Assembly: GCF_040546585.1 (NCBI RefSeq)
Contig: NZ_JBEPOC010000001.1
Coordinates: 2,046,001 to 2,110,000 of the forward strand
Length of the DNA: 64,000 bases
Direction: 5' to 3'
Source: Marmoricola sp. OAE513
Lineage (GTDB): Bacteria > Actinomycetota > Actinomycetes > Propionibacteriales > Nocardioidaceae
Made by a program: the position numbers and the translations under genes
In this document: positions 1 to 64,000 of the stretch, piece by piece
Layout: every line of letters starts with the position of its first letter
How positions within the stretch are numbered: the first letter of the stretch is position 1
The notes under the pieces: model-generated
What the model was told of the DNA's origin: nothing
What the model saw: the letters and a program-made list of their open reading frames with translations, nothing else
Database searches by the model: none

Positions 1-1
1 C

Positions 2-304
2 TGGCGGGCAGGTGCCTCGCCGTGGTTGCCCAAGGCGCGCGAGCGCGGCTACACCACCTGGCGTGCGTTCGGCCAGGACGACGACTTCCTGCACCACCAC
101 GAGGACGCTGATCTGCTCGGGATGTCCTACCGGGCGAGCCCGCAGGTGTGGAAGAAGATCCGGTCCCTCGGCAAGCCGGTGATCGCGCACGTGGTCCCCG
201 ACGCGCGGGCGGCGAACGTCGCCCTCGGCAAGGGCGCCGACGGCCTGATGGTCTCCGGGGTGACCGAGGTGCGGCGAGCGGTCACCGCTCAGGCAGCGCG
301 GTGA
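2..304 (+). CDS. C-terminal end of a glycerophosphodiester phosphodiesterase-like protein (5' end outside window)
   Basis: The reading frame is open from the left edge, so this is the last ~100 residues of a longer protein. The segment KPVIAHVV..A.NVALGKGADGLMVSGV resembles the last strands of the TIM-barrel phosphodiesterase (GDPD/PI-PLC-like) fold, where a phrase like 'GADGLMVSGV' closes the barrel. The catalytic residues would lie upstream of the window, so activity cannot be judged. It ends TGA at 302-304 and runs head-on into the next gene with only 7 bases between the stops. The family call rests on a short stretch and is tentative. Confidence 0.6.
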   Translation, partial: WRAGASPWLPKARERGYTTWRAFGQDDDFLHHHEDADLLGMSYRASPQVWKKIRSLGKPVIAHVVPDARAANVALGKGADGLMVSGVTEVRRAVTAQAAR

Positions 305-311
305 AGCGCTC

Positions 312-944
312 TCACGGCGTCCACCCCGCCAGGTAGTCCGGGACCGCGATGTCCTGGCGGAGGTCGTCGGCCGGGACGGGGTCGCCGTACGTCGTGAGGA
401 TCGGGAGCGTGCCCGCCCAGACCGGGTGGTCGAGGTCCTCGGGCAGGTCCTCGACGTCCTTATCGCTGATCTTCACCGACCACTCGGTCAGCGGCAGCGC
501 GAGCACCATCGTGCCGGCGAGCTCCTTGGTGGTCGGCTGTCGCAGGCCGGGCCAGCGCCCCGGCATCCACGCCTCCGACATCGCTTCGAGCGCCGCGGTC
601 TTGTCCTCGGCAGCCACGGTCTCCGGCTTCCCGAAGACCATCGCCGAGCGGTAGTGCATCGAGGACTCCAGCGCCGACCGCGCGAGCACCATGCCGTCGA
701 GGATGGTCACCGTCGCGCACACCTCGATCCCGGCGGCCAGCGTCCGGAACAGGCGACTGCCGGTGGAGCCGTGCAGCAGCAGCCGGTCCCCGTCGCGCGC
801 GTACGCCGTCGGGATGTTCAGTGGTCGGCCGTCGGCGACGAAGGCGACGTGCGCGACCCGGGCTGAGTCGAGCACGGCCCACAGGTCCTCGAGCTCGGTG
901 GCCGCCTTCTCGGGGAGCCGGCGGATCCGGGTGCGGTCGGTCAT
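312..944 (-). CDS. Pyridoxamine 5'-phosphate oxidase-related FMN-binding protein
   Basis: 210 residues with the split-barrel flavin-binding pattern of the PNPOx-like/NimA family: 'VAHVAFVADGRPLNIPTAYARDGDRLLLHGSTGSRLFRTL' followed by a 'SMHYRSAMVFGKPE' strand. Proteins of this group bind FMN, sometimes F420 or haem, and are mostly uncharacterised; a small-molecule reductase or nitroimidazole-detoxification role is possible but not shown. The ATG start at 942-944 suits the family's N-terminus. Monocistronic, convergent with the GDPD-like gene and separated by ~40 bp from the dehydrogenase that ends at 987. Confidence 0.8.
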   Translation of the reverse strand: MTDRTRIRRLPEKAATELEDLWAVLDSARVAHVAFVADGRPLNIPTAYARDGDRLLLHGSTGSRLFRTLAAGIEVCATVTILDGMVLARSALESSMHYRSAMVFGKPETVAAEDKTAALEAMSEAWMPGRWPGLRQPTTKELAGTMVLALPLTEWSVKISDKDVEDLPEDLDHPVWAGTLPILTTYGDPVPADDLRQDIAVPDYLAGWTP

Positions 945-986
945 GGGTTGATTCTGCCCAGGCCCGACCGCCCCCGCGACGGAAAT

Positions 987-2246
987 TCAGACCAGCTGGT
1001 CGAGCGCCAGCGTCAGTGCGGTCGCCGCCAGTCCGGTCGGCGCTGCGGACCGCTCGTGGCACTTCTCCAGCGCGACGCGGATCGTGCGCGAGACGTCGCC
1101 GAGGATGACCTCGTCGCTCACCTCGCCGATGCCGCCCATGAGCAGCGTGAACGCCCGGGCCATGCCGCAGTTCGCGATGAAGTCCGGGATCACCGCAACG
1201 TTCTGGTCGGCGTACTCGTAGGTCGGACCGTAGAAGATCTCGGGATCGGCGAACGGCACGTTGGCGCCGGCCGAGATCAGCTCCAGGCCACCGGCGACGA
1301 GCCGCTCTACCTGCTGGTGGCTGACCAGCCGCGAGGCCGCGCACGGCAGGAAGATCTCCGCGCCCAGGTCCCAGACCTGCTCCTCGACGACGTCGAACGG
1401 CAGCAGGTCGGGGGAGACCAAGGTGTTGCCGACCTTGCCGAGGAACAACCCGTGCACCTCCTCGGGCGTGAGGCCCTGGGGCGCGAGCAGGCCACCGTCG
1501 CGATCGATGATCCCGACGACGACGGCCCCGGCCTGGGCCAGGTAGTACGCCGCCGCGGATCCGACGTTGCCCCAGCCCTGGACGACCACGCGCTTGCCCC
1601 GCACGCTCCCCGTCGGCTGGTAGATGCCGTAGTGGTGCACGACCGACTCCGCGACGCCCCACCCGGTGACCAGGTCGGCGATCGTGTACTTCGCCTCCCG
1701 GTCCGGGGTGTAGCGCGGGTCCTCGACCACCTTGGAGACGCCGAGGCGCAGCATCCCGACCCGCTGCACCAGCTCCCGCTCGTCGGCGGCGAAGTGCCCG
1801 TTGACGATGCCCTGCTGCGGGTGCCAGAGGCCGTAGCGCTCGGTCAGCGGGATGACGTCGTGCAGCTCGTCGACGTTGAGGTCGCCGCCGGTGCCGTAGT
1901 ACGCCTTGAGCAGCGGGGTGACCGCCTTGAACCACCGCTCCAGCACGCCGGCGCGACGCGGGTCGGCGGGGTCGAAGTCGATGCCGGACTTGGCGCCGCC
2001 GATCGCCGGCCCGGAGACGGTGAACTTCACCTCCATGGTCTTGGCCAGCGCCTCGACCTCGCTGCGGTCCAGGCCGCGCCGCATCCGCGTGCCACCTCCT
2101 GCGGCGCCGCCGCGCAGCGAGTTGATGACCACCCAGCCCCGTGCCTCGGTCTCCGCGTCGTTCCACTCGAAGACGATCTCGGGTGCCTTACTCTCGTAGC
2201 GGACCAGCAGGTCCTTCATCGAGGTGCGTTCGATCGTGGTGGTCAT
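987..2246 (-). CDS. Glu/Leu/Phe/Val dehydrogenase family amino-acid dehydrogenase
   Basis: 419 residues. The N-terminal dimerisation domain carries the glycine-rich GGAAGGGTRM loop and a lysine-bearing catalytic region KFTVSGPAIGGAKSGI; the NAD(P)-binding Rossmann motif VVQGWGNVGSAAAYYLA lies near the middle. The family oxidatively deaminates amino acids with NAD(P)+. The ATG overlaps the TGA of fahA (ATGA at 2243-2246), so it is the last, translationally coupled gene of the hppD-hmgA-fahA operon. This position suggests it deaminates phenylalanine/tyrosine to phenylpyruvate/4-hydroxyphenylpyruvate, doing the work of the missing tyrosine aminotransferase; leucine, valine or glutamate specificity remains possible. 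Confidence 0.88.
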   Translation of the reverse strand: MTTTIERTSMKDLLVRYESKAPEIVFEWNDAETEARGWVVINSLRGGAAGGGTRMRRGLDRSEVEALAKTMEVKFTVSGPAIGGAKSGIDFDPADPRRAGVLERWFKAVTPLLKAYYGTGGDLNVDELHDVIPLTERYGLWHPQQGIVNGHFAADERELVQRVGMLRLGVSKVVEDPRYTPDREAKYTIADLVTGWGVAESVVHHYGIYQPTGSVRGKRVVVQGWGNVGSAAAYYLAQAGAVVVGIIDRDGGLLAPQGLTPEEVHGLFLGKVGNTLVSPDLLPFDVVEEQVWDLGAEIFLPCAASRLVSHQQVERLVAGGLELISAGANVPFADPEIFYGPTYEYADQNVAVIPDFIANCGMARAFTLLMGGIGEVSDEVILGDVSRTIRVALEKCHERSAAPTGLAATALTLALDQLV

Positions 2247-3367
2247 GCGTGTGCCTTTCGAATACGCCCGGCAGCCTCGCCGAGCCCGATCCGGGTGCCG
2301 TTCGCTCCGGGTGCGGTGGCGCGCAGGACGACCTCGTCGCCGTCCTCGAGGAAGCCCTTGCCGCGCTCGATCAGCGAGCCGACCTCGTCGAGCTCGGGGC
2401 CGGACACGGTGCCGGAGGCGAACAGGTCACCCGTTCGGGTCGGCGCCCCGTTCGCGGTCAGGTGGGCGAGCATCTGCGCGGGCGACCAGTACGTCGTCGC
2501 ATACGGCGGCGAGCTGATCAGCTCGCCGTTGAGCCAGACCTCCAGGCCGATGTCCAGGCCCCACGGCGGGTCCATCGCCAGGTACCCCTGCGGCGCCGGG
2601 ACCTGGCCCGGTACGTCGATCCGCGCAGCGTCGAGCGCAGCCAGCGGGGTGATCCACGCGCCCAGCGTCGAGGCGAACGACTTGCCGAGGTGCGGGCCGA
2701 GCGGCACGTACTCCCAGGCCTGGATGTCGCGGGCCGACCAGTCGTTGAAGAGCGCGACGCCGAACAGGTGGTCCTCGACGTCGTCGGTGGTGATCGTCGA
2801 CCCCATCGCGTTGCCGGTGCCGACGACGAAGCCGAGCTCTGCCTCGATGTCGAGGCGGGCCGACGGTCCGAAGGTGGGCGCGCTCTCACCAGCCGGCAGG
2901 CGCTGTCCGCACGGGCGCACCACGTCGGTGCCGGAGACGACGACCGATCCCGAGCGGCCGGTGTAGCTCACCGGCAGGTGCCGCCAGTTCGGCATCAGCG
3001 GGTCCGGGCTGTCGGGTCGGAACAGTCGGCCGAGGTTCGAGGCGTGGTGCTCGGAGGCGTAGAAGTCGACGTAGTCGGCGACCTCGAACGGCAGGTGCAT
3101 CGTGACGTCCGCGATCGGGTGGACGCCGTCGGCGGGCAGGCCGTCGGCCAGCGCGGACCGGATCGCCGTACGGACCTCGTCCCAGCGGCGGCGCCCCTGT
3201 GCCATGAACGCGTTCAGGCTGGGGCGGGCGAACACGTCGTCGTCGAGCAGCAGCGCGAGGTCCACGACGTCGTCGCCGAGCCGGGTCGCCACCCGCGGCG
3301 CGGTCCCGGGCAGCGAGTACACGCCGTACGGGAGGTTGGTCAGGCCGAAGAGTGCTGCGTCGTTCAC
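2243..3367 (-). CDS. fahA: Fumarylacetoacetase
   Basis: 374 residues. Hydrolyses fumarylacetoacetate to fumarate and acetoacetate, the last step of the homogentisate pathway. The N-terminal SH3-like domain is followed by the FAH catalytic domain with metal-ligand segments DFYASEHHASN, DIEAELGFVVG and FNDWSARDIQAWEYVPLG. The start is a GTG at 3365-3367 whose last two bases are shared with the TGA of hmgA (GTGA overlap); the open frame extends further upstream but inside hmgA, so this start fits best. The stop overlaps the ATG of the dehydrogenase gene. Maleylacetoacetate isomerase, which would supply its substrate, is not in the window. Confidence 0.94.
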   Translation of the reverse strand: MNDAALFGLTNLPYGVYSLPGTAPRVATRLGDDVVDLALLLDDDVFARPSLNAFMAQGRRRWDEVRTAIRSALADGLPADGVHPIADVTMHLPFEVADYVDFYASEHHASNLGRLFRPDSPDPLMPNWRHLPVSYTGRSGSVVVSGTDVVRPCGQRLPAGESAPTFGPSARLDIEAELGFVVGTGNAMGSTITTDDVEDHLFGVALFNDWSARDIQAWEYVPLGPHLGKSFASTLGAWITPLAALDAARIDVPGQVPAPQGYLAMDPPWGLDIGLEVWLNGELISSPPYATTYWSPAQMLAHLTANGAPTRTGDLFASGTVSGPELDEVGSLIERGKGFLEDGDEVVLRATAPGANGTRIGLGEAAGRIRKAHA

Positions 3368-4592
3368 TGGTTCCCCCTCGTCCAGGACGTCAGGTAGACG
3401 CCGTCGTCGACGGCGCGGCCCGCCTCGCCGATCTCCAGCGGCCGGAAGGTGTCGACCATGACGGCGAGCTCGTCGAAGGACTCGACGCCGATCGACTTCT
3501 CGTACGCGCCTGGCTGCGGCCCGTGGCTGTGGCCACCGGGGTGCAGGCTGATCGAGCCCTTGCCGATGCCCGATCCCTTGCGGGCCTCGTAGTCGCCGTC
3601 GACGTAGAACATGACCTCGTCGGAGTCGACGTTGGAGTGGTAGTACGGCACCGGGATCGACAGCGGGTGGTAGTCGACCTTGCGCGGGACGAAGTTGCAG
3701 ATCACGAAGTTGTGCCCCTCGAAGACCTGGTGCACCGGCGGCGGCTGGTGCACGCGGCCGGTGATCGGCTCGAAGTCGGCGACGTTGAACGCGTACGGGT
3801 AGAGGCAGCCGTCCCACCCGACGACGTCGAAGGGGTGCTGCGGGACGACGTGGACCGTGCCCGCCAGTCCGCCGGGACCGTTGCCGCGGTGCTTGATGTA
3901 GACCTCGGTCTCCCCGTCGGTCGGCGTCTCGGCAGGCTCGAGGACCGGGGAGGTCGGCACCCGCAGGTCCCGCTCGCAGTACGGCGCGTGCTCGAGCAGC
4001 TGTCCGTACCTCGACAGGTACCGCTTCGGCGGCGCGATGTGGCTGTTGCCCTCGATCGCGTAGAGCCGCAGTGCGACATCCCCGGTCGGCACCCACCGGT
4101 GCGTCGTCGCCCGCGGCAGGATCACGTAGTCACCGCTGCCGACCTCGAGCGAGCCGAAGACCGTCTCGACCACGGCGGTGCCGGACTCGACGAACACGCA
4201 CTCGTCACCGATGCCGTTGCGGTAGTACGGCGAGGTGGCCCCGACCACGGCGTAGCTGATCCGGACGTCGCCGTTGCCGAGCACGAGACGCCGACCGGTG
4301 ACCGCGTCGTTGTCGCGCCAGTCGTCGTCGTTCCAGAGGTCGTGCAGCTTCAGGTGCAGCGGGACCAGCGGGTGGTTCGGGACGGTGGCCTGGTCGGGCA
4401 GTTCCCAGACGCGCGCCTCGACGATCGCCGAGGGGACGTGGCGGTGGTACAGCAGCGAGGAGTCCGAGGAGAAGCCCTCCTCGCCCATCAGCTCCTCGTA
4501 GTAGAGGTCGCCGCCGGCCCCGTTCTCGAGCGCGGCGCGGTGCTGGGTGTGGCGCTTCGGCGGGACGTTCCCGACGCGCTGGTAGTGCGCCA

Positions 4593-4593
<1 letters not shown>
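3364..4593 (-). CDS. hmgA: Homogentisate 1,2-dioxygenase
   Basis: 409 residues. Opens the homogentisate ring to maleylacetoacetate using Fe(II) and O2. The jelly-roll (cupin) core shows the family's iron-binding region: PPVHQVFEGHNFVICNF supplies His and Glu, and the glycine-rich HPGGHSHGPQPG segment supplies a further His. Length is slightly shorter than the ~430-445 residues of eukaryotic enzymes, as usual in actinobacteria. The ATG (4591-4593) overlaps the TGA of hppD by one base (TGATG), so the two are coupled. Second gene of the tyrosine catabolic operon. Confidence 0.95.
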
Positions 4594-7465
<2,872 letters not shown>

Positions 7466-7496
7466 GGGTGCCGCGCGGCGTTGGTAGCGTCTGGCC

Positions 7497-9446
7497 ATGA
7501 CCGCGACCCAGCCCTCCGCCCGCCCTGATGCCCGGGCCGCCCTCGAGCAGGTGACGGGGCAGCAGGCGTGGGCGGTCATCCGGGTACGCGACAGTGCGAC
7601 GGTCACGCTGGTCGGCGGCCCGCTGGTGGCGGCTGAGAAGCTCGCGGACGTTCCCGTCGGGGACGGCCCCGCCGAGCCTGGACGTCGGTACGACGCTCTC
7701 GTCGCGGTGCCGTTCCGCCAGGTCGCCGAGCGCGGCTTCGAGGTGCACGACGACGGCGCTCCGCTGGCGGTCGTGGCGATCGAGTCCGAGGTCGAGGTGC
7801 CGCTGGCCGACCTGCTGGCGGCGCTGCCCGACGAGGACATCGGCTTCGCCGACCGCGGCGGCTTCGAGACCGACGACGAGGCGTACGCCGCCGTCGTCGA
7901 GCAGATCATCGCCGACGAGATCGGCAACGGGGAGGGCGCCAACCTCGTGGTCGGTCGGCACTACCGCGCGCAGCTCGAGGACTGGGGCCCGGAAACAGGT
8001 GCGGCCAAGGCGTTGACCGTGCTGCGCCGGTTGCTCGAGAACGAGCGCGGCGCCTACTGGACCTACTGCTTCTGGACCGGCGAGCGCTTCCTCATCGGCG
8101 CCTCACCGGAGCGGCACGTCAGCGTCCAGGGCGGCGACGTCCGGATGAACCCGATCTCCGGCACCTTCCGGCTCCGCGGCCTGGAGCCCGAGCAGCGCAA
8201 GGAGAAGCTGCTGGAGTTCCTCGCTGACGAGAAGGAGATCTACGAGCTCTTCATGGTCGTCGACGAGGAGCTCAAGATGATGTGCGACATCTGCCACGAG
8301 GGCGGTCAGGTTCTCGGCCCGTTCCTCAAGCCGATGACGCACCTCGTGCACACGGAGTACCTGCTCGCCGGTCGCACCCACCGCGACGTGCGCGACGTGC
8401 TGCGCGACTCGATGTTCGCGGCGACCGTCACCGGTGCCCCGGTCGAGAACGCCTGCAAGCTGATCAAGCAGTACGAGCCCGAGGGCCGCGGCTACTACGC
8501 CGGAGCGCTGGCGCTGATCGGCCGCGACGAGAACGGTGCGCAGACGGCCGACTCCCCGATCCTGATCCGCACGGCGGACGTCTCCGCGACCGGCGCGCTC
8601 AAGGTCACCGCCGGCGCCACGCTCGTGCGCGACTCCGACCCGCGCTCGGAGGTGGCCGAGACGATGGCCAAGGCCAGCGGCATCCTCTCCGCGTTCGGCC
8701 TGGTGCCGGCTGCGGCCGCCGGAGCGCCGGCCGCCATCCAGGACCTGACCACCGACGAGGACGTGCTGATCGCGCTGAACTCCCGCAACCAGCGGCTCTC
8801 CAAGTTCTGGCTGACCGACCAGGGCGGTGCTGCGCCGGCCCCGGAGCTGGTCGGCCGCTCGGTCGCGATCCTGCACGGCGAGGACGACTTCGCGAACATG
8901 CTGCACCACGTGTTCGCGGTGCTCGGCATGAAGCCGACGATCATCCGGCACGAGGACTTCGTCCCGGGTGCGTTCGACGCCTACGACATGGCGGTGGTCG
9001 GCCCTGGACCGGGCGACCCCCGGGACGAGGCGAGCGCCAAGATCGCCACCTTCCGCGGCGCGGTCGACGGACTGCTGGAGAGCGGGAAGCCGTTCCTCGC
9101 GGTGTGCCTCGGTCACCAGGTCCTCTGCCACCGCCTCGGAATTCCGTTGGCCTTCAAGGACATCGTCTTCCAGGGCACGCAGTCGACGGTGTCGGTCGGA
9201 GGTCGCGACGAGGTCGTCGGTTTCTACAACACCTTCGTCGGTCGGGTGCACGAGGGCGACCCGCTCCCCGAGGGCGTCCGCGTCGAGACGGACCCGGCCA
9301 CCGGTGATGTCCACCTGGTCGCCGGCCCGCACTTCCGCGGCGTGCAGTTCCACGCCGAGTCGATCCTCACCGAGAACGGCGTCGCCCTGCTGCAGCGTCT
9401 CCTCCTCGACGTCGTCGGCACGGGTCAGGTCGGACAGGTTGGTTGA
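7497..9446 (+). CDS. PhzE/TrpEG-type fused chorismate amination enzyme (anthranilate or ADIC synthase)
   Basis: 649 residues: a chorismate-binding domain (about 90-405) fused to a class I glutamine amidotransferase domain (about 450-640) with the nucleophile in FLAVCLGHQVLCHRLG and the His-Glu pair in VQFHAESIL. Motifs MNPISGTFRLRG, ELFMVVDEELKMM and EPEGRGYYAGALALIG resemble phenazine enzyme PhzE (2-amino-2-deoxyisochorismate synthase) more than canonical TrpE as I know them. No other phz or trp gene is nearby, so product (anthranilate versus ADIC) is open. Only 31 bp after phhA; a joint transcript with phhA and pabAB is likely. Confidence 0.82.
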   Translation: MTATQPSARPDARAALEQVTGQQAWAVIRVRDSATVTLVGGPLVAAEKLADVPVGDGPAEPGRRYDALVAVPFRQVAERGFEVHDDGAPLAVVAIESEVEVPLADLLAALPDEDIGFADRGGFETDDEAYAAVVEQIIADEIGNGEGANLVVGRHYRAQLEDWGPETGAAKALTVLRRLLENERGAYWTYCFWTGERFLIGASPERHVSVQGGDVRMNPISGTFRLRGLEPEQRKEKLLEFLADEKEIYELFMVVDEELKMMCDICHEGGQVLGPFLKPMTHLVHTEYLLAGRTHRDVRDVLRDSMFAATVTGAPVENACKLIKQYEPEGRGYYAGALALIGRDENGAQTADSPILIRTADVSATGALKVTAGATLVRDSDPRSEVAETMAKASGILSAFGLVPAAAAGAPAAIQDLTTDEDVLIALNSRNQRLSKFWLTDQGGAAPAPELVGRSVAILHGEDDFANMLHHVFAVLGMKPTIIRHEDFVPGAFDAYDMAVVGPGPGDPRDEASAKIATFRGAVDGLLESGKPFLAVCLGHQVLCHRLGIPLAFKDIVFQGTQSTVSVGGRDEVVGFYNTFVGRVHEGDPLPEGVRVETDPATGDVHLVAGPHFRGVQFHAESILTENGVALLQRLLLDVVGTGQVGQVG

Positions 9447-9485
9447 GGTGCAGCCGCGCTAGCGGGTGCCTCGAAACCCGGTGAC

Positions 9486-10049
9486 ATGAACGCCAACGTC
9501 CTCGTCGTCGACCACCACGACTCCTACACCTGGAACCTGGTGCACCTCATCGCCGGCGTGACCGGCGCTCTCCCCGACGTCGTCGAGCACGACCAACCAG
9601 GCGTGCTCGAGCGCGCGGCGGCGTACACCCACGTCGTGCTCTCGCCCGGGCCCGGTCATCCTGCCGACCCGGCCGACTTCGCTCTGGGTCGCGCGATCTT
9701 CGAGCTCGGCAACCCCGTTCTGGGCGTGTGCCTCGGCATGCAGGCGCTGGTGACCTCCTTCGGGGGAACCGTCGAGCGCATCGCTCCGGCGCACGGCGAG
9801 GTGGCGGTCGTCGAGCACGACGGCGTCGCGGTCTTCGCGGGACTGCCCGCCAGGTTCGAGGCCGTCCGCTACCACTCGCTCGCCGCGACGAGGTTGCCCG
9901 ACGAGCTGGTCGTCACGGCCCACGCCGGTGGTGTGGTGATGGGCGTGCGGCACCGGACCCTGCCGTTGCACGGAGTCCAGTTCCACCCCGAGTCGGTCCT
10001 GTCGCAGCACGGCGCCCGGCTCGTCGCGAACTTCCTGGGTGCACCGTGA
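9486..10049 (+). CDS. pabA: Glutamine amidotransferase, aminodeoxychorismate synthase component II
   Basis: 187 residues, a complete class I GATase: oxyanion region LSPGPGHPADP, nucleophile Cys in VLGVCLGMQAL and catalytic His/Glu in GVQFHPESVLSQHG. Supplies ammonia to the synthase subunit encoded directly downstream, whose GTG start overlaps this stop (GTGA at 10046-10049). The PabA/TrpG distinction is set by the PabB partner. ADC made by this pair is on the way to folate. Confidence 0.88.
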   Translation: MNANVLVVDHHDSYTWNLVHLIAGVTGALPDVVEHDQPGVLERAAAYTHVVLSPGPGHPADPADFALGRAIFELGNPVLGVCLGMQALVTSFGGTVERIAPAHGEVAVVEHDGVAVFAGLPARFEAVRYHSLAATRLPDELVVTAHAGGVVMGVRHRTLPLHGVQFHPESVLSQHGARLVANFLGAP

Positions 10050-11248
10050 GTGCCGCCGACGAGTTCGCCCGGATCGCCGCCGAGCACGAGCGTTGCTTCT
10101 GGCTCGACGGCGGCGGGTCGCAGCCGTGGTCCGGCGAGCGCTCGATCATGGGCTGGCTCGAACCCGATGACCTGTCCCTGGTCTACGACGCCGCACGCCG
10201 TGAGGTCGTCGAGCACCCGAGCGGCAAGGTCGTGGGCGACGACATCTTCGCCGCCCTGCAGGAGCGGCTCGACGGTGATGCCGGCACGAGCTGGGTCGGC
10301 TACTTCGGGTACGCCGCCCGCGCCGACCTGCCCGCCCGAAGCGCCCCGGGTCTGCCCGACGCGATCTGGATGCGCGCACGGACCGTGCGGGTCGAGGAGG
10401 GGCGCGTTCCCGCGCCCGCTCCCGGTGACCTGCACGATGCGGAGGACCCGACCCCGCCGACGTACGCCGACGCGTTCGCGGTCGTCCAGGAGCACCTCCA
10501 CGCCGGCAACTCCTACGAGGTGAACCTGACCTACCGCGTCGAGCAGGCCTCCGACCGGGACCCGGTCGAGGTGTACCGGCGGCTGCGGTCCTCCAACCCC
10601 GCTCCGTACGCCGGCGTCCTGCGGCACGGCGACGTCTGGCTGCTGTCGGCCTCTCCTGAACGCTTCGCGACGATCGACCGGCACCGCCGGGTCGAGACCC
10701 GCCCGATCAAGGGCACCACCCCGCGCGGCGCCACGCCAGCCGAGGACGCGGCCTTGCGCGAGCGCCTGGCCACCGATGCGAAGTTCAGGGCCGAGAACCT
10801 GATGATCACCGACCTGCTGCGCAACGACCTGTCGATGGTCTGCGAGCCGGGAACCGTCCAGGTCCCGCACCTGATGGAGGTCGAGTCCTACCCCAGCGTG
10901 CACCAGCTCGTCTCCACCGTGACCGGTCGCCTGCGTGACGACGTCGGAACGGTCGACGCGTTGCGCGCGATGTTCCCCGCCGGCTCGATGACCGGCGCCC
11001 CGAAGCTGCGCACCATGGAGATCATCGACGAGGTCGAGACCGCGCCGCGCGGCATCTACGCCGGCGCCTTCGGGTGGATCTCGGGCGACGGCCGTGCTGA
11101 CCTGGGCGTGGTGATCCGGTCGCTCTACCGAGGTGCCGAAGGCCCGTGGAGGCTCGGCACCGGCGGCGGCATCACCGTGCACTCCGATGTCGACGAGGAG
11201 TACGCCGAGACGCTGTGGAAGGCGGCTCGGGTGCGGGCGGCTCTCTAG
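10046..11248 (+). CDS. pabB: Aminodeoxychorismate synthase component I
   Basis: 400 residues from a GTG start overlapping the pabA stop. Chorismate-binding family; the PabB-type active-site phrase RPIKGTTPRG (with the nucleophilic Lys) is present, as are NSYEVNLTYR, LMITDLLRNDLS and SYPSVHQLVSTVTG. Together with PabA it aminates chorismate to 4-amino-4-deoxychorismate for p-aminobenzoate. The pabC lyase is not in the window. The open frame extends upstream through pabA but the overlapping GTG gives the expected N-terminus. Confidence 0.9.
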   Translation: MSAADEFARIAAEHERCFWLDGGGSQPWSGERSIMGWLEPDDLSLVYDAARREVVEHPSGKVVGDDIFAALQERLDGDAGTSWVGYFGYAARADLPARSAPGLPDAIWMRARTVRVEEGRVPAPAPGDLHDAEDPTPPTYADAFAVVQEHLHAGNSYEVNLTYRVEQASDRDPVEVYRRLRSSNPAPYAGVLRHGDVWLLSASPERFATIDRHRRVETRPIKGTTPRGATPAEDAALRERLATDAKFRAENLMITDLLRNDLSMVCEPGTVQVPHLMEVESYPSVHQLVSTVTGRLRDDVGTVDALRAMFPAGSMTGAPKLRTMEIIDEVETAPRGIYAGAFGWISGDGRADLGVVIRSLYRGAEGPWRLGTGGGITVHSDVDEEYAETLWKAARVRAAL

Positions 11249-11267
11249 GGGTCCTCGCGGTACGCGA

Positions 11268-12086
11268 TCAGACCCGGCTCCAGCCCTGCTCGGTACGCCG
11301 CACGAGTCCGCACCGCTCGAACTGCACCAGCCAGCCGTGCATCGGCCACGTGCCCCATCGATCGTGGTAGAGCCGGGCGTTGCGGAGGATGTCGTCCAGG
11401 TGCTCGACGGGGGGAGCGCTGACGGGGTGGTGCTGGTGGTAGGCGCGGGCCGATCCGACCCAGCCCAGTCCGAGCCCGGCCCTGGTTGCCCGTTGGGCGA
11501 AGTCCGTGTCCTCGGCGCCGTAGCCGACGTACGCCTCATCGAAGCCGCCCGACCGGTCGAACGCGTCCGCCGACAGCGCGAAGGACAAGGACCAGAAAAG
11601 GCAGGGATCAGCGTTCTCCAGGTACTCCCCGGGTTCGGGTGCGGGGCGTGTCGGGTGGGGGGAGTCGAGCGAACCCAGATCCTGCAACGGGTACCCCTCG
11701 GGGCCGGGAGGCGGCAGGTAGGTGACCGGACCGGACCACACCGCGTCGGGACGCGCACGGACGATGTCGGCATAGCCGTTCACCAGGGTAGGACCGGCCA
11801 GGCAGTCGACGTCCAGGGCGATCAGGACGTCGCACCCCGCGTCCGTCGCGGCGCGCAGGCCCAGGTTGCGCGCGGCGGCCAGCGGGAGGCCCCGTGGGTC
11901 CGTGGCCGTGTCGAGGACGACGACGCTGTGCCTGCACAGCTCCGGGAGGTTTCGGATCTGCGTGTCGGCAACGGCGACCACCACGTGCAGGTCGGGGCGT
12001 CGACGGCCGAGGGCGAGCGACCGGATCTGGCGGATCAGGTGGTCGTGCCGACCGTGGGCGAGGGTGACCACTGCTGTCCCCGTCAT
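11268..12086 (-). CDS. Family 2 glycosyltransferase with galactosyltransferase-type C-terminal segment
   Basis: 272 residues. Nucleotide-sugar binding fold: N-terminal AVVTLAHGRHDHLIRQIRSL strand-helix, an acidic metal-binding phrase ALDVDCLAG, and a C-terminal GYGAEDTDFAQRATRAG motif typical of galactosyltransferase-like (GT7C) acceptor regions. The ATG at 12084-12086 was chosen because upstream sequence in the frame is arginine/serine-rich shadow. Convergent with pabB (19 bp between stops). Acceptor and sugar unknown; may act in wall polymer or glycolipid synthesis. Confidence 0.75.
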   Translation of the reverse strand: MTGTAVVTLAHGRHDHLIRQIRSLALGRRRPDLHVVVAVADTQIRNLPELCRHSVVVLDTATDPRGLPLAAARNLGLRAATDAGCDVLIALDVDCLAGPTLVNGYADIVRARPDAVWSGPVTYLPPPGPEGYPLQDLGSLDSPHPTRPAPEPGEYLENADPCLFWSLSFALSADAFDRSGGFDEAYVGYGAEDTDFAQRATRAGLGLGWVGSARAYHQHHPVSAPPVEHLDDILRNARLYHDRWGTWPMHGWLVQFERCGLVRRTEQGWSRV

Positions 12087-12096
12087 CGCGTCCCCG

Positions 12097-12411
12097 TCAT
12101 CGTGTCCCCGTGCCTCGTCGCCCGCCCGACTCCACGACGTCGGGCTGGAGGGCCGCGGCGAACCGGTGTGCGGCGTGGCCGTCGCACCAGGACGACCACC
12201 CGGTGCCGTCCAGGCCGGCAGCGCGTTCCAGGAGCGGGGACCAAACCGACGTCGGGAACGCGTCTTGGACGAGCGCGGGCGCGGAACCCTCGGCAGCGGG
12301 CTGGAGTCGGACGAGGCCATCCGGGCGGCGACCTACTCCAAGAGGGAGGAGGACCGCCGCAGCAGGTTGGCACGCGGGCAGGACCGGGACGGGTGACCGG
12401 GGCGGGTGCAC
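12097..12411 (-). CDS. Possible small or remnant ORF upstream of the glycosyltransferase
   Basis: A 104-codon frame, GTG to TGA, that ends 10 bases before the glycosyltransferase start, which would suit an operon partner. The C-terminal half (FPTSVWSPLLERAAGLDG, WCDGHAAHRFAAAL) has the look of a real protein tail, vaguely like the end of other glycosyltransferases; the N-terminal 30 residues look non-coding. It may be the stump of a decayed glycosyltransferase or chance coding. This and the adjoining 33 bp fill the 358-bp gap between the glycosyltransferase and the XRE regulator. Confidence 0.3.
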   Translation of the reverse strand: MHPPRSPVPVLPACQPAAAVLLPLGVGRRPDGLVRLQPAAEGSAPALVQDAFPTSVWSPLLERAAGLDGTGWSSWCDGHAAHRFAAALQPDVVESGGRRGTGTR

Positions 12412-12444
12412 CCGGGGCGTCCGGTCCCGGGGTGGTGCGCGTTC

Positions 12445-13275
12445 TCAGGGAGCGCCCACCACCGACAGCAGCTGCAGCTTCTCGTAGGTCTCACTGCCCG
12501 GCACCGCCGTGTAGACCAGCAGCAGGTGCGCCTGCTCGGGGTCCTGCAAGGTCTGGCAGCTCAGCTCGAGAACACCCAGCAGCGGGTGCTGGAAACGTTT
12601 CACCTCTCTCGGTCGGATGCCGACCTCGTGGAGCTGCCACAGGGCCTCGAACTCGGCGCTCTCCTTCCGCAGGCGGGCGGCGAAGTCGGCTGCCCGGGAG
12701 CCGGGTCCCCGCCGGGTGGCGAGCTCGCGCAGGCCGGAGGCGAACATCCGGGAGAGGAACTCCCGCTCCTCGGGGACGTAGAGGTTCCGGGTCTCCGGTT
12801 GGGTGAACCAGCGGAAGCCGATGCTGCGGGCCGGCCCGCGGTGCACGGACAGGTCGCCGACGAGGGCGACGCCCATCGGGGTCTGCCGCAGGGTCTCGCC
12901 GAGCTCGGTGACGATCTCAGCGGGCGTGTCGCTCAGTCGGTCCAGGATCCGAAGCATCCCAGGGCTCACGTGCTCGCTGTCCGCCCCGCGGCTCGGTGGG
13001 TGGTGGCCGGCGAGCCGGAAGAGATGGTCACGCTCGTCCAGGCTCAGGTGCAGCCCCTGCGCGATGGACGCGATCATCTGCTGGGACGGCTGGGGTCCGC
13101 GCTCCTGCTCGAGGCGGGAGTAGTAGTCGGTGGACATGTGGCACAGCACCGCCACCTCCTCGCGCCGCAAGCCGCTGGTGCGCCGACGCTGCCCGCGGGG
13201 GAGACCCACGTCCTCGGGCTGCAGCGCTTCGCGTCGGCCGCGAAGGAAACCTGCCAGCTCTGCTCGGTCGACCAC
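12445..13275 (-). CDS. XRE-family regulator with MmyB-like ligand-binding domain
   Basis: 276 residues. N-terminal helix-turn-helix (LAGFLRGRREALQPEDVGLP..RRTSGLRREEVAVLCHMSTDYYSRLEQERG) and a C-terminal MmyB-like domain (about 100-270) with the family's WFTQPETRNLYVPEEREFLSRMFASGLRE. The GTG start at 13275 has GAAAGGAGG at 13280-13288. Proteins of this type in actinobacteria usually sit divergent from, and repress, an SDR or reductase gene, exactly as here (13426 on the plus strand). Ligand unknown; a fatty-acid-like ligand is known for MmyB relatives. Confidence 0.88.
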   Translation of the reverse strand: MVDRAELAGFLRGRREALQPEDVGLPRGQRRRTSGLRREEVAVLCHMSTDYYSRLEQERGPQPSQQMIASIAQGLHLSLDERDHLFRLAGHHPPSRGADSEHVSPGMLRILDRLSDTPAEIVTELGETLRQTPMGVALVGDLSVHRGPARSIGFRWFTQPETRNLYVPEEREFLSRMFASGLRELATRRGPGSRAADFAARLRKESAEFEALWQLHEVGIRPREVKRFQHPLLGVLELSCQTLQDPEQAHLLLVYTAVPGSETYEKLQLLSVVGAP

Positions 13276-13323
13276 CGCGCCTCCTTTCGTGAGGACCCCA
13301 CCCTCGCAGGCCCCGGCGCTGCC

Positions 13324-13367
13324 ATCCAGGGACCGCCGATCCCTGGATCGACCGACCGTGGATCGGC
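13324..13367. promoter_or_regulatory. Nested inverted repeats between XRE regulator and SDR (candidate operator)
   Basis: Two overlapping perfect inverted repeats lie mid-way in the 150-bp divergent spacer: ATCCAGGGA (13324-13332) with TCCCTGGAT (13340-13348), 7-nt spacer; and GCCGATCC (13335-13342) with GGATCGGC (13360-13367), 17-nt spacer. TGGATCG also recurs directly at 13344 and 13359. Likely binding region of the XRE regulator for its own and the SDR promoter. Confidence 0.45.
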
Positions 13368-13425
13368 ATCTGTTCCTCTGCGCAGACTCGTCGTGCAACC
13401 ACGAACCGACGGCAAGGAGCCTGAC

Positions 13426-14466
13426 ATGAAGATCCCCGAGCTCACCGGCAAGCGCACGGTCATCACCGGAGCCAGCGACGGGATGGGACTCGTGATGGCG
13501 ACGCACCTCGCCGGCGCGGGTGCCGAGGTGATCCTGCCGGTGCGCAACCGCACCAAGGGCGCCGCCGCCGTCGCTGCCATCCGCCGCGTGCACCCCGACG
13601 CGACTGTCTCTCTCCGCGACCTCGACCTCTCCTCGCTCACGTCGGTCGCTGAGCTGGGCAAGACCCTGAACGACGAGGGCGAGCCGATCCACGTGCTGCT
13701 CAACAACGCAGGGCTGATGACGCCGCCCGAGCGTCAGACGAGCGTCGACGGGTTCGAGGTGCAGCTCGCGACCAACCACGTCGGCCACTTCGCGCTCGTC
13801 GCGCACCTGCTTCCGAGCCTGCGTGCGGGCAACGCGCGCGTCACCTCCCAGCTCAGCGTGGCCGCTGCCCGCGGGGAGATCCGGTGGGACGACCTGTCCT
13901 GGAGCCGCGAGTACGACGGCATGAAGGCCTACCGCCAGTCCAAGATCGCGCTGGGCCTGTTCGGCCTCGAGCTGCACCGGCGCAGCCTGGCCGAGGGCTG
14001 GGGCATCACCAGCAACATCGCGCACCCGGGTGTTGCGCCGACGAACCTGCTGGCTGCTCGGCCGGAGCTCGGCCGCTCCCGCGACACCGGCGCACGCCGC
14101 GTCGTCCGCCTGATGTCGAAGCTCGGGGTGGTGGGGACCGTGGAGTCGGCAGGCATGGCCGCCCTGTACGCCGCCACCTCCCCGGAGGCCGTGGGCGGTC
14201 GGTTCTACGGCCCCTCCGGCCTGGGGAACCTCGGCCGGGAAGCCGGCGGAGCAGAAGCTGTACAAGCCGCTCGAGGACCAGGACGCCGCGAAGCGGATGT
14301 GGGTGGCCTCGGAGCAGCTGAGCGGTGTCAGCTTCAGCAACTGATCCCCGACGTGCGCGCTGTCCGATGTCCGATTCACCCGATTCGGGCATATGGAGAC
14401 GTCGTCGCGCTTACGCTCGACGCTCACCGACCATCAGGGTCACAGATGCTCAGGAGGAGCACTTGA
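13426..14466 (+). CDS. SDR-family oxidoreductase with an apparent frameshift near its 3' end
   Basis: Short-chain dehydrogenase: cofactor motif TGASDGMGL, NNAG, and the YxxxK pair in AYRQSKIALG. Strong AAGGAG at 13414-13419 before the ATG. In the read frame, protein-like sequence stops after FYGPSGLGNLG (about 14235); from there the +1 frame continues with GKPAEQKLYKPLEDQ..., KRMWVASEQLSGVSFSN and a TGA at 14342-14344, which is how this SDR subfamily normally ends. One extra base in the run at 14234-14240 (ggccggga) explains it. As sequenced, the frame runs on to a TGA at 14464-14466 with a different tail. Real mutation or sequencing error cannot be told apart here. Divergent from the XRE regulator. 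Confidence 0.8.
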   Translation: MKIPELTGKRTVITGASDGMGLVMATHLAGAGAEVILPVRNRTKGAAAVAAIRRVHPDATVSLRDLDLSSLTSVAELGKTLNDEGEPIHVLLNNAGLMTPPERQTSVDGFEVQLATNHVGHFALVAHLLPSLRAGNARVTSQLSVAAARGEIRWDDLSWSREYDGMKAYRQSKIALGLFGLELHRRSLAEGWGITSNIAHPGVAPTNLLAARPELGRSRDTGARRVVRLMSKLGVVGTVESAGMAALYAATSPEAVGGRFYGPSGLGNLGREAGGAEAVQAARGPGRREADVGGLGAAERCQLQQLIPDVRAVRCPIHPIRAYGDVVALTLDAHRPSGSQMLRRST

Positions 14467-14900
14467 AGAACCTCACCACGGCGATCGTCGGATCGGCTGC
14501 AGTCCTGGCCGTCCTCGCACCGACCGCCGCCACGGCTTCCAGCACGCACGCCGACGCCGCGAAGGCGAAGAAGAAGCACTTCACCGTCGTCCAGAAGTTC
14601 GAGAAGGCCAAGCTCGGCGTGTGCAAGGTCGACAAGGGCGACGCGTGGAAGGTCTACGGACGCCTCGACACCCGCAAGGTCGCGAGCGGCAAGCACATGG
14701 GCTCGCTGTTCGTCATCCAGGCCGGTAAGGACATGCCGACCGACACCTGGCGCTCCGCGATGATCGCGAAGGGTAAGTACTCCAAGGTCGGCGCGGTCAA
14801 GGTCCCCAAGACCGGCGGCTACTCGCTCCAGGGCGGCGTCGGAGGGATGAACGCCGGCAACGGCGGGCCGATCAAGATCTCCAAGATCCGAAAGTGCTGA
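14463..14900 (+). CDS. Small secreted protein of unknown function
   Basis: 145 residues from a TTG at 14463 directly behind a strong AGGAGGAG (14452-14459); ATG starts further upstream lack such a site. A signal peptide (LTTAIVGSAAVLAVLAPTAATA) is followed by a lysine-rich mature domain with two cysteines (KLGVCKVDKGD..., terminal IRKC) that could form a disulfide. I do not recognise the family. The frameshifted SDR frame ends on the TTGA overlapping this start. A large hairpin follows the stop. Confidence 0.7.
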   Translation: MKNLTTAIVGSAAVLAVLAPTAATASSTHADAAKAKKKHFTVVQKFEKAKLGVCKVDKGDAWKVYGRLDTRKVASGKHMGSLFVIQAGKDMPTDTWRSAMIAKGKYSKVGAVKVPKTGGYSLQGGVGGMNAGNGGPIKISKIRKC

Positions 14901-14918
14901 TCGAGCGCTGAGAAGTAC

Positions 14919-14957
14919 CGGCCGTACGCCCGGACGCGATGTCCGGGCGTACGGCCG
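14919..14957. terminator. Hairpin between convergent genes (bidirectional terminator)
   Basis: Perfect 17-bp stem, 14919-14935 with 14941-14957, 5-nt loop (GCGAT). It lies between the stop of the secreted-protein gene (14900) and that of the anti-sigma gene (14988), with no clear T-tract, as is common for actinobacterial terminators. Confidence 0.75.
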
Positions 14958-14987
14958 ATCTGGTTCTCCGATCTGGTTGTCCCCAGG

Positions 14988-15773
14988 TCAGCCGACCTTT
15001 CGGATGGTCCCGTCGGTCAGGTGCACGGTGTACGTCCAGGTCTCGGCGGGGTTCTCCGAGCTCTGCTCCTCCGACGGCCACCACGCGGCGTACCGGCCGT
15101 CGGTCACCGAGGCCTCGATCTCGAGTCCCGACGACGTGTGCACCGTGACGCCGGTGACGTCCGCGCCGACGTAGCCCTCGACCGAGACGAACCAGCCCTC
15201 GTCGGTGCTTCCCTGGATGCTGCCGGTCTCCTCGATCCCGTCCGCCTCGACGGACGGGGGCGCCGGCCTGTCGGTGTCGTGGCTGCCGAAGAACTGGCTG
15301 CGATCAGCCGGATCCTTGCCGATGAGGTCCTGCGGCATCAGGCACACCGTCTCGGTGGTCGCACCGTTGAGGACGACGTAGGTCCACCCACCGCGTCGCT
15401 CGGCCACGGCGACACGTTCTCCGCGGTTCGGCAGGTCCTGGACCGACCGGCAGGTGGCGGCGGCTTCGGCCGCCTCGGAGGCGTCGAGCGTCGTGGGTGT
15501 CTTCGTCCAGGAACCGTAGGCGGTACCTCCGCTGAGGAGCACTGGGGCGGCGATCCCGGCAGCGCCGGCGAGCGCTCCTGCTACGAGCAGGTGGGCACGG
15601 CGCCGTCGAGGACGAGCCGGTTCGGACGCGACCGGCTGGTCGTGCGGCGTCGCCACGATCCGGGTGAAGGTCTCCTCGGCCCTCAGGCGCTCCTCGCTGG
15701 AGAGCTGGGCCGTGGCCGCGGGGTCGAGACTGCGCAGCGCTGCGGTAACCGCTTCGGTGTCGTGCTTGCTCAT
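14988..15773 (-). CDS. Putative membrane-anchored anti-sigma factor
   Basis: 261 residues with a single membrane span (HLLVAGALAGAAGIAAPVLLSG, about 80-101) after an Arg-rich stretch. The N-terminal ~75 residues would be cytoplasmic and the C-terminal ~160 extracytoplasmic. No zinc-binding HxxxCxxC motif is seen. The ATG overlaps the TGA of the sigma gene (ATGA at 15770-15773), the usual arrangement for an ECF sigma and its anti-sigma. The role is inferred from context rather than from a recognised domain. Confidence 0.65.
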   Translation of the reverse strand: MSKHDTEAVTAALRSLDPAATAQLSSEERLRAEETFTRIVATPHDQPVASEPARPRRRRAHLLVAGALAGAAGIAAPVLLSGGTAYGSWTKTPTTLDASEAAEAAATCRSVQDLPNRGERVAVAERRGGWTYVVLNGATTETVCLMPQDLIGKDPADRSQFFGSHDTDRPAPPSVEADGIEETGSIQGSTDEGWFVSVEGYVGADVTGVTVHTSSGLEIEASVTDGRYAAWWPSEEQSSENPAETWTYTVHLTDGTIRKVG

Positions 15774-16339
15774 GGAAGGGTCCTCTCGGAGGCGGGATTG
15801 CCGGGGGCGGAAGAGCTGGAGGTGGTCGTCCCGACGTGCCGTCGCAGAGCGCGGCGGGCGCGGGAGAGTCGGATCCGGAAAGCCGTGGCCGAGATGCCGA
15901 GCACGGCCCCCGCTTCGGGCGCGCTGAGTCCGTCCAGGGCGGAGAGCGCGATCGCTTCCTGCTCCTTCGCGCTCAGCGCGGGCCAGGCCGCGGCGATGTC
16001 GCTCCGGAACGCGACCAGGTCCGGGTGGTCGCCGTGGGCGTCGTCGTACCGGAGCTCGGCGAGGCGTACCGCGACGGCATCGTGCCTGTCCTCACGACGC
16101 CGCGTGTTCTGGAGCGTCTTGCGGGCGACGCCGAAGAGCCAGGCACGGGCGTCCGAGATCTGGTCGGGCACGTCGTCCAGCCGACGCCACGCGACGAGCA
16201 TGACGTCACCGACGACATCTTCCGCGTGCGTCGGGTGCACCCGTCTGCGCACGAAGCGGAGGAGGTCGGCGTACGACGCGCCGTACAGCGCCCGGAAGCG
16301 CTGCTCGCGCTCCGACGGGGACAAGGTCATCGAGTTCAT
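15770..16339 (-). CDS. ECF-type RNA polymerase sigma factor
   Basis: 189 residues. Region 2 (FRALYGASYADLLRFVRRRV..AEDVVGDVMLVAWRRLDDVP...WLFGVARKTLQNTRRRE) and region 4 (LSAKEQEAIALSALDGLSAPEAGAVLGISATAFRIRLSRARRALRRHV) are both complete. Chosen start is the ATG at 16337-16339 after GGAGAGGG (16341-16348); ATG at 16330 is the alternative, and the longer frame would read through its own promoter region. Coupled to the downstream membrane protein. A candidate autoregulated promoter lies at 16400-16427. Confidence 0.9.
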   Translation of the reverse strand: MNSMTLSPSEREQRFRALYGASYADLLRFVRRRVHPTHAEDVVGDVMLVAWRRLDDVPDQISDARAWLFGVARKTLQNTRRREDRHDAVAVRLAELRYDDAHGDHPDLVAFRSDIAAAWPALSAKEQEAIALSALDGLSAPEAGAVLGISATAFRIRLSRARRALRRHVGTTTSSSSAPGNPASERTLP

Positions 16340-16399
16340 ACCCTCTCCATGTCGGGACCACGCGAAGTGTTTCACCCGAGCTTTCCCGTCCCCTACGGC

Positions 16400-16427
16400 G
16401 ACGTACGCGAGCCCGCGCATGGTTCTC
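16400..16427 (-). promoter_or_regulatory. Candidate ECF-type promoter of the sigma/anti-sigma operon
   Basis: On the minus strand, GAGAACC (16427-16421) is followed after 17 nt by CGTC (16403-16400), the AAC / CGTC layout typical of ECF-dependent promoters. It would give a leader of roughly 50 nt before the sigma start at 16339. The match is short and untested. Confidence 0.35.
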
Positions 16428-16599
16428 ACCGCCGAGGGTAAGAAGCCGTCGCCGGCGTTCAGAACCAGCGTCGCTCCTCCTCCTCACCGGAGTGCAGATG
16501 ACCCGCGACAGCGACGCCGACGACCTGACCACGACACGGAGCGACGCGCCCGCGCCGTCCACTCGGCAGATGCCTCCCGACTACTACCTCGGCTGAAGG

Positions 16600-17274
16600 T
16601 CAGCTCTCGGCGACGGAGCGTCCTGAGCGCAGCCGCGCCACGGCGTACGCCGGTTCCCGCAGCGAGCGCACCCAGCCGTACTGCGCGAGTCCCTGAGGCA
16701 CGTGCAGGACCGGGTCGAAGGTGATCGTGTCCCCCGACGTGAGCACGTCGCCGACCTCGAGGCGGGCGAACGCGTGCCACGGACCGTTCGACCTGGCCCA
16801 GGTCAACGTGAAGTCCTCGCCCTGCGGTTCGGCTCCGAGGTACAGCGGTCCGGTCGGAGCCCGGTAGGGCAGCAACGTCGTGAGCGTGTGCGCCGACGCC
16901 CGCCGGGTCGGAAGCAGCACGTGCCGGGTCACCGTGCCGGTGCCTGTCCCGGCGAGCAGGACGTCTGCACGCGCGGCTCCGTTCCCGGTGGCCAGGGCCA
17001 GGCCGTGGATGTCGGGCCAGCCCTGCGGAAGGCCGACGCCGCCCGAGAGGCGCACCACAGCCTCATCCTCCCCGACCTCGTCGATCCAGGCGACGCCCGA
17101 AGGCGTCCCGCCCCGGGGGGAGCCACGTCGGACGAGCCGAGCCGCGTGCAGTTGCCCATGCGGATGGAACGGTTTGATCCTGCCGGTGGCGGCGCCGAGG
17201 ACGGCCACCGCACCTGACAGGACGCTGCCGCCGGCGGCAGCCAGGCCGTCACGGGCTCGGTTCACGCTGGTCAC
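16600..17274 (-). CDS. Conserved hypothetical protein, weakly catalase-like
   Basis: 224 residues, soluble after a short hydrophobic N-terminus. The order 'KPFHPHGQLHAARLVRRG' then 'GLPQGWPDIHGLALAT' is faintly reminiscent of the haem-binding half of catalases, but the length is less than half and a proximal-Tyr motif is not evident, so I do not call it one. Related actinobacterial proteins carry only vague annotations. The ATG start is at 17274. It is preceded by 86 bp divergent from the DUF2200 gene. The 260 bp between its stop and the sigma start holds only the promoter candidate described there. Confidence 0.6.
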   Translation of the reverse strand: MTSVNRARDGLAAAGGSVLSGAVAVLGAATGRIKPFHPHGQLHAARLVRRGSPRGGTPSGVAWIDEVGEDEAVVRLSGGVGLPQGWPDIHGLALATGNGAARADVLLAGTGTGTVTRHVLLPTRRASAHTLTTLLPYRAPTGPLYLGAEPQGEDFTLTWARSNGPWHAFARLEVGDVLTSGDTITFDPVLHVPQGLAQYGWVRSLREPAYAVARLRSGRSVAES

Positions 17275-17360
17275 CCTGATCGCCTCCCTGGGCGCGGTAG
17301 AACCCCGGCTTGGTCCGACCTCGACCGGGCCTCAGGTACCCGGCCCGGCGACCGGCAATC

Positions 17361-17720
17361 ATGGCCTACGCTGACGGCGTGCACCGGATCTTCTCCACGA
17401 GCGTCGCCTCGGTCTACCCGCACTACGTGGCCAAGGTCGAGAAGAAGGGCCGCACGAAGGCTGAGCTCGACCAGGTGATCACCTGGCTCACCGGCTTCGA
17501 CCAGGAGGCGCTCGATCAGCACCTCGACGCAGGGACCACCTTCGAGGAGTTCTTCGACGCCGCGACGCTCAACCCGAACGTCGCGCTGATCGCCGGCACC
17601 GTCTGCGGGATCCGCGTCGAGGACGTCGAGGACCCGTTGATGCAGAAGATCCGGTACCTCGACAAGCTCGTCGACGAGCTCGCGAAGGGCAAGGCGATGG
17701 AGAAGGTGCTGCGCGCCTAG
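17361..17720 (+). CDS. DUF2200 family protein
   Basis: 119 residues, the usual length of the family, with its hallmark N-terminus [40 protein letters not shown]. Small soluble helical protein; the family has no established function. ATG at 17361 chosen; a GTG at 17379 is possible. Monocistronic, facing the pepD/htrA-like gene, with a hairpin between the two stops. Confidence 0.82.
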
Positions 17721-17760
17721 AACGCACGGCGCCTGGAACGCCGAACGCCGGCCGTCCCGC

Positions 17761-17794
17761 CAGGACGCCCCCAGGGGGTGGGAGAGGCGTCCTG
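17761..17794. terminator. Hairpin between DUF2200 and the HtrA-like gene
   Basis: CAGGACGCC (17761-17769) pairs with GGCGTCCTG (17786-17794) across a 16-nt loop; the position between converging stops suggests a shared terminator. Confidence 0.55.
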
Positions 17795-17841
17795 ACATGA
17801 CGACCGGCGTGAGGTCGAACGTCCAGAAACGAACGACCGGG

Positions 17842-19191
17842 TCAGCTCTGCGCCGAGTCGGCGTCGGAGCCAAGCGTGGCGGTGATCTTCTGGGTCTTGC
17901 CGCCCCGCAGGACCGTCAGCTCGACGGCCTCGCCGGGTCGGTGCCCACGGATGGTGGCGATCAGCGACTCGGAGCCGTCGATCAGGTCGCTGTTGACCTT
18001 GGTGATCACGTCACCTGCCTTGAGGCCGGCCTTGTCGGCGGCGCCGTCCTTCTCGATGCTGCGGACCAGCGCGCCCTGGGCCAGCGTCGAGGACTCGACG
18101 TCGGAGACGGTGATCGCGAGCCGCGCGTGGGTCGGGTCCTCGCCCTTGATGATCTGGTTGACGACCGGCAGCACCTCGTCGATCGGGATCGAGAAGCCGA
18201 GACCGATCGAACCGCCCGAGCTCGACCCCGTCGAGTCGCCGGTGCGGATCGAGGAGTTGATGCCGACGACCTGGCCGCTCATGTCGACCAGCGGACCACC
18301 CGAGTTACCGGGGTTGATCGCCGCGTCGGTCTGGATCGCGGGGTAGGTGGTGCTGTCCGCGCCGGACGACTGCTGCTGTTCCTGTCCGAAGCCGAACGGG
18401 TTGCTCGGCGTCTGCTGCTCCTCGGTCTGCACCGACACGGGCCGGTTGAGCGCCGAGACGATGCCGGTGGTCACCGTGGCGTTCAACCCGTACGGCGACC
18501 CGACGGCCACGACCGCCTGGCCGACCTGCAGCGCGCTGGACTTCCCGATCTTGGCCGGAGTGAGGTCGGAGACGCCCTCGGCCTTGATGACCGCCATGTC
18601 GGTGACGGGGTCGGTGCCGAGAACCTTGGCCTTGACGGTCTTGCCGTCGTTGAAGTTCACGGTGATCGAGCCGCCGTCACCGGCGAGCGAGACCACGTGG
18701 TTGTTGGTGAGGATGGTGCCGTCCTCGTCCAGGACGACCCCTGAGCCGGATCCCGATCCGGACCGCGCGGTGACGTTGATCTTGACCACCGACGGGAGCA
18801 CCGAGGCGGCCACCTTCTCCACCGAGCCGGCCGGGAGGTTGGCCGCGTTCGTGGCCTTGACCGGGTCGGACGCCGAGGCGCCGACGTTGACCACCGGGTC
18901 GTCGCCCTGCCACGCGTTGTACCAGGCGGAGCCACCGACCCCGGCCGCTCCGCCGATCAGCAGAGCACCCGCCAGGACCGACGCCGCGATGCCTCCGGTA
19001 CGACGTGCGGGTGCGGTCGCAGTCGCGGTGGAGACGGGCTGTTGGTACGGCGGCAGCGGCTGGGTGAACTTGTCGAACAGGTTCGACGTGGTCTCAGCCG
19101 GGGGCGGTGGCGAGACGGACCAACCCGATCCGTCGGCGTTCCCAGCCGGGGAGTGGTTCTCGCTGCCTTCGGGGGTGTTCTGATCCGTCAT
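17842..19191 (-). CDS. pepD: HtrA/DegP-like serine protease with PDZ domain (PepD-like)
   Basis: 449 residues: cytoplasmic Pro/Gln-rich N-terminus, one membrane span (about 69-90), trypsin-like protease domain and a C-terminal PDZ domain (about 350-440). Catalytic triad visible: H165 (TNNHVV), D198 (DPVTDMAVIK) and S297 (NPGNSGGPLVD). Degrades or chaperones misfolded exported proteins at the outer face of the membrane. It follows a MprB-like kinase and MprA-like regulator by 44 bp, the same mprA-mprB-pepD order as in mycobacteria, where MprAB controls pepD. The symbol is assigned by this synteny. Confidence 0.9.
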   Translation of the reverse strand: MTDQNTPEGSENHSPAGNADGSGWSVSPPPPAETTSNLFDKFTQPLPPYQQPVSTATATAPARRTGGIAASVLAGALLIGGAAGVGGSAWYNAWQGDDPVVNVGASASDPVKATNAANLPAGSVEKVAASVLPSVVKINVTARSGSGSGSGVVLDEDGTILTNNHVVSLAGDGGSITVNFNDGKTVKAKVLGTDPVTDMAVIKAEGVSDLTPAKIGKSSALQVGQAVVAVGSPYGLNATVTTGIVSALNRPVSVQTEEQQTPSNPFGFGQEQQQSSGADSTTYPAIQTDAAINPGNSGGPLVDMSGQVVGINSSIRTGDSTGSSSGGSIGLGFSIPIDEVLPVVNQIIKGEDPTHARLAITVSDVESSTLAQGALVRSIEKDGAADKAGLKAGDVITKVNSDLIDGSESLIATIRGHRPGEAVELTVLRGGKTQKITATLGSDADSAQS

Positions 19192-19235
19192 GCCTCGATC
19201 GTGCCCAGCGATCCTGAGAGCACGCTTTGAGGTCC

Positions 19236-20669
19236 CTACGACCCGACCAAGACTTCCCGGTCGTTGTCAGTGGGGGGCACCGAGCTGCCCGGGACGCTGA
19301 ACCAGAACCCGGCTCCGCCGCCCGGCCCGGTGCCAGCGCGGACGATGCCGCCGTGCCGTTCGGCCACCGACCGGACGATCGACAGACCCAGTCCCGAGCC
19401 GGGCATCGAGCGCGACTCGGTCGAGCGGTAGAAGCGTTCGAAGACGTGCGGCAGGTCCTGCAGAGCGATGCCGGGGCCCTCGTCGCCGACCATGAGGGTG
19501 CCCTCGTGCAGCGTGACCGTGACGGTCCCGCCGGCGGGGCTCCACTTCGCCGCGTTGTCGAGCAGGTTGGTGACCGCACGCTCCAGCGCGTCGGCGTCGC
19601 CGGTCACCCACCAGGGCGCCATCCGGACGTTGAATTCGATGTCGGCGCGGCGGCGTACCCGGGTGATCGCCTGCTGGACCACCGCGGTGAGCTCGACCGG
19701 TTCGACCGTCGGGGTGACCGGTTCCTCGCGGGCGAGCTCGACGAGGTCGCCGATGAGCGTGGTCATCTCGTTGATCTGGCCACGCACGTCGTCGAGCAGC
19801 TCGGCCCGGCTCTCCGCCGACAGTCCTGCCTGCGCGTCAGCCTGCACCAGCAGGTCGAGGTTGGTCCGCAGCGACGTCAGCGGCGTCCGCAGCTCGTGAC
19901 CGGCGTCGGCGACCAGCTGTCGTTGCCGGTGCTGCGAAGCCGCGAGCGCGCGCAGCATCTCGTTGAAGGCAGACGCCAACCGGGCGACCTCGTCGCTGCC
20001 CTCGATCGGGATCGGCTCGAGACGCTGGGTGCGCGCGATCGCCTCGACGGAGGCGGTCAGGCGTCGTACGGGCCGCAGACCGTTGCGGGCCACCGCCCAG
20101 CCGGCGAGGCCGGCGATGATCATGCCGGCGATGCCGAAGAGCAGCATCACCAGACCCAGCCGGTCGAGCATCCGGTCGGTCGACTCCAACGACTGCGCCA
20201 GCACGAGGGCCTGGTCCTCGCCGGCGTTCACCGCGACCACCCGCCAGCGCTCGCCCGCGGCGTACACGGTTCGCGCGGAGTCCTCCTCCAGGCCGCGGGC
20301 GACGCGGATCTCGGTGCGGCCCAGGCCGAAGGTGTCGCTGGTGTCCGCGCTCTGCAGGAACGCCGGGTTGGTGCTCGCGTTGATGAAGATGATCTTCACG
20401 TCGGCGGCGCCGAGCGCCCAGGACGGGATCCGCTGCTCGGCGAGCACGTCGAGGGTGTCGCGCGAAGCCGCCTGGTTGGCCCGTGAGCGCAGCGACTCGT
20501 CGAGCGAATTGATCGTCTGCGTGCGCACGGTCGCGTACGCCGCGAACGCCACCACGCTGACCGCGAAGCCCACGGCGACCGTGGTCAGCAACGTGACCCT
20601 GCTGGCCAGCGAGCGCCGGTAGTGCAGGCCGGTCCAGGCGCTGCCCGTGGTCTTGTCGCCGTTGCTCAC
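19236..20669 (-). CDS. mprB: MprB-like sensor histidine kinase
   Basis: 477 residues from GTG 20669 (an alternative GTG at 20705 lies inside the regulator gene). Two membrane spans (about 22-44 and 170-192) frame an extracytoplasmic sensor, followed by HAMP, HisKA with phosphoacceptor H258 in DAGHELRTPLTSL, and HATPase_c with NLLDNAAKWSP, GDEGPGI and GSGLGLSIV. Partner of the upstream OmpR-type regulator and probably an envelope-stress sensor; in mycobacteria the orthologous pair responds to cell-wall stress and controls sigE and pepD. Confidence 0.9.
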   Translation of the reverse strand: MSNGDKTTGSAWTGLHYRRSLASRVTLLTTVAVGFAVSVVAFAAYATVRTQTINSLDESLRSRANQAASRDTLDVLAEQRIPSWALGAADVKIIFINASTNPAFLQSADTSDTFGLGRTEIRVARGLEEDSARTVYAAGERWRVVAVNAGEDQALVLAQSLESTDRMLDRLGLVMLLFGIAGMIIAGLAGWAVARNGLRPVRRLTASVEAIARTQRLEPIPIEGSDEVARLASAFNEMLRALAASQHRQRQLVADAGHELRTPLTSLRTNLDLLVQADAQAGLSAESRAELLDDVRGQINEMTTLIGDLVELAREEPVTPTVEPVELTAVVQQAITRVRRRADIEFNVRMAPWWVTGDADALERAVTNLLDNAAKWSPAGGTVTVTLHEGTLMVGDEGPGIALQDLPHVFERFYRSTESRSMPGSGLGLSIVRSVAERHGGIVRAGTGPGGGAGFWFSVPGSSVPPTDNDREVLVGS

Positions 20670-20688
20670 GCGGCGTCCGTTCCTGGGC

Positions 20689-21393
20689 TCACGTCGGTTC
20701 TTCACGCAGGACGTAGCCGACCCCGCGCACCGTGTGCAGGAGACGCGGCTCGTTCTCCGCCTCGGTCTTGCGGCGCAGGTAGCCGATGTAGACCTCGAGG
20801 CTGTTCGCGGTGGTCGGGAAGTCGAAACCCCAGACCTCCTCGAGGATGAAGGAGCGCTCGAGGACGCGGCGCGGTCGGCGCAGGAACAGCTCGAGCAGGG
20901 TGAACTCGGTCCGGGTCAGGGTCATCGAGCGTCCGCCGCGGACGACCTCGCGCGAGGCCAGGTCCATCGTCAGGTCCGCGAACTCGAGGCGCTCGTCGGG
21001 CTCGGTGGTCTCGGTGGAGACGCGTCGGAGCAGCGCCCGCAGGCGCGCGAGCAGCTCGTCGAGCGCGAACGGCTTGGTCAGGTAGTCGTCAGCTCCGGCG
21101 TCCAAGCCCTCGACCCGGTCGCCGACGGCGTCGCGGGCGGTGAGCACGAGGATCGGGACGTGGTTGCCGACCGAGCGCAGGGCTTTGGTGGTCTCGATGC
21201 CGTCGAGCCGCGGCATCATCACGTCCATCACGACGGCGTCCGGGTTGATGCTGCTGATGCCGGCGAGCGCTTCGGCACCGTCGGCTGCCATCGAGACGGT
21301 GTAGCCGTTGAACTCCAACGAGCGTCGCAGGGACTCCCGGACCGCGCGGTCGTCGTCGACGACGAGGACGTGCGGCTTCGCGTCAGTACTCAC
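20689..21393 (-). CDS. mprA: MprA-like OmpR/PhoB-family response regulator
   Basis: 234 residues. Receiver domain with phosphoacceptor D57 (AVVMDVMMP), switch Thr/Lys in LTARD and LTKPF, then a winged-helix DNA-binding domain ([10 protein letters not shown]-type loop, [55 protein letters not shown]). First gene of the regulator-kinase-protease module. The stop lies 19 bp before the kinase start. Confidence 0.92.
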
Positions 21394-21447
21394 GGCTCAA
21401 GAGTGCCACTAGCCGCTGAGAGTGCGCTGAGACTCGGGGTCGACGGC

Positions 21448-22308
21448 TCAGAGGAGCTTGCGCGCGGCGTCGCCGGCCAGCCCGCCGTACCGGCCGCCGA
21501 ACAGGGCCGCGTGGACGAGCAGCGGGAACAGCTGGTGCAGCGGTTGCCGCTCCTGCCAGCCGTCGGCCAGCGGGTTCGCCTCCTCGTACGCCGCCAGCAC
21601 GCGCGCCTGCTGGGGCATCCCGAAGAGCGCGAGCATGGCGAGGTCGGTCTCGCGGTGACCGCCGTACGCGCACGGGTCGATGAGCACCGCGTGCCGCTCG
21701 ACGTTCCAGACGAGGTTGCCGGACCAGAGGTCGCCGTGGAGGCGCACCGGCTCCTCGCTCGGGCCGGCGAGGTCGACGATCCGGCGGACGACGCCGTCGA
21801 CGGCTTTCGCGTCCTCCGGAGAGATCTGGCCGCGGTCGGTGCACAGCCGCAGGTACGGCAGGATCCGGCGGACGGCGAAGAACTCCGGCCACGTCGGGGC
21901 CGGCTTGTTGGGCAGCGGCAGCACGCCGATGAAGCCGTCGGCCTCGGCGCCGAACTCTGCGACCACTGAGGAGTGCAGGGCGGCGAGCGCACGTCCGAAC
22001 TCGGTCGCCGCCTCCGGGGACGGCCTGGTCGGCTCGATCCAGCCGAGGATCAGGCAGTCCTCCTGGACGCCGAGCACCTCAGCAACCGGAGCGGCCCCGG
22101 CCTCGGCCAGCCACTCCAGGCTGCGGGCCTCGGACTCGAAGAAGCCGACGGGTGCGTGCGCCCGGGTCTTCATCAGGGCCGAGCGGCCGTCGCTCAGGCG
22201 GAGGCGTGTCGACGTACAGGTGTCGCCGCCGGCGACCGGGGAGGTGGACACGACCGCGGCTCCGAGCAGCTGCTCGGCGCGCTCTGCGACCGTCCTCATC
22301 CGGGTCAT
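21448..22308 (-). CDS. Fructosamine/ketosamine-3-kinase family protein
   Basis: 286 residues of the APH-like kinase fold. Catalytic loop LHGDLWSGNLVW and the metal-binding DPCAYGGHRETDLAM are both intact; the N-terminal GGDTCTSTRLRLSDGRSALMKTRA holds the ATP-binding Lys. Phosphorylates protein- or amino-acid-bound ketosamines, helping to reverse glycation. ATG at 22308 with AAGGATG just upstream. Next to a low-molecular-weight phosphatase, a pairing often seen for this kinase and fitting a protein-deglycation role. Confidence 0.9.
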   Translation of the reverse strand: MTRMRTVAERAEQLLGAAVVSTSPVAGGDTCTSTRLRLSDGRSALMKTRAHAPVGFFESEARSLEWLAEAGAAPVAEVLGVQEDCLILGWIEPTRPSPEAATEFGRALAALHSSVVAEFGAEADGFIGVLPLPNKPAPTWPEFFAVRRILPYLRLCTDRGQISPEDAKAVDGVVRRIVDLAGPSEEPVRLHGDLWSGNLVWNVERHAVLIDPCAYGGHRETDLAMLALFGMPQQARVLAAYEEANPLADGWQERQPLHQLFPLLVHAALFGGRYGGLAGDAARKLL

Positions 22309-22363
22309 ACGGTCATCCTTGCCCTCGGCTGGTGACGTGACCAGCCCTGGGGCGGGGATTGAC

Positions 22364-22846
22364 TCAGTCGCCCAGGCGGGCTTCGAGCTCGGCGACCAGT
22401 GCGTCGGAGGTCCGCTCCACCGTCGCGAGGACCTCGCGGAAGCCCTGGGTACCGCCGTACCAGGGATCCGGCACGTCGGGCACCGCGCCGCCCGGAACGA
22501 CCTCGGGATCCCACTCGCGGAACAGGTGCACCCGGTCGTGGAGCCCGGTCGGCAGCTGGTCGAGGACGTCCGCCTCGTTGCTGGAGTCCATCACCAGGAT
22601 CAGGTCGTGGTCGAACCACGACGGCCCGAACTGCCGCGCCCGGTGCCGGCTCGCGTCGTACCCGGCATCGGTGAGCACGGCGGCGGTCCGGGAATCCATC
22701 GGTTCGCCGACGTGCCAGCCACCGGTGCCGCAGCTCTCGACGGTGACCCGGTCGTCGAGCCCGGCCTCGGCGAGGCGAGCGTTCAGGACGACGTCGGCGG
22801 TGGGGGAGCGGCAGATGTTGCCGAGGCAGACGACGGCGATCTTCAA
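22364..22846 (-). CDS. Low molecular weight protein-tyrosine phosphatase
   Basis: 160 residues. P-loop CLGNICRS with C7 and R13, and the general-acid Asp in the DVPDPWYGG loop: complete LMW-PTP signature. Begins with TTG at 22846, four bases after the stop of the membrane-protein gene, so probably co-transcribed with it. Could act on phosphotyrosine proteins or, next to the ketosamine kinase, on sugar-phosphate adducts. Confidence 0.93.
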   Translation of the reverse strand: MKIAVVCLGNICRSPTADVVLNARLAEAGLDDRVTVESCGTGGWHVGEPMDSRTAAVLTDAGYDASRHRARQFGPSWFDHDLILVMDSSNEADVLDQLPTGLHDRVHLFREWDPEVVPGGAVPDVPDPWYGGTQGFREVLATVERTSDALVAELEARLGD

Positions 22847-22850
22847 CGGG

Positions 22851-23231
22851 TCAGCTGGTCTCGGGGAGGATCGCGTTCACGATGACGCCGGCGATCGAGA
22901 TCACGATGGCGCCGAAGACCGCGGTCCAGAAGCCGTCCACGTGGAAGTGCAGCCCGAAGGTGTCGGCGACCTTGCTGGTCAGGAGCAGCATCAGCCCGTT
23001 GGTCACGAACAGCATCAGGCCCAGGGTGAGCACGATCAAGGGCAGGGCGAGCAGGTTGACGACCGGGCGCACGAACCCGGTGATCGCTCCGAAGATCGCG
23101 CCGACGATGACCAGGGAGACGATCTTGTCGGTGTCGGTGTCCGCCCCGGCGAGGCTGATCCCGTCGAAGAGCCAGACGGCCGCACCGACGGCGAGGGCGT
23201 TGGCGATGAGCCAGATCACGAACTTCGTCAT
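22851..23231 (-). CDS. Small four-span membrane protein, 'phage holin family 4' / YvlD-like
   Basis: 126 residues with four hydrophobic segments (FVIWLIANALAVGAAVWLF; IVSLVIVGAIFGAITGFVRP; LALPLIVLTLGLMLFVTNGLMLLL; TAVFGAIVISIAGVIVNAIL). The 'RPVVNLLALPLIVLTLGL' phrase marks this widespread family. It is not evidence of a prophage: the family is chromosomal and of unknown function, with some members linked to envelope stress. Confidence 0.88.
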   Translation of the reverse strand: MTKFVIWLIANALAVGAAVWLFDGISLAGADTDTDKIVSLVIVGAIFGAITGFVRPVVNLLALPLIVLTLGLMLFVTNGLMLLLTSKVADTFGLHFHVDGFWTAVFGAIVISIAGVIVNAILPETS

Positions 23232-23259
23232 GACCTCACCCTAGCGATCAGGCCGGAGG

Positions 23260-24234
23260 TCAGGTCAGTGCCGGCGGTGCTTCGTGGACGTGCTCCGGGT
23301 CGGCGTTGCGGGCGGCCTGCGCGACCAGGATGCCGGCCACGACGGCGACGCAGCCGATGACCGCGACCACGCCGAGGGACTCCCCGAACCAGGCCCAGCC
23401 GAGCGCGGAGACGCCGATCGGCTCCAGCATCGCGATCACCGTGACGGTCGTGGCCCGCACGAACCCGAGGGCGAACAGCTCGGCGAAGAACGGGATGACC
23501 GTGCCCATCACCACGACCCACCCCAGCACCACCCACAACGGCAGGTGCCCGCCGTCGAGACGACCGAGCAGCGAGACCCGGTCGCCCAGCGAGCCGGTGT
23601 CGAACCCGGTCAGCGGCACGACCACGTTGAGCGCGACCGTGGCGACACCGAACGACCACAGGATCAGCTGGAGCGGCTCGAGCCTCGGGCCGTCGCCGGA
23701 CATCGCCGTCTCGCCGATCACGAAGTACGCCGCGAAGCACGCCGCAGCCGCGAGCCCGGCGAGCACGCCGAGCCCGTCGAACTTTGCTCCCTGCCAGACC
23801 TCCGTCGCTGCGGCCAGACCGCCGACCGCGAGCACGAGACCCACCCAGAGCGACCTGCTGACCTGCTCGCGCAGGACCACCCGCGCGTACAGCGCGACGA
23901 GGATCGGTGCCTGGTACTCGAGCAGCAGAGCCATCCCGACGGGCAACCGGTCGATGGCCACGAAGTAGGTCCACTGCAGTGCGGCGACCCCGACCAGGCC
24001 GTGCGCGAGGACGAGGACGAGCAGTCGGCCGGTAGGACGCTGCAGCGAGCTGCGGCGGAACACCAGGGCGACGACGAGCAGGATCAGGAAGGTGAAGGTC
24101 GCCCGGATCGAGGTCAGCATCGCGGCGTCGACACCGGCACGCAGGGCCACCCGCGAGACGCCCGCGTTGACCGTGAACAGCGTCGCCCCGAGGACGACCA
24201 GCCCGACTCCGAGAGTGGGGCTGCGACGGGTCAC
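23260..24234 (-). CDS. EamA/DMT-family exporter
   Basis: 324 residues with about ten hydrophobic helices in two EamA repeats (WTYFVAIDRLPVGMALLLEYQAPILVALYARVVLREQVSRS in the first, ATTVTVIAMLEPIGVSALGWAWFGESLGVVAVIGCVAVVAGILV in the second). Starts at GTG 24234. The family exports metabolites such as amino acids; the substrate cannot be read. Last of a run of minus-strand genes; the ncRNA candidate lies upstream. Confidence 0.85.
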   Translation of the reverse strand: MTRRSPTLGVGLVVLGATLFTVNAGVSRVALRAGVDAAMLTSIRATFTFLILLVVALVFRRSSLQRPTGRLLVLVLAHGLVGVAALQWTYFVAIDRLPVGMALLLEYQAPILVALYARVVLREQVSRSLWVGLVLAVGGLAAATEVWQGAKFDGLGVLAGLAAAACFAAYFVIGETAMSGDGPRLEPLQLILWSFGVATVALNVVVPLTGFDTGSLGDRVSLLGRLDGGHLPLWVVLGWVVVMGTVIPFFAELFALGFVRATTVTVIAMLEPIGVSALGWAWFGESLGVVAVIGCVAVVAGILVAQAARNADPEHVHEAPPALT

Positions 24235-24395
24235 CCGACCACTCTAGGGGCGTGCCGGGGAGGGCGATTTGGCGGGGCGAGTCCCGGTTGCGGGTGATTT
24301 CGGGTGTCACCCGGGCGGCTGGCCGGGCTAGGCCAGCAGCAGGCCCGGGCAGGCCGCCTCTTGCGCCGGACCGGTCGCCTGCAATCTAGTGACCC

Positions 24396-24568
24396 CAAGC
24401 AGCAGCCGCGACGCCAGGGGAGGGAGCACCACAGACGCCGAAGCTAGCCCCCAGACGTTGGATCGGGCGGTCAGTGCCAACCCCCCCATGGTGCACGGCC
24501 GTCACTGAAACGCTCCAACGCGGCTTCGGAAAGGCGCGTGCCCGGGAGTGGGAGCTCCCGGGCACGCG
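24396..24568 (+). ncRNA. Candidate structured RNA with C-rich loops (6C-RNA-like)
   Basis: The 364-bp gap 24235-24598 has no credible gene but a nested fold on the plus strand: CCGAAGC (24438-24444) with GCTTCGG (24523-24529), CGTTGGA (24456-24462) with TCCAACG (24514-24520), and TCAGTG (24471-24476) with CACTGA (24503-24508). A five-C bulge (24448-24452) and a seven-C loop (24481-24487, closed by CCA/TGG) sit in unpaired positions. A strong terminator hairpin follows at 24535-24568. C-rich loops next to stable stems are the hallmark of actinobacterial 6C RNA, as I remember it. The 5' end is a guess. The left part, 24235-24395, holds only G/C-rich sequence. Confidence 0.55.
24535..24568. terminator. 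Strong hairpin terminator after the RNA candidate / the sensor-kinase gene
   Basis: Perfect 14-bp stem (24535-24548 with 24555-24568) and 6-nt loop TGGGAG. It can end the plus-strand RNA candidate and the minus-strand kinase gene that stops at 24599. Confidence 0.75.
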
Positions 24569-24598
24569 GCGCGTTCGTCTGCTTGGCAGCTCGTCGCC

Positions 24599-26050
24599 TC
24601 AGCGCTCGTCGTTGCGGTGCAGCGCCTCGGGGAGGCTCAGCGTGAAGACCGACCCGCCGCTGCGCCCGGGTGCGTAGGAGATCAGTCCGCCCTGCCCCTG
24701 CGCGAGCGTCTGCACGACGTGCAGGCCCAGGCCGGTGCCGACCTTGGCGGTGCCACCGGCACGGGAGAACTCGCGGAACAGGTGCGGCCGGAACTCCTCC
24801 GGCACGCCGCTGCCCTGGTCCTCGACGTCGATGCAGACCAGGCAGTCGTGCTCGGTGCTCGGCCGGATCCGGATGCGGACCGGTGGCTCGCCGTACTTGT
24901 GGGCGTTGGAGATGAGGTTGCCGAGCATCTGCTGGAGCCGCAGCGGGTCGGCGCGGATCCAGCGCCGATCGCTGACCTCGACGAGGGAGGTGTGCAGCGG
25001 CTGGTCCTCGATCACCGCCTCGACGACGACGGCCGGGTCGATGTCCTGGCTGTCGATGCGCAAGGTGCCGCGCTGGACCTGGGCGGCCACCAGCAGGTCG
25101 CCCGTGATGCCGTCGAGCAGGCGGGCCTGCCGTGAGATCGAGTGCAGCATGCGGTCGACGTGCACCTGCTCGAGGTCGTCCTCGAGGAGCGTCTCGGTGA
25201 TCGCGCAGAGCACGGCGACCGGACCGCGGATCTCGTGCGCGGTCGTGGCGATCGCGTTGCGCACCTGACCGAGCGCCTCGCCGATCTCCTGGAGGTAGAG
25301 CAGCAGCGACGTCGCGCTGTGCCGCAGGGTGACCTGGATCGGGCTGTCGTGCAGGGTCGCCTCGAACTCGACGTCACCGGTCAGCCTGGTGTTGACGATC
25401 GCAGCGGCGATCTCCGGGTTGATGCTGTGCAGGGGTTCGCCGACCCGGGCCTCGGCGTCGATGATCGCGCGGGCGGCCTCGTTGATGGAGACCAGCCGGT
25501 ACGGCGGCTCAGCGCGTACCTCGATGACACCGAACGGTGCCAGGGACAAGGCGTCCAGCGCGGACGGCTCGACCACCGGCGCCGGCGCGACACGGGGCCG
25601 CGACGTCGTGGGCGCCAACGAGATGCGCGTCGAGGTGTCGACGGGGACTGGCCCGATCGGGCGGCCGTCGACGATGTCGCGGATGGTGTCGAGGATGCGC
25701 CCCAGCGAGGTGCCCTTCTGCAGGTAGCCGTCGGCACCGGTCGCCATGGCGCGCTCGGCCATCTGCGCGGCCTCGAAGCCCGACAGCACGATGATGCGTG
25801 CCTCCGGGGCGAGCGCGCGGATGTGCGGCAACGCCTCGAGCCCGTCCATCACCGGCATCGAGAGGTCGAGCAGCACGATGTCCGGGACGGTCTCGCGAAC
25901 CATCTCGATGCCGGCCTGGCCGTCGCCGGCCTCGCCGACCACGGTCATGCCGCCCCGGATCAGGGCGAAGCGCAGCAGCTCGCGGAGGTCGGCGGTGTCG
26001 TCGACGATCACGACGCGCAGCGTGTCGGTCTGCACCATCTCGGAGGTCAT
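24599..26050 (-). CDS. Hybrid response regulator-histidine kinase (REC-PAS-like-HisKA-HATPase)
   Basis: 483 residues. Order: receiver domain (about 10-130) with phosphoacceptor D62 in IVLLDLSMP; a PAS-like middle (about 165-260); HisKA with H272 in ATTAHEIRGPVAVL; HATPase_c with NLISNAHKYGE, VEDQGSGVP and GTGLGLHVVQTLA. No membrane span, so the input must come from partners or the N-terminal REC domain. The ATG overlaps the stop of the 204-residue membrane protein (ATGA 26047-26050). An N-terminal receiver feeding its own kinase core suggests a phosphorelay with another kinase. Confidence 0.87.
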   Translation of the reverse strand: MTSEMVQTDTLRVVIVDDTADLRELLRFALIRGGMTVVGEAGDGQAGIEMVRETVPDIVLLDLSMPVMDGLEALPHIRALAPEARIIVLSGFEAAQMAERAMATGADGYLQKGTSLGRILDTIRDIVDGRPIGPVPVDTSTRISLAPTTSRPRVAPAPVVEPSALDALSLAPFGVIEVRAEPPYRLVSINEAARAIIDAEARVGEPLHSINPEIAAAIVNTRLTGDVEFEATLHDSPIQVTLRHSATSLLLYLQEIGEALGQVRNAIATTAHEIRGPVAVLCAITETLLEDDLEQVHVDRMLHSISRQARLLDGITGDLLVAAQVQRGTLRIDSQDIDPAVVVEAVIEDQPLHTSLVEVSDRRWIRADPLRLQQMLGNLISNAHKYGEPPVRIRIRPSTEHDCLVCIDVEDQGSGVPEEFRPHLFREFSRAGGTAKVGTGLGLHVVQTLAQGQGGLISYAPGRSGGSVFTLSLPEALHRNDER

Positions 26051-26661
26051 TCGCGGGTGCTCGTTTCTGCAGGTGAGGTGGTCGGCTCAGGGATGTCGAG
26101 AGCGGCAGGAGCACTGCGGACGAGGCCGTGCCCGCTCTCGGCGGACCCGAGGAGGTCGGTGATGATCCGGCTCGCTGCGGCGATGGAGGACGTCAGCGCC
26201 TCCTGAGAGCGGCCCGGCTGGTTGAGGTCGAGGGCCATCTTGGCGACGACCAGTCCCTGCAGCACGGTGTCGTTGAGCTCGAGGGCCTGACGCTCGCGCT
26301 GGCGCAGGTCGTCGAAGAGCTGGGCGCCGTGCATCAGCGAGGAGTAGTTGCGGCGCAGGGTCCAGTAGTACATCGCGGTGAGCGCGCCGACGACGTCCCA
26401 GATCGCCAGCGGCCAGCCCCAGGCCGTCCGCATCGCGAGTCCCTGGGTGTCGCTGATCCCGAAGGTCGGGAGCAGCATGTGCAGGGCGTGCGCACCGTGG
26501 TGGACCGAGCAGGTGAAGAAGATCGCGCCGGTGGCGGCGCCGAGCGGGTTGGTCCGCAGCTGGTGGCTCTTCGCCAGCGGGACGACGATCGCGAGGGTGA
26601 TCAGGAAGTACGCGACCATGATGACGGCGTTGCAGGCCATACCGATCTGCCAGGACGTCAT
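26047..26661 (-). CDS. Membrane protein with degenerate DHp (HisKA_3-like) helix, no ATPase domain
   Basis: 204 residues: about four membrane helices (first 110 residues, with the His-rich phrase SVHHGAHALHM between spans) and a cytoplasmic helical segment RQRERQALELNDTVLQGLVVAKMALDL. That segment reads like the NarL-type kinase dimerisation helix (ER..LARELHD..Q.L), but the phosphoacceptor His is Asn130 (LND) and no HATPase domain follows. ATG at 26661 overlaps the upstream gene's TGA and its own stop overlaps the hybrid kinase start, so all three are coupled. Probably a membrane sensor/dimerisation partner; function unknown. Confidence 0.72.
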   Translation of the reverse strand: MTSWQIGMACNAVIMVAYFLITLAIVVPLAKSHQLRTNPLGAATGAIFFTCSVHHGAHALHMLLPTFGISDTQGLAMRTAWGWPLAIWDVVGALTAMYYWTLRRNYSSLMHGAQLFDDLRQRERQALELNDTVLQGLVVAKMALDLNQPGRSQEALTSSIAAASRIITDLLGSAESGHGLVRSAPAALDIPEPTTSPAETSTRE

Positions 26662-27374
26662 GCTCCGGCCCCGCTCACCGTGAGGGCCCCGAGGAGGACC
26701 GAGGAGGCGATCATCCAGGCGCACGCCGAGCGGGGCCAGAAGTCGAAGGAAGACAACCGCAGGTCGACCGCGCGGCCGAGCCGGAGCATCCGGACGCACG
26801 CGACGACGACAGCGATCTCCCAGCCGGCGCAGGCCAGGTCCCAGGGACCGAGAGCCTCAGGGGTCGGCATCAGACCGAGCGGAAGCCCGACGGTGCGGGT
26901 CGCGGCCCAGAGCGCGACGACGGCGGCGTTGCCGACCAGGCCGACGAGAAGCAGCCTGCGCGACGGCGTCAGCACGACGGCGACGGACCAGAGGATCTGC
27001 GCGATCGCCGAGAAGGCGAAGAACAGACCGAAGAGCGGGAGCTCGCGGAAGTGCGCCGGCCCCATCGCGGCGTGCACGCCGGACGCGGCCGTCGAGCTGA
27101 TCACGGCGATCGGCAGCAGTGCGGCGCCGGTCGCTCGGCGCACGGTCGAGAAGACCAGCGGCGGCGCCACCGTGGCGACGCCGAGCGAACCGGAAGCGAT
27201 CTGACGGTGCAGCTCGGCGACGCGACCCTCGTGCTCGTCGCGGGGTGGCTGGAGCCGCCGTCCTCCGACCAGCTGCGGCCCCAGGAGCACTCCCAGGCCC
27301 AGCAGGCCGATCACCAGGACGGCGTAGTGCACGCCGTGCGCGAGCGAGCCCGCACCGACCGACAGCACGTTCAT
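26658..27374 (-). CDS. Polytopic membrane protein, first gene of the sensor operon
   Basis: 238 residues with six or so hydrophobic helices; histidines recur near helix ends (SLAHGVHYAVLV, SGVHAAMGPAHFRE). ATG at 27374 with GAAAGAGG (27381-27388); the upstream in-frame part is not protein-like. I do not recognise the family. Overlapping ATGA junctions with the next two genes suggest a membrane sensory complex; the histidines could ligate a metal or haem (inference). Confidence 0.7.
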   Translation of the reverse strand: MNVLSVGAGSLAHGVHYAVLVIGLLGLGVLLGPQLVGGRRLQPPRDEHEGRVAELHRQIASGSLGVATVAPPLVFSTVRRATGAALLPIAVISSTAASGVHAAMGPAHFRELPLFGLFFAFSAIAQILWSVAVVLTPSRRLLLVGLVGNAAVVALWAATRTVGLPLGLMPTPEALGPWDLACAGWEIAVVVACVRMLRLGRAVDLRLSSFDFWPRSACAWMIASSVLLGALTVSGAGA

Positions 27375-27509
27375 CGGTTCCCTCTTTCCCACCACCGCAC
27401 ATCCCCCGATGCGGCGGCCCCTGCGTTCAGGGTAGTCCGGAAAGGGACTAACGGACCAGATCATGCGAAAGAATGCCGAAATGGCTAAACCGGACATAGT
27501 CCGATCGGG

Positions 27510-28508
27510 TCAGGCGTTCGCCTCGGTGGGGGTGCGCACCCGCTCCGCCGTGATGACGATCGCCACCGCCACGACGATCACCGCTCCGCCGACCAGGATC
27601 GCACCGGTGACCGGCTCGTCGAGGATCAGGTATCCCAGGACCACCGCGACCACGGGGTTCACGTAGGCGTAGGTCGCGACCAGCGAGATCGGGGCGTTGC
27701 CGAGGAGCCAGACGTACGCCGAGAACGCGACCATCGACCCGAACACCACCAGGTAGCCCCAGGCCAGCCAGGTGTCGGCCGAGTAGCTGAACGGGTCGGG
27801 ACGTTCGCCGCGCACCAGCCCCGCGACGAGGAGGATCGCGCCGCCGGTCCACATCTCGTGGACGGTCATCACGAACGCGTCCTCGGGCAGCGGGAGCTTC
27901 GGCTGGACCCAGGAGCCGAACGCCCAGCACATGCTGGCGAACAGCACGATGCAGGCAGCGAAGAACGGCACGTGCTCGTCAGCCGCCCCGGCACGCCCGG
28001 CCAACACCAGGTAGCAGAGGCCGGCCATCCCGAGGACGATGCCCAGCACGCTCAACGGACGGGGGCGATCGCCGGCGGAGAACCGCAGCACCGCGATGAC
28101 CAGCGGGGCGATCGCGATCAGCAGGGCCGTGACGCCGGACGGGGCTCCTTCGTCCTCGCCGACGGACACGAGACCGTTGCCCAGGACCGGGAGCAGCAGG
28201 CCGAGGGTGGCGCACCCCAGGAGCTGGCGCCGGGTGACCAGAAGTCGTCGCCAGCCGCCCTGCCCGCGCCCGAGCAGCGCCAGCAGCAGTCCGAGCAGGA
28301 CCGCCGCGACGAGGTAGCGCGCGCCCATGCCGGTCAGCGGCGGCGCCTCCTCGACGACCACCCGGATCGCCAGGTACGTCGAACCCCAGACCACGTACAC
28401 GATCACCAGCGCGGTGATGACCAGCCCGGCTGCTGCGGCTGCTCGCGCAGGCACGGTCGGGGTCGCGGTCACCGGATCACCATGCCGCACCGGGTCGTCG
28501 GCACGCAC
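27510..28508 (-). CDS. EamA/DMT-family transporter
   Basis: 332 residues with ten predicted helices in two EamA units; phrases VYVVWGSTYLAIRVVVEEAPPL, and VATYAYVNPVVAVVLGYLILDEPVTGAILVGGAVIVVAVAI are typical of the RhaT/YdcZ-like drug/metabolite transporters. Start taken as GTG 28508 after CGGGA; a GTG 12 codons later is possible. Unrelated in sequence detail to the EamA gene at 23.3-24.2 kb. Divergent from bkdA across 208 bp. Confidence 0.85.
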   Translation of the reverse strand: MRADDPVRHGDPVTATPTVPARAAAAAGLVITALVIVYVVWGSTYLAIRVVVEEAPPLTGMGARYLVAAVLLGLLLALLGRGQGGWRRLLVTRRQLLGCATLGLLLPVLGNGLVSVGEDEGAPSGVTALLIAIAPLVIAVLRFSAGDRPRPLSVLGIVLGMAGLCYLVLAGRAGAADEHVPFFAACIVLFASMCWAFGSWVQPKLPLPEDAFVMTVHEMWTGGAILLVAGLVRGERPDPFSYSADTWLAWGYLVVFGSMVAFSAYVWLLGNAPISLVATYAYVNPVVAVVLGYLILDEPVTGAILVGGAVIVVAVAIVITAERVRTPTEANA

Positions 28509-28716
28509 GTGAATTCCCGGCGGGGCGACAGTAGGTAGACAGAAGAAAGGTTACCGACGGGTTGGTTCGTCTCCCGGCACCCGGCCCGGTTACGGTGAGG
28601 GGGACACGTGGTCTGGATCACACCTCGTGCGCCACCGATGTACGGGGCATCCGGACCAGAACTGCCGACGCGTCGAGCGGAAACCCCGGTCGTCGCTGAT
28701 CCTCAGGAGAAGTCGA

Positions 28717-29850
28717 ATGGGCCTGAACGACCCTGTGCACCCCGAGCCTGACCTCGTCCAGCTGCTGACGCCCGAGGGCGAACGCGTCGATCACCCGGAC
28801 TACGCCTTCGCGGTGCCGGACGGTACCGACGAGGCGGAGGTGATCCGCGGGTTCTACCGCGACATGCTCCTGACCCGCCGGATCGACACCGAGTCGACTG
28901 CGCTGCAGCGGCACGGCGAGCTCGGGCTGTGGGCCCAGCTGCTCGGTCAGGAGGCGGCGCAGATCGGGTCCGGTCGCGCGTTCGCGCCGCAGGACTTCGT
29001 CTTCCCGACCTACCGCGAGCACGGCGTCGCCTGGTGCCGCGGTCTCGACCCGCTCCAGGTGCTCACCCTGTGGCGCGGCAGCGAGCACGGCGGCTGGGAC
29101 CCGGCCGAGTACAACTTCGCCAACTACACCGTGGTGATCGGCGCGCAGACGCTGCACGCCACCGGCTACGCGATGGGGGTGCAGCGCGATGGCCTGGTCG
29201 GCACGGGCGACCCGGAGCGCGACACCGCCGTCGGCGTCTACTTCGGTGACGGTGCGTCCTCCCAGGGTGACGTCAGCGAGGCGATGGTCTTCGCGGCGTC
29301 GTACAACGCGCCGGTGGTCTTCCTCTGCCAGAACAACCAGTGGGCGATCTCGGCGGGCAGCGAACGGCAGAGCCGGATCCCGCTCTACCAGCGGGCCAGC
29401 GGCTTCGGGTTCCCGGGTGTCCGGGTCGACGGCAACGACGTGCTCGCGGTCAATGCGGTCACCCGGGCTGCGCTGCAGCGGGCCCGCGACGGTGAGGGGC
29501 CCATGCTGATCGAGGCGTTCACCTACCGGATGGGAGCGCACACGACGACCGACGACCCGACGCGCTACCGCACGAGCGACGACGTCGAGCACTGGAAGCT
29601 GAAGGACCCGATCGCGCGGGTGCGGGTGTACCTGAGCCGCAACGGCCTGGCTGCTCCGGAGTGGTTCGCCGACGTCGACGAGGAGGCCGACGAGCTGGGC
29701 CACCGGTTGCGAGAGGGGTGCAAGGCGCTGCCGGATCCTGACCCCGTCGGGATGTTCGACCACGTGTACGCCGAGCAGACCCCGGAGCTCGCCCGGCAGC
29801 GGGCGGACTTCGTGGCCTACCGCGACTCGTTCGCGGAGGTCGTGGCATGA
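28717..29850 (+). CDS. bkdA: Branched-chain 2-oxoacid dehydrogenase E1 alpha subunit
   Basis: 377 residues. ThDP-binding motif VGVYFGDGASSQGDVSEAMVFAASYNAPVVFLCQNNQWAIS is complete, and FTYRMGAHTTTDDPTRYR is the phosphorylation-loop region. Oxidatively decarboxylates keto acids of Val, Leu and Ile with the beta subunit. ATG at 28717 with AGGAGA (28705-28710). Overlaps bkdB by ATGA. The HGGWDPAEYNF and GTQTLHA-like phrases match actinobacterial BkdA as I know it; pyruvate as substrate cannot be excluded. E3 is not encoded here. Confidence 0.9.
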   Translation: MGLNDPVHPEPDLVQLLTPEGERVDHPDYAFAVPDGTDEAEVIRGFYRDMLLTRRIDTESTALQRHGELGLWAQLLGQEAAQIGSGRAFAPQDFVFPTYREHGVAWCRGLDPLQVLTLWRGSEHGGWDPAEYNFANYTVVIGAQTLHATGYAMGVQRDGLVGTGDPERDTAVGVYFGDGASSQGDVSEAMVFAASYNAPVVFLCQNNQWAISAGSERQSRIPLYQRASGFGFPGVRVDGNDVLAVNAVTRAALQRARDGEGPMLIEAFTYRMGAHTTTDDPTRYRTSDDVEHWKLKDPIARVRVYLSRNGLAAPEWFADVDEEADELGHRLREGCKALPDPDPVGMFDHVYAEQTPELARQRADFVAYRDSFAEVVA

Positions 29851-30833
29851 CGAGGATGACGTTGGCGAAGGCGTTGAACGCCGGACTGCGCGCCGCCATG
29901 GAGAAGGACGACAAGGTTCTGCTGATGGGGGAGGACGTCGGCAGGCTCGGCGGAGTCTTCCGGATCACCGACGGGTTGCAGAAGGACTTCGGCGAGGACC
30001 GCGTGCTCGACAGCCCGCTGGCCGAGTCCGGGATCATCGGCACCGCGGTCGGCATGGCGATGCGCGGCTACCGGCCGGTCTGCGAGATCCAGTTCGACGG
30101 GTTCGTCTACCCGGCGTACGACCAGATCGTCAGCCAGGTCGCGAAGATGCACTTCCGCACCCGCGGGATGGTCACGATGCCGCTGGTCATCCGGATCCCG
30201 TACGGCGGCGGCATCGGCGCGGTCGAGCACCACTCGGAGTCACCGGAGGCGCAGTTCGCGCACACGCCGGGCCTCAAGGTCGTCACCTGCTCGAACCCGG
30301 TGGACGGCTACTTCATGATCCAGCAGGCGATCGCCTCGGACGACCCGGTGATCTTCCTCGAGCCCAAGCGGCAGTACCACGCCGACAAGGTCGAGGTGAA
30401 TGAGGGAGCCGAGATGTCCGACATCGCGCCGCTGTTCACCTCGACGGTCGCGCGGCCGGGTTCGGACCTGACGCTGCTCGCCTACGGACCGATGGTGAAG
30501 ACCTGCTTGAAGGTCGCCGAGGCGGCCGCGCTCGAAGGGCGCTCGATCGAGGTCATCGACCTGCGGTCGCTCTCCCCGTTGGACCTCGGTCCGGCCGAGG
30601 AGTCGATCCGTCGCACCGGTCGCGCCGTGGTCGCGCACGAGGCGCACCGCAACCTCGGCATGGGGGCGGAGATCGCTGCCCGGCTGGCCGAGTCGTGCTT
30701 CTACTCGCTGGAGGCACCCGTGCTCCGGGTCGGCAGCTACGACACCCCGTACCCGCCGTCGCGGATCGAGGAGGACTACCTGCCCGACCTGGACCGGATC
30801 CTCGACGCCGTCGACCGCACCTTCGAGTTCTGA
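29847..30833 (+). CDS. bkdB: Branched-chain 2-oxoacid dehydrogenase E1 beta subunit
   Basis: 328 residues, the standard E1-beta length: N-terminal pyrimidine-binding domain (MTLAKALNAGLRAAMEKDDKVLLMGEDVGRLGGVFRIT, DSPLAESGIIGTAVGMAMRGYRPVCEIQF) and C-terminal transketolase domain (RSIEVIDLRSLSPLDLG, VVAHEAHRNLGMGAEIAARL). Forms the heterotetrameric E1 with BkdA, with which it shares an ATGA overlap. Followed after 35 bp by the E2 gene. Confidence 0.93.
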   Translation: MTRMTLAKALNAGLRAAMEKDDKVLLMGEDVGRLGGVFRITDGLQKDFGEDRVLDSPLAESGIIGTAVGMAMRGYRPVCEIQFDGFVYPAYDQIVSQVAKMHFRTRGMVTMPLVIRIPYGGGIGAVEHHSESPEAQFAHTPGLKVVTCSNPVDGYFMIQQAIASDDPVIFLEPKRQYHADKVEVNEGAEMSDIAPLFTSTVARPGSDLTLLAYGPMVKTCLKVAEAAALEGRSIEVIDLRSLSPLDLGPAEESIRRTGRAVVAHEAHRNLGMGAEIAARLAESCFYSLEAPVLRVGSYDTPYPPSRIEEDYLPDLDRILDAVDRTFEF

Positions 30834-30868
30834 GGAGCTGACGTGAACGAGCGAAGCGAGGACCGAGG

Positions 30869-32269
30869 ATGAGCGACTACCTGCTGCCCGACGTGGGCGA
30901 GGGTCTCACCGAGGCCGAGATCGTCACCTGGAAGGTCCAGGTCGGCGACGAGATCAAGATCAACGACATCGTCGTGGAGATCGAGACGGCCAAGTCCTTG
31001 GTCGAGCTTCCCTCCCCGTACGCCGGCGTCGTGGAGGCGCTGCTGGTCGAGGAGGGCATGACCGTCGAGGTCGGGACGCCGATCATCAGGATCAACGACG
31101 GGGTCGCCTCCCCGGTCGTCGAGCCTGGCTCCCCGGTCGTCGAGCCTGGCTCCCCGGTCGGCGAGCCTGCCGAGACGCTCGACCTGTCGAACCCTGCCGC
31201 CACCGGCCGGGTCGAGGGCGAGTCTCTGGTCGGCCGCAACAAGGCCGAGCGTGGCGCCGTACGGAGGAAGCGCCTGGCGGCCTCGGCGACCACGGTGGCC
31301 GCCCCCTCGGTCGTCGAGCCTGTCGAGACGCCCGCCTCCCGCGCACACACCCCCGTCCACGTGCTCGCCAAACCCCCGGTCCGCAAGCTCGCCCGCGACC
31401 TGGGCGTCGACCTGACGACCTGCCGCGCGACGGGACCCGGCGGCTCGGTGTCGCGGTCGGACGTGGAGGCGGCGGTGGGCGTGGCGGCTCAGGACGTCCC
31501 GACGGGCTCGACGACCGGGGGCCGCTCGACGAGTGGGGGCCCCACGGCGACGGGTGACCGGGAGTACCGCGAACCCATCAAGGGTGTCCGCAAGATGATG
31601 GGCGCCGCGATGGTGGCGTCCGCCTTCACCGCACCGCACGTCACGGAGTGGGTGACCCTCGACGTCACGCGGACCAGCCAGTTTGTCGAACGGCTGCGCG
31701 GGCGCCGCGAGTTCGCCGACATCAAGGTCTCGCCGCTGCTGATCCTGGCGGCCGCCTGCATCCGCGCGATGCGCCGTACGCCGGTGATCAACTCGACCTG
31801 GGACGACGCCGCGCAGGAGGTCGTGTTCAAGAGCTACGTGAACCTCGGCATCGCGGCGGCCACGCCCCGTGGTCTGGTGGTGCCCAACATCAAGGACGCC
31901 GACTCGCTCTCGCTCCTCGAGCTGGCCGGCGCGCTCGGCGACCTGACCACCGTCGCCCGCGAGGGGAAGACGCAGCCGGCCGAGATGGCCGGCGGCACCT
32001 TCACGATCACCAACGTCGGCGTCTTCGGCATCGACGGGGGCACCCCGATCATCAACCCGGGGGAGTCGGCGATCCTCTGCTTCGGTGCGACGAAGCGGCA
32101 GCCCTGGGTCGTCACCGACGGCGACGGCAACGAGTCGATCGAGGTGCGTGACGTGTGCACGCTGACGCTGTCCTTCGACCACCGGCACGTGGACGGCGAG
32201 AGCGGGTCGAGGTTCCTCGCCGACGTCGCCTCGATGATGGAGGACCCGGCCGCCGCGCTGCTCTTCTAG
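30869..32269 (+). CDS. bkdC: Dihydrolipoamide acyltransferase E2 of the branched-chain complex
   Basis: 466 residues. Lipoyl domain (1-76, lipoylated Lys in VEIETAKSLVELPSP), a long Pro/Val linker, peripheral subunit-binding domain (KPPVRKLARDLGVDLTTCRATGPGGSVSRSDVE) and the catalytic acyltransferase core ending with the active-site SFDHRHVDGESGSRF. The linker is enlarged by copies of a dispersed genomic repeat that encode VVEPGSP and VVEPVETP (see repeat at 31113-31330). ATG at 30869 after GAGG; the preceding bases carry a GAGCGAAGCGAG phrase frequent in such genomes. Confidence 0.93.
   Translation: MSDYLLPDVGEGLTEAEIVTWKVQVGDEIKINDIVVEIETAKSLVELPSPYAGVVEALLVEEGMTVEVGTPIIRINDGVASPVVEPGSPVVEPGSPVGEPAETLDLSNPAATGRVEGESLVGRNKAERGAVRRKRLAASATTVAAPSVVEPVETPASRAHTPVHVLAKPPVRKLARDLGVDLTTCRATGPGGSVSRSDVEAAVGVAAQDVPTGSTTGGRSTSGGPTATGDREYREPIKGVRKMMGAAMVASAFTAPHVTEWVTLDVTRTSQFVERLRGRREFADIKVSPLLILAAACIRAMRRTPVINSTWDDAAQEVVFKSYVNLGIAAATPRGLVVPNIKDADSLSLLELAGALGDLTTVAREGKTQPAEMAGGTFTITNVGVFGIDGGTPIINPGESAILCFGATKRQPWVVTDGDGNESIEVRDVCTLTLSFDHRHVDGESGSRFLADVASMMEDPAAALLF
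31113..31330 (+). repeat. Dispersed repeat copies inside the E2 linker
   Basis: CGGTCGTCGAGCCTGGCTCC occurs twice in tandem as 21-bp units (31113-31133, 31134-31154), then a fuller copy (CGGTCGGCGAGCCTGCCGAG..., 31155-31177) and another at 31308-31330 (GTCGTCGAGCCTGTCGAGAC core). An opposite-orientation partial copy lies near 31498-31517. All are in frame and encode Val-Glu-Pro runs. Further copies lie between genes at 43958, 47098 and 55165. Confidence 0.7.
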
Positions 32270-32277
32270 GCCCGGGA

Positions 32278-32327
32278 GAGTTGTGTGCCTCAGCGCGTCG
32301 CGGACGACGCGCTGAGGCACACAACTC
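32278..32327. terminator. Very long perfect hairpin after bkdC
   Basis: A flawless 23-bp stem (32278-32300 with 32305-32327) with a 4-nt CGGA loop starts 8 bases after the bkdC stop and is followed by GGAAAA. Too long for a simple terminator need; it may also be a repetitive palindromic element. Confidence 0.75.
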
Positions 32328-32438
32328 GGAAAAGCGTGAACCGGCCCTCCGCGAACGGCGCCCTGTTCCCCCGAACCAGGTGCTGAACGCGGAGGACCGG
32401 AATCCCCACGCTTCTCCGACGGGTCACGGTGCAGGTGT

Positions 32439-32471
32439 CCCGCCGCCATACCTCCAACGACGGAGGGCGGG
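32439..32471. terminator. Hairpin after the secreted propeller gene
   Basis: CCTCC (32451-32455) pairs with GGAGG (32462-32466), extended by CCCGC/GCGGG (32439-32443 with 32467-32471) across a one-sided bulge. Lies 26 bp beyond the minus-strand stop at 32497. Nothing else is visible in 32328-32438. Confidence 0.4.
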
Positions 32472-32496
32472 GCAGGTCACGCGCTGGTGTGCGGTG

Positions 32497-34002
32497 TCAC
32501 GAGTCCTTGAAGCTGATCATCCCGGTCAGGGTCGGCATGTACGCCGTCCCGTCGGGGCCGAGGTAGATCGCGGCGTAGTGGTTGTTCCACTGGATGCCGT
32601 TGCCCGTGCGCTGCTGCCACTTCGTCGCACCGGTGCGGACGTCGATGGCCGTGAAGTACCAGGAGTCGTCCAGGAAGTTCGACTTCGGCTTGGCGTAGAC
32701 GTAGAGCAGACCTGCTGCCAGCGACACCTTCGGGACCGGGGTCGGCGAGACGATCGGGTTGGTCCAGTCGACCTGGCACGAGTTGTCGGGGTTGATCGAG
32801 ACCTTGGCGACACCGCCGGTCGAGGTGGCGCCGAACATGGTGCTCTGGACACCTTCGTAGCCGTAGTTGTTCTCGACGATCACCGATCGCGGCCCGTTCG
32901 GCAGGCCTCCGGCGTAGATGAGGCTGTTCTCGGTGTCCGAGGCGCCGGCCCCGAAGACCGGGACCTTGCAGAGCAGCTGTCCCGGGTTGGCGCCGTCGCG
33001 CTTGTAGAACAGCACGTTCATCCGCGGCTCGGCGTTGTCGGTGATCGCGACCAGGTCGTCGCCGATCACCGTCACAGTGGTACCCGAACCCTGCGAGAGC
33101 TGGCCGGACTTCTGCTGGGTGCCCCGGTCGTAGGCGGCTTCCCACCGGGTGCGTGGCTGCCCGGAGGCGTCGGCTTCGACGGCGTACAGCTTGTGGTCGG
33201 TCACGATGTAGATCGCGCCGGACTCGTCGCCGGAGATCGAGTTGTAGATGCCCTCGCCGGCCGGGAACTGCATGGTCTTGATCGAACCAGTCTCCGGGTT
33301 GATGACGCCGACCTGGCCCTTCTGGGTGACGTAGAAGATGTTGCCGTCCCAGTCGGGCAGCGTGGCGACCATGCAGTCGTCAGCAGCCATCTTGGGGGAC
33401 GCGTCGAAGCTGCCGAGCTTGGTGAAACCGGCCTCGTCGACGCGGACCTTCCACACCTGCTTGTCGATCGTCAGCACGTAGGCCACGTCGTTGTCGTCGA
33501 GCGAGAAGTAGGTGCCGCCGCAGATGTCGGTGAAGGGGTTCTGCAGGGTGAGCAGGTTGCGCTTCGAGGTCGTGAGGTCGGACCCGATCGTGGTCAGCTT
33601 GGTCGGGTTGATCAGCCGCATCTTGAATCCGCCCAGATCCCCGCAGAGGCCGACCATCCGGCCGCGGGAGTCGAACGCGACGGTTGCGCACTCGGACACG
33701 CCGTACCAGGCGGACCGTGCCTTGAGCTTGTGCCCCAGCGGCCCCAGTCCCTCGTAGGCGTCCGAGGCGTAGGCGTCGTTGTGCATCGAGTTGGTGCCGT
33801 TGGCGGCGAGGTGCGGGTTCTGCTTGATCGCCTCGTGCGGGAGCGGGTTGGCGGTGACCGCGGTGCCGGTGAAGGGCTGGGTGAGGAAGTCCGTCGGCAA
33901 CGCCGGGATCGGCAGCTGGCCGTTGGCAGCGCCGATCTGTGCGGGCACCAGCACCGCGATCGAGGCGAGCAGGGCGACAGCGGCGAGGCGAGGGCGGTTC
34001 AT
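32497..34002 (-). CDS. Secreted PQQ/WD-like beta-propeller protein
   Basis: 501 residues with an N-terminal signal peptide (LAAVALLASIAVLVPAQIGAANG). The mature part is a series of blade-like repeats, e.g. GNIFYVTQKGQVGVINPETGSIKTM, GAIYIVTDHKLYAVEADASGQPR and WYFTAIDVRTGATKWQQRTG, the last close to the PQQ-dehydrogenase blade signature. No catalytic motif for a quinoprotein is seen, so a binding or structural role outside the cell is more likely. ATG at 34002. The 78-bp upstream spacer has an AT-rich patch (TTTTAACAAAGCCTGTTGTT). Confidence 0.75.
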   Translation of the reverse strand: MNRPRLAAVALLASIAVLVPAQIGAANGQLPIPALPTDFLTQPFTGTAVTANPLPHEAIKQNPHLAANGTNSMHNDAYASDAYEGLGPLGHKLKARSAWYGVSECATVAFDSRGRMVGLCGDLGGFKMRLINPTKLTTIGSDLTTSKRNLLTLQNPFTDICGGTYFSLDDNDVAYVLTIDKQVWKVRVDEAGFTKLGSFDASPKMAADDCMVATLPDWDGNIFYVTQKGQVGVINPETGSIKTMQFPAGEGIYNSISGDESGAIYIVTDHKLYAVEADASGQPRTRWEAAYDRGTQQKSGQLSQGSGTTVTVIGDDLVAITDNAEPRMNVLFYKRDGANPGQLLCKVPVFGAGASDTENSLIYAGGLPNGPRSVIVENNYGYEGVQSTMFGATSTGGVAKVSINPDNSCQVDWTNPIVSPTPVPKVSLAAGLLYVYAKPKSNFLDDSWYFTAIDVRTGATKWQQRTGNGIQWNNHYAAIYLGPDGTAYMPTLTGMISFKDS

Positions 34003-34080
34003 GTCATCTCCAACGGCTGGAACGGCCCGAGGGTACGGGCCCGGAGGCTCCTTTTAACAAAGCCTGTTGTTACAACGGTG

Positions 34081-34887
34081 TCAGGACGGGAACGTCGTCC
34101 GCTCGTCGCTGCGGGGCGGGACGACGTTGAGGATCGCGTCGGTGCCGCCGTCGACCAGGATCATGGTGCCGATGATCAGGCTCGAGTCGGGCGAGAGCAG
34201 GAAGGCGATCAGTGCGGCGACCTCCTCGGCCCTGCCCGGCCGGCCCATCGCGTTCGGGTAGACGTCGGCGAACGGGCCGAACACGGGGTCCTTGCGCAGC
34301 TCGTCGGTCATCGGGGTGGCGATCAGTCCCGGCGCGATGGAGTTGATCCGGATCCCGCGGCCGCCCCACTCCGGCTTGACGGACTCCCTGCGGGCCCAGC
34401 TGGCGAGCGCGAACTTCGAGACCGGGTACAGGTTCACCGCCTCGTGCTCGGTCGCCAGACGCCGGGCGGTGTCCTCGTCATCGGCGAGGAGCGCGGCGAC
34501 GATGTCGTCGGCGGCCCAGCCCGGCTGGCACGTCACCGAGTTCGACGCGATCAGGACGACCGATCCGGCGTCGCGCAGGTCGAGCAACGGCTTGAGCCCC
34601 GCGGCCAGCGCGACCGCTCCGAAGTAGTTGACCGAAATCAGCAGCGCTGGGTCCGTGCCGGTGAAGCCGGCGATCCCGGCACACGGCACCAGGCCGTCGA
34701 TGCCGTCCGGCGACAGCTCGGTCACCTGGCGGACCGCCTCCACGCGACCCGCCGGCGTGCTCAGGTCGGCCTCGACGTCCGCGTTGCGCAGGTCGATGCC
34801 GATCACCCGGTGTCCGTCGCGCTCGAGCCGGTTCTTGGTCGCCGCGCCGATCCCGGAGGCGGCGCCGCTGATCACGTAGGTACTCAC
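34081..34887 (-). CDS. SDR-family oxidoreductase, 3-alpha-hydroxysteroid dehydrogenase-like
   Basis: 268 residues. Cofactor motif SGAASGIGAATK, PCAGI, catalytic Ser region VLIASNSVT and the YPVSK pair; the short-loop, 'VPCAG' variety with a ~30-residue insertion before Tyr resembles 3-alpha-HSD/carbonyl reductase and coniferyl alcohol dehydrogenase proteins. GTG start at 34887. A KstR-like box lies 15 bp upstream, hinting at steroid or lipid catabolism. Follows the carboxyltransferase gene by 52 bp on the same strand. Confidence 0.85.
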   Translation of the reverse strand: MSTYVISGAASGIGAATKNRLERDGHRVIGIDLRNADVEADLSTPAGRVEAVRQVTELSPDGIDGLVPCAGIAGFTGTDPALLISVNYFGAVALAAGLKPLLDLRDAGSVVLIASNSVTCQPGWAADDIVAALLADDEDTARRLATEHEAVNLYPVSKFALASWARRESVKPEWGGRGIRINSIAPGLIATPMTDELRKDPVFGPFADVYPNAMGRPGRAEEVAALIAFLLSPDSSLIIGTMILVDGGTDAILNVVPPRSDERTTFPS

Positions 34888-34901
34888 GCGCCTAGTGAAA
34901 C

Positions 34902-34915
34902 TGAAACAGGTTCTA
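34902..34915. promoter_or_regulatory. KstR-like operator upstream of the SDR gene
   Basis: TGAAACAGGTTCTA fits the KstR consensus TnnAACnnGTTnnA at every fixed position. It lies 15-28 bp before the GTG start of the 3-alpha-HSD-like SDR, where a repressor would block transcription. KstR is the TetR-family repressor of cholesterol degradation in mycobacteria and rhodococci; whether this genome has one is not visible here. Confidence 0.5.
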
Positions 34916-34939
34916 GTGTCTAGGTGCTGACCGAAAGGG

Positions 34940-36424
34940 TCAGCTGGGCGGCGGAGTGGCGAAGCGCAGCGACCGTACGGCGACGAGCGAGGTGACGTCG
35001 GAGTGCGCCAACGCGGAGAGCTCGTGCTCCAGGACCGCGCCGACGCGCTTGCAGAACGCCTCGGCCTCCTCAGCCGCGTCCGGGTTCTCGGGGATCATCC
35101 GGTCGACGACGCCGGCGGCCCGCAGGTCCACCGCTCGGATCCGCTGAGCGCGCGCCATCTCCGGGGCGTGCACGGTGTCGCGGTGCACGATCGCGCTCGC
35201 GCCCTCCGGTGGCAGCGGGGACAGCCAGGCGTGCTGGGCTGCGACGACCCGGTCGGCCGGCAGCAGAGCGAGCGCTCCACCGCCGTTGCCCTGGCCGAGC
35301 ATCAGGCACAGCGTCGGGGTCTCGAGCGTGACGAGGTCGGCGAGGCTGCGGGCGATCTCGCCGGCGAGCCCGCCCTCCTCGGCCTCGGGACTCAGCGCTG
35401 CGCCCGGGGTGTCGATCACCGTGAGCAGCGGGATGCCGAGCTCGACGGCCAGCCGCATCCCGCGGCGGGCCTCGCGCAGGGCGCCGGGACCCATCGGGCG
35501 GTCGGTGGTCTGGCCGCGGCGGTCCTGGCCGAGCAGCACGCACGGGGCGTCACCGAAGCGCGCCAGCGCGATCATCAGTCCCGGGTCGGCCTCCCCCTGG
35601 CCGGTGCCGTTGAGCGGGACCACGTCGGTGGCGGCGTACCGCAGCAGGCGTCGTACGCCGGGCCGGTCCGGTCGCCGGGAGCGCACCACCGCGTCCCAGG
35701 TGTCCACCTCGTCGATCTCCTCGTCCGGGGCGGGCTCGTCCGGCGCCGCCGGCCGGGACAGCAGGATCGACAGCGTCCGGTCGAGCAGGTCGGAGATCTC
35801 CCACGGCTCGACGACACCGTCGATGATCCCGTGGGCGTAGAGGTTCTCCGAGGTCTGCACGTCCTCGGGGAACGGCTTGCCGTAGAGGGCTTCGAAGACC
35901 CGTGGACCGAGGAAGCCGACGAGGGCCTTCGGCTCGGCGATGGTGACGTGGCCGAGAGAACCCCACGAGGCCATCACTCCGCCGGTCGTGGGGTTGCGGA
36001 GGTAGACGAGGTACGGCAGGCCGCTGCTCTTGTGCGCCGAGACGGCGGCCGAGATCCGGATCATGTGCACGAAGGCGGGGGTGCCCTCCTGCATCCGGGT
36101 GCCGCCGCTGACCGGTGCAGCGAGCAGGGGGATGCCCTCGGCGGTCGCCCGGGTGATGCCGGCGACCAGGCGGGTGGCCGATGCCTGCCCGATGGACCCG
36201 GCGAGGAAGCCGAACTCGCACGCGATCACCGCGACCCGGCGTCCGCGGATGGTGCCCTCGCCGGTGATCACCGACTCGTCGACCCCGGACTTCTCGCGGG
36301 CGGAGGCCAGATCCGCGCGGTAGGTCTCGTTGATCTCGCCGTACTCGGGCGGGGTGTCCCACGTCGTCCAGGACCCCTCGTCGAGGACGAGTCCGATCAG
36401 GTCGCGGGCGCTGAGGCGGGGCAT
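34940..36424 (-). CDS. Fused acetyl-CoA carboxylase carboxyltransferase (beta + alpha)
   Basis: 494 residues. The N-terminal half (about 1-235) is an AccD-like domain (GEGTIRGRRVAVIACEFGFLAGSIG, GGTRMQEGTPAF) lacking the zinc-finger; the C-terminal half (about 240-490) is AccA-like (GQDRRGQTTDR, GIPLLTVIDTPGAALSPEAEEGGLAGEIARSL, GQGNGGGALALLPADRV). Transfers CO2 from biotin to acetyl- or another acyl-CoA; needs a biotin carboxylase/carrier encoded elsewhere. ATG at 36424. Divergent from the GNAT gene at 36541. Confidence 0.9.
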   Translation of the reverse strand: MPRLSARDLIGLVLDEGSWTTWDTPPEYGEINETYRADLASAREKSGVDESVITGEGTIRGRRVAVIACEFGFLAGSIGQASATRLVAGITRATAEGIPLLAAPVSGGTRMQEGTPAFVHMIRISAAVSAHKSSGLPYLVYLRNPTTGGVMASWGSLGHVTIAEPKALVGFLGPRVFEALYGKPFPEDVQTSENLYAHGIIDGVVEPWEISDLLDRTLSILLSRPAAPDEPAPDEEIDEVDTWDAVVRSRRPDRPGVRRLLRYAATDVVPLNGTGQGEADPGLMIALARFGDAPCVLLGQDRRGQTTDRPMGPGALREARRGMRLAVELGIPLLTVIDTPGAALSPEAEEGGLAGEIARSLADLVTLETPTLCLMLGQGNGGGALALLPADRVVAAQHAWLSPLPPEGASAIVHRDTVHAPEMARAQRIRAVDLRAAGVVDRMIPENPDAAEEAEAFCKRVGAVLEHELSALAHSDVTSLVAVRSLRFATPPPS

Positions 36425-36540
36425 GGGCCGAGGGTACGCGCCCCAGTGGAGTCGCAGACGAGCTTGCTCGGATGGCGGCGGTGCGAGCAGCGTCGAGGAA
36501 CGAAGTGACGATCATCGGCGCGGCTTGGGAGGATGGACCC

Positions 36541-37020
36541 GTGCTGATCAGTGTCGAGGACCCCGCGCGCGACGACATCTCCGCCCTGCTCGCCGAGCAC
36601 CTCGCGGACATGTTCGCGACGTCGCCCGCCGAGAGCGTGCACGCCCTCGACGTCGCCGGGCTCCAGGTGCCCGCGGTGACCTTCTGGTCGGTGCGCGACG
36701 ACGACGGCGTCCTGCTCGGGTGCGGCGCTCTCAAGGAGCACAGCGTGACCGAGGCCGAGATCAAGTCGATGCGCACCACGGCGGCGGCCCGCGGTCGAGG
36801 TGTCGCGGCCACGCTGCTCGCCGAGCTGGTCCGGGTCGCCGGCGAGCGCGGGTACGACCGGCTCAACCTCGAGACCGGGGCCGAGGACTACTTCGCGCCG
36901 GCCCGGCGGCTCTACGCGCGCCACGGCTTCGTCGAGTGCGGGCCGTTCGCCGACTACGTGCTCGACCCGAACAGCATCTTCATGACCCGGGAGGTCCGAC
37001 CCGCTTCTCCATCAGGCTGA
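36541..37020 (+). CDS. GNAT-family N-acetyltransferase
   Basis: 159 residues from GTG 36541, chosen for GGGAGGAT just upstream over the longer frame from 36472. Acetyl-CoA motif A SMRTTAAARGRGVAATLLAELVRVAGERGYDRLNLETG is clear, as is RLYARHGFVECGPF near the C-terminus. Similar to uncharacterised YsnE/PhnO-type acetyltransferases. Substrate unknown. Its last 41 bases overlap the tail of the convergent GNAT gene. Confidence 0.87.
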   Translation: MLISVEDPARDDISALLAEHLADMFATSPAESVHALDVAGLQVPAVTFWSVRDDDGVLLGCGALKEHSVTEAEIKSMRTTAAARGRGVAATLLAELVRVAGERGYDRLNLETGAEDYFAPARRLYARHGFVECGPFADYVLDPNSIFMTREVRPASPSG

Positions 37021-37483
37021 CCACGTGCCCGTTGGCCTCCTGCTGCCCGACCTCGACGAAACCGCGGGCCCGGTGGAACGCGAGCGACGCGTCGTTCGGG
37101 GGCTCGATGTTCACCTCCAGGCACAGCACCGGGCCGCGCTCGGCGGCACGCGCCTCGAGCTCGTCGTAGACCCGCGACCCGATGCCGGTCCGTCGCGCCG
37201 AGGCGTCGAGGACGATCCGGTCGAGGTAGAGGAAGCCGGGGTGGCGCGCTGAGAACCACTCGAAGTTCGGTCCGTCGATCCCGGCGCCGTCGGCGAAGGT
37301 GATCACGAAGCCGACGTCGCGCCCCTCGTGGGAGATGACGGCGGCGGTCTCGGCGGCAGCGACGAGCTCGACCAGACGAGGTTCGTCCAGCGGCGCGAGC
37401 AGCTCGACGTTGGTCTCGTTGAGGTCGAGCACCAGGGCGTGGTCGCCCGGCGTGATGGGGCGCAGCAGCGAGGACTCGGTCAC
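36980..37483 (-). CDS. GNAT-family N-acetyltransferase
   Basis: 167 residues from GTG 37483 (MTESSLLRPI...). Acetyl-CoA binding motif LDRIVLDASARRTGIGSRVYDELEARAAERG and C-terminal NDASLAFHRARGFVEVGQQ. A frame with an earlier start (37540) adds a low-complexity Arg/Gly stretch with no ribosome site. Tail-to-tail overlap of 41 bp with the preceding GNAT gene; the two are not close paralogues. Confidence 0.85.
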   Translation of the reverse strand: MTESSLLRPITPGDHALVLDLNETNVELLAPLDEPRLVELVAAAETAAVISHEGRDVGFVITFADGAGIDGPNFEWFSARHPGFLYLDRIVLDASARRTGIGSRVYDELEARAAERGPVLCLEVNIEPPNDASLAFHRARGFVEVGQQEANGHVVSLMEKRVGPPGS

Positions 37484-37558
37484 CCTCAGCACCCTACTGA
37501 CACCACGAGGCCCGGCCCGCGATGCGGACCGGGCCCTCACGGGGGAGGAGGTTGGCTG

Positions 37559-39856
37559 CTACTTGATCTTCACCGTGGCGACGACCCGGACCGGCGTCGT
37601 CGTCTTCGTGCCCCGGTAGTAGACGCCGTAGGTGCGGGTGCCCTTCGGCAGGTCCTTGCCGACCTTGATCCGCACCGTGCCGTTGACGATCTTGCCGCTG
37701 GCGACGGCCTTGCCCTTGCGCCGGATGTCGACGGTGGCTCCGTTGACGAGGCCGCCCGGAGCAGAGGGCGTGACGCGGATGAACGTCTTGTCCGTGCTCT
37801 TGTAGGTCTTCGACGAGATCTTGAGGGTCGTCTTGACCGGGACCACGGTGATCGACACGGTGCCGTTCTTCGAGGCGCCGAGGCTGTCGGTCACCGTGTA
37901 GACCAGGTTGACCTTCCCGACGAAACCGGACGGCGGTGCGTAGGTCATCACCGCGCCGTTGACGACGGCTCCGGGAGCGCTGGTCGAGTACGTGACCGCG
38001 TCACCGTCCGGGTCGCTGCCCGGCAGGGTGAGCGTGTACGCGCGACCGGCCGGCGAGGTCCGGTTCGTGCTCAGCGCGATCGGCGAGCGGTTGCCCGTGA
38101 AGGTGTACCGGACGCCGTCCCAGGTGATGTCGGTGACCTGGCCGTTGCCGCCGGTGTCGGAGAAGACGCCGAACGCCAGCACCTTGTAGGTCTTGAACGA
38201 CGACAGGATGTCGCCCAGCAGGTACGGCGTGTTGGCCGACAGGTCGCCGACGGCCTTGCTGCTGACCCACTGCTGTCCGACGTCGACCCGCTGGGTCGCG
38301 CCGACCGCGGCGGAGTTCGCCGGGCGCAGCGTGGTGAACACGGTGCTGCCGGAGTTCGGGTCCTCGACGAACAGCGGCACCTGGAAGTACGCCGTGCCCG
38401 CGGTCACCGTGTACGACGCCGAGGTGAGCGCGTCGGTGAGGTTCACGTTGCGGGCGTCCAGGGTGCTCGAGTTGTTCGCGTAGCCCTTGATCACCTGCGA
38501 CTTGGTCGCGCCGAGGTTCAGCACGTTCGAGTCGGTGGCAGCGGTCGCGTTGCCGCCGACGGCGCCCTGGTGCCACCCGGCGTACGTGCTCTCGTCGGGG
38601 GCGATGTCACGGACCTTGACCAGCGACGTGGTGCCTGCGGCGGGGGTGTCGGAGAAGTTGTAGCTCCGGGTGCCGAAGGTGATGTTGCTGACCGTGCCGG
38701 AGGTGCCCGGGTTGGTCAGCACGCCGACCGCGATGACCTTGTAGTCACCGAGGGCGGCGATGATGTCGCTGAGCTTGGCGTCGGTGTTGGCCGGGATCCC
38801 GTCCAGCGCCTTGCTCGACTGCCAGTTGTCGTTGAGCGTGAACGTGTTCTTGCCCGCGCCGGCGCCGTTGTTGCGCAACGTGGTGAACTTCAGGCCGCTG
38901 CCGTCGTCGAACTTGACCGGCACCTGGAAGAACACCGGGTCCGAGCCGGCGGCAACGGTGTAGCTGGCCTCCGGCAGCACGAACTGGAGGTTCGCGTTCA
39001 CGGCGTTCAGGGTGTCGGAGTTGTTGCTGAAGCCCTTGATGACCTGCGACTTGCCGGCCAGCACGAGACCGTTGCTGGTGACCTGGGCGCGCGCGGTCGC
39101 GTTGGCGTAACCCTGGTGCCAGTCGACGTAGTTCGACGGGGTCTCCTCGGGCTGCAGGTCGCTGTTGTCCACCGCGACCTGCGTGGTCGGCGTCGCGGCG
39201 AAGGTGTAGGTGTCGCCGTTGAAGGTGATGCCCTGCACCGTCGCGGAGCCGCCGGTGTCGGTGAGGACACCGAACGCCAACGTCTTCGACTTGTGCGCGT
39301 TGACCGCCGCGATGATCGTGTTCAACGAGGTCGGCGTGTTCGCCGTGATCGTGCCGATCGTCTTCGAGGAGATCCACGAGTCCGTGCCCGCGATCGGCGC
39401 GTTCCCGCTGTGCGCCGCCTCCGGGCGCAGGGTCGTGAAGACGCCGGCCGTGGCGTCGCTGTCGTCGGTGTCGACGAAGAGCGGCAGCTGGAAGTGCGCG
39501 GCGCCCGCGGTCACGTTGTACGTCGTGCCGATCAGGGCGCTCACGTTGGCGTTCACGCCGCCGATGGCCAGGTTCGCGTTGTCGTTGTTCGCGTAGCCGT
39601 TGATGATCTGGGACTTCCCGCGCAGCGACAGGCCCCCCGCCGTGATCGCGGCGTTGAGCTCGGCGTCGGCGTAGCCCTGGTGCCAACCGGCGTAGGTGCT
39701 CTCGTCTCCGCGGATGTCGCCGGGGTTGACGGTGATCGATGCGGCCGTGGCGGGTGCTGGTTGTGCGACCAGCAGCAAGCCGGTGACCACCGCACTGGTC
39801 ACGGTTCCTGCAGCGAGGCGGCGACGGAGACTCCGTGCCTGGTTTCCGAGTTTCAT
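37559..39856 (-). CDS. Large secreted protein with three tandem ~185-residue 'WHQG' repeats
   Basis: 765 residues. Signal peptide (about 1-38, VTSAVVTGLLLVAQPAPATA). Three homologous units begin near residues 45, 235 and 415, each with the pattern ES.YAGWHQG, K SQ(V/I)I(K/N)G(Y/F).NN, FFQVP or YFQVPLFV, FTTLR, WVSSK, and GVLTDTGG..TV..ITF. A cadherin/Ig-like module (NRSPIALSTNR...GSDPDGDAVTYS, about 605-690) and a basic C-terminal domain (to 765) follow. No sortase LPxTG. ATG at 39856 after AGGAG. Beta-sandwich, possibly glycan-binding; I do not know the repeat family. Confidence 0.8.
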   Translation of the reverse strand: MKLGNQARSLRRRLAAGTVTSAVVTGLLLVAQPAPATAASITVNPGDIRGDESTYAGWHQGYADAELNAAITAGGLSLRGKSQIINGYANNDNANLAIGGVNANVSALIGTTYNVTAGAAHFQLPLFVDTDDSDATAGVFTTLRPEAAHSGNAPIAGTDSWISSKTIGTITANTPTSLNTIIAAVNAHKSKTLAFGVLTDTGGSATVQGITFNGDTYTFAATPTTQVAVDNSDLQPEETPSNYVDWHQGYANATARAQVTSNGLVLAGKSQVIKGFSNNSDTLNAVNANLQFVLPEASYTVAAGSDPVFFQVPVKFDDGSGLKFTTLRNNGAGAGKNTFTLNDNWQSSKALDGIPANTDAKLSDIIAALGDYKVIAVGVLTNPGTSGTVSNITFGTRSYNFSDTPAAGTTSLVKVRDIAPDESTYAGWHQGAVGGNATAATDSNVLNLGATKSQVIKGYANNSSTLDARNVNLTDALTSASYTVTAGTAYFQVPLFVEDPNSGSTVFTTLRPANSAAVGATQRVDVGQQWVSSKAVGDLSANTPYLLGDILSSFKTYKVLAFGVFSDTGGNGQVTDITWDGVRYTFTGNRSPIALSTNRTSPAGRAYTLTLPGSDPDGDAVTYSTSAPGAVVNGAVMTYAPPSGFVGKVNLVYTVTDSLGASKNGTVSITVVPVKTTLKISSKTYKSTDKTFIRVTPSAPGGLVNGATVDIRRKGKAVASGKIVNGTVRIKVGKDLPKGTRTYGVYYRGTKTTTPVRVVATVKIK

Positions 39857-39920
39857 GGCACTCCTGTGACTGGGGGGAATGGTGGTGCTCGGGCCAGTCA
39901 TGCAGGCGTCCGCAGGGGGT

Positions 39921-39960
39921 GGAAAGGCTTTTTCACGACCCCGATAATTTTGAAAACCGG
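39921..39960 (-). promoter_or_regulatory. AT-rich promoter-like segment before the secreted repeat protein
   Basis: The 109-bp spacer between the HTH gene stop (39966) and the secreted-protein start (39856) contains an AT-rich island (ATAATTTTGAAAA at 39943-39955 and CTTTTTCAC at 39928-39936) rare in this GC-rich window. On the minus strand it offers -10-like AAATTAT. A promoter separate from the HTH gene is likely. Confidence 0.3.
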
Positions 39961-39965
39961 ACAGT

Positions 39966-41234
39966 TCAGGAATTCAGGGCGGGCCCCTGCTCCTGCCACC
40001 ACTCCAGCACCGGCCGTACGGCGGCCACCTCGGAGCGCGCGAGCAGGTTCTCGTCGACCGACCCGCTGAGCCCGAGGGCGACCGTGACGCTGCCCCGGGC
40101 TTCCGGGTCTCCGAGCTGGTCGAGGAGCTCCTCGCTCGGCTCGATCGACTCCGGCGAGTGGCCGCGGGAGTTCCACAGCGCACGGCGTACCTCGGGGTGC
40201 TGCTCGGCCAGTGCCAGCGCCTCCAGCCGGCCGGGATCCCCCGGGGGGATGAGGTACTCGTGCAGGTTCGCCAGCCGCATCCGCCAGAGGGGATCCTTCT
40301 CGACCTCGAACACGTCGAGGAGCGCCGCCTCGACCGTCTCCTGGACGCCGGCGACCATGAGCAGCAAGGACGCCTCGTGCCGCTGCAAGCGGGACCGTCC
40401 GCCGAGGGCGGTGTCGACCAAGGGCTTGGTGATCTCGTCCTCGAGCTTCGCGGAGGCCCAGGCAGGAAGATCGCTGCAGATCTGGTCGCGGCGGGCGATC
40501 AGCTCGGACCGCTTCACCGCGGGATCGGGGCGCGCGCTCCGGTCGCGGAGGACGTCCTCGATCCAGGCCGCACTCTGCTGCGCGGCCGCGGTTCCGGAGT
40601 CTCGCAGCTGTTGGGCCAGGGCGCGTGCGACTGCGGGTGCCGGTCGGAGGACCAGGCTGACGGCGTCGCCGATCATCCCGGTGCTGTCCGCGGCGACCAG
40701 TGCCATGAACTCCTCGATGAGGGCGACGTCGACGCGAGGCATCGAGGCCAGCAGGTGCATCGCCTCGAACCGGAGGATGTAACCGGGTCCGATCGAGCGC
40801 GCCAGCTCGACGAGCAGTCGCCGGGCGATCAGGCGGGTGTTCGCGGGCGAGAGGTAGAAGTAGCCGTTGCTGGAGGCGAAGGCAGCCAGCGCGTACCACT
40901 CCGAGCCGGTCACCTCGCGCCCCAGCACGACCCGGTCGAGGATCAGGTAGATGTCGTCGGCACCGATACCCTCGGTCACGTCGAAGGTCGGCGTCGGGGA
41001 GAACGCGTCCTCGGTCGCACGCCGCTGCCGGTCGTTGAGCGCGAACAGCAGGAACGGCGGCAGGCCGGCGCCGTCCTCGTAGGCGCGCAGCAACCGGTAG
41101 GAGCTGCCTGACTGGCCGTACTCCCAGCGGCTCAGGCGACTCGCTGAGGCGGTCAGACGTCGGCGTTCGAACGACCCGACGAACTCGCTGCGGCCGACGT
41201 CGTCGCTGCACGCACGCAGGCGGGTCACGCGCAT
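39966..41234 (-). CDS. HTH-domain protein with long uncharacterised helical C-terminus
   Basis: 422 residues from ATG 41234 (TTG 41261 is possible). The first ~75 residues look like an XRE-type helix-turn-helix (RRRLTASASRLSRWEYGQSG..YRLLRAYEDGAGLPPFLL). The remaining ~340 residues are Leu/Ala/Arg/Glu-rich and probably all-helical (HEAT-like alternation: GRSRLQRHEASLLLMVAGVQETVEAALLDVF), with no enzymatic motif. Directly upstream of the secreted three-repeat protein on the same strand, so it may regulate it. Family not recognised. Confidence 0.72.
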   Translation of the reverse strand: MRVTRLRACSDDVGRSEFVGSFERRRLTASASRLSRWEYGQSGSSYRLLRAYEDGAGLPPFLLFALNDRQRRATEDAFSPTPTFDVTEGIGADDIYLILDRVVLGREVTGSEWYALAAFASSNGYFYLSPANTRLIARRLLVELARSIGPGYILRFEAMHLLASMPRVDVALIEEFMALVAADSTGMIGDAVSLVLRPAPAVARALAQQLRDSGTAAAQQSAAWIEDVLRDRSARPDPAVKRSELIARRDQICSDLPAWASAKLEDEITKPLVDTALGGRSRLQRHEASLLLMVAGVQETVEAALLDVFEVEKDPLWRMRLANLHEYLIPPGDPGRLEALALAEQHPEVRRALWNSRGHSPESIEPSEELLDQLGDPEARGSVTVALGLSGSVDENLLARSEVAAVRPVLEWWQEQGPALNS

Positions 41235-41329
41235 CACCCACCGCGTTCCCTGGTGCAGCAAGGATCCAACCGCCTCGGTCTCAGAAGGGACTTGCGACCC
41301 TACGTGCGACCCCCGTCAGCTGCAGCACA

Positions 41330-42217
41330 TCACGGATAGCGGATGCCGGTGGCCATCTCGCTCAGTTCCCACAACGCCGAGAGAGCAGCCGGGTCACCGA
41401 CGAACTTCCTCCGCGGCCTGACCACCGTCGGCAGCCCGGCCATCTGGCCCCACCCTGCAGGGCCCACGTAGGTTCCGCCCGGGAGGTCCGCGGTCGCCGC
41501 CATCAGCGTCGGCAGCGCACCGAGCTCGGCTGCCTGGCCCAGGAACCTGGTCGCGGTGACCATGACCGCTCCCTGGAAGCCTCCGGACTTGCCCATCAGC
41601 TCGGTCGCCGAGTACCCGGGGTGGGCGGCCAACGAGGTGACCGGGAGGCCGGCAGCGCTCAGCCGGCGCTCGAGCTCGAGGGCGAACAGAAGGTTCGCGA
41701 GCTTGGACTCGCCGTAGGCGCCCCAGCGGGAGTAGCGGCGGGCGGAGACCCGGGGGTCGTCGAGCGGGACCCGGCGGGCGATCCGGTGTGCCTGCGAGCC
41801 GACGGTGACCACACGCCCCCCGCCGGAGGCGACCAGCTGCGGGAGCAGCAGGCCGGTGAGCAGGAACGGTCCGAGGTGGTTGGTGCCCAGCTGCATCTCG
41901 AAACCGTCGACCGTGCGCGCGTAGGGCAGCGCCATCACGCCGGCGTTGTTGACCAGCAGGTCGAGCGGACCGAGCGCTGCCGCCTCGGCCGCGCCGCGGC
42001 GTACCGAGGAGAGGTCGGCGAGGTCCACGATGACCGGGGACAACCGGGCCCCTGGCACCGCCGCGGCGATGTCGGCGGAGGTCGCGTCCAGCTTGGCCTG
42101 CGAACGAGCCACCAGGACGACCTCGGCCCCGGCGCGCGCGAGCTCGAGCGCGGTGCTGGTGCCGAGCCCGGCGGTCACTCCGGTCACCAGGGCGCGGGTG
42201 CCGGTCAGGTCCGGCAT
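41330..42217 (-). CDS. SDR-family oxidoreductase (retinol-dehydrogenase-like)
   Basis: 295 residues from ATG 42217. TGVTAGLGTSTALELARAGAEVVLVARS cofactor site, NNAGVMALPYART, catalytic YGESKLANLLFALELERRL, and the 'SLAAHPGYSATEL' tail typical of this subgroup. A GTG at 42262 that overlaps the upstream stop (GTGA) would add 15 residues and is a realistic alternative. Coupled to the mycothiol-dependent isomerase-family gene. Compare the frameshifted SDR at 13.4 kb, which belongs to the same subgroup. Confidence 0.88.
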   Translation of the reverse strand: MPDLTGTRALVTGVTAGLGTSTALELARAGAEVVLVARSQAKLDATSADIAAAVPGARLSPVIVDLADLSSVRRGAAEAAALGPLDLLVNNAGVMALPYARTVDGFEMQLGTNHLGPFLLTGLLLPQLVASGGGRVVTVGSQAHRIARRVPLDDPRVSARRYSRWGAYGESKLANLLFALELERRLSAAGLPVTSLAAHPGYSATELMGKSGGFQGAVMVTATRFLGQAAELGALPTLMAATADLPGGTYVGPAGWGQMAGLPTVVRPRRKFVGDPAALSALWELSEMATGIRYP

Positions 42218-42258
42218 GTCCTCCAGGGTCCAACCGGGCGCGCCGGTACGACGCGGAC

Positions 42259-43074
42259 TCACGGCGTGACGGTGAAGCTGCTGAGCACGGCGCGACCGAG
42301 GGCCTCGTCGCCCTCGAAGGACGGGTTGGTCGCCTCGATCCCGCGGCGTCCACCGGAGAGCACGACGAACTCCTCGGCGGTCAGCGAGATCGCCACGGTC
42401 GGCGAGTCGACGCCCTCGACCAGCGCGGCGCGACCGTCCTCGCCGATCACGGCGGTCCAGGTTGCGTCCGCGTCGGTGATCCGGATCCGGACGCTGGTGC
42501 CGACCGGCGGCGCGACCCGCTTGCCGAGCACCATCGGCAGGGCGCCGCCGAACTTGGCGAGCGTGTGCCGTGCGGTCACGGTGTCGTAGTCGCCCGGTAC
42601 GCCGATGGCGCGGCGGATGTCCTGGTTGTGCATCCAGATGTCGAGGGGGCGGTTGGAGAGCAACGTGTCGTTGTTCCACCCGATGCCGCCGGGGGTGCGA
42701 GGTGGTGACGCCTTGCCGTCGGTGGGCGGGTCGGCCTGCAGCTCGGCGTACCGGGTGGCGGCGGCCGTCTCGATCTCCTCGGTGAGCTCGGCCATGCTCC
42801 GCTCCCGGCGGGCGAGCACGCCCTGCTCGGTGTAGAGACCGCCGAGGTCCTTGATGTGCGGGGCCTCCTCGACCGCGAGGGTCTCCTCGGGGCCGCCGGC
42901 CAGGACGCCCTCGAGGTGGGCCGTGTGCGCGACGTTGTCCTTGACGCTCCAGCCCTCGAGGTCGGTCGGCAGGTGCCACTGGTCCTCCGGGACGTCACGG
43001 GCCAGCGCGACGAACTCGGCGATGGCGGTGCGCCAGGTCTCGACGAGCTCGGACAGGCGGGAGGCATCACTCAT
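42259..43074 (-). CDS. Maleylpyruvate isomerase-family, mycothiol-dependent (DinB-like) protein
   Basis: 271 residues. DinB/MDMPI helical bundle: metal-binding histidines in GWSVKDNVAHTAHLEG and LDIWMHNQDIRRAIG, followed by an SCP2-like C-terminal domain (VRIRITDADATWTAVIGEDGRAALVEG). The family uses mycothiol, in line with an actinobacterial host. It could isomerise maleylpyruvate or a related cis-acid; whether it also replaces the maleylacetoacetate isomerase missing from the tyrosine operon is speculation. Upstream gene of the SDR pair. Confidence 0.85.
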   Translation of the reverse strand: MSDASRLSELVETWRTAIAEFVALARDVPEDQWHLPTDLEGWSVKDNVAHTAHLEGVLAGGPEETLAVEEAPHIKDLGGLYTEQGVLARRERSMAELTEEIETAAATRYAELQADPPTDGKASPPRTPGGIGWNNDTLLSNRPLDIWMHNQDIRRAIGVPGDYDTVTARHTLAKFGGALPMVLGKRVAPPVGTSVRIRITDADATWTAVIGEDGRAALVEGVDSPTVAISLTAEEFVVLSGGRRGIEATNPSFEGDEALGRAVLSSFTVTP

Positions 43075-43137
43075 GGCGGCAGCCTAGGACACCGAAATCG
43101 CGTGCGGGAGTCGCAGTCCGCGGTTACGTTCGGAGGC

Positions 43138-43950
43138 ATGGCAGGGCAGTACGAGCGGTTCGTCGCTCTCGGCGACTCGCAGACCGAGGGTTGCAACGAT
43201 GTGGGGCCCGACGGCCGCTGGCGGGGGTGGGCCGACCGGTTCGCCGAACGGCTCGCCGAGACCACCAGTCCGGGCCTGACCTACGCCAACCTCGCGGTCG
43301 GCGGATGTCGCGCGAAGCACGTGCTCGACGTCCAGGTGCCGGCAGCGCTGGCGCTCGAACCCGACCTGGCGTCGGTCTGCGTCGGGATGAACGACCTGCT
43401 CCGCCACGACTTCGACCTCGCCGCCACCGCAGCGCAGATCGAGGCCTCGTTCGCCGCTCTGCGCGCGACCGGCTGCCGAGTCTTCACCGTCGGCTTCCCC
43501 GACGTCGCGCTGATGCTCCCGGTGATGGGCTGGCTGCGACCGCGCGAAGCCGAGCTGAACGACCGCGTCGGTGAGGCAGCCGCGCGCCACGACGTCGACG
43601 TGCTCGACCTATTCAGCCTCGACCTGGCTGCGGATCCAGGGATGTGGAGTCACGACCGGATCCACGGCAGCGCGCTCGGGCACGAGCGGATCGCCGCAGG
43701 TGCCTGCGAGCTCTTCGGCCTCCCGGGTAGCGACCACTCCTGGGCGCAGGTCACCGGGGCGGTCCCGCGCGGTCTGGGCGTCGTACGCCGCGACGCCTGG
43801 TGGGTGGCCAGCTTCGTCGGCCCCTTCCTGGTCAAGCAGGTGCGCGGCCGCGGGCAGGGACCGGGTGCCAAGAGACCCCAGCTGCTGCCGGTCCTTCCCT
43901 CGGAGAACGACGACGGCCGCCCCACCCTTGCGGGTGAAGCGGCCGTCTGA
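43138..43950 (+). CDS. SGNH/GDSL-family hydrolase
   Basis: 270 residues, no signal peptide. Block I FVALGDSQTEGCND (nucleophile Ser), block II Gly in AVGGCRAK, block III VCVGMNDL (oxyanion Asn) and block V DRIHGSALGHERIA (Asp-His). A cytosolic lipase/esterase-type enzyme; substrate unknown. ATG at 43138 with GGAGG very close. A relative of the SGNH gene at 53.7 kb, which shares GDS.TEG and the long C-terminal extension. Confidence 0.87.
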   Translation: MAGQYERFVALGDSQTEGCNDVGPDGRWRGWADRFAERLAETTSPGLTYANLAVGGCRAKHVLDVQVPAALALEPDLASVCVGMNDLLRHDFDLAATAAQIEASFAALRATGCRVFTVGFPDVALMLPVMGWLRPREAELNDRVGEAAARHDVDVLDLFSLDLAADPGMWSHDRIHGSALGHERIAAGACELFGLPGSDHSWAQVTGAVPRGLGVVRRDAWWVASFVGPFLVKQVRGRGQGPGAKRPQLLPVLPSENDDGRPTLAGEAAV

Positions 43951-43957
43951 GCAAGCC

Positions 43958-43980
43958 CGGTCATCGAGCCTGCCGAGATG
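43958..43980. repeat. Dispersed repeat copy in the gap between convergent genes
   Basis: GGTCATCGAGCCTGCCGAGA (core 43959-43978) fills almost the entire 30-bp gap between the SGNH hydrolase stop and the acyl-CoA dehydrogenase stop. Same family as the copies in the E2 linker and at 47098. Confidence 0.6.
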
Positions 43981-45858
43981 TCAGAAGCTGGCCTCGTCCA
44001 GCTCCATCAGCGACAGGTCGGTCGCCTCGGCGATCGCGACCTCGGCGGTGAGCTTCGGCAGCTGCTGGCGCGCGAAGAACTGCGCAGCGGCGACCTTGCC
44101 CTCGTAGAACGCCTTGTCCGCAGCGGAGACCTCGCCACCGAGCTTCTCCAGCGCGACCTCGGCGCCGCGGAGCAGCAGCCAGGCGCAGACGACGTCACCG
44201 AGGACCATCAGCAGGCGGGTGGTGTTGAGACCGACCTTGTAGATGTTCTTGATGTCGCCACCCTCGGCGGACTCGTCGGCGCTCATCAGGGTGCCGATCA
44301 TGCCGGTGGTCAGCGCGCCGGCGTCCTCGAGAGCCTTCGCGAGCAGCTCGCGCTCCACCTTGAGGCGACCGTTGCCGGCCTCGCTCTTGATGAAGGCGTC
44401 GATCTCGTTGTTGATGTGGGTCAGCGCCTTCGCCTGGTCCTTGACGATCTTCCGGAAGAAGAAGTCCTGGCCCTGGATCGCCGTGGTGCCCTCGTACAGC
44501 GTGTCGATCTTGGCGTCGCGCACGTACTGCTCGATCGGGTACTCCTGGAGGAAGCCGGAGCCACCCAGGGTCTGCAGCGACTCGGTGCCCAGCAGCACCC
44601 AGGAGCGCTCCGAGCCGTAGCCCTTGACGATCGGCAGCAGCAGGTCGTTGACCTTCTCGGCGAGCTCGTCGCGCTCGCCGTTGTGCTCGGCGATCTGGAT
44701 CCGGTCCTGGTACGACGCGGTGTAGAGCACCAGCGCACGCATCGCCTCGGAGAACGCCTTCTGGGTCATCAGGGACCGGCGGACGTCGGGGTGGTGGGTG
44801 ATGGTGACCCGCGGGGCCGCCTTGTTGGCCGACTCGGTCAGGTCGGCGCCCTGCTCGCGGCTCTTCGCGTACTCCAGCGCGTTCAGGTAACCGGTCGAGA
44901 GGGTCGCGATGGCCTTGGTGCCGACCATCATCCGGGCGTTCTCGATGACCTGGAACATCTGCGCGATGCCGTTGTGCACCTCACCGACGAGCCAGCCCTG
45001 GGCGGCCTCGCCGCCACCGACGGAGGAGTCACCGAAGGTCACCTCGCAGGTGTTGGAGACCTTGATGCCCATCTTGTGCTCGACGTTGGTGACGTAGGCG
45101 CCGTTGCGCTCGCCGGTCAGCTCGCCGGTCTCGAGGTCGAACTTCCACTCGGGAACGATGAACATGCTCAGGCCCTTGGTGCCCGGGCCGCCGACGCCCT
45201 CGATGCCCGCCGGGCGGGCGAGGACGAGGTGGATGACGTTCTCGGTCATGTCGTTGGTCGCCGAGGTGATGAAGCGCTTCACGCCGGTGATGTTCCAGGT
45301 GCCGTCGTCGTTCAGCGTGGCCTTGGACCGACCCGCGCCGACGTCGGAGCCGGCGTCCGGCTCGGTCAGCACCATGGTGGCGCCCCACTGCTTGTCGACC
45401 ATGAACTGGGCGATCTTCTTATCGCGGTCGGTGCCGTTGTTCCACACCACGCCGGCGAAGCTCGGGCCCGCGGCGTACATCCAGATCGGGGCGTTCGAGC
45501 CGAGGATCAGCTCGCCCATGGCCCAGTTCAGGGTGGAGGGGCCCGGCGTGCCGCCGAGGTCCTCGTTGATCTGCAGGCGCCAGAACTCGGAGTCCATGTA
45601 GGCCTTGTAGGACTTCTTGAAGGCGTCGGGCAGCGGCGCCGCGTTCGTCTTGGGGTCGAACACCGGCGGGTTGCGGTCGGAGTCCTCGTACGACGCGGCC
45701 AGGTCCTCGCGGGACATCCGGTCCATCTCGGCCAGGATCGTGCGGGCGGTCTCGCTGTCGACAGCCTCGAAGGGGCCCTGTCCGAGGACCTCGTCGCGCT
45801 TGAGCACCTCGAAGAGGTTGAACTCGATGTCCCGCATGTTGCTCTTGTAGTGGCTCAC
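43981..45858 (-). CDS. Long-form acyl-CoA dehydrogenase (FadE5-like)
   Basis: 625 residues, the extended ~600-residue ACAD type with a C-terminal helical domain. FAD-binding and substrate motifs: [43 protein letters not shown], and the Arg-bearing catalytic region [26 protein letters not shown] with the base Glu. First step of beta-oxidation; electrons go to ETF and then to the EtfD-type reductase encoded at 59-62 kb. Upstream, at 45915-45930, is the GCTAC-N6-GTAAC element also found before etfD. ATG at 45858. Confidence 0.92.
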
Positions 45859-45914
45859 TGACCCACCCTTTTCAGTCTCGTGCCCTCGTGACGGGGCCTG
45901 CCACGGCCGACTTT

Positions 45915-45930
45915 GCTACCGACCGGTAAC
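45915..45930. promoter_or_regulatory. GCTAC-N6-GTAAC element upstream of the acyl-CoA dehydrogenase
   Basis: GCTACCGACCGGTAAC, a near-palindrome 57 bp before the start, of the size bound by TetR-family lipid regulators. The same outer half-sites with identical spacing occur at 62191-62206 and, reversed, at 58907-58922. A small hairpin (ATCCCCT 45995-46001 / AGGGGAT 46009-46015) lies in the rest of the 221-bp gap, probably a terminator for the gene at 46080. Confidence 0.5.
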
Positions 45931-46079
45931 AACAAGTATGCGCTTAGGGAAGCAGGCGTGCAAGCGGAACGGCAGGTCGTGTGACGAAGGCCAAATCCCC
46001 TGTGCGCAAGGGGATCAGGGGAGTTCAGAGGTTTGCTGAACGATCTGAGACCGACCAGTGCCAGAACGGGGCACCGACA

Positions 46080-46961
46080 TCAGCTGGGGGAACTCAGGTC
46101 CGCCCTCAGGCGCTCGACCCGGCGCTTGTGCTTGAGCCTCTTGGCGTCGAGCCGTTCGTTGGCGGCGCGGAGCTCGACGACCTCGGCGGTGAGCCGCTCG
46201 ACCTCGGCGGTCGCGCGGGTGAGCAGCTCGGCCACTGCCTCGAGCTGGTCGCTGCGACCTGCGCCGACGCCGGCTGAGGCAGCGCTCGCGTTGATGACCG
46301 AACCCTGCAGGTCGAAACCGCGGTCGGCGATCAGCTTGGCCCACGCGGTGGTGACGTCGAGGACCCACTCGGGGTCGAGCTCGGCGCGCAGGGCCGGGGC
46401 GGTGAACGCCTCGGGGCGGGGTAGGTCGGTGACGCCGGCGGCGCCGAGGAGCGCGGTCCAGCTGGCGTCGGGGTCCTGGTCCACGGAGATCACGTGCACC
46501 CGCTCGGCATGGATCGCGCGGGTCCAGCCCTGGAGGATCCGGCCGAGGTCGTGACCGGCCCAGAACTCCTCGGCCTGCCAGTGCTCACGGGACGGATCGG
46601 TGAGTCGCGCGGTGTACTTCTTCAGCGGGGTGGTGCTGCCGTGCGCGAGACCGGCCTGCCAGGCGGCGTACACCTGCGTGGGGAGGTCGCGGACGAGCAG
46701 GACCAGGTGTACCTCGAGGTCACGCAGACCGGTCAGGTGCAGCGCGATCTTGTCGGCGTCGGCGCGAGAGATGTCCGGCGTGCTGACGAGCGAGACGCCC
46801 TTGTGCTTCCAGATCTGGTCCTCGATCTCGTGCCAGGCGCCGGTGGGCACGGAGACACCCCGCTCGGCGAGCTCGAGCGAACGCCCCTGCAGGGCGTCGG
46901 CGAGGAACGCCGTCCCGGGGTCGGCGGGGCCGATGTGCCAGATGACCTTGCGTCGTGTCAT
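46080..46961 (-). CDS. Sulfotransferase-like protein with C-terminal coiled coil
   Basis: 293 residues from ATG 46961. Begins KVIWHIGPADPGTAFLADALQ, the position of the PAPS-binding loop (usually GxxKTGTT), but with Ala-Asp-Pro-Gly in place of the Lys-Thr pattern; 'HLVLLVRDLPTQVYAAWQ' and the later VHVISVDQD match the second half of the fold. The last ~50 residues (AVAELLTRATAEVERLTAEVVELRAANERLDAKRL) form a coiled coil. The loss of the Lys makes catalysis doubtful. Monocistronic. Confidence 0.6.
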   Translation of the reverse strand: MTRRKVIWHIGPADPGTAFLADALQGRSLELAERGVSVPTGAWHEIEDQIWKHKGVSLVSTPDISRADADKIALHLTGLRDLEVHLVLLVRDLPTQVYAAWQAGLAHGSTTPLKKYTARLTDPSREHWQAEEFWAGHDLGRILQGWTRAIHAERVHVISVDQDPDASWTALLGAAGVTDLPRPEAFTAPALRAELDPEWVLDVTTAWAKLIADRGFDLQGSVINASAASAGVGAGRSDQLEAVAELLTRATAEVERLTAEVVELRAANERLDAKRLKHKRRVERLRADLSSPS

Positions 46962-47050
46962 GCCACGAGCGTGGTCCGGGCAGGTGGACGGCGGGTGAAC
47001 GCGGAGGGTGTGTCCGGCGTACGGCGGGCGTGAGGTGCCCCACTCGCCCC

Positions 47051-47120
47051 GGTCGGCGACTGTCCCTTTCGGCGACGGTCCCGGTCGCCGACTGTCCCGG
47101 TCGTCGAGCTTGCCGAGACG
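47051..47120. repeat. Three 16-bp tandem repeats followed by a dispersed-repeat copy
   Basis: Units 47051-47066 (GGTCGGCGACTGTCCC), 47067-47082 (TTTCGGCGACGGTCCC) and 47083-47098 (GGTCGCCGACTGTCCC) run straight into GGTCGTCGAGCTTGCCGAGA (47099-47118) of the dispersed family. Sits in the 174-bp gap between the sulfotransferase-like and alpha/beta-hydrolase genes, where I see no gene. Confidence 0.6.
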
Positions 47121-47135
47121 TGGCGACGCAAGCAC

Positions 47136-47951
47136 CTAGTGGGCCGCCAGGAACTCCGTCATCAGCGCGTTGACACGGGCCGGGTCCTCGAGCGTGCTCA
47201 CGTGACCGACCCCGGTGAGGATGTCGAGCCGGGAGTTCTTGATCGCCGAGGCGATGGCCTGGGCCTTCGCGACCGGCGTGGCGAGGTCCTCGGTCCCGAC
47301 GATGACGAGCGTCGGTGCGGTGATCGAACCGACCTCGTCGGTGATCGGCAGCCGGTCGGTGACGCCGCGGATCGCCTGCTTCACGCCCTTGCGCTGCTGG
47401 GTGGCCAGCTCGGCCGTCCAGGTGGCCACGGTGGACTTGCCCTCGTCGGTGTCCAGGAACGCCTGGCTGAACATGATCGGCGCGACCTGGCTCAGCAGCG
47501 GCTTCATGCCGAAGAGGCCGTAGACACCGGCCATCAGCCGGTACTTCTTGATCTTCTCGGGGTCCTCGGGACCGGCGCTGGTGTCGATGAGGATCAGCGA
47601 GCGGACCAGGTCGGGACGGCGTGCGGCGAGGCGCTGGCCGACGAAGCCGCCCATCGAGAGCCCGGCGTAGTGCACCGGGCCGACGTCGAGGAGCTCGATC
47701 AGGGCGACCAGGTCGGCGTACAGCGTGTCCATGTCGTAGCCGTCCGCGGTCGCGGGGGTCGCTCCCTGACCGCGCCAGTCCACCGCGATGCAGCGGTAGG
47801 TGTCCCGGAGGGCCTCGACCTGGTGGCGCCACATCGAGGTGCCGAACAGCAGTCCGTGGCCCAGCACCAGCACGGGCGCGTCCGGCTTGCCCGCCGGGGC
47901 GCCGGAGTCCGAGATGCTGAGCTGGATGCCGTTCACGGCCACGAGGGTCAT
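47136..47951 (-). CDS. Alpha/beta-fold hydrolase
   Basis: 271 residues. Oxyanion-strand HGLLFGTSMWRHQ, nucleophile elbow AGLSMGGFVG (Ser), acid in VIVGTEDLATPV and catalytic His in VGHVSTLEDP: complete triad. Resembles small cytosolic hydrolases of the 3-oxoadipate enol-lactonase/haloperoxidase type; the substrate is not evident. ATG 47951 chosen; a GTG at 47972 overlapping the DUF2461 gene is possible, which would couple the two. Confidence 0.85.
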   Translation of the reverse strand: MTLVAVNGIQLSISDSGAPAGKPDAPVLVLGHGLLFGTSMWRHQVEALRDTYRCIAVDWRGQGATPATADGYDMDTLYADLVALIELLDVGPVHYAGLSMGGFVGQRLAARRPDLVRSLILIDTSAGPEDPEKIKKYRLMAGVYGLFGMKPLLSQVAPIMFSQAFLDTDEGKSTVATWTAELATQQRKGVKQAIRGVTDRLPITDEVGSITAPTLVIVGTEDLATPVAKAQAIASAIKNSRLDILTGVGHVSTLEDPARVNALMTEFLAAH

Positions 47952-47964
47952 GTCCCGCAACGTA

Positions 47965-48600
47965 CTAGTCACCGAGACGTTCGGCGACCCAGTCGACCAG
48001 CGGCCTGCTCGCCTTCCAGTCCGCCCGAACGGCCCTCACCAGGTCGGCCGAGTGGATGACCGGCTCGAAGCCGTAGTCCTTCCCGACCGTCAACGACTTG
48101 TGACGGAGCAGGTCGATCCGAGGGTGGTCGGCGTCGTACCCGCGAGGGGTCGTCTTGAGCTGCTGCCCGCCGACGGTGAAGCCGGCCTTCCGCAGCTTGG
48201 CGAGGATCTGCTCGAGCTGCTTGCCGGTCGCCTCGACGTCGATGGACGTGCGGATCCGGGCGAGGTCCGAGCCGCTGGCGTCGTAGAAACCCGCCCCGGT
48301 GCGTACGCCGCGGGCGGAGATCTCGACGTACCAGCCGCACGCCGGGCCGGCGGGGACGAAGGCCCCCTGGTGCACCTTGTACGGCGTCTTGTCCTTCGCG
48401 AAGCGGACGTCGCGGAACGGGCGGAACACCTTGGCCTTCCCGAAGTCCTTCTCCAGCGCGGTCGTCAGCGCGACCATCGGGGCCTTCACCGACTCGGCGT
48501 AGATCGCCTTGTGCGCCTCCCAGAACGACTTGGTGTTGTCCATCTCCAGGTCGTCGTAGAAGTCGAGCGCTGCCTCGGGGAAGCCTTGGAACTCGGTCAC
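47965..48600 (-). CDS. DUF2461 (TIGR02453-type) protein
   Basis: 211 residues from GTG 48600. Family hallmarks: FPEAALDFYDDLEMDNTKSFWEAHKAIYAESVKAPM, FRPFRDVRFAKDKTPYKVHQGAF and AGFYDASGSDLARIR. Widespread soluble protein without known activity. The longer frame up to 48708 is Arg-rich and unlikely. Confidence 0.88.
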   Translation of the reverse strand: MTEFQGFPEAALDFYDDLEMDNTKSFWEAHKAIYAESVKAPMVALTTALEKDFGKAKVFRPFRDVRFAKDKTPYKVHQGAFVPAGPACGWYVEISARGVRTGAGFYDASGSDLARIRTSIDVEATGKQLEQILAKLRKAGFTVGGQQLKTTPRGYDADHPRIDLLRHKSLTVGKDYGFEPVIHSADLVRAVRADWKASRPLVDWVAERLGD

Positions 48601-48650
48601 CTCGCCGAGGGTAGTCCGGCGGTCGGCGGCGGCCGACAGCCGGACCAGGG

Positions 48651-49112
48651 TCAGCAGCAGGCCGCCGCGTCGGCGTGCAGCTCCTCGGACACTGCGCTCC
48701 CGCAGCACGTGTCCTGCGAGCTCGTCCGGCCGCCCCCGAAGGTCTCGGAGTCCTCCAGGACGGCGTAGACCTCCCAGCGCTCGCCGCTCGGGGTGTTCTC
48801 GACCCAGAACTTGTCCTGCTTCGCGTAGCAGCAGGTGGTGTCGCGCTCCTCGGTGGAGGCGAGACCGGCAGCGGTGAGCCGCTCGAGCTCCGCGTCGACG
48901 CGCTCGACGTCCTCCACCTCCACGCCGAGGTGGTTGAGGGTGCCGCCGTGACCGCCGTTCTGGATGAGGACCAGCTTCAGGGGTGGTTCGGCGATCGCGA
49001 AGTTCGCGTAGCCGGGCCTGGTCTTCGCGGGCTCGGTCGCGAACAAGGTCGAGTAGAAGGCGACCGCGGTGTCGAGGTCGTCGACGTTGAGGGCGAGCTG
49101 AAGGCGGGACAT
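48651..49112 (-). CDS. arsI: ArsI/CadI-type VOC metalloenzyme, arsenic/heavy-metal resistance
   Basis: 153 residues. One vicinal-oxygen-chelate unit with N-terminal LQLALNVDDLDTAVAFYSTLF, metal-ligand NHLGVEVED, the vicinal thiol pair TTCCYAKQDKFWVENTPSG and ERWEVYAV, all as in ArsI C-As lyase and CadI. The C-terminus adds two more Cys pairs (DTCCGS, AAACC). Cleaves the carbon-arsenic bond of methylarsenite or binds metal. ATG 49112 after AGGAG. Divergent from arsR across a 78-bp operator region. Confidence 0.9.
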   Translation of the reverse strand: MSRLQLALNVDDLDTAVAFYSTLFATEPAKTRPGYANFAIAEPPLKLVLIQNGGHGGTLNHLGVEVEDVERVDAELERLTAAGLASTEERDTTCCYAKQDKFWVENTPSGERWEVYAVLEDSETFGGGRTSSQDTCCGSAVSEELHADAAACC

Positions 49113-49164
49113 GGGAACTCCTAGAGATAGATAACTGTCAATGTCTGGACGAGGATGCAGGAAG

Positions 49165-49194
49165 ACATAGACGTGTGTCAACATAGATATATGT
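49165..49194. promoter_or_regulatory. ArsR-type operator region between arsI and arsR
   Basis: ACATA-GATA-TATGT (49181-49194) is a perfect inverted repeat that overlaps the arsR ATG; ACATAGA recurs 16 bp upstream (49165). The AT-rich palindromes with the ATA/TAT core are typical of ArsR/SmtB operators and could control both directions. Confidence 0.55.
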
Positions 49195-49550
49195 CGAAGT
49201 CTGTCCTGTCGCTGACCCCGGTCGAGGCGGTGGCGTGCTGCTCTCCTGTGACCCGCGAGCCCCTGTCCGCGGACGCTGCTCTCCGCATCTCACCGCTGCT
49301 CAAGGCGCTCGCCGACCCGGTGCGCCTCAGGTTGCTGTCCCTGGTCGCATCTCACCAGGACGGCGAGGCCTGTGTGTGCGACCTGCAGGAGGCCTTCGAC
49401 CTGTCCCAGCCCACGATCAGCCACCACCTCAAGGTGCTCCACGAGGTGGGTCTGCTGGATCGCAGCAAGCGCGGGGTCTGGGTCTACTACCGGATCCGTC
49501 CCGCGGCGCTCGCGGACCTGGCGAACCTCCTGGGCGGCGTGGCCCCGTGA
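49191..49550 (+). CDS. arsR: ArsR-family arsenic-responsive repressor
   Basis: 119 residues from ATG 49191. Winged helix LLKALADPVRLRLLSLVASHQDGEACVCDLQEAFDLSQPTISHHLKVLHEVGLLDRSKRGVWVYYRI; metal-sensing cysteines in EACVCDL (alpha-3 type) and an N-terminal ACCS pair. No room for a ribosome site between operator and start, so the mRNA may be leaderless. Its stop overlaps the aquaporin GTG (GTGA 49547-49550). Derepressed by As(III). Confidence 0.93.
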   Translation: MSKSVLSLTPVEAVACCSPVTREPLSADAALRISPLLKALADPVRLRLLSLVASHQDGEACVCDLQEAFDLSQPTISHHLKVLHEVGLLDRSKRGVWVYYRIRPAALADLANLLGGVAP

Positions 49551-50224
49551 CGCTGGGGCGTCGAGCGGCCTCCGAGCTTCTCGGTACGGCGTTCCTCGTG
49601 GCGGCGGTCATCGGATCCGGGATCGCGGCGAGCCGCCTGTCGCCTGACGACGTCGGGTTGCAGCTCCTCGAGAACAGCCTGATCACCGGCGCCGCGCTGA
49701 TCGCCCTGATCCTGGCGCTCCAGCCTGTCTCCGCCGCGTTCAACCCGATCGTCACGCTGGTCGAGGTGGGCTTCGGACTGGTCCGGATCCGGGACGCCGG
49801 GGTGCTGGTCGTCGCTCAGCTCGCGGGAGGGTTCCTCGGGGCCCTGGTGGCCAACGTCATGTTCGACCTCGACGCGATCAGCATCTCCGGACACGACAGG
49901 ACCGGTGGCCACCTCTGGCTCGGCGAGGTCGTCGCGACCTTCGGACTTCTCCTGGTCGTCTTCGGCAGCGTGCGCTCCGGACGCACCGAGACGACCGCCT
50001 TCGCCGTCGGTGGGTACATCGCCGCGGCGTACTGGTTCACCAGCTCGACGAGCTTCGCCAACCCGGCAGTCACCGTCGCCCGGATGTTCTCCGACACCTT
50101 TGCCGGCATCAGTCCTGGCTCGGTGCCCGGGTTCGTCCTGGCGCAGGTGGGCGGTGGAGTGCTGGCCTACCTCGCTGTTCGCTTCCTCTACTCCCACCCC
50201 GCCCTGCCGCAGGAGACCCCGTGA
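49547..50224 (+). CDS. MIP-family aquaglyceroporin, probable arsenite channel
   Basis: 225 residues, six helices and two half-helix motifs: FNPIVTLVE (first NPA reduced to NPI) and FANPAVTVARMFSDTFAGI (second, intact). Located between arsR and arsC, as AqpS is in ars operons that lack an ArsB/Acr3 pump, where arsenite made inside leaves by downhill flow. GTG start inside the arsR stop; stop overlaps arsC (50221-50224). Confidence 0.87.
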   Translation: MTLGRRAASELLGTAFLVAAVIGSGIAASRLSPDDVGLQLLENSLITGAALIALILALQPVSAAFNPIVTLVEVGFGLVRIRDAGVLVVAQLAGGFLGALVANVMFDLDAISISGHDRTGGHLWLGEVVATFGLLLVVFGSVRSGRTETTAFAVGGYIAAAYWFTSSTSFANPAVTVARMFSDTFAGISPGSVPGFVLAQVGGGVLAYLAVRFLYSHPALPQETP

Positions 50225-51057
50225 CTGCCCAGAACCGCCCGTCCGTCCTGTTCGTGTGCGTCCACAACGCCGGCCGCTCCCAGATGGCAGCAGGGTTTCT
50301 TCAGCACCTTGCCGGAGACCGCGTCGACGTCTACTCGGCCGGCTCGCAGCCTGCCGACCAGATCAATCCGGTGGCCGTCGCAGCCATGGCCGAGGAGGGC
50401 ATCGACATCGCAGGTGAACAACCCAAGGTGCTCACGGAATCCGCCGTCCAGAAGGCTGACGTCGTGATCACCATGGGCTGCGGGGACGAGTGCCCCTTCT
50501 TCCCCGGCAAGCGTTACGAGGACTGGCAGCTCGACGACCCGGCCGGCCAGGGCCTCGAGTCGGTGCGCCCGATCCGCGACGAGATCCGTCGTCGCGTCGA
50601 GGTACTGATCGCGTCCTTGAAGAACCGAGTTCTCCTGCGCCGCGTCGAGTCGGACGACCTCGACATCCTCTTCGACGACCAGGCAGACCCGGAGGCGGCC
50701 GCCATGGCAGGGTTTCCGAGCCGCGACCGCGCGCAGTTCGACGCGCACTGGGCGAAGCTGCTGGCCGACCCGACACTGGTGACGCGTGCGATCGTGGTCG
50801 ACGGCGAGGTCGCGGGGAACATCGGCAGCTGGATCGACGAGGACCTGCACCTCGTCGGCTACTGGGTCGGACGTGATCACTGGGGCCGCGGGGTCGCGAC
50901 CTCGGCACTCAGGTCGTTCGTCGCCGAGGTCGCGAGCCGGCCGTTGCACGCGTTCGTGGCGGCGCACAACGTCGGCTCGATCCGCGTCCTGGAGAAGGCC
51001 GGCTTCACCTGTGACGAGGCGGGTGAGGACGAGCTGAGGTTCGTCCTGAGGGCCTGA
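50221..51057 (+). CDS. arsC: Fusion of LMW-PTP-type arsenate reductase and GNAT acetyltransferase
   Basis: 278 residues. Residues 1-~135 are a thioredoxin/mycoredoxin-class ArsC: P-loop CVHNAGRS (C13, R19), Cys in MGCGDECPFFPG and DWQLDDPAGQ. Residues ~136-278 are a GNAT domain: LRRVESDDLDILFDDQADPE, acetyl-CoA motif VGYWVGRDHWGRGVATSALRSFV, AAHNVGSIRVLEKAGF. No stop or shift separates them. Reduces arsenate; the GNAT part may acetylate an arsenical (ArsN-like) or another toxic substrate. Last gene of arsR-aqp-arsC; its stop is 3 bases from the convergent gene. Confidence 0.88.
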   Translation: MTAQNRPSVLFVCVHNAGRSQMAAGFLQHLAGDRVDVYSAGSQPADQINPVAVAAMAEEGIDIAGEQPKVLTESAVQKADVVITMGCGDECPFFPGKRYEDWQLDDPAGQGLESVRPIRDEIRRRVEVLIASLKNRVLLRRVESDDLDILFDDQADPEAAAMAGFPSRDRAQFDAHWAKLLADPTLVTRAIVVDGEVAGNIGSWIDEDLHLVGYWVGRDHWGRGVATSALRSFVAEVASRPLHAFVAAHNVGSIRVLEKAGFTCDEAGEDELRFVLRA

Positions 51058-51060
51058 GGC

Positions 51061-52275
51061 TCAGCTCTTCACCGACGCCGAGTACTTGCTCCAGCCCTTG
51101 GCGTTGTGCGCGCGGACCTGGCAGGAGACCTTGCCGGACTTCAGGCCGGTGACCTTGAGCGGACTGCCCTTGCCGATCTTGTAGTGCCACGGCTTGCCGG
51201 CCTTGTGGCAGCGCGCCTGGTACTTGTCGATCTTGGCGTTGCCGTTGGCCAGCGGTGCGGAGAACTTCACCTTGGCGGTGGTCCTGGAGGTCTTCACGAC
51301 CTTGTACGGGCGCGGCTTGCCGGGCTTGGTCGGCTTGGTCCGGAACTTGAAGCGCGGAGCCGAGTAGCTGATGTTCGCGATCTTGATCCGGATGCCGCGG
51401 GTCTCGCGCACGAGGGAGAACGTCGCCGCGGAGCTGCCCGGCTTCGTGATCGCGAACGACGCGAGCGAAACGGTCGACGGGTCCGGGATGCTCATCTCGT
51501 TGACCAGGTACGCGTTCGGCAGGAACGCCTCGTACGTGCCGTCCGTGATGACGTCGCCGTTGCCCTTCCGGTGCGGGTTCGAGAGGTCGACGATGATCGA
51601 GTCGGTGTCCGGGTCGTACATGGTGTTCTCGTACTGCGCGCTGGTCGCCCGGATCGATCCGGTGCGGTTGATCGCTTCGCGAGCCGGGTAGCCGGAGAGA
51701 TCCTCAACAGCGCCGGCGGCCCAGCCGACACGATCGAACGTCGCCTTGGTCGAGTCGTCGCCGCAGCTTCCCAGCGTGCAGGTGATCGAGCTGTTGGTGT
51801 GACGGGACGACGGACGGAAGGTGATGGTGAAGTTCCAGTCGCCACTGGGGTAGCGACCGATCAAGAACGACGCGTCGCGGAAGGTGCCGTCCATCTCCCT
51901 CGGTCGGACTTCGCCGACATTGACGACCAGCTTGTACAGGTCAGTGTTGTTGCCGAGGTCGCTGTCGCTCGCCGATCCCGAGCTGTAGAGGTCGACGCCG
52001 AAGCCGACCCCGTGGCCCACGGAGAAGCCGCGCACCCAGGGCTTGAGCATGTTGCCGACAGGGGTGTCGTACGGCGTGACGTCGACGCCGTTGCGTTGCG
52101 CACTGACGACGCAGTACCGGGTGTACGTGGAGCCGTTGCAGAGGTGCCAGTCGTTACCTCCCGTGGGCCAGCCTGCGGGAGGCGCCGCTTCCGCCGTACC
52201 GGTCGGCAAGGTCACCAACGCCGTGCCGAGCAGGGCCGCGACGGCGACCAGGGCAGCGAGAAGTCGAGTACGCAT
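51061..52275 (-). CDS. Secreted protein with C-terminal fibronectin III-like domain
   Basis: 404 residues from ATG 52275. Signal peptide LLAALVAVAALLGTALVTLPTGTAEA; a ~290-residue middle with no family I recognise (Cys pairs in LCNGSTYTRYCVV and CTLGSCGDD); and an Fn3-like end (KPTKPGKPRPYKVVKTSRTTAKVKFSAP..GNAKIDKYQARC..KVTGLKSGKVSCQVRAHNAKGWSKYS). Extracellular; binding or enzymatic role not visible. Confidence 0.72.
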   Translation of the reverse strand: MRTRLLAALVAVAALLGTALVTLPTGTAEAAPPAGWPTGGNDWHLCNGSTYTRYCVVSAQRNGVDVTPYDTPVGNMLKPWVRGFSVGHGVGFGVDLYSSGSASDSDLGNNTDLYKLVVNVGEVRPREMDGTFRDASFLIGRYPSGDWNFTITFRPSSRHTNSSITCTLGSCGDDSTKATFDRVGWAAGAVEDLSGYPAREAINRTGSIRATSAQYENTMYDPDTDSIIVDLSNPHRKGNGDVITDGTYEAFLPNAYLVNEMSIPDPSTVSLASFAITKPGSSAATFSLVRETRGIRIKIANISYSAPRFKFRTKPTKPGKPRPYKVVKTSRTTAKVKFSAPLANGNAKIDKYQARCHKAGKPWHYKIGKGSPLKVTGLKSGKVSCQVRAHNAKGWSKYSASVKS

Positions 52276-52360
52276 GCGTTTCTCCCACGAGACGAGGCGT
52301 GCGTCCCTCACGCACGCGCCGATCCAGGCTAGGCCCGGATCCGGGAGGTTGGTGGGGAAA

Positions 52361-52436
52361 TGGAGCGGATGACGAGATTCGAACTCGCGACATCGACCTT
52401 GGGAAGGTCGCGCTCTACCAGCTGAGCTACATCCGC
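52361..52436 (-). tRNA. tRNA-Gly (CCC anticodon)
   Basis: 76-nt cloverleaf read on the minus strand: 5' GCGGATG pairs with CATCCGC at the 3' end; D-arm AGCTCAGCTGGTAGAGC; anticodon stem CGACC/GGTCG with loop TTCCCAA (anticodon CCC); T-arm GCGAG-TTCGAAT-CTCGT; encoded CCA at 52363-52361. Reads GGG glycine codons. Confidence 0.95.
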
Positions 52437-52580
52437 ATGCCCCTGGCGAACCAGCGACGAGGACTGATCGTAGCCGACCTCACGGCACGAGCGCGGCGGC
52501 GACTGGGAGTTTGCTGTGAGTTGGTCTCGCGAAGCGGGTTCGCCGCCCGAACGTTGCGGCGACTTGGCAGACTGTCCCGG

Positions 52581-52597
52581 GACCCCGTGCCGGGGTC
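52581..52597 (+). terminator. Short hairpin in the leader of the FKBP lipoprotein gene
   Basis: GACCCCG (52581-52587) pairs with CGGGGTC (52591-52597) with a TGC loop, followed by a pyrimidine-rich stretch. It is 31 bp before the lipoprotein start and could be a terminator or leader structure. The rest of 52437-52580 shows nothing I can assign. Confidence 0.3.
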
Positions 52598-52628
52598 TGC
52601 CCTGTCTTCTTCGAAATGAGTCTTGAGC

Positions 52629-53654
52629 ATGTTGCGTTCTCTCACCCGGCGGCGGACTGCCCCGGTCCTGGCTGTGGCCGTCGCGGCCCTGATCCTGACC
52701 GGCTGCGGAGGCGGCGACAAGGACAAGGACAGCAAGGCCAAGGACGATGCGTCCGCCTCGGCGTCCGACGGCGCAACCGCGACGCCTACCGACGGCGCGA
52801 CCGACAAGCCTGCTGGCAGCGAGGATCCCTGCAAGGTGGCCACCGGCGGCAAGAGCGGCGAGATCAAGGTCTCCGGCGCCTTCGGCAAGGTCGACCCGAA
52901 GGTCAACTTCGAGAAGGGTTTCTCGACCAAGAAGCTCGAGCGCACCGTCGTCACCACCGGCAAGAAGGCGACCAGCAAGAAGGGCGACTCGCTCAACGTC
53001 GTGCTGACGGCGTACAACGGACGCACCGGCAAGAAGCTCAGCTCCGAGAACGCCAAGCTCAGCGTCGGTGACGTCACCCTGCCGCTCAGCCTGGACGCCG
53101 GCTTCGACTGCGTCCCGATCGGGTCGCGCGTGGTCACCTCCTTCCCGGCCAAGGACCTGTACGGCGACTCCGGCAACGCCGACCTCGAGATCGAGGCCGA
53201 CGACTCGATGGTCGTCGTGACCGACATCGTCGACGCGGTCAAGCCGCTCACCCCGGCCGCGTGGCCGAACGCGCCCAAGGTCACCTTCAAGGGCAAGACC
53301 CCCAAGGTCACCCTGACCGGCAAGCCGTCGACCAAGCTGCAGCTGAAGGTCCTCAAGAAGGGCAACGGCGCCGTCGTCGGCGCGGGTGACACCGTCAGCG
53401 TGAACTACTACGGCGTCAGCTGGAACACCAAGAAGGTCTTCGACGAGAGCTACTCCAAGGCCCCGGCGAGCTTCGCTGTCACCGGCGTCGTCCAGGGCTT
53501 CGGCGCTGCGATCGCGGGCCAGAAGGTCGGCAGCCGCGTCATCGTCACCATGCCGCCGAAGTACGGCTACGGCGATGGCGCGATCAACCAGGAGAACCTG
53601 GTCGGCCAGACGCTGGTCTTCGTCATCGACATCATCAGCACCAAGGCTCCCTGA
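52629..53654 (+). CDS. FKBP-type peptidyl-prolyl isomerase lipoprotein
   Basis: 341 residues from ATG 52629. Lipoprotein signal with lipobox LILTGC (C26), then a charged Asp/Lys/Ser/Ala linker. The C-terminal FKBP domain (about 235-341) has GDTVSVNYYGVSWNTKKVFDESY, VVQGFGAAIAGQKVGSRVIVTMPPKYGYGD and TLVFVIDI. Residues ~95-210 look like a second, diverged FKBP unit (LNVVLTAYNGRTGKKLSSE, CVPIGSRVVTSFPAKDLYG). Folds exported proteins at the membrane outer face. Followed by a terminator. Confidence 0.9.
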   Translation: MLRSLTRRRTAPVLAVAVAALILTGCGGGDKDKDSKAKDDASASASDGATATPTDGATDKPAGSEDPCKVATGGKSGEIKVSGAFGKVDPKVNFEKGFSTKKLERTVVTTGKKATSKKGDSLNVVLTAYNGRTGKKLSSENAKLSVGDVTLPLSLDAGFDCVPIGSRVVTSFPAKDLYGDSGNADLEIEADDSMVVVTDIVDAVKPLTPAAWPNAPKVTFKGKTPKVTLTGKPSTKLQLKVLKKGNGAVVGAGDTVSVNYYGVSWNTKKVFDESYSKAPASFAVTGVVQGFGAAIAGQKVGSRVIVTMPPKYGYGDGAINQENLVGQTLVFVIDIISTKAP

Positions 53655-53668
53655 GTCTCGAACCGCGA

Positions 53669-53704
53669 CGAGCGGGACGGATGCGAGAGCGTCCGTCCCG
53701 CTCG
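53669..53704. terminator. Terminator hairpin after the FKBP gene
   Basis: Perfect 13-bp stem (53669-53681 with 53692-53704) and a 10-nt loop, between the FKBP stop and that of the convergent SGNH gene. Confidence 0.75.
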
Positions 53705-53721
53705 CGTTGTGCGTAGTGCCC

Positions 53722-54495
53722 TCAAGCAGGGTCGATCGGGGCGAGCGTCGGCCGCTTGACCTCGATCGTGTCGCCGGAGGACCGGCCGGTCAGGCGGCGG
53801 TGCACCCAGGGACCGAGGAACTCCCGGGTCCAGGTGGCGTTGGCGGCGAAGCGCTCCCGGGCGGTCAGCTCGGGCAGGGTCGGCCGGGGAAGCCGCTCGG
53901 TGGAGTGCTCGACGCCGAGCGCCTCGAGGACCGCGAACGCGATGTACTGGTGGCCGAACGCGTTGAGGTGCATCCGGTCGGTGTCGAAGACCTCGGCGTG
54001 GTCGCCGTCCCGCATCCGCCACATGTCCACCAGCGTGGTCCCGTGCCGGTCGCTGATCTCCCGGACCCACTCGTTGAAGATCGCCATCCGTCCGCGCATC
54101 GCGGCGTAGATGCCGGATCCCCCCGGGTCGAAGATCGTGAAGAGCACGACGGTGGCGCCGGAGGCGGTCAGGCGCCCGACCGCCTCGTCGTACGCCGCCG
54201 CGAGGTCGTCGAGGTCGACCTTGGGACGCAGCACGTCGTTGGCGCCGGCGTGGATGCTGATGAGGTCGGGGGAGAGGGCGAGCGCGGGCTCGACCTGCTC
54301 GGCGATGATCGGCTTGAGCTTGCGGCCCCGGATCGCGAGGTTGGCGTAGCCGAAGTCCTCGGCGCCGGGCTGTGCGGCGAGGACCTCCGCGACCCGGTCG
54401 GCCCAGCCGCGCAGACCGTTGGGGCGGGCGGGGTCGCGGTCGCCGACCCCTTCGGTGAAGGAGTCGCCGAGAGCGACGTAACGGTGGAACGGCAT
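53722..54495 (-). CDS. SGNH/GDSL-family hydrolase
   Basis: 257 residues from ATG 54495, no signal peptide. Block [15 protein letters not shown], Gly in AIRGRKLK, block [15 protein letters not shown], and [16 protein letters not shown] with the Asp-His pair. Similar in layout to the SGNH protein at 43.1 kb. Divergent from dcd with 61 bp between starts. Substrate unknown. Confidence 0.88.
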
Positions 54496-54556
54496 GGGCC
54501 CGATTCTGCCCCGGACGTCCTCCTGCGCGACCGCCCGGTGGCGGTATCGTGCTCGC

Positions 54557-55132
54557 GTGCTGCTCTCCGACCGCGACATCCTCGCCGAAATCGACGCCCA
54601 GCGGATCGCCGTCGAGCCCTACGACCCGGCCATGATCCAGCCGTCGAGCGTCGACATCCGCCTGGACCGGTTCTTCCGGGTCTTCGACAACCACAAGTAC
54701 CCGCACATCGACCCTGCGGTGGAGCAGGCCGACCTGACCCGCGAGGTCGAGCCGGACGGCGACGACCCGTTCATCCTGCACCCGGGCGAGTTCGTGCTCG
54801 GCTCCACCTACGAGGTCTGCACGCTGCCCGACGACATCGCCGCGCGGGTCGAGGGCAAGTCCTCCCTCGGCCGTCTCGGCCTGCTCACGCACGCGACCGC
54901 CGGTTTCGTCGACCCCGGTTTCAGCGGCCACGTGACGCTGGAGCTGGCGAACGTCGCCACCTTGCCGATCAAGCTCTACCCCGGGATGAAGATCGGGCAG
55001 CTGTGCTTCTTCCGGCTGTCCTCGCCGGCCGAGCACCCGTACGGGTCGGAGAAGTACGGCTCGCGCTACCAGGGCCAGCGTGGTCCGACGGCCTCGCGCT
55101 CGTACGCGAACTTCCACCGCACGAAGATCTGA
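54557..55132 (+). CDS. dcd: dCTP deaminase
   Basis: 191 residues from GTG 54557, the canonical actinobacterial length. Motifs [55 protein letters not shown] and the nucleotide-binding [22 protein letters not shown] are complete. Makes dUTP from dCTP for thymidylate synthesis; actinobacterial members may be bifunctional dCTP deaminase/dUTPases. A longer frame to 54494 overlaps the divergent gene and is less likely. Confidence 0.95.
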
Positions 55133-55164
55133 TCGTCGGCCGATCCTGTCGGAGCCTCGCCGGG

Positions 55165-55180
55165 TTTCGACAGGCTCATC
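55165..55180. repeat. Partial copy of the dispersed repeat (opposite orientation)
   Basis: TTTCGACAGGCTCATC, the reverse complement of a GAGCCTGTCGAAA-type end of the repeat, in the gap after dcd. The rest of 55133-55231 shows no gene. Confidence 0.4.
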
Positions 55181-55231
55181 CAACGGGTCACAGCCAGGCG
55201 AACGGGCCGATCCGGGTCAGCGAGAGCCGGA

Positions 55232-55339
55232 TCAGTCGTGGCGCTGGACCCGCTTGGCGTGGTGGCGTCGTGCTGCCTTGCGCACCCGCTCGGTGATGAT
55301 CACGTTCGCCATCTCGGTGCCGTTGATCGTCTGCCACAT
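55232..55339 (-). CDS. 35-residue basic microprotein
   Basis: ATG at 55337-55339, TGA at 55232-55234, GGGAG ribosome site six bases upstream (55346-55350). Translation MWQTINGTEMANVIITERV continues with RKAARRHHAKRVQRHD: an amphipathic start and a strongly basic end, which might bind nucleic acid or membranes. It is 35 bp after the DUF4097 gene on the same strand and so probably the third gene of the RHH-DUF4097 operon. Support is the ribosome site, spacing and codon pattern only. Confidence 0.5.
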   Translation of the reverse strand: MWQTINGTEMANVIITERVRKAARRHHAKRVQRHD

Positions 55340-55374
55340 CGCTGACTCCCATCTGTCGTCTCGTTCGCGGTTTC

Positions 55375-56187
55375 TCAGACGTGCTCGAGCAGGACGTCAC
55401 CGCTGACGGTGGTCGCCCGGAGCTCGACGTAGTCCTGGCCCTCGGCAGGCTTGCCGACACTGGTGAGTCGGTTCTTCAGCGAGCCCGACACCGTGTTGAT
55501 GTCAGTCCACACCGGTGTACCGACAGGAATGCCGACCCGCACGTCGCCGGAGACGTTCCGTGCGGTGACCTTCCCCCGGGGCGCCGCGGCGATCGTCAGG
55601 TCACCCGACGCCGTGGTCAGGTTCACCTCGGCCTCGGCGCGACCCACCTTGAGGTCGCCGGAGCCGGTCTTGATGATCGTGCGCGCCCGGACGGTGCCGA
55701 GGACGACGTCGCCGGACCCGGTCGAGATACCGGTCTTCCCGTGGAGCACACCGAGGTCGATGTCGCCCGAGCCGGACTTGATCCGCACCTCGCCGGCGAG
55801 CTCGGCGCCCTTGATGTCGCCGGATCCCGACTCGATGACGACCGGTCCGCTGGCCTGGTCGAGCTCGATGTCCCCGGAACCTGTCTTCAGCGCCACCAGG
55901 CCGAGAGCGCCGTGGGTCACGGTGTCGGCCGAGCCGACCTTGGTGATCAGCTCGCTGCCGGTGGGGACGATCACCCGCACGGTGTGCGCGTCGCGGCCGA
56001 AGAAGCGGCCGTGGGGGGCGACGACCGAGATCTTGTCCCCGGTCCGCCCGACCTTGAACTCCTCCGCCCGGGGTCCGGAGACCTCGACCGTGGTCTCCGC
56101 GGTGTCGGTCGCCTCCGCGGTGAGCAGGCCGGCGCCGAGCTCGACGTACAGGGACGTGGGGGCGGGGGTGGGGAACTGCTTCTTCAT
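55375..56187 (-). CDS. DUF4097 beta-helix protein
   Basis: 270 residues of regularly spaced strands with the SGSGDI/TGSGDL turn repeated about every 20 residues (ALKTGSGDIELD, VIESGSGDIKGA, RIKSGSGDIDLG, GISTGSGDVVLG, IIKTGSGDLKVG, NLTTASGDLTIA, VSGDVRVG): a right-handed beta-helix of the DUF4097/adhesin-like type. No signal peptide or membrane span, so it is cytosolic here. 24 bp after the RHH regulator gene. Function unknown. Confidence 0.88.
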   Translation of the reverse strand: MKKQFPTPAPTSLYVELGAGLLTAEATDTAETTVEVSGPRAEEFKVGRTGDKISVVAPHGRFFGRDAHTVRVIVPTGSELITKVGSADTVTHGALGLVALKTGSGDIELDQASGPVVIESGSGDIKGAELAGEVRIKSGSGDIDLGVLHGKTGISTGSGDVVLGTVRARTIIKTGSGDLKVGRAEAEVNLTTASGDLTIAAAPRGKVTARNVSGDVRVGIPVGTPVWTDINTVSGSLKNRLTSVGKPAEGQDYVELRATTVSGDVLLEHV

Positions 56188-56211
56188 GGTTCTCTCTCCT
56201 CTGGTCCTGGG

Positions 56212-56745
56212 TCAGACCCAGCCGGTCATGCGCTTGGTGGCACGGTTCTTGCCGCTGAAGCCGTCAGGCCCGAACGGGACGCTGGACAGGTCGATGTCGA
56301 CGGTGATGGCGTTCTCACGCGTCGCCTGGCGCAGCACGTTGACGATCCAGGTGTTCAGCGAGCTGCCGTGCTTGGCGGCCAGCTCCTCGGCCCTCGCCTT
56401 CACGCTCTCAGGGAGTCGTAGCGAGATCCGCGCGGTCGCGACCTCGGCCTCGTCGTCCTCCTCGTCCCCGGCGGTCGGTGCGGCAGGAGCGACCGGCTCA
56501 GGAGCAGGGTGCTCGACGACGAACTCCAGGTCACGGCCGGCGAGCCGGACGTCGACCGAACCGCTGCGCATCTCGCTGGTGATCTCGGCGGCTGCCTGCG
56601 AGAGGACCTCCATGAGGCTGAGCCGCATGCTCGGGTCCAGCGCGAGCGCCAGGCGCTCGGCGGCGGCCTGGATCTGCTCATCCCCGGCAGCGGCGCTGGC
56701 GGTCAGGTCCTGGCGGAGGCGGTCGACGTACGGGCTGATGTCCAT
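56212..56745 (-). CDS. Ribbon-helix-helix (HicB/Arc-like) DNA-binding protein
   Basis: 177 residues. The RHH motif is at about 102-145: TARISLRLPESVKARAEELAAKHGSSLNTWIVNVLRQATREN. The N-terminal ~90 residues are helical (DPSMRLSLMEVLSQAAAEITSE) with an acidic/Pro linker. HicB-family antitoxins have this C-terminal RHH, but no HicA toxin is adjacent. Three TGACRTCA repeats lie across its start, pointing to autoregulation. First gene of the operon with DUF4097. Confidence 0.82.
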   Translation of the reverse strand: MDISPYVDRLRQDLTASAAAGDEQIQAAAERLALALDPSMRLSLMEVLSQAAAEITSEMRSGSVDVRLAGRDLEFVVEHPAPEPVAPAAPTAGDEEDDEAEVATARISLRLPESVKARAEELAAKHGSSLNTWIVNVLRQATRENAITVDIDLSSVPFGPDGFSGKNRATKRMTGWV

Positions 56746-56774
56746 GACATCACTGTGACATCACAATGACGTCA
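56745..56774. promoter_or_regulatory. Three TGACRTCA repeats at exact 11-bp spacing (RHH operator)
   Basis: TGACATCA at 56745-56752 and 56756-56763, TGACGTCA at 56767-56774; then TGTCA at 56775. One helical turn between copies is ideal for cooperative binding of RHH dimers. The first copy overlaps the start codon of the RHH gene. Confidence 0.6.
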
Positions 56775-56806
56775 TGTCAATGCCAGCATGGCGTCACCAC
56801 GCACGA

Positions 56807-56836
56807 GGGCCCGCCGAGACACCTCTCGACGGGCCC
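56807..56836. terminator. Terminator hairpin after the CocE-like gene
   Basis: GGGCCCG-C-CGAGA (56807-56819) pairs with TCTCG-A-CGGGCCC (56824-56836), one mismatch, 4-nt loop CACC, followed by TTC. Located 20 bp past the minus-strand stop at 56857. Confidence 0.7.
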
Positions 56837-56856
56837 TTCGTGACAAGTGCGTCGGG

Positions 56857-58854
56857 TCAGTCCTTCCGACCCGGGATGGTGATCTCGGAGGGGTACTTCG
56901 CCGAGTTGTGAACCGTGATGACGGTCAGCGTGCTCAGCAGGTCCGGCAGGACGGGAGCCAGGTGCGGCACGTCGAACGCCTGCACGGCGATGCGCAGCCG
57001 GTGGCCCGGCAGCAGCTTCGCGCCCGTCGGGAACAGCTCGACGTCGACCGGGGCGACCTGGCCCTTGGCCAGCTTCACCTGCGCCGCCCTGGTGAACGGG
57101 TGGTACGGCTGGATCAGCTTGCCGTCGAGGTAGCGCGACCGCGACTTGTCCAGTGCGCGGTGCGAGATGACCTGCCACCCGCCGGTCAGGCGCGACACGG
57201 TGCCGTCGGGGGCCTCGTCCTCGAGGGCGACCGAGAGCATGCCGTCTCCGCTGTTGCTCGAGACGTACAGGCGGGCGTTCACCGGACCCTGGAGGGCGAC
57301 AGGCTTGCTGAGCGGTGCTGTCCGGAAGACCGCGCCGGCCTTGTCGTTCAGTGCGTTGTCGGTCAGGCACGGGTTCTGGAAGCCGCCGGCGCTGAGCGCG
57401 CCCGCGGTCCACTGGTCGGTCGACCGGGTGCACAGGCCGGCGACCGGGATCGGGTACACCGACGAGCTGCCCGCGGTCACCGCGCCCTGCGTGAGTCCGC
57501 CCTCGGTACCGCCCGTCGTGGACGTACCGCTCAACCGGTAGCTGGCGGCCTTGCGGTCGCCGACCCAGGTCTTCGCCGTGCGCCAGGCGCTCGTGCCCTG
57601 CTCGAAGTACGTGATCGGCGGGATGTCGGTGTCCAGCGCCGGGTCGGCGATGCCCTTCACGTAGTGGTCGAACCAGCGCAGCTTGAGCTCCGACAGGGTG
57701 CCGAGCCCGGCCTTGCCGACCTCCTCGCCGCCGGATGCCTGCAGGTGGTTCCAGGGTCCGATGATCATCTTGGTCGGGACACCGCGCTTCTGGAGGTTCT
57801 CGAAGAGCAGCGGCGTTCCGCGCTGGAACAGGTCGTACTCGCCACTCACGAAGAACGTGGGCACGGTGATCTTGCCGGCCACGTTGATCGGCGAGCGCTG
57901 CTTGTAGAACGGTCCGTCGTACGCCGGCTCGCCGCCGGTGAAGGCCTTCAGGATCAGTGGCACCGTGAAGGTGCCGGCGCCGACGAGGTGGTCGACCAGG
58001 TTGACCAGCGGACTGGCGTCCTTCGGCGCGCTGGTGAACGGCGGGATCACGCCGGTCGCGGTGACCAGGCCTAGCCAGAGCGGGATGAAGCCGACGTCGA
58101 GCTGTCCTCCGGAAGCGACCACGTCGCGGTAGACGTCGGCAGCGGGGACCTGCGGGAAGATCGCCTTCAGGCCGTCCGGGCGGCCTGCGGCGGCGAACAT
58201 CTGGGCGATGCCCATGTACGACGGCCCCGCCATGGCCGTGCTGCCGTTGCTCCAGGACTGCTCGTGCGCCCACTGCATCACCGCGGTGAAGTCGACGTCC
58301 TCGCGGGTGCAGAACGCGCACCAGCGACCACCGGAGGTGCCGGTGCCGCGGGCGTCGACGGTCAGCTGCGCATACCCGCGCTTGACCAGGTACGTCGGGT
58401 TTCCGCCGGCCAGGCCGCCGGCGTACTGCTGGACGCCCTTGTTGTACGCCGTGATCGTGGTGACCACCGGGAACTTCTTGTTGATCGCCTTGCCGTTCGC
58501 ATCGGCCGGCAGGATCAGGTCGCCGCGCAGAACGACGCCGTCGTCCATCGGGATGGCGAGCTCGGGCACCGTGACGGTCTTGGGGTACTGCTCGGGGCGC
58601 GGCTTCCAGGCGGCGGCGCGGGCGACCTTCGTCGTACGGGCGGCGCCGGCCTTCTCGCTCTTCCTTGCCGAGGCGTTGCCGCGCTCGACGGTCCCCTGCG
58701 CGGGGGCGGACGCGGAGCGCGTCGTCGTGGACGTCGACGTCGTTCGGGCGTCCTCGACCCCGTGGTCGACGACGGCGACCGCAGCGACCGTGCCGGCGGT
58801 CAGGGTCAGGACGGCGACCGAGGCAGCGGTCAGACGGGTGAGTGAACGGCGCAT
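56857..58854 (-). CDS. Secreted CocE/NonD-family acyl-peptidase (X-Pro dipeptidyl-peptidase-like)
   Basis: 665 residues from ATG 58854 (GGGAGGA upstream). Signal peptide or anchor (LTRLTAASVAVLTLTAGTVAAVAVV), Ser/Thr-rich spacer, then the alpha/beta-hydrolase: DARGTGTSGGRW, nucleophile elbow MAGPSYMGIAQ (Ser), acid in VSGEYDLFQRG and His in GPWNHLQ. The C-terminal jelly roll (PVNARLYVSSNSGDGMLSVALEDEAPDG, LLPGHRLRIAVQAFDVPH) marks the S15/CocE family. Cleaves peptides or esters outside the cell. A GCTAC-N6-GTAAC element lies 53 bp upstream. Confidence 0.88.
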   Translation of the reverse strand: MRRSLTRLTAASVAVLTLTAGTVAAVAVVDHGVEDARTTSTSTTTRSASAPAQGTVERGNASARKSEKAGAARTTKVARAAAWKPRPEQYPKTVTVPELAIPMDDGVVLRGDLILPADANGKAINKKFPVVTTITAYNKGVQQYAGGLAGGNPTYLVKRGYAQLTVDARGTGTSGGRWCAFCTREDVDFTAVMQWAHEQSWSNGSTAMAGPSYMGIAQMFAAAGRPDGLKAIFPQVPAADVYRDVVASGGQLDVGFIPLWLGLVTATGVIPPFTSAPKDASPLVNLVDHLVGAGTFTVPLILKAFTGGEPAYDGPFYKQRSPINVAGKITVPTFFVSGEYDLFQRGTPLLFENLQKRGVPTKMIIGPWNHLQASGGEEVGKAGLGTLSELKLRWFDHYVKGIADPALDTDIPPITYFEQGTSAWRTAKTWVGDRKAASYRLSGTSTTGGTEGGLTQGAVTAGSSSVYPIPVAGLCTRSTDQWTAGALSAGGFQNPCLTDNALNDKAGAVFRTAPLSKPVALQGPVNARLYVSSNSGDGMLSVALEDEAPDGTVSRLTGGWQVISHRALDKSRSRYLDGKLIQPYHPFTRAAQVKLAKGQVAPVDVELFPTGAKLLPGHRLRIAVQAFDVPHLAPVLPDLLSTLTVITVHNSAKYPSEITIPGRKD

Positions 58855-58906
58855 CAAGTGATTCCTCCCGGTGTGTCGCGAGATCAACGAGAGCTCACGA
58901 CGCGAA

Positions 58907-58922
58907 GTTACGGAACCGTAGC
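58907..58922. promoter_or_regulatory. GCTAC-N6-GTAAC element (reverse orientation) upstream of the CocE-like gene
   Basis: GTTACGGAACCGTAGC on the plus strand; its inner TACGG-AA-CCGTA is a perfect inverted repeat. Same half-sites and length as at 45915 and 62191. Confidence 0.45.
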
Positions 58923-58933
58923 AATGCCGAAAG

Positions 58934-58987
58934 CGCCGACCCGGGCTGAATGTGGAGATGTATCTGCACATTCAGCCCGGGTCGGCG
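58934..58987. terminator. Long perfect hairpin between etfD and the CocE-like gene
   Basis: 21-bp perfect stem (58934-58954 with 58967-58987), loop 12 nt with three more pairs. A degraded third copy of the arm (CTGCACTTTCAGCCCAGGTC) follows at 58997-59016 and, as TGACCT/AGGTCA, makes its own small inverted repeat that includes the etfD stop. Probable terminator of etfD and possibly a repetitive element. Confidence 0.65.
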
Positions 58988-59013
58988 TGCTTGACCTGCA
59001 CTTTCAGCCCAGG

Positions 59014-62000
59014 TCAGAGGTCGAAGAGCGATCCAGCCTCGTTGATGTTCACATCGGTCTTCGGCTGGTTGGCCTCGCCCGAGCTCTTCGGCTTCTCCGG
59101 CTCGGGCGCCTTCTCGGCCTCGGGCTCGGCAGCAGTCGCGGGCTCGGCAGCCTCGGGCTCCGCAGCGGCCTCCGGCTCGGCAGCCTCGGGCTCCGCGGCC
59201 GGTGCTTCCTCGGCAACAGGGGCAGCTGGAGCGGCCGGTGCAGCCGGCTCAGCGGCCGGGATGTCGAAGAGCGAGCCGGCGTTGAGGTCGACCTTGGGTG
59301 CCTCAGCCTTCGGAGCCTCAGCTGCCGGCGCAGGCGCCTCAGCCTTGGGCTCCTCGGCAGCTGCTGCGGGAGCGGCCGCCTCCGCCTTCTTCTCCGCGAC
59401 GATGTCGAACAGCGAGCCGCCACCACCGAGGTCGGCCTCCGGTGCCGGAGCAGCCTCGGCCTTCGGTTCCTCGGCGGGCGCAGCCTTCGGAGCCTCAGCA
59501 GCGGGAGCCGCCTCGGTCGGAGCCACGTCGAACAGCGAGCCGCCACCGAGGTCGGCCTTTGCCGCCGGCTTCTCCTCCGCGGGCTTGGCCGGCTCGGGCG
59601 CCGGCGTGTCGAAGAGCGACCCGCCGCCGAGGTCGGCCTTGGCTGCCGGCGTCTCAGCAGGCTTGTCGGCAGCCGGAGCCGGGGTGTCGAAGAGTGAACC
59701 GCCGGATGCAGCCGGCTTCGACTCGGCAGGCGCAGCCGGAGCGGCATCGAACAGCGAACCGCCGCCTGCCGGAGCAGCCGGAGCCTTCGCCTCGACCTCG
59801 GCCGCCGTCTCCGGCGTCGCCTCGGCCGGAGATGCCGGGGTGGTGACCTTCGCCTTCGGCTTGGCCTCCTTGACCTTCTTGCCCTCGCCCTTGACCGAGG
59901 CCAGCAGCAGCTGGGCGACGTCGAGGACCTCGACCTCCTCGCCGGCGCGGCCGGCGTCCTGCTCGCTGGTCAGGCCGTCCTCGAGCATGGTGCGGCAGAA
60001 CGGGCAGCCGACGGCGATCTGGTCGGCGCCGGTCCCGACGGCTTCGACGGTCCGGTTCACGTTGATCCGCTCGCCGATCGTCTCCTCCATCCACATCCGG
60101 GCGCCACCGGCACCGCAGCAGAAGGACCGCTCGGAGTTCCGCGGCATCTCCACGACCTCGGAGCCGGGGATGACCTGGAGCAGCTCGCGCGGCGGCGAGT
60201 AGACCTGGTTGTGGCGACCCAGGAAGCAGGGGTCGTGGTAGGTGATCTTGCGGGTCGGGCCGGGGGCCGCGACCGGGGTCAGCTTCTTCTCGCGCACCAG
60301 GCGGTTGAGCAGCTGGGTGTGGTGGACGACCTCGAGCTCGATACCGAACTGCTTGTACTCGTTCTTGAGCGTGTTGAAGCAGTGCGCACAGGTCGAGACG
60401 ACCTTCTTGACCTTGTGCTCGTTGAAGGTCTCGATGTTCTGCTGGGCGAGCGCCTGGAAGACGAACTCGTTACCGGCGCGGCGTGCGGAGTCACCCGTGC
60501 AGGTCTCGCCGTTGCCGAGGACGGCGAACGAGACGCCGGCCATGTCGAGCAGCTCGGCGACCGCGCGGGTGGTCTTCTTCGCGCGGTCCTCGTAGGCACC
60601 GGCGCAGCCGACCCAGAACAGCCAGTCAACCTCGGTCAGGTCCTGGACGTCCTCGCCGACGACCTTGACGTCGAAGTCGAGACCCTGGGCCCATTCCATC
60701 CGGGCGTTCGGGTTCATGTTCCAGGGGTTGCCCTTGTTCTCCAGACCCTTGAAAAGTCCGTTGAGCTCAGCCGGGAAGTTCGCCTCGACGAGTACCTGGT
60801 AGCGACGCATGTCGACGATGTGGTCGACGTGCTCGATGTCGACCGGGCACTGGTTGACGCACGCGCCGCAGTTGGTGCAGGACCACAGAACGTCGTTGTC
60901 GATGATCGCGCCGCCCTCGGGGTGCCACGCGTACTCACCCTCGGAGACGCCGACGAGCGGGCGGTCGACCTCGTACTCGGTCAGCTGCTCGGGGGTCATG
61001 GCCTCGCGGGTCGCCTCGTCAGCCATCAGGTACGGGGCCTTCGCGAACGCGTGGTCGCGCGAGTTCATGATCAGCATCTTCGGAGAGAGCGGCTTCTCGG
61101 TGTTCCACGCCGGGCACTGGGACTGGCAGCGGCCGCACTCGGTGCAGCTGGCCATGTCGAGCAGACCCTTCCACGAGAAGTCCTCGATGGAACCGATGCC
61201 GAGGACGGTGTCCTCGTCCATGTCCTCGACGTCCTCGAGGGTGATCGGCTTGCCGTGGGAGATCATCTCCTTGACGGCACCGAGCGCGACGGGGCTGTCG
61301 GGCCGCTTGAACATGATGTTGATCGGCGCGACGAAGATGTGCAGGTGCTTGGAGTTCAGCACGATGATGAGGAACACCAGCATGATGCCGATGTGCAGCA
61401 GCAGGCCGACGCCCTCGAGGATCTCCAGGCCGGTGTCCCCGTGGTGCAGGCCGATCGAGTTGATCACGTCGCCGATGGCGTGCGAGAAGAAGGCCTCGTT
61501 GCCGTAGGGCAGGTTGCCGGCGGCGGCTGCGGCCCCGCGGAACAGGAACATCGTCCAGATGACGTTGAAGATCATGATGAGGACGACCCAGGCGCCACCG
61601 GTGTGCGAACCCTTGAACCGGGACTTGCGGCCGAGCTTCGCGGGCTGGTTCTTGTACCGGATGAGCGAGAACGTCAGCAGACCGACGAGGCAGAGGACAC
61701 CGATCATGTCCTGGCCGAAGCCGAGGATCCACCAGTCGCCGACGAGCGGGATCTTCCACTTCTCGTCGGTCGAGAGCAGGATCCCGTAGGCCTCGACGTA
61801 CACGGTGCCGAGGATCAGGAACGCGTACATGACGAACGAGTGCGCGATGCCCGGGATCGACCACTTGAGCAGCTTCTTCTGCCCGAGGACCTCGACCAGC
61901 TGGTTCTTCAGGGCGGCGCTGACGCGGCCGGTGACACCGGCGATGCGGTCGGGCGCCGGCTGGCCGCCGGTGATGAGCCGGACCAGGAACAGCACCCGCT

Positions 62001-62067
62001 TCAGCGCGAACGGCAAGATCGCGATGTTGAGGATCAGGCCCAGGATGAGCGTGAGCTTGGTGTCCAA
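59014..62067 (-). CDS. etfD: EtfD-type membrane Fe-S oxidoreductase with seven-fold GSLFD tail
   Basis: 1017 residues. Residues 1-~270: membrane helices like those of NarI-type subunits with haem-type His (GIAHSFVMYAF, LLLHIGIMLVF). Two 4Fe-4S motifs: CTECGRCQSQCP (from 308) and CTNCGACVNQCP (from ~397). Two CCG domains (STCAHCFNTL...HHTQLLNRL, HDPCFLGRHN, SFCCGAGGARMW, GCPFCRTML). Passes electrons from ETF to the quinone pool; mycobacterial EtfD (Rv0338c) is the model. From ~725 an Ala/Pro/Glu-rich tail holds seven GSLFD motifs. TTG start at 62067 after GGAG. Confidence 0.9.
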   Translation of the reverse strand: MDTKLTLILGLILNIAILPFALKRVLFLVRLITGGQPAPDRIAGVTGRVSAALKNQLVEVLGQKKLLKWSIPGIAHSFVMYAFLILGTVYVEAYGILLSTDEKWKIPLVGDWWILGFGQDMIGVLCLVGLLTFSLIRYKNQPAKLGRKSRFKGSHTGGAWVVLIMIFNVIWTMFLFRGAAAAAGNLPYGNEAFFSHAIGDVINSIGLHHGDTGLEILEGVGLLLHIGIMLVFLIIVLNSKHLHIFVAPINIMFKRPDSPVALGAVKEMISHGKPITLEDVEDMDEDTVLGIGSIEDFSWKGLLDMASCTECGRCQSQCPAWNTEKPLSPKMLIMNSRDHAFAKAPYLMADEATREAMTPEQLTEYEVDRPLVGVSEGEYAWHPEGGAIIDNDVLWSCTNCGACVNQCPVDIEHVDHIVDMRRYQVLVEANFPAELNGLFKGLENKGNPWNMNPNARMEWAQGLDFDVKVVGEDVQDLTEVDWLFWVGCAGAYEDRAKKTTRAVAELLDMAGVSFAVLGNGETCTGDSARRAGNEFVFQALAQQNIETFNEHKVKKVVSTCAHCFNTLKNEYKQFGIELEVVHHTQLLNRLVREKKLTPVAAPGPTRKITYHDPCFLGRHNQVYSPPRELLQVIPGSEVVEMPRNSERSFCCGAGGARMWMEETIGERINVNRTVEAVGTGADQIAVGCPFCRTMLEDGLTSEQDAGRAGEEVEVLDVAQLLLASVKGEGKKVKEAKPKAKVTTPASPAEATPETAAEVEAKAPAAPAGGGSLFDAAPAAPAESKPAASGGSLFDTPAPAADKPAETPAAKADLGGGSLFDTPAPEPAKPAEEKPAAKADLGGGSLFDVAPTEAAPAAEAPKAAPAEEPKAEAAPAPEADLGGGGSLFDIVAEKKAEAAAPAAAAEEPKAEAPAPAAEAPKAEAPKVDLNAGSLFDIPAAEPAAPAAPAAPVAEEAPAAEPEAAEPEAAAEPEAAEPATAAEPEAEKAPEPEKPKSSGEANQPKTDVNINEAGSLFDL

Positions 62068-62190
62068 GGGAAGTCACTCCAACCCTCCGGCGTGCAGGCC
62101 GGGTCGTTCGCGCAAGTCAGGTCAGGTACGGCGTCGGGCACAGACTATTGCCCTGCATCACGCGCCGCACGCGAAGCGTGTGTGAGAAAC

Positions 62191-62228
62191 GCTACCTTCG
62201 AGTAACTTGGAGTTACACCTTAGGTAAC
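62191..62228. promoter_or_regulatory. Operator-like cluster upstream of etfD
   Basis: GCTACCTTCGAGTAAC (62191-62206) shares outer half-sites and length with the element before the acyl-CoA dehydrogenase. It overlaps GTAACT-TGG-AGTTAC (62202-62216), a perfect inverted repeat, and GTTAC...GTAAC (62212-62228). The rest of the 207-bp gap between etfD and the next gene shows nothing more. Confidence 0.5.
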
Positions 62229-62274
62229 CCTTACTGACCTGCGGTTTCGGTGGGGTTGGACTCGCGCGCGAGGG

Positions 62275-64000
62275 TCAGGACTTCCTGATCGTCGACACCG
62301 TGCCGGCCTTGGTGAACTTCACGGTCACCTTGCCGTTCTTGGTGCAGTACGTGTACTTCGACCCCAGCCGTCGGTGCGGCTGGCCGACGGTCTTGACGAC
62401 CTTCCACCAGCTCGCGCCCTTCTTGACCTTGGCCTTGATGAACTTCAGCGAGTGCTTGTGCGAGGGGCTGGTGCACGCGTCGGTCTTGACGCCGTACGCC
62501 CGCTCCCATGTCTGCAGGTAGGCCTCGGATCCGCGGTACATGTCCTTGACGATGCTCGGCCCGGCGATCATCTTCAGGTCCTGGAGCCAGTCCGGGTACA
62601 TGCCGTAGTGCGCGACGCCGTCCTTGTTGATGTCGTAGGTCCGCTTGCCGCTGACCTGCTTGTAGACCTTCACGCCGCCGAGTCCGGTGAACGGGTACTT
62701 CACCGGGTTCTTCACGTCCGCACCGCGAGCCGCACCCTGCGCGCCGAGACCGTTGATGTCCGCGCCGTAGCCGAACCCCCAGTAGGTCTTCGGGTTCACC
62801 CAGGTCAGGTGGCGCTTCCACTTCTCGACGAAGCCCTCGCTGTCGCCGGCGTACGGCGTGATGAAGCCCTTCTCGTCGTAGATCCGCGGGTAGGCGTCCG
62901 GTGTCGACCACGAGTGGCTGGACACCACGCCGGGGTAGCGCATCGTCTCGACGAGGTCGAGCGACTGCTTGCGGGCCTTGACGCTCATGTGGTCGGGGTC
63001 GAAGAGCATGTTCCGCTTCGCCATGCCCTTGATCGTCTCCGCGCCGAGCTCGGTCAGGCCGAGGGTGTTGCAGTGGTGCTTGGCCGGGTACACCGGGACC
63101 GCCGGCAGCGCGTCGATCACGCTCTGCGGCAGGGCCGCCTTGAGGGCACCGAACAGGGCGTCCTGGTTCGGCAGGATGTCGAGGTTCTGGTCGCGGTCGT
63201 GCACCTCGGGGTCGTTCGGCTTGCAGGTGGTCATCTTCCAGGCCGACCCGGTCTCCAGGATGTTGGCGGCGTTGACCAGGTTGCCGGTGGTGCCCTCGTC
63301 GCCGGCGACGCCCGCGAGCGCGTTGTCGAACTTGTTGACCAGCTCCATCTGGGTGACACCCATCTTGCGCACCTCGGTGAGCTGCTTCTCGATGGAGGCC
63401 TTCGTGCAGGTGGCCTTGCCCAGGTAGCGGTGGCAGCCGAACAGCACCGAGGTCTCGATGCCCATCACCACGGCGAGCTTGCCGGCGTTGACGACCTTGC
63501 GTGCCTGCACCGGGTTGGTGACGATCCGGTACCAGCCTTTGCCGGGACCACCGTGCTGCGCGTCGATGTAGTTCTCCAGCAGGTGCATGTCCTTGGCCTG
63601 CAGCCGGATCGAGGTCATGTCGTCGCAGGAGTTGCGCTTGATCGGGTAGATCGTGCAGAGCTGGTTGTTCTCGACCAGCAGGTTGACCAGAACCCGCTGC
63701 CCGGCCTGCCAGGACCGCTCCATCCACTTGTAGTAGGTGCCCTCGTGGGTGAGCGCGTCCGGCGCCGGCCAGCTCTTGAACGTGGGCCAACCCACCGGGT
63801 CGGAACCGGCCTCGCCGGAGAAGAACGACTCGACGGCACCGCTGGTGACCGCGTTGAGGTTCTCGCAGCCCTTGAGGGCGACCGTGACGCCCCACGGGGA
63901 CCACGGGCGACCGCAGTGCAGCTCGCCACCGAGGAACTCGAAGGCCATGCCGTGGGTGTGCGCGTCGACGGTGCCGCGGGTCTCCTGGATGCCGGTGGTC
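62275..64000 (-). CDS. Secreted amidohydrolase / membrane-dipeptidase-like protein (5' end outside window)
   Basis: The frame is open to the right edge; upstream of the Met at 63946-63948 it still reads GTVDAHTHG, a DxHxH-type metal-binding motif of TIM-barrel amidohydrolases/M19 dipeptidases, so the start lies beyond 64000. Further probable ligands: GGELHCGRPW, FDPDHMSVKAR and VSSHSWSTPD. The C-terminal ~70 residues (KAKVKKGASWWKVVKTVGQPHRRLGSKYTYC) look like a separate exported domain. Substrate unknown. Adjacent to etfD but probably a separate unit. Confidence 0.75.
   Translation of the reverse strand, partial: TTGIQETRGTVDAHTHGMAFEFLGGELHCGRPWSPWGVTVALKGCENLNAVTSGAVESFFSGEAGSDPVGWPTFKSWPAPDALTHEGTYYKWMERSWQAGQRVLVNLLVENNQLCTIYPIKRNSCDDMTSIRLQAKDMHLLENYIDAQHGGPGKGWYRIVTNPVQARKVVNAGKLAVVMGIETSVLFGCHRYLGKATCTKASIEKQLTEVRKMGVTQMELVNKFDNALAGVAGDEGTTGNLVNAANILETGSAWKMTTCKPNDPEVHDRDQNLDILPNQDALFGALKAALPQSVIDALPAVPVYPAKHHCNTLGLTELGAETIKGMAKRNMLFDPDHMSVKARKQSLDLVETMRYPGVVSSHSWSTPDAYPRIYDEKGFITPYAGDSEGFVEKWKRHLTWVNPKTYWGFGYGADINGLGAQGAARGADVKNPVKYPFTGLGGVKVYKQVSGKRTYDINKDGVAHYGMYPDWLQDLKMIAGPSIVKDMYRGSEAYLQTWERAYGVKTDACTSPSHKHSLKFIKAKVKKGASWWKVVKTVGQPHRRLGSKYTYCTKNGKVTVKFTKAGTVSTIRKS

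Follow-up and report, generated by a model that had tools for sequence, protein, structure and literature searches.

Why should a membrane iron-sulfur oxidoreductase carry, behind its folded core, a long disordered tail in which one five-residue motif, GSLFD, returns seven times? This question is raised by the etfD gene of Marmoricola sp. OAE513, located in the stretch of DNA analyzed here (the window, 64,000 nucleotides). A previous reading of the sequence alone had suggested that the tail docks a partner, for instance ETF or acyl-CoA dehydrogenases. In the reading preferred here, to which a probability of about 0.58 is given, the GSLFD repeats would be multivalent docking sites for ETF that act via EtfB, a binding step that we infer from co-variation. 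The features of the locus are the following:

59014..62067, minus strand, etfD, 1017 aa with a TTG start as listed; membrane Fe-S oxidoreductase of the Rv0338c type
59863..62067, minus strand, folded core of EtfD, residues 1–735; N-terminal transmembrane helices, two 4Fe-4S sites and two CCG domains
59014..59889, minus strand, disordered tail, about residues 727–1017 plus the stop codon; Ala/Pro/Glu/Lys-rich (AlphaFold2 pLDDT, composition and shuffles)
59746..59760, minus strand, GSLFD copy 1, protein position 770
59686..59700, minus strand, GSLFD copy 2, protein position 790
59608..59622, minus strand, GSLFD copy 3, protein position 816
59527..59541, minus strand, GSLFD copy 4, protein position 843
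59404..59418, minus strand, GSLFD copy 5, protein position 884
59263..59277, minus strand, GSLFD copy 6, protein position 931
59020..59034, minus strand, GSLFD copy 7, C-terminal (GSLFDL, stop), protein position 1012
59527..59704, minus strand, 81-bp tandem duplication, 2.2 copies with 80% matches, spanning motif copies 2–4

The window EtfD matched the Pfam domains CCG (2.6e-36) and Fer4_9, the 4Fe-4S dicluster (2.2e-11), and it contains the two CCG domains plus a 4Fe-4S dicluster domain by which the Rv0338c type is recognized. Its core is homologous to that of the mycobacterial proteins (M. tuberculosis Rv0338c; M. smegmatis MSMEG_0690, PDB 9ojn): residues 7–360 and 383–985 aligned with 9ojn at an E-value of 2.3e-265 and, as in that structure, membrane helices at the N terminus are fused to the Fe-S part, according to the alignment and to the long N-terminal helices of the AlphaFold2 model. 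The electron path from ETF through EtfD to menaquinone is taken from the work on mycobacterial EtfD (PMC13083937, PMC8593149), and the window EtfD probably takes up electrons from ETF and passes them on to menaquinone. The genome (3.89 Mb) encodes one EtfD, one EtfA and one EtfB; the positions of etfBA (0.598 Mb) and etfD (2.105 Mb) show that the two loci are unlinked.

The tail of about 290 residues is indeed rich in Ala, Pro, Glu and Lys (90, 46, 41 and 25 of 292 residues, respectively), and the AlphaFold2 pLDDT values of about 30–40 agree with disorder, in a model built on 28 orthologues and of moderate overall quality (mean pLDDT 59). The values were about 33 throughout the tail and 60–64 in the last ~17 residues, and no increase was observed at the six motif copies other than the C-terminal one. 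The sequence-only reading had located six copies exactly and the fourth one nucleotide off (59528–59542 instead of 59527–59541), and it had correctly placed the last copy at the very C-terminus of the protein, where GSLFDL is followed by the stop codon. Its description of the motifs as evenly spaced did not hold, since the spacings range from 20 to 81 residues in the window tail and from 7 to 285 (median 45) in the 51 family tails described below.

The presence of seven GSLFD copies is far beyond chance. In 20,000 shuffles of the window tail SLFD appeared 0.0006 times on average and once at most, and all seven Phe residues of the tail lie inside the motif. Additionally, the DNA pattern GGNTCNCTNTTYGAY was detected eight times in the whole genome (3.89 Mb), seven of them in the EtfD tail, and the reversed-pattern control gave no matches genome-wide; the eighth match falls shortly before the probable initiating Met of an unrelated ORF, apparently outside a gene. 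The codons vary among the copies (GGT/GGG/GGC/GGA, TCG/TCA and CTG/CTC), which indicates conservation at the protein level despite the 81-bp tandem duplication. Other tandem repeats, of 15–33 bp and coding for Pro, Glu and Ala, were observed at 59117–59199, in the linker that separates motif copies 6 and 7, the longest of the tail.

The analysis of 51 distinct closed EtfD tails of Nocardioidaceae, with lengths of 169–660 residues, extended these observations to the family. SLFD was found 345 times, with 2–11 copies per tail and a peak at seven, and the linkers were unrelated, so that the copy number varies while SLFD is kept, as had been anticipated. The motif accounts for 345 of the 393 Phe residues of these tails, the next commonest context being SMFD. 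GGSLFD is the consensus, with L, I, T or V as the next residue, and 49 of the 51 tails terminate in SLFD and a single aliphatic residue (SLFD[L/I]). All of the same-genus tails recovered carried the motif, with 2–11 copies, unrelated linkers and, mostly, a terminal GSLFDL; the named carriers are species of Nocardioides and Marmoricola. The DNA sliding-clamp binding motif is QL[SD]LF, with Gln two residues ahead of the S/D in (S/D)LF. At this position, -2 relative to the S of SLFD, Gly (70%), Ser (14%) and Ala (9%) were the leading residues and Gln was not among them, which rules out GSLFD as a sliding-clamp motif.

No SLFD array was seen beyond Nocardioidaceae in the class-wide sample examined. 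Actinomadura, Streptosporangium and others have short EtfD tails lacking SLFD. EtfD and ETF occur with no tail of this kind in many Nocardioidaceae and in most of the Actinobacteria sampled, and the motif is therefore dispensable for the basic reaction. Long SLFD-free tails are also present in the family (e.g., G041, G068, and G075). In the 13 congeners searched, the GSLFD array was confined to EtfD; the other matches were single unrelated genes, antisense frames, the N termini of fumarylacetoacetases (in two of the genomes) and the rest of an EtfD split at the edge of a contig. A docking code common to many proteins was consequently rejected for exact GSLFD.

Several minor observations were also made. 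The fumarylacetoacetase-like protein of two congeners (L132 and L136), which starts with ...GAAGSLFDLDNLP(Y/F)GVFS, is the sole other recurrent occurrence of GSLFD. A second motif, SL[RKHF][DE][IV]KA (e.g., SLRDIKAK), is present as a single copy at 75–85% of the tail in nine of the 51 SLFD tails (L012, L013, L017, L023, L048, L053, and L121–L123). Three relatives free of the SLFD array (L050, L052, and L058) end in ...DRLF or ...DTLF, possibly a forerunner with a single C-terminal motif.

To locate a partner, EtfA, EtfB and RecA were compared between 33 genomes of the family with SLFD tails (SLFD-positive) and 33 without them (SLFD-negative). EtfB Q154 was found in 33/33 of the former and 0/33 of the latter, V150 and G172 each in 30/33 and 0/33, and E152 in 33/33 and 6/33. 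Of the five EtfB columns that differ most, four are packed into a span of 23 residues (a probability of about 0.009 if columns are drawn at random). No column of EtfA, which is longer than EtfB and belongs to the same operon, differed by at least 0.9 in the same 33 versus 33 genomes, and none of RecA reached 0.8 in a 28-genome subset where EtfB has two perfect columns; beyond these three proteins, a different one might show stronger co-variation. In its predicted structure EtfB has a fold that matches ETF beta chains, with residues 150–154, 157–163 and 168–174 forming a three-strand meander in which 150, 152 and 154 alternate along one strand. Most of the SLFD-negative relatives have acids at 150, 154 and 172, and the SLFD-positive genomes mostly V, Q and G instead; this loss of negative charge from the hairpin suits an acidic-hydrophobic ligand. 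E152, acidic and yet fixed in the SLFD-positive EtfB, breaks the simple charge rule. Among the partners that had been proposed for the tail, ETF is the one favored by the co-variation, which singles out one EtfB hairpin; the electron-transfer cluster that had been envisaged at the membrane would be a possible outcome of such docking.

Two genomes deserve mention with regard to EtfB. G067 has two copies (L266 and L305), 78 and 77% identical to that of the window organism, from duplication or binning. G007, a congener with 99% completeness, has an SLFD-type EtfB (L261) and an EtfD match limited to a weak CCG, owing to an assembly gap or to loss.

On a tree of ETF (EtfA plus EtfB, with the hairpin left out), the SLFD-positive genomes fit one origin and provide one independent pair, so that no significance can be drawn from this tree alone, and the main contrast between tails and EtfB may be a single event in ETF history. 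Changes of the candidate partner surface alongside the motif were also seen in G011, which is nested within the SLFD-positive group and whose motifs have decayed to DDLFGDD, DDLFADD, DSLFDDDD and a terminal DDLWDD. With 35 SLFD-type genomes as reference, the EtfB of this one genome, inspected after the hairpin had already been singled out, departs at just three of 109 invariant columns (E152G, Q154R and G195L) and its EtfA at none of 142. G011 is the only SLFD-type genome that deviates at EtfB 152 or 154; position 195 belongs to the recognition-loop helix (human 197). The charge of its hairpin segment is 0, compared with a mean of -1.7, and a more acidic motif is paired there with a less acidic hairpin. 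Weaker support comes from G078, one of four genomes of its genus in the sample. It is placed among the SLFD-negative relatives, where other differences from the SLFD-positive group are to be expected, and has SLFG/SLFD repeats, in a tail cut by the contig end, together with EtfB K150 and S154 where its neighbors have acids.

The tree of the EtfD core requires at least five changes of tail state, and EtfB Q154 follows the tail in each of the five independent pairs (p = 0.0625, which is the minimum attainable with this number of pairs). Core and tail are, on this evidence, uncoupled, which argues against the core as the receptor; it does not prove selection, since the conserved core could be swapped by recombination while the resident tail stays in place. 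EtfD cores appear to have been exchanged among lineages, with the tails staying: G061 has a core near that of the window EtfD and a tail of the type of G070 and G045. This other long tail (L040, L057, and L117 in G061, G070, and G045) shares a predicted-helical stretch, ESILEGDEVDISEFKAKLKAEL..., and a terminal GSL, and the EtfD cores that bear it belong to two divergent types.

In the mechanism proposed, the tail of EtfD would be a disordered cytoplasmic tether and the GSLFD copies its short linear docking motifs, each of them a weak, reversible EtfB-binding peptide. The candidate docking site is the EtfB beta hairpin (about residues 144–172 in the window organism), which adjoins the recognition loop used toward dehydrogenases. 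With 2–11 weak sites per tail, avidity would allow ETF to be caught near the membrane and its local concentration to stay high, and the length of the A/P/E-rich linkers would bring docked ETF within reach of the CCG clusters of the same EtfD or of one next to it. ETF would be passed in this way to the CCG iron-sulfur center of EtfD, which would reduce menaquinone. As a speculation, docking might also affect the opening of ETF through the hairpin, whose second strand carries D163. This residue is the counterpart of human beta-E165 in an ungapped alignment, where the E165A mutant chain differs exactly there, and beta-E165 has been reported to stabilize the closed, non-productive ETF conformation (PMC5827430). 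Q154 was also considered as this counterpart, and was dropped because the alignment places E165 at D163. We infer, then, physical binding, multivalency, a local-concentration effect and an influence on the open/closed balance of ETF; if this is right, a respiratory enzyme holds its own soluble electron carrier on a tether.

Other explanations were considered. It seems unlikely that the motifs recruit an unrelated partner (for localisation, a respiratory supercomplex, a protease adaptor or another protein), with the hairpin differences of EtfB being only lineage markers. The main association between tail and EtfB could be a single historical event, as this explanation would have it; however, EtfA and RecA share the same history without such columns, the changes of G011 are restricted to the hairpin and the recognition-loop helix, and the absence of Gln excludes the sliding clamp.

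Two further explanations are rather improbable. In the first, the docked partners would be acyl-CoA dehydrogenases or other dehydrogenases that donate electrons, and the tail would assemble a metabolon from the enzymes that precede ETF. Many dehydrogenases are served by EtfD through ETF (PMC8593149, PMC13083937), which makes such multivalency sensible, and the EtfB changes could track dehydrogenase changes, since the co-varying position 195 lies in a helix that contacts dehydrogenases in human ETF (PMC4148887); nevertheless, the co-varying sites center on 150–172, outside the recognition loop itself. In the second, the motifs would act within or between EtfD molecules, by folding of the tail back on the Fe-S core or by self-association into membrane clusters. 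The higher pLDDT of the last ~17 residues could reflect a weak contact with the core, although C-terminal conservation alone could raise it, and the confidence at the remaining six motifs is not raised. Apart from this weak signal, no docking of the tail back on EtfD was shown by AlphaFold2. Moreover, the tail type follows that of EtfB, and not the core, in the five pairs described above, and the mixed composition of G061 argues in the same direction. Finally, it is hardly credible that the tail is a functionless, passive product of GC-rich repeat expansion: the 81-bp duplication, the short repeats and the long SLFD-free tails of the family would agree with it, but the motifs are retained amid linker turnover, with synonymous codon differences among copies and an almost constant C-terminal copy.

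The proposed docking of ETF by the GSLFD repeats can be compared with known systems. Mycobacterial EtfD, a proposed tuberculosis drug target, has at its C terminus a long disordered tail, variable in length and interspersed with conserved repeats, against which ETF was placed in an AlphaFold3 model (PMC13083937). EtfD co-immunoprecipitates with EtfB in mycobacteria, where ETF is the electron donor (PMC8593149); in the mycobacterial work ETF was absent from the EtfD co-purification, a structure of ETF:EtfD is lacking and the role of the tail is unproven (PMC13083937). Both tails are disordered with spaced repeats, but the mycobacterial repeat is basic, of the VKGLGIAAGAKRPGAKK type, and that of the window is the acidic-hydrophobic GGSLFD; the basic KGLGI...GAKRPGAKK repeat is not present in the window tail, where GSLFD is found instead. 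The EtfB hairpin of mycobacteria, of the LRKVTVEGG type, is also unlike that of the window organism.

Like short linear motif arrays on disordered tethers in general, the window tail combines a conserved short core with variable number and spacing and unrelated linkers, with the difference that (G)GSLFD has no known receptor. In human ETF bound to acyl-CoA dehydrogenase (1t9g, 2a1t), an EtfB surface likewise serves for partner docking, and its recognition loop aligns with residues 187–198 of the EtfB of the window organism, beta-E165 falling on the co-varying hairpin. The human loop inserts into the pocket of a folded enzyme, whereas here a peptide of the oxidoreductase would bind to the neighboring EtfB hairpin.

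EtfD and repeat-bearing disordered EtfD tails were already known in mycobacteria. The new elements are the Nocardioidaceae GSLFD motif family, its copy-number variation, its C-terminal conservation and a specific candidate site on EtfB. To our knowledge, the co-variation of motif and EtfB has not been reported previously, and nothing relevant to (G)GSLFD in EtfD was found in the literature searched, in which the coverage of subscription papers is thin. The candidate contact is marked by evolution on both sides, as a five-residue ligand in 2–11 copies and a few EtfB residues that change alongside it, and the question of the tail is reduced to a small peptide-binding problem with natural controls (the ETF of G011 and the DDLFADD tail).

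More tentatively, actinobacterial EtfD tails might possibly be lineage-specific ETF capture arrays. Each lineage would have a code of its own, made of the docking peptide and one EtfB hairpin that evolve together (GSLFD in Nocardioides and its relatives, KGLGI/GAKRPGAKK in mycobacteria). Several ETFs would then be retained simultaneously at the membrane, and docking would alter the closed/open balance of ETF through the hairpin of the beta-E165 counterpart. If true, a respiratory enzyme would carry a buffered supply of its soluble electron carrier.

At least two lineages have repeat-bearing EtfD tails, each with its own motif. The EtfD tails of family f4 resemble the mycobacterial 9ojn tail and carry arrays of a different, basic repeat. 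In these tails (L092–L095, L100, L101, L104, L107, and L108), the spaced repeats VKGLGIAAGAKRPGAKK, KGLGMKGAAKAPGAK and KAKGFGMAAGKKRPG were observed, usually with one copy at or near the C terminus.
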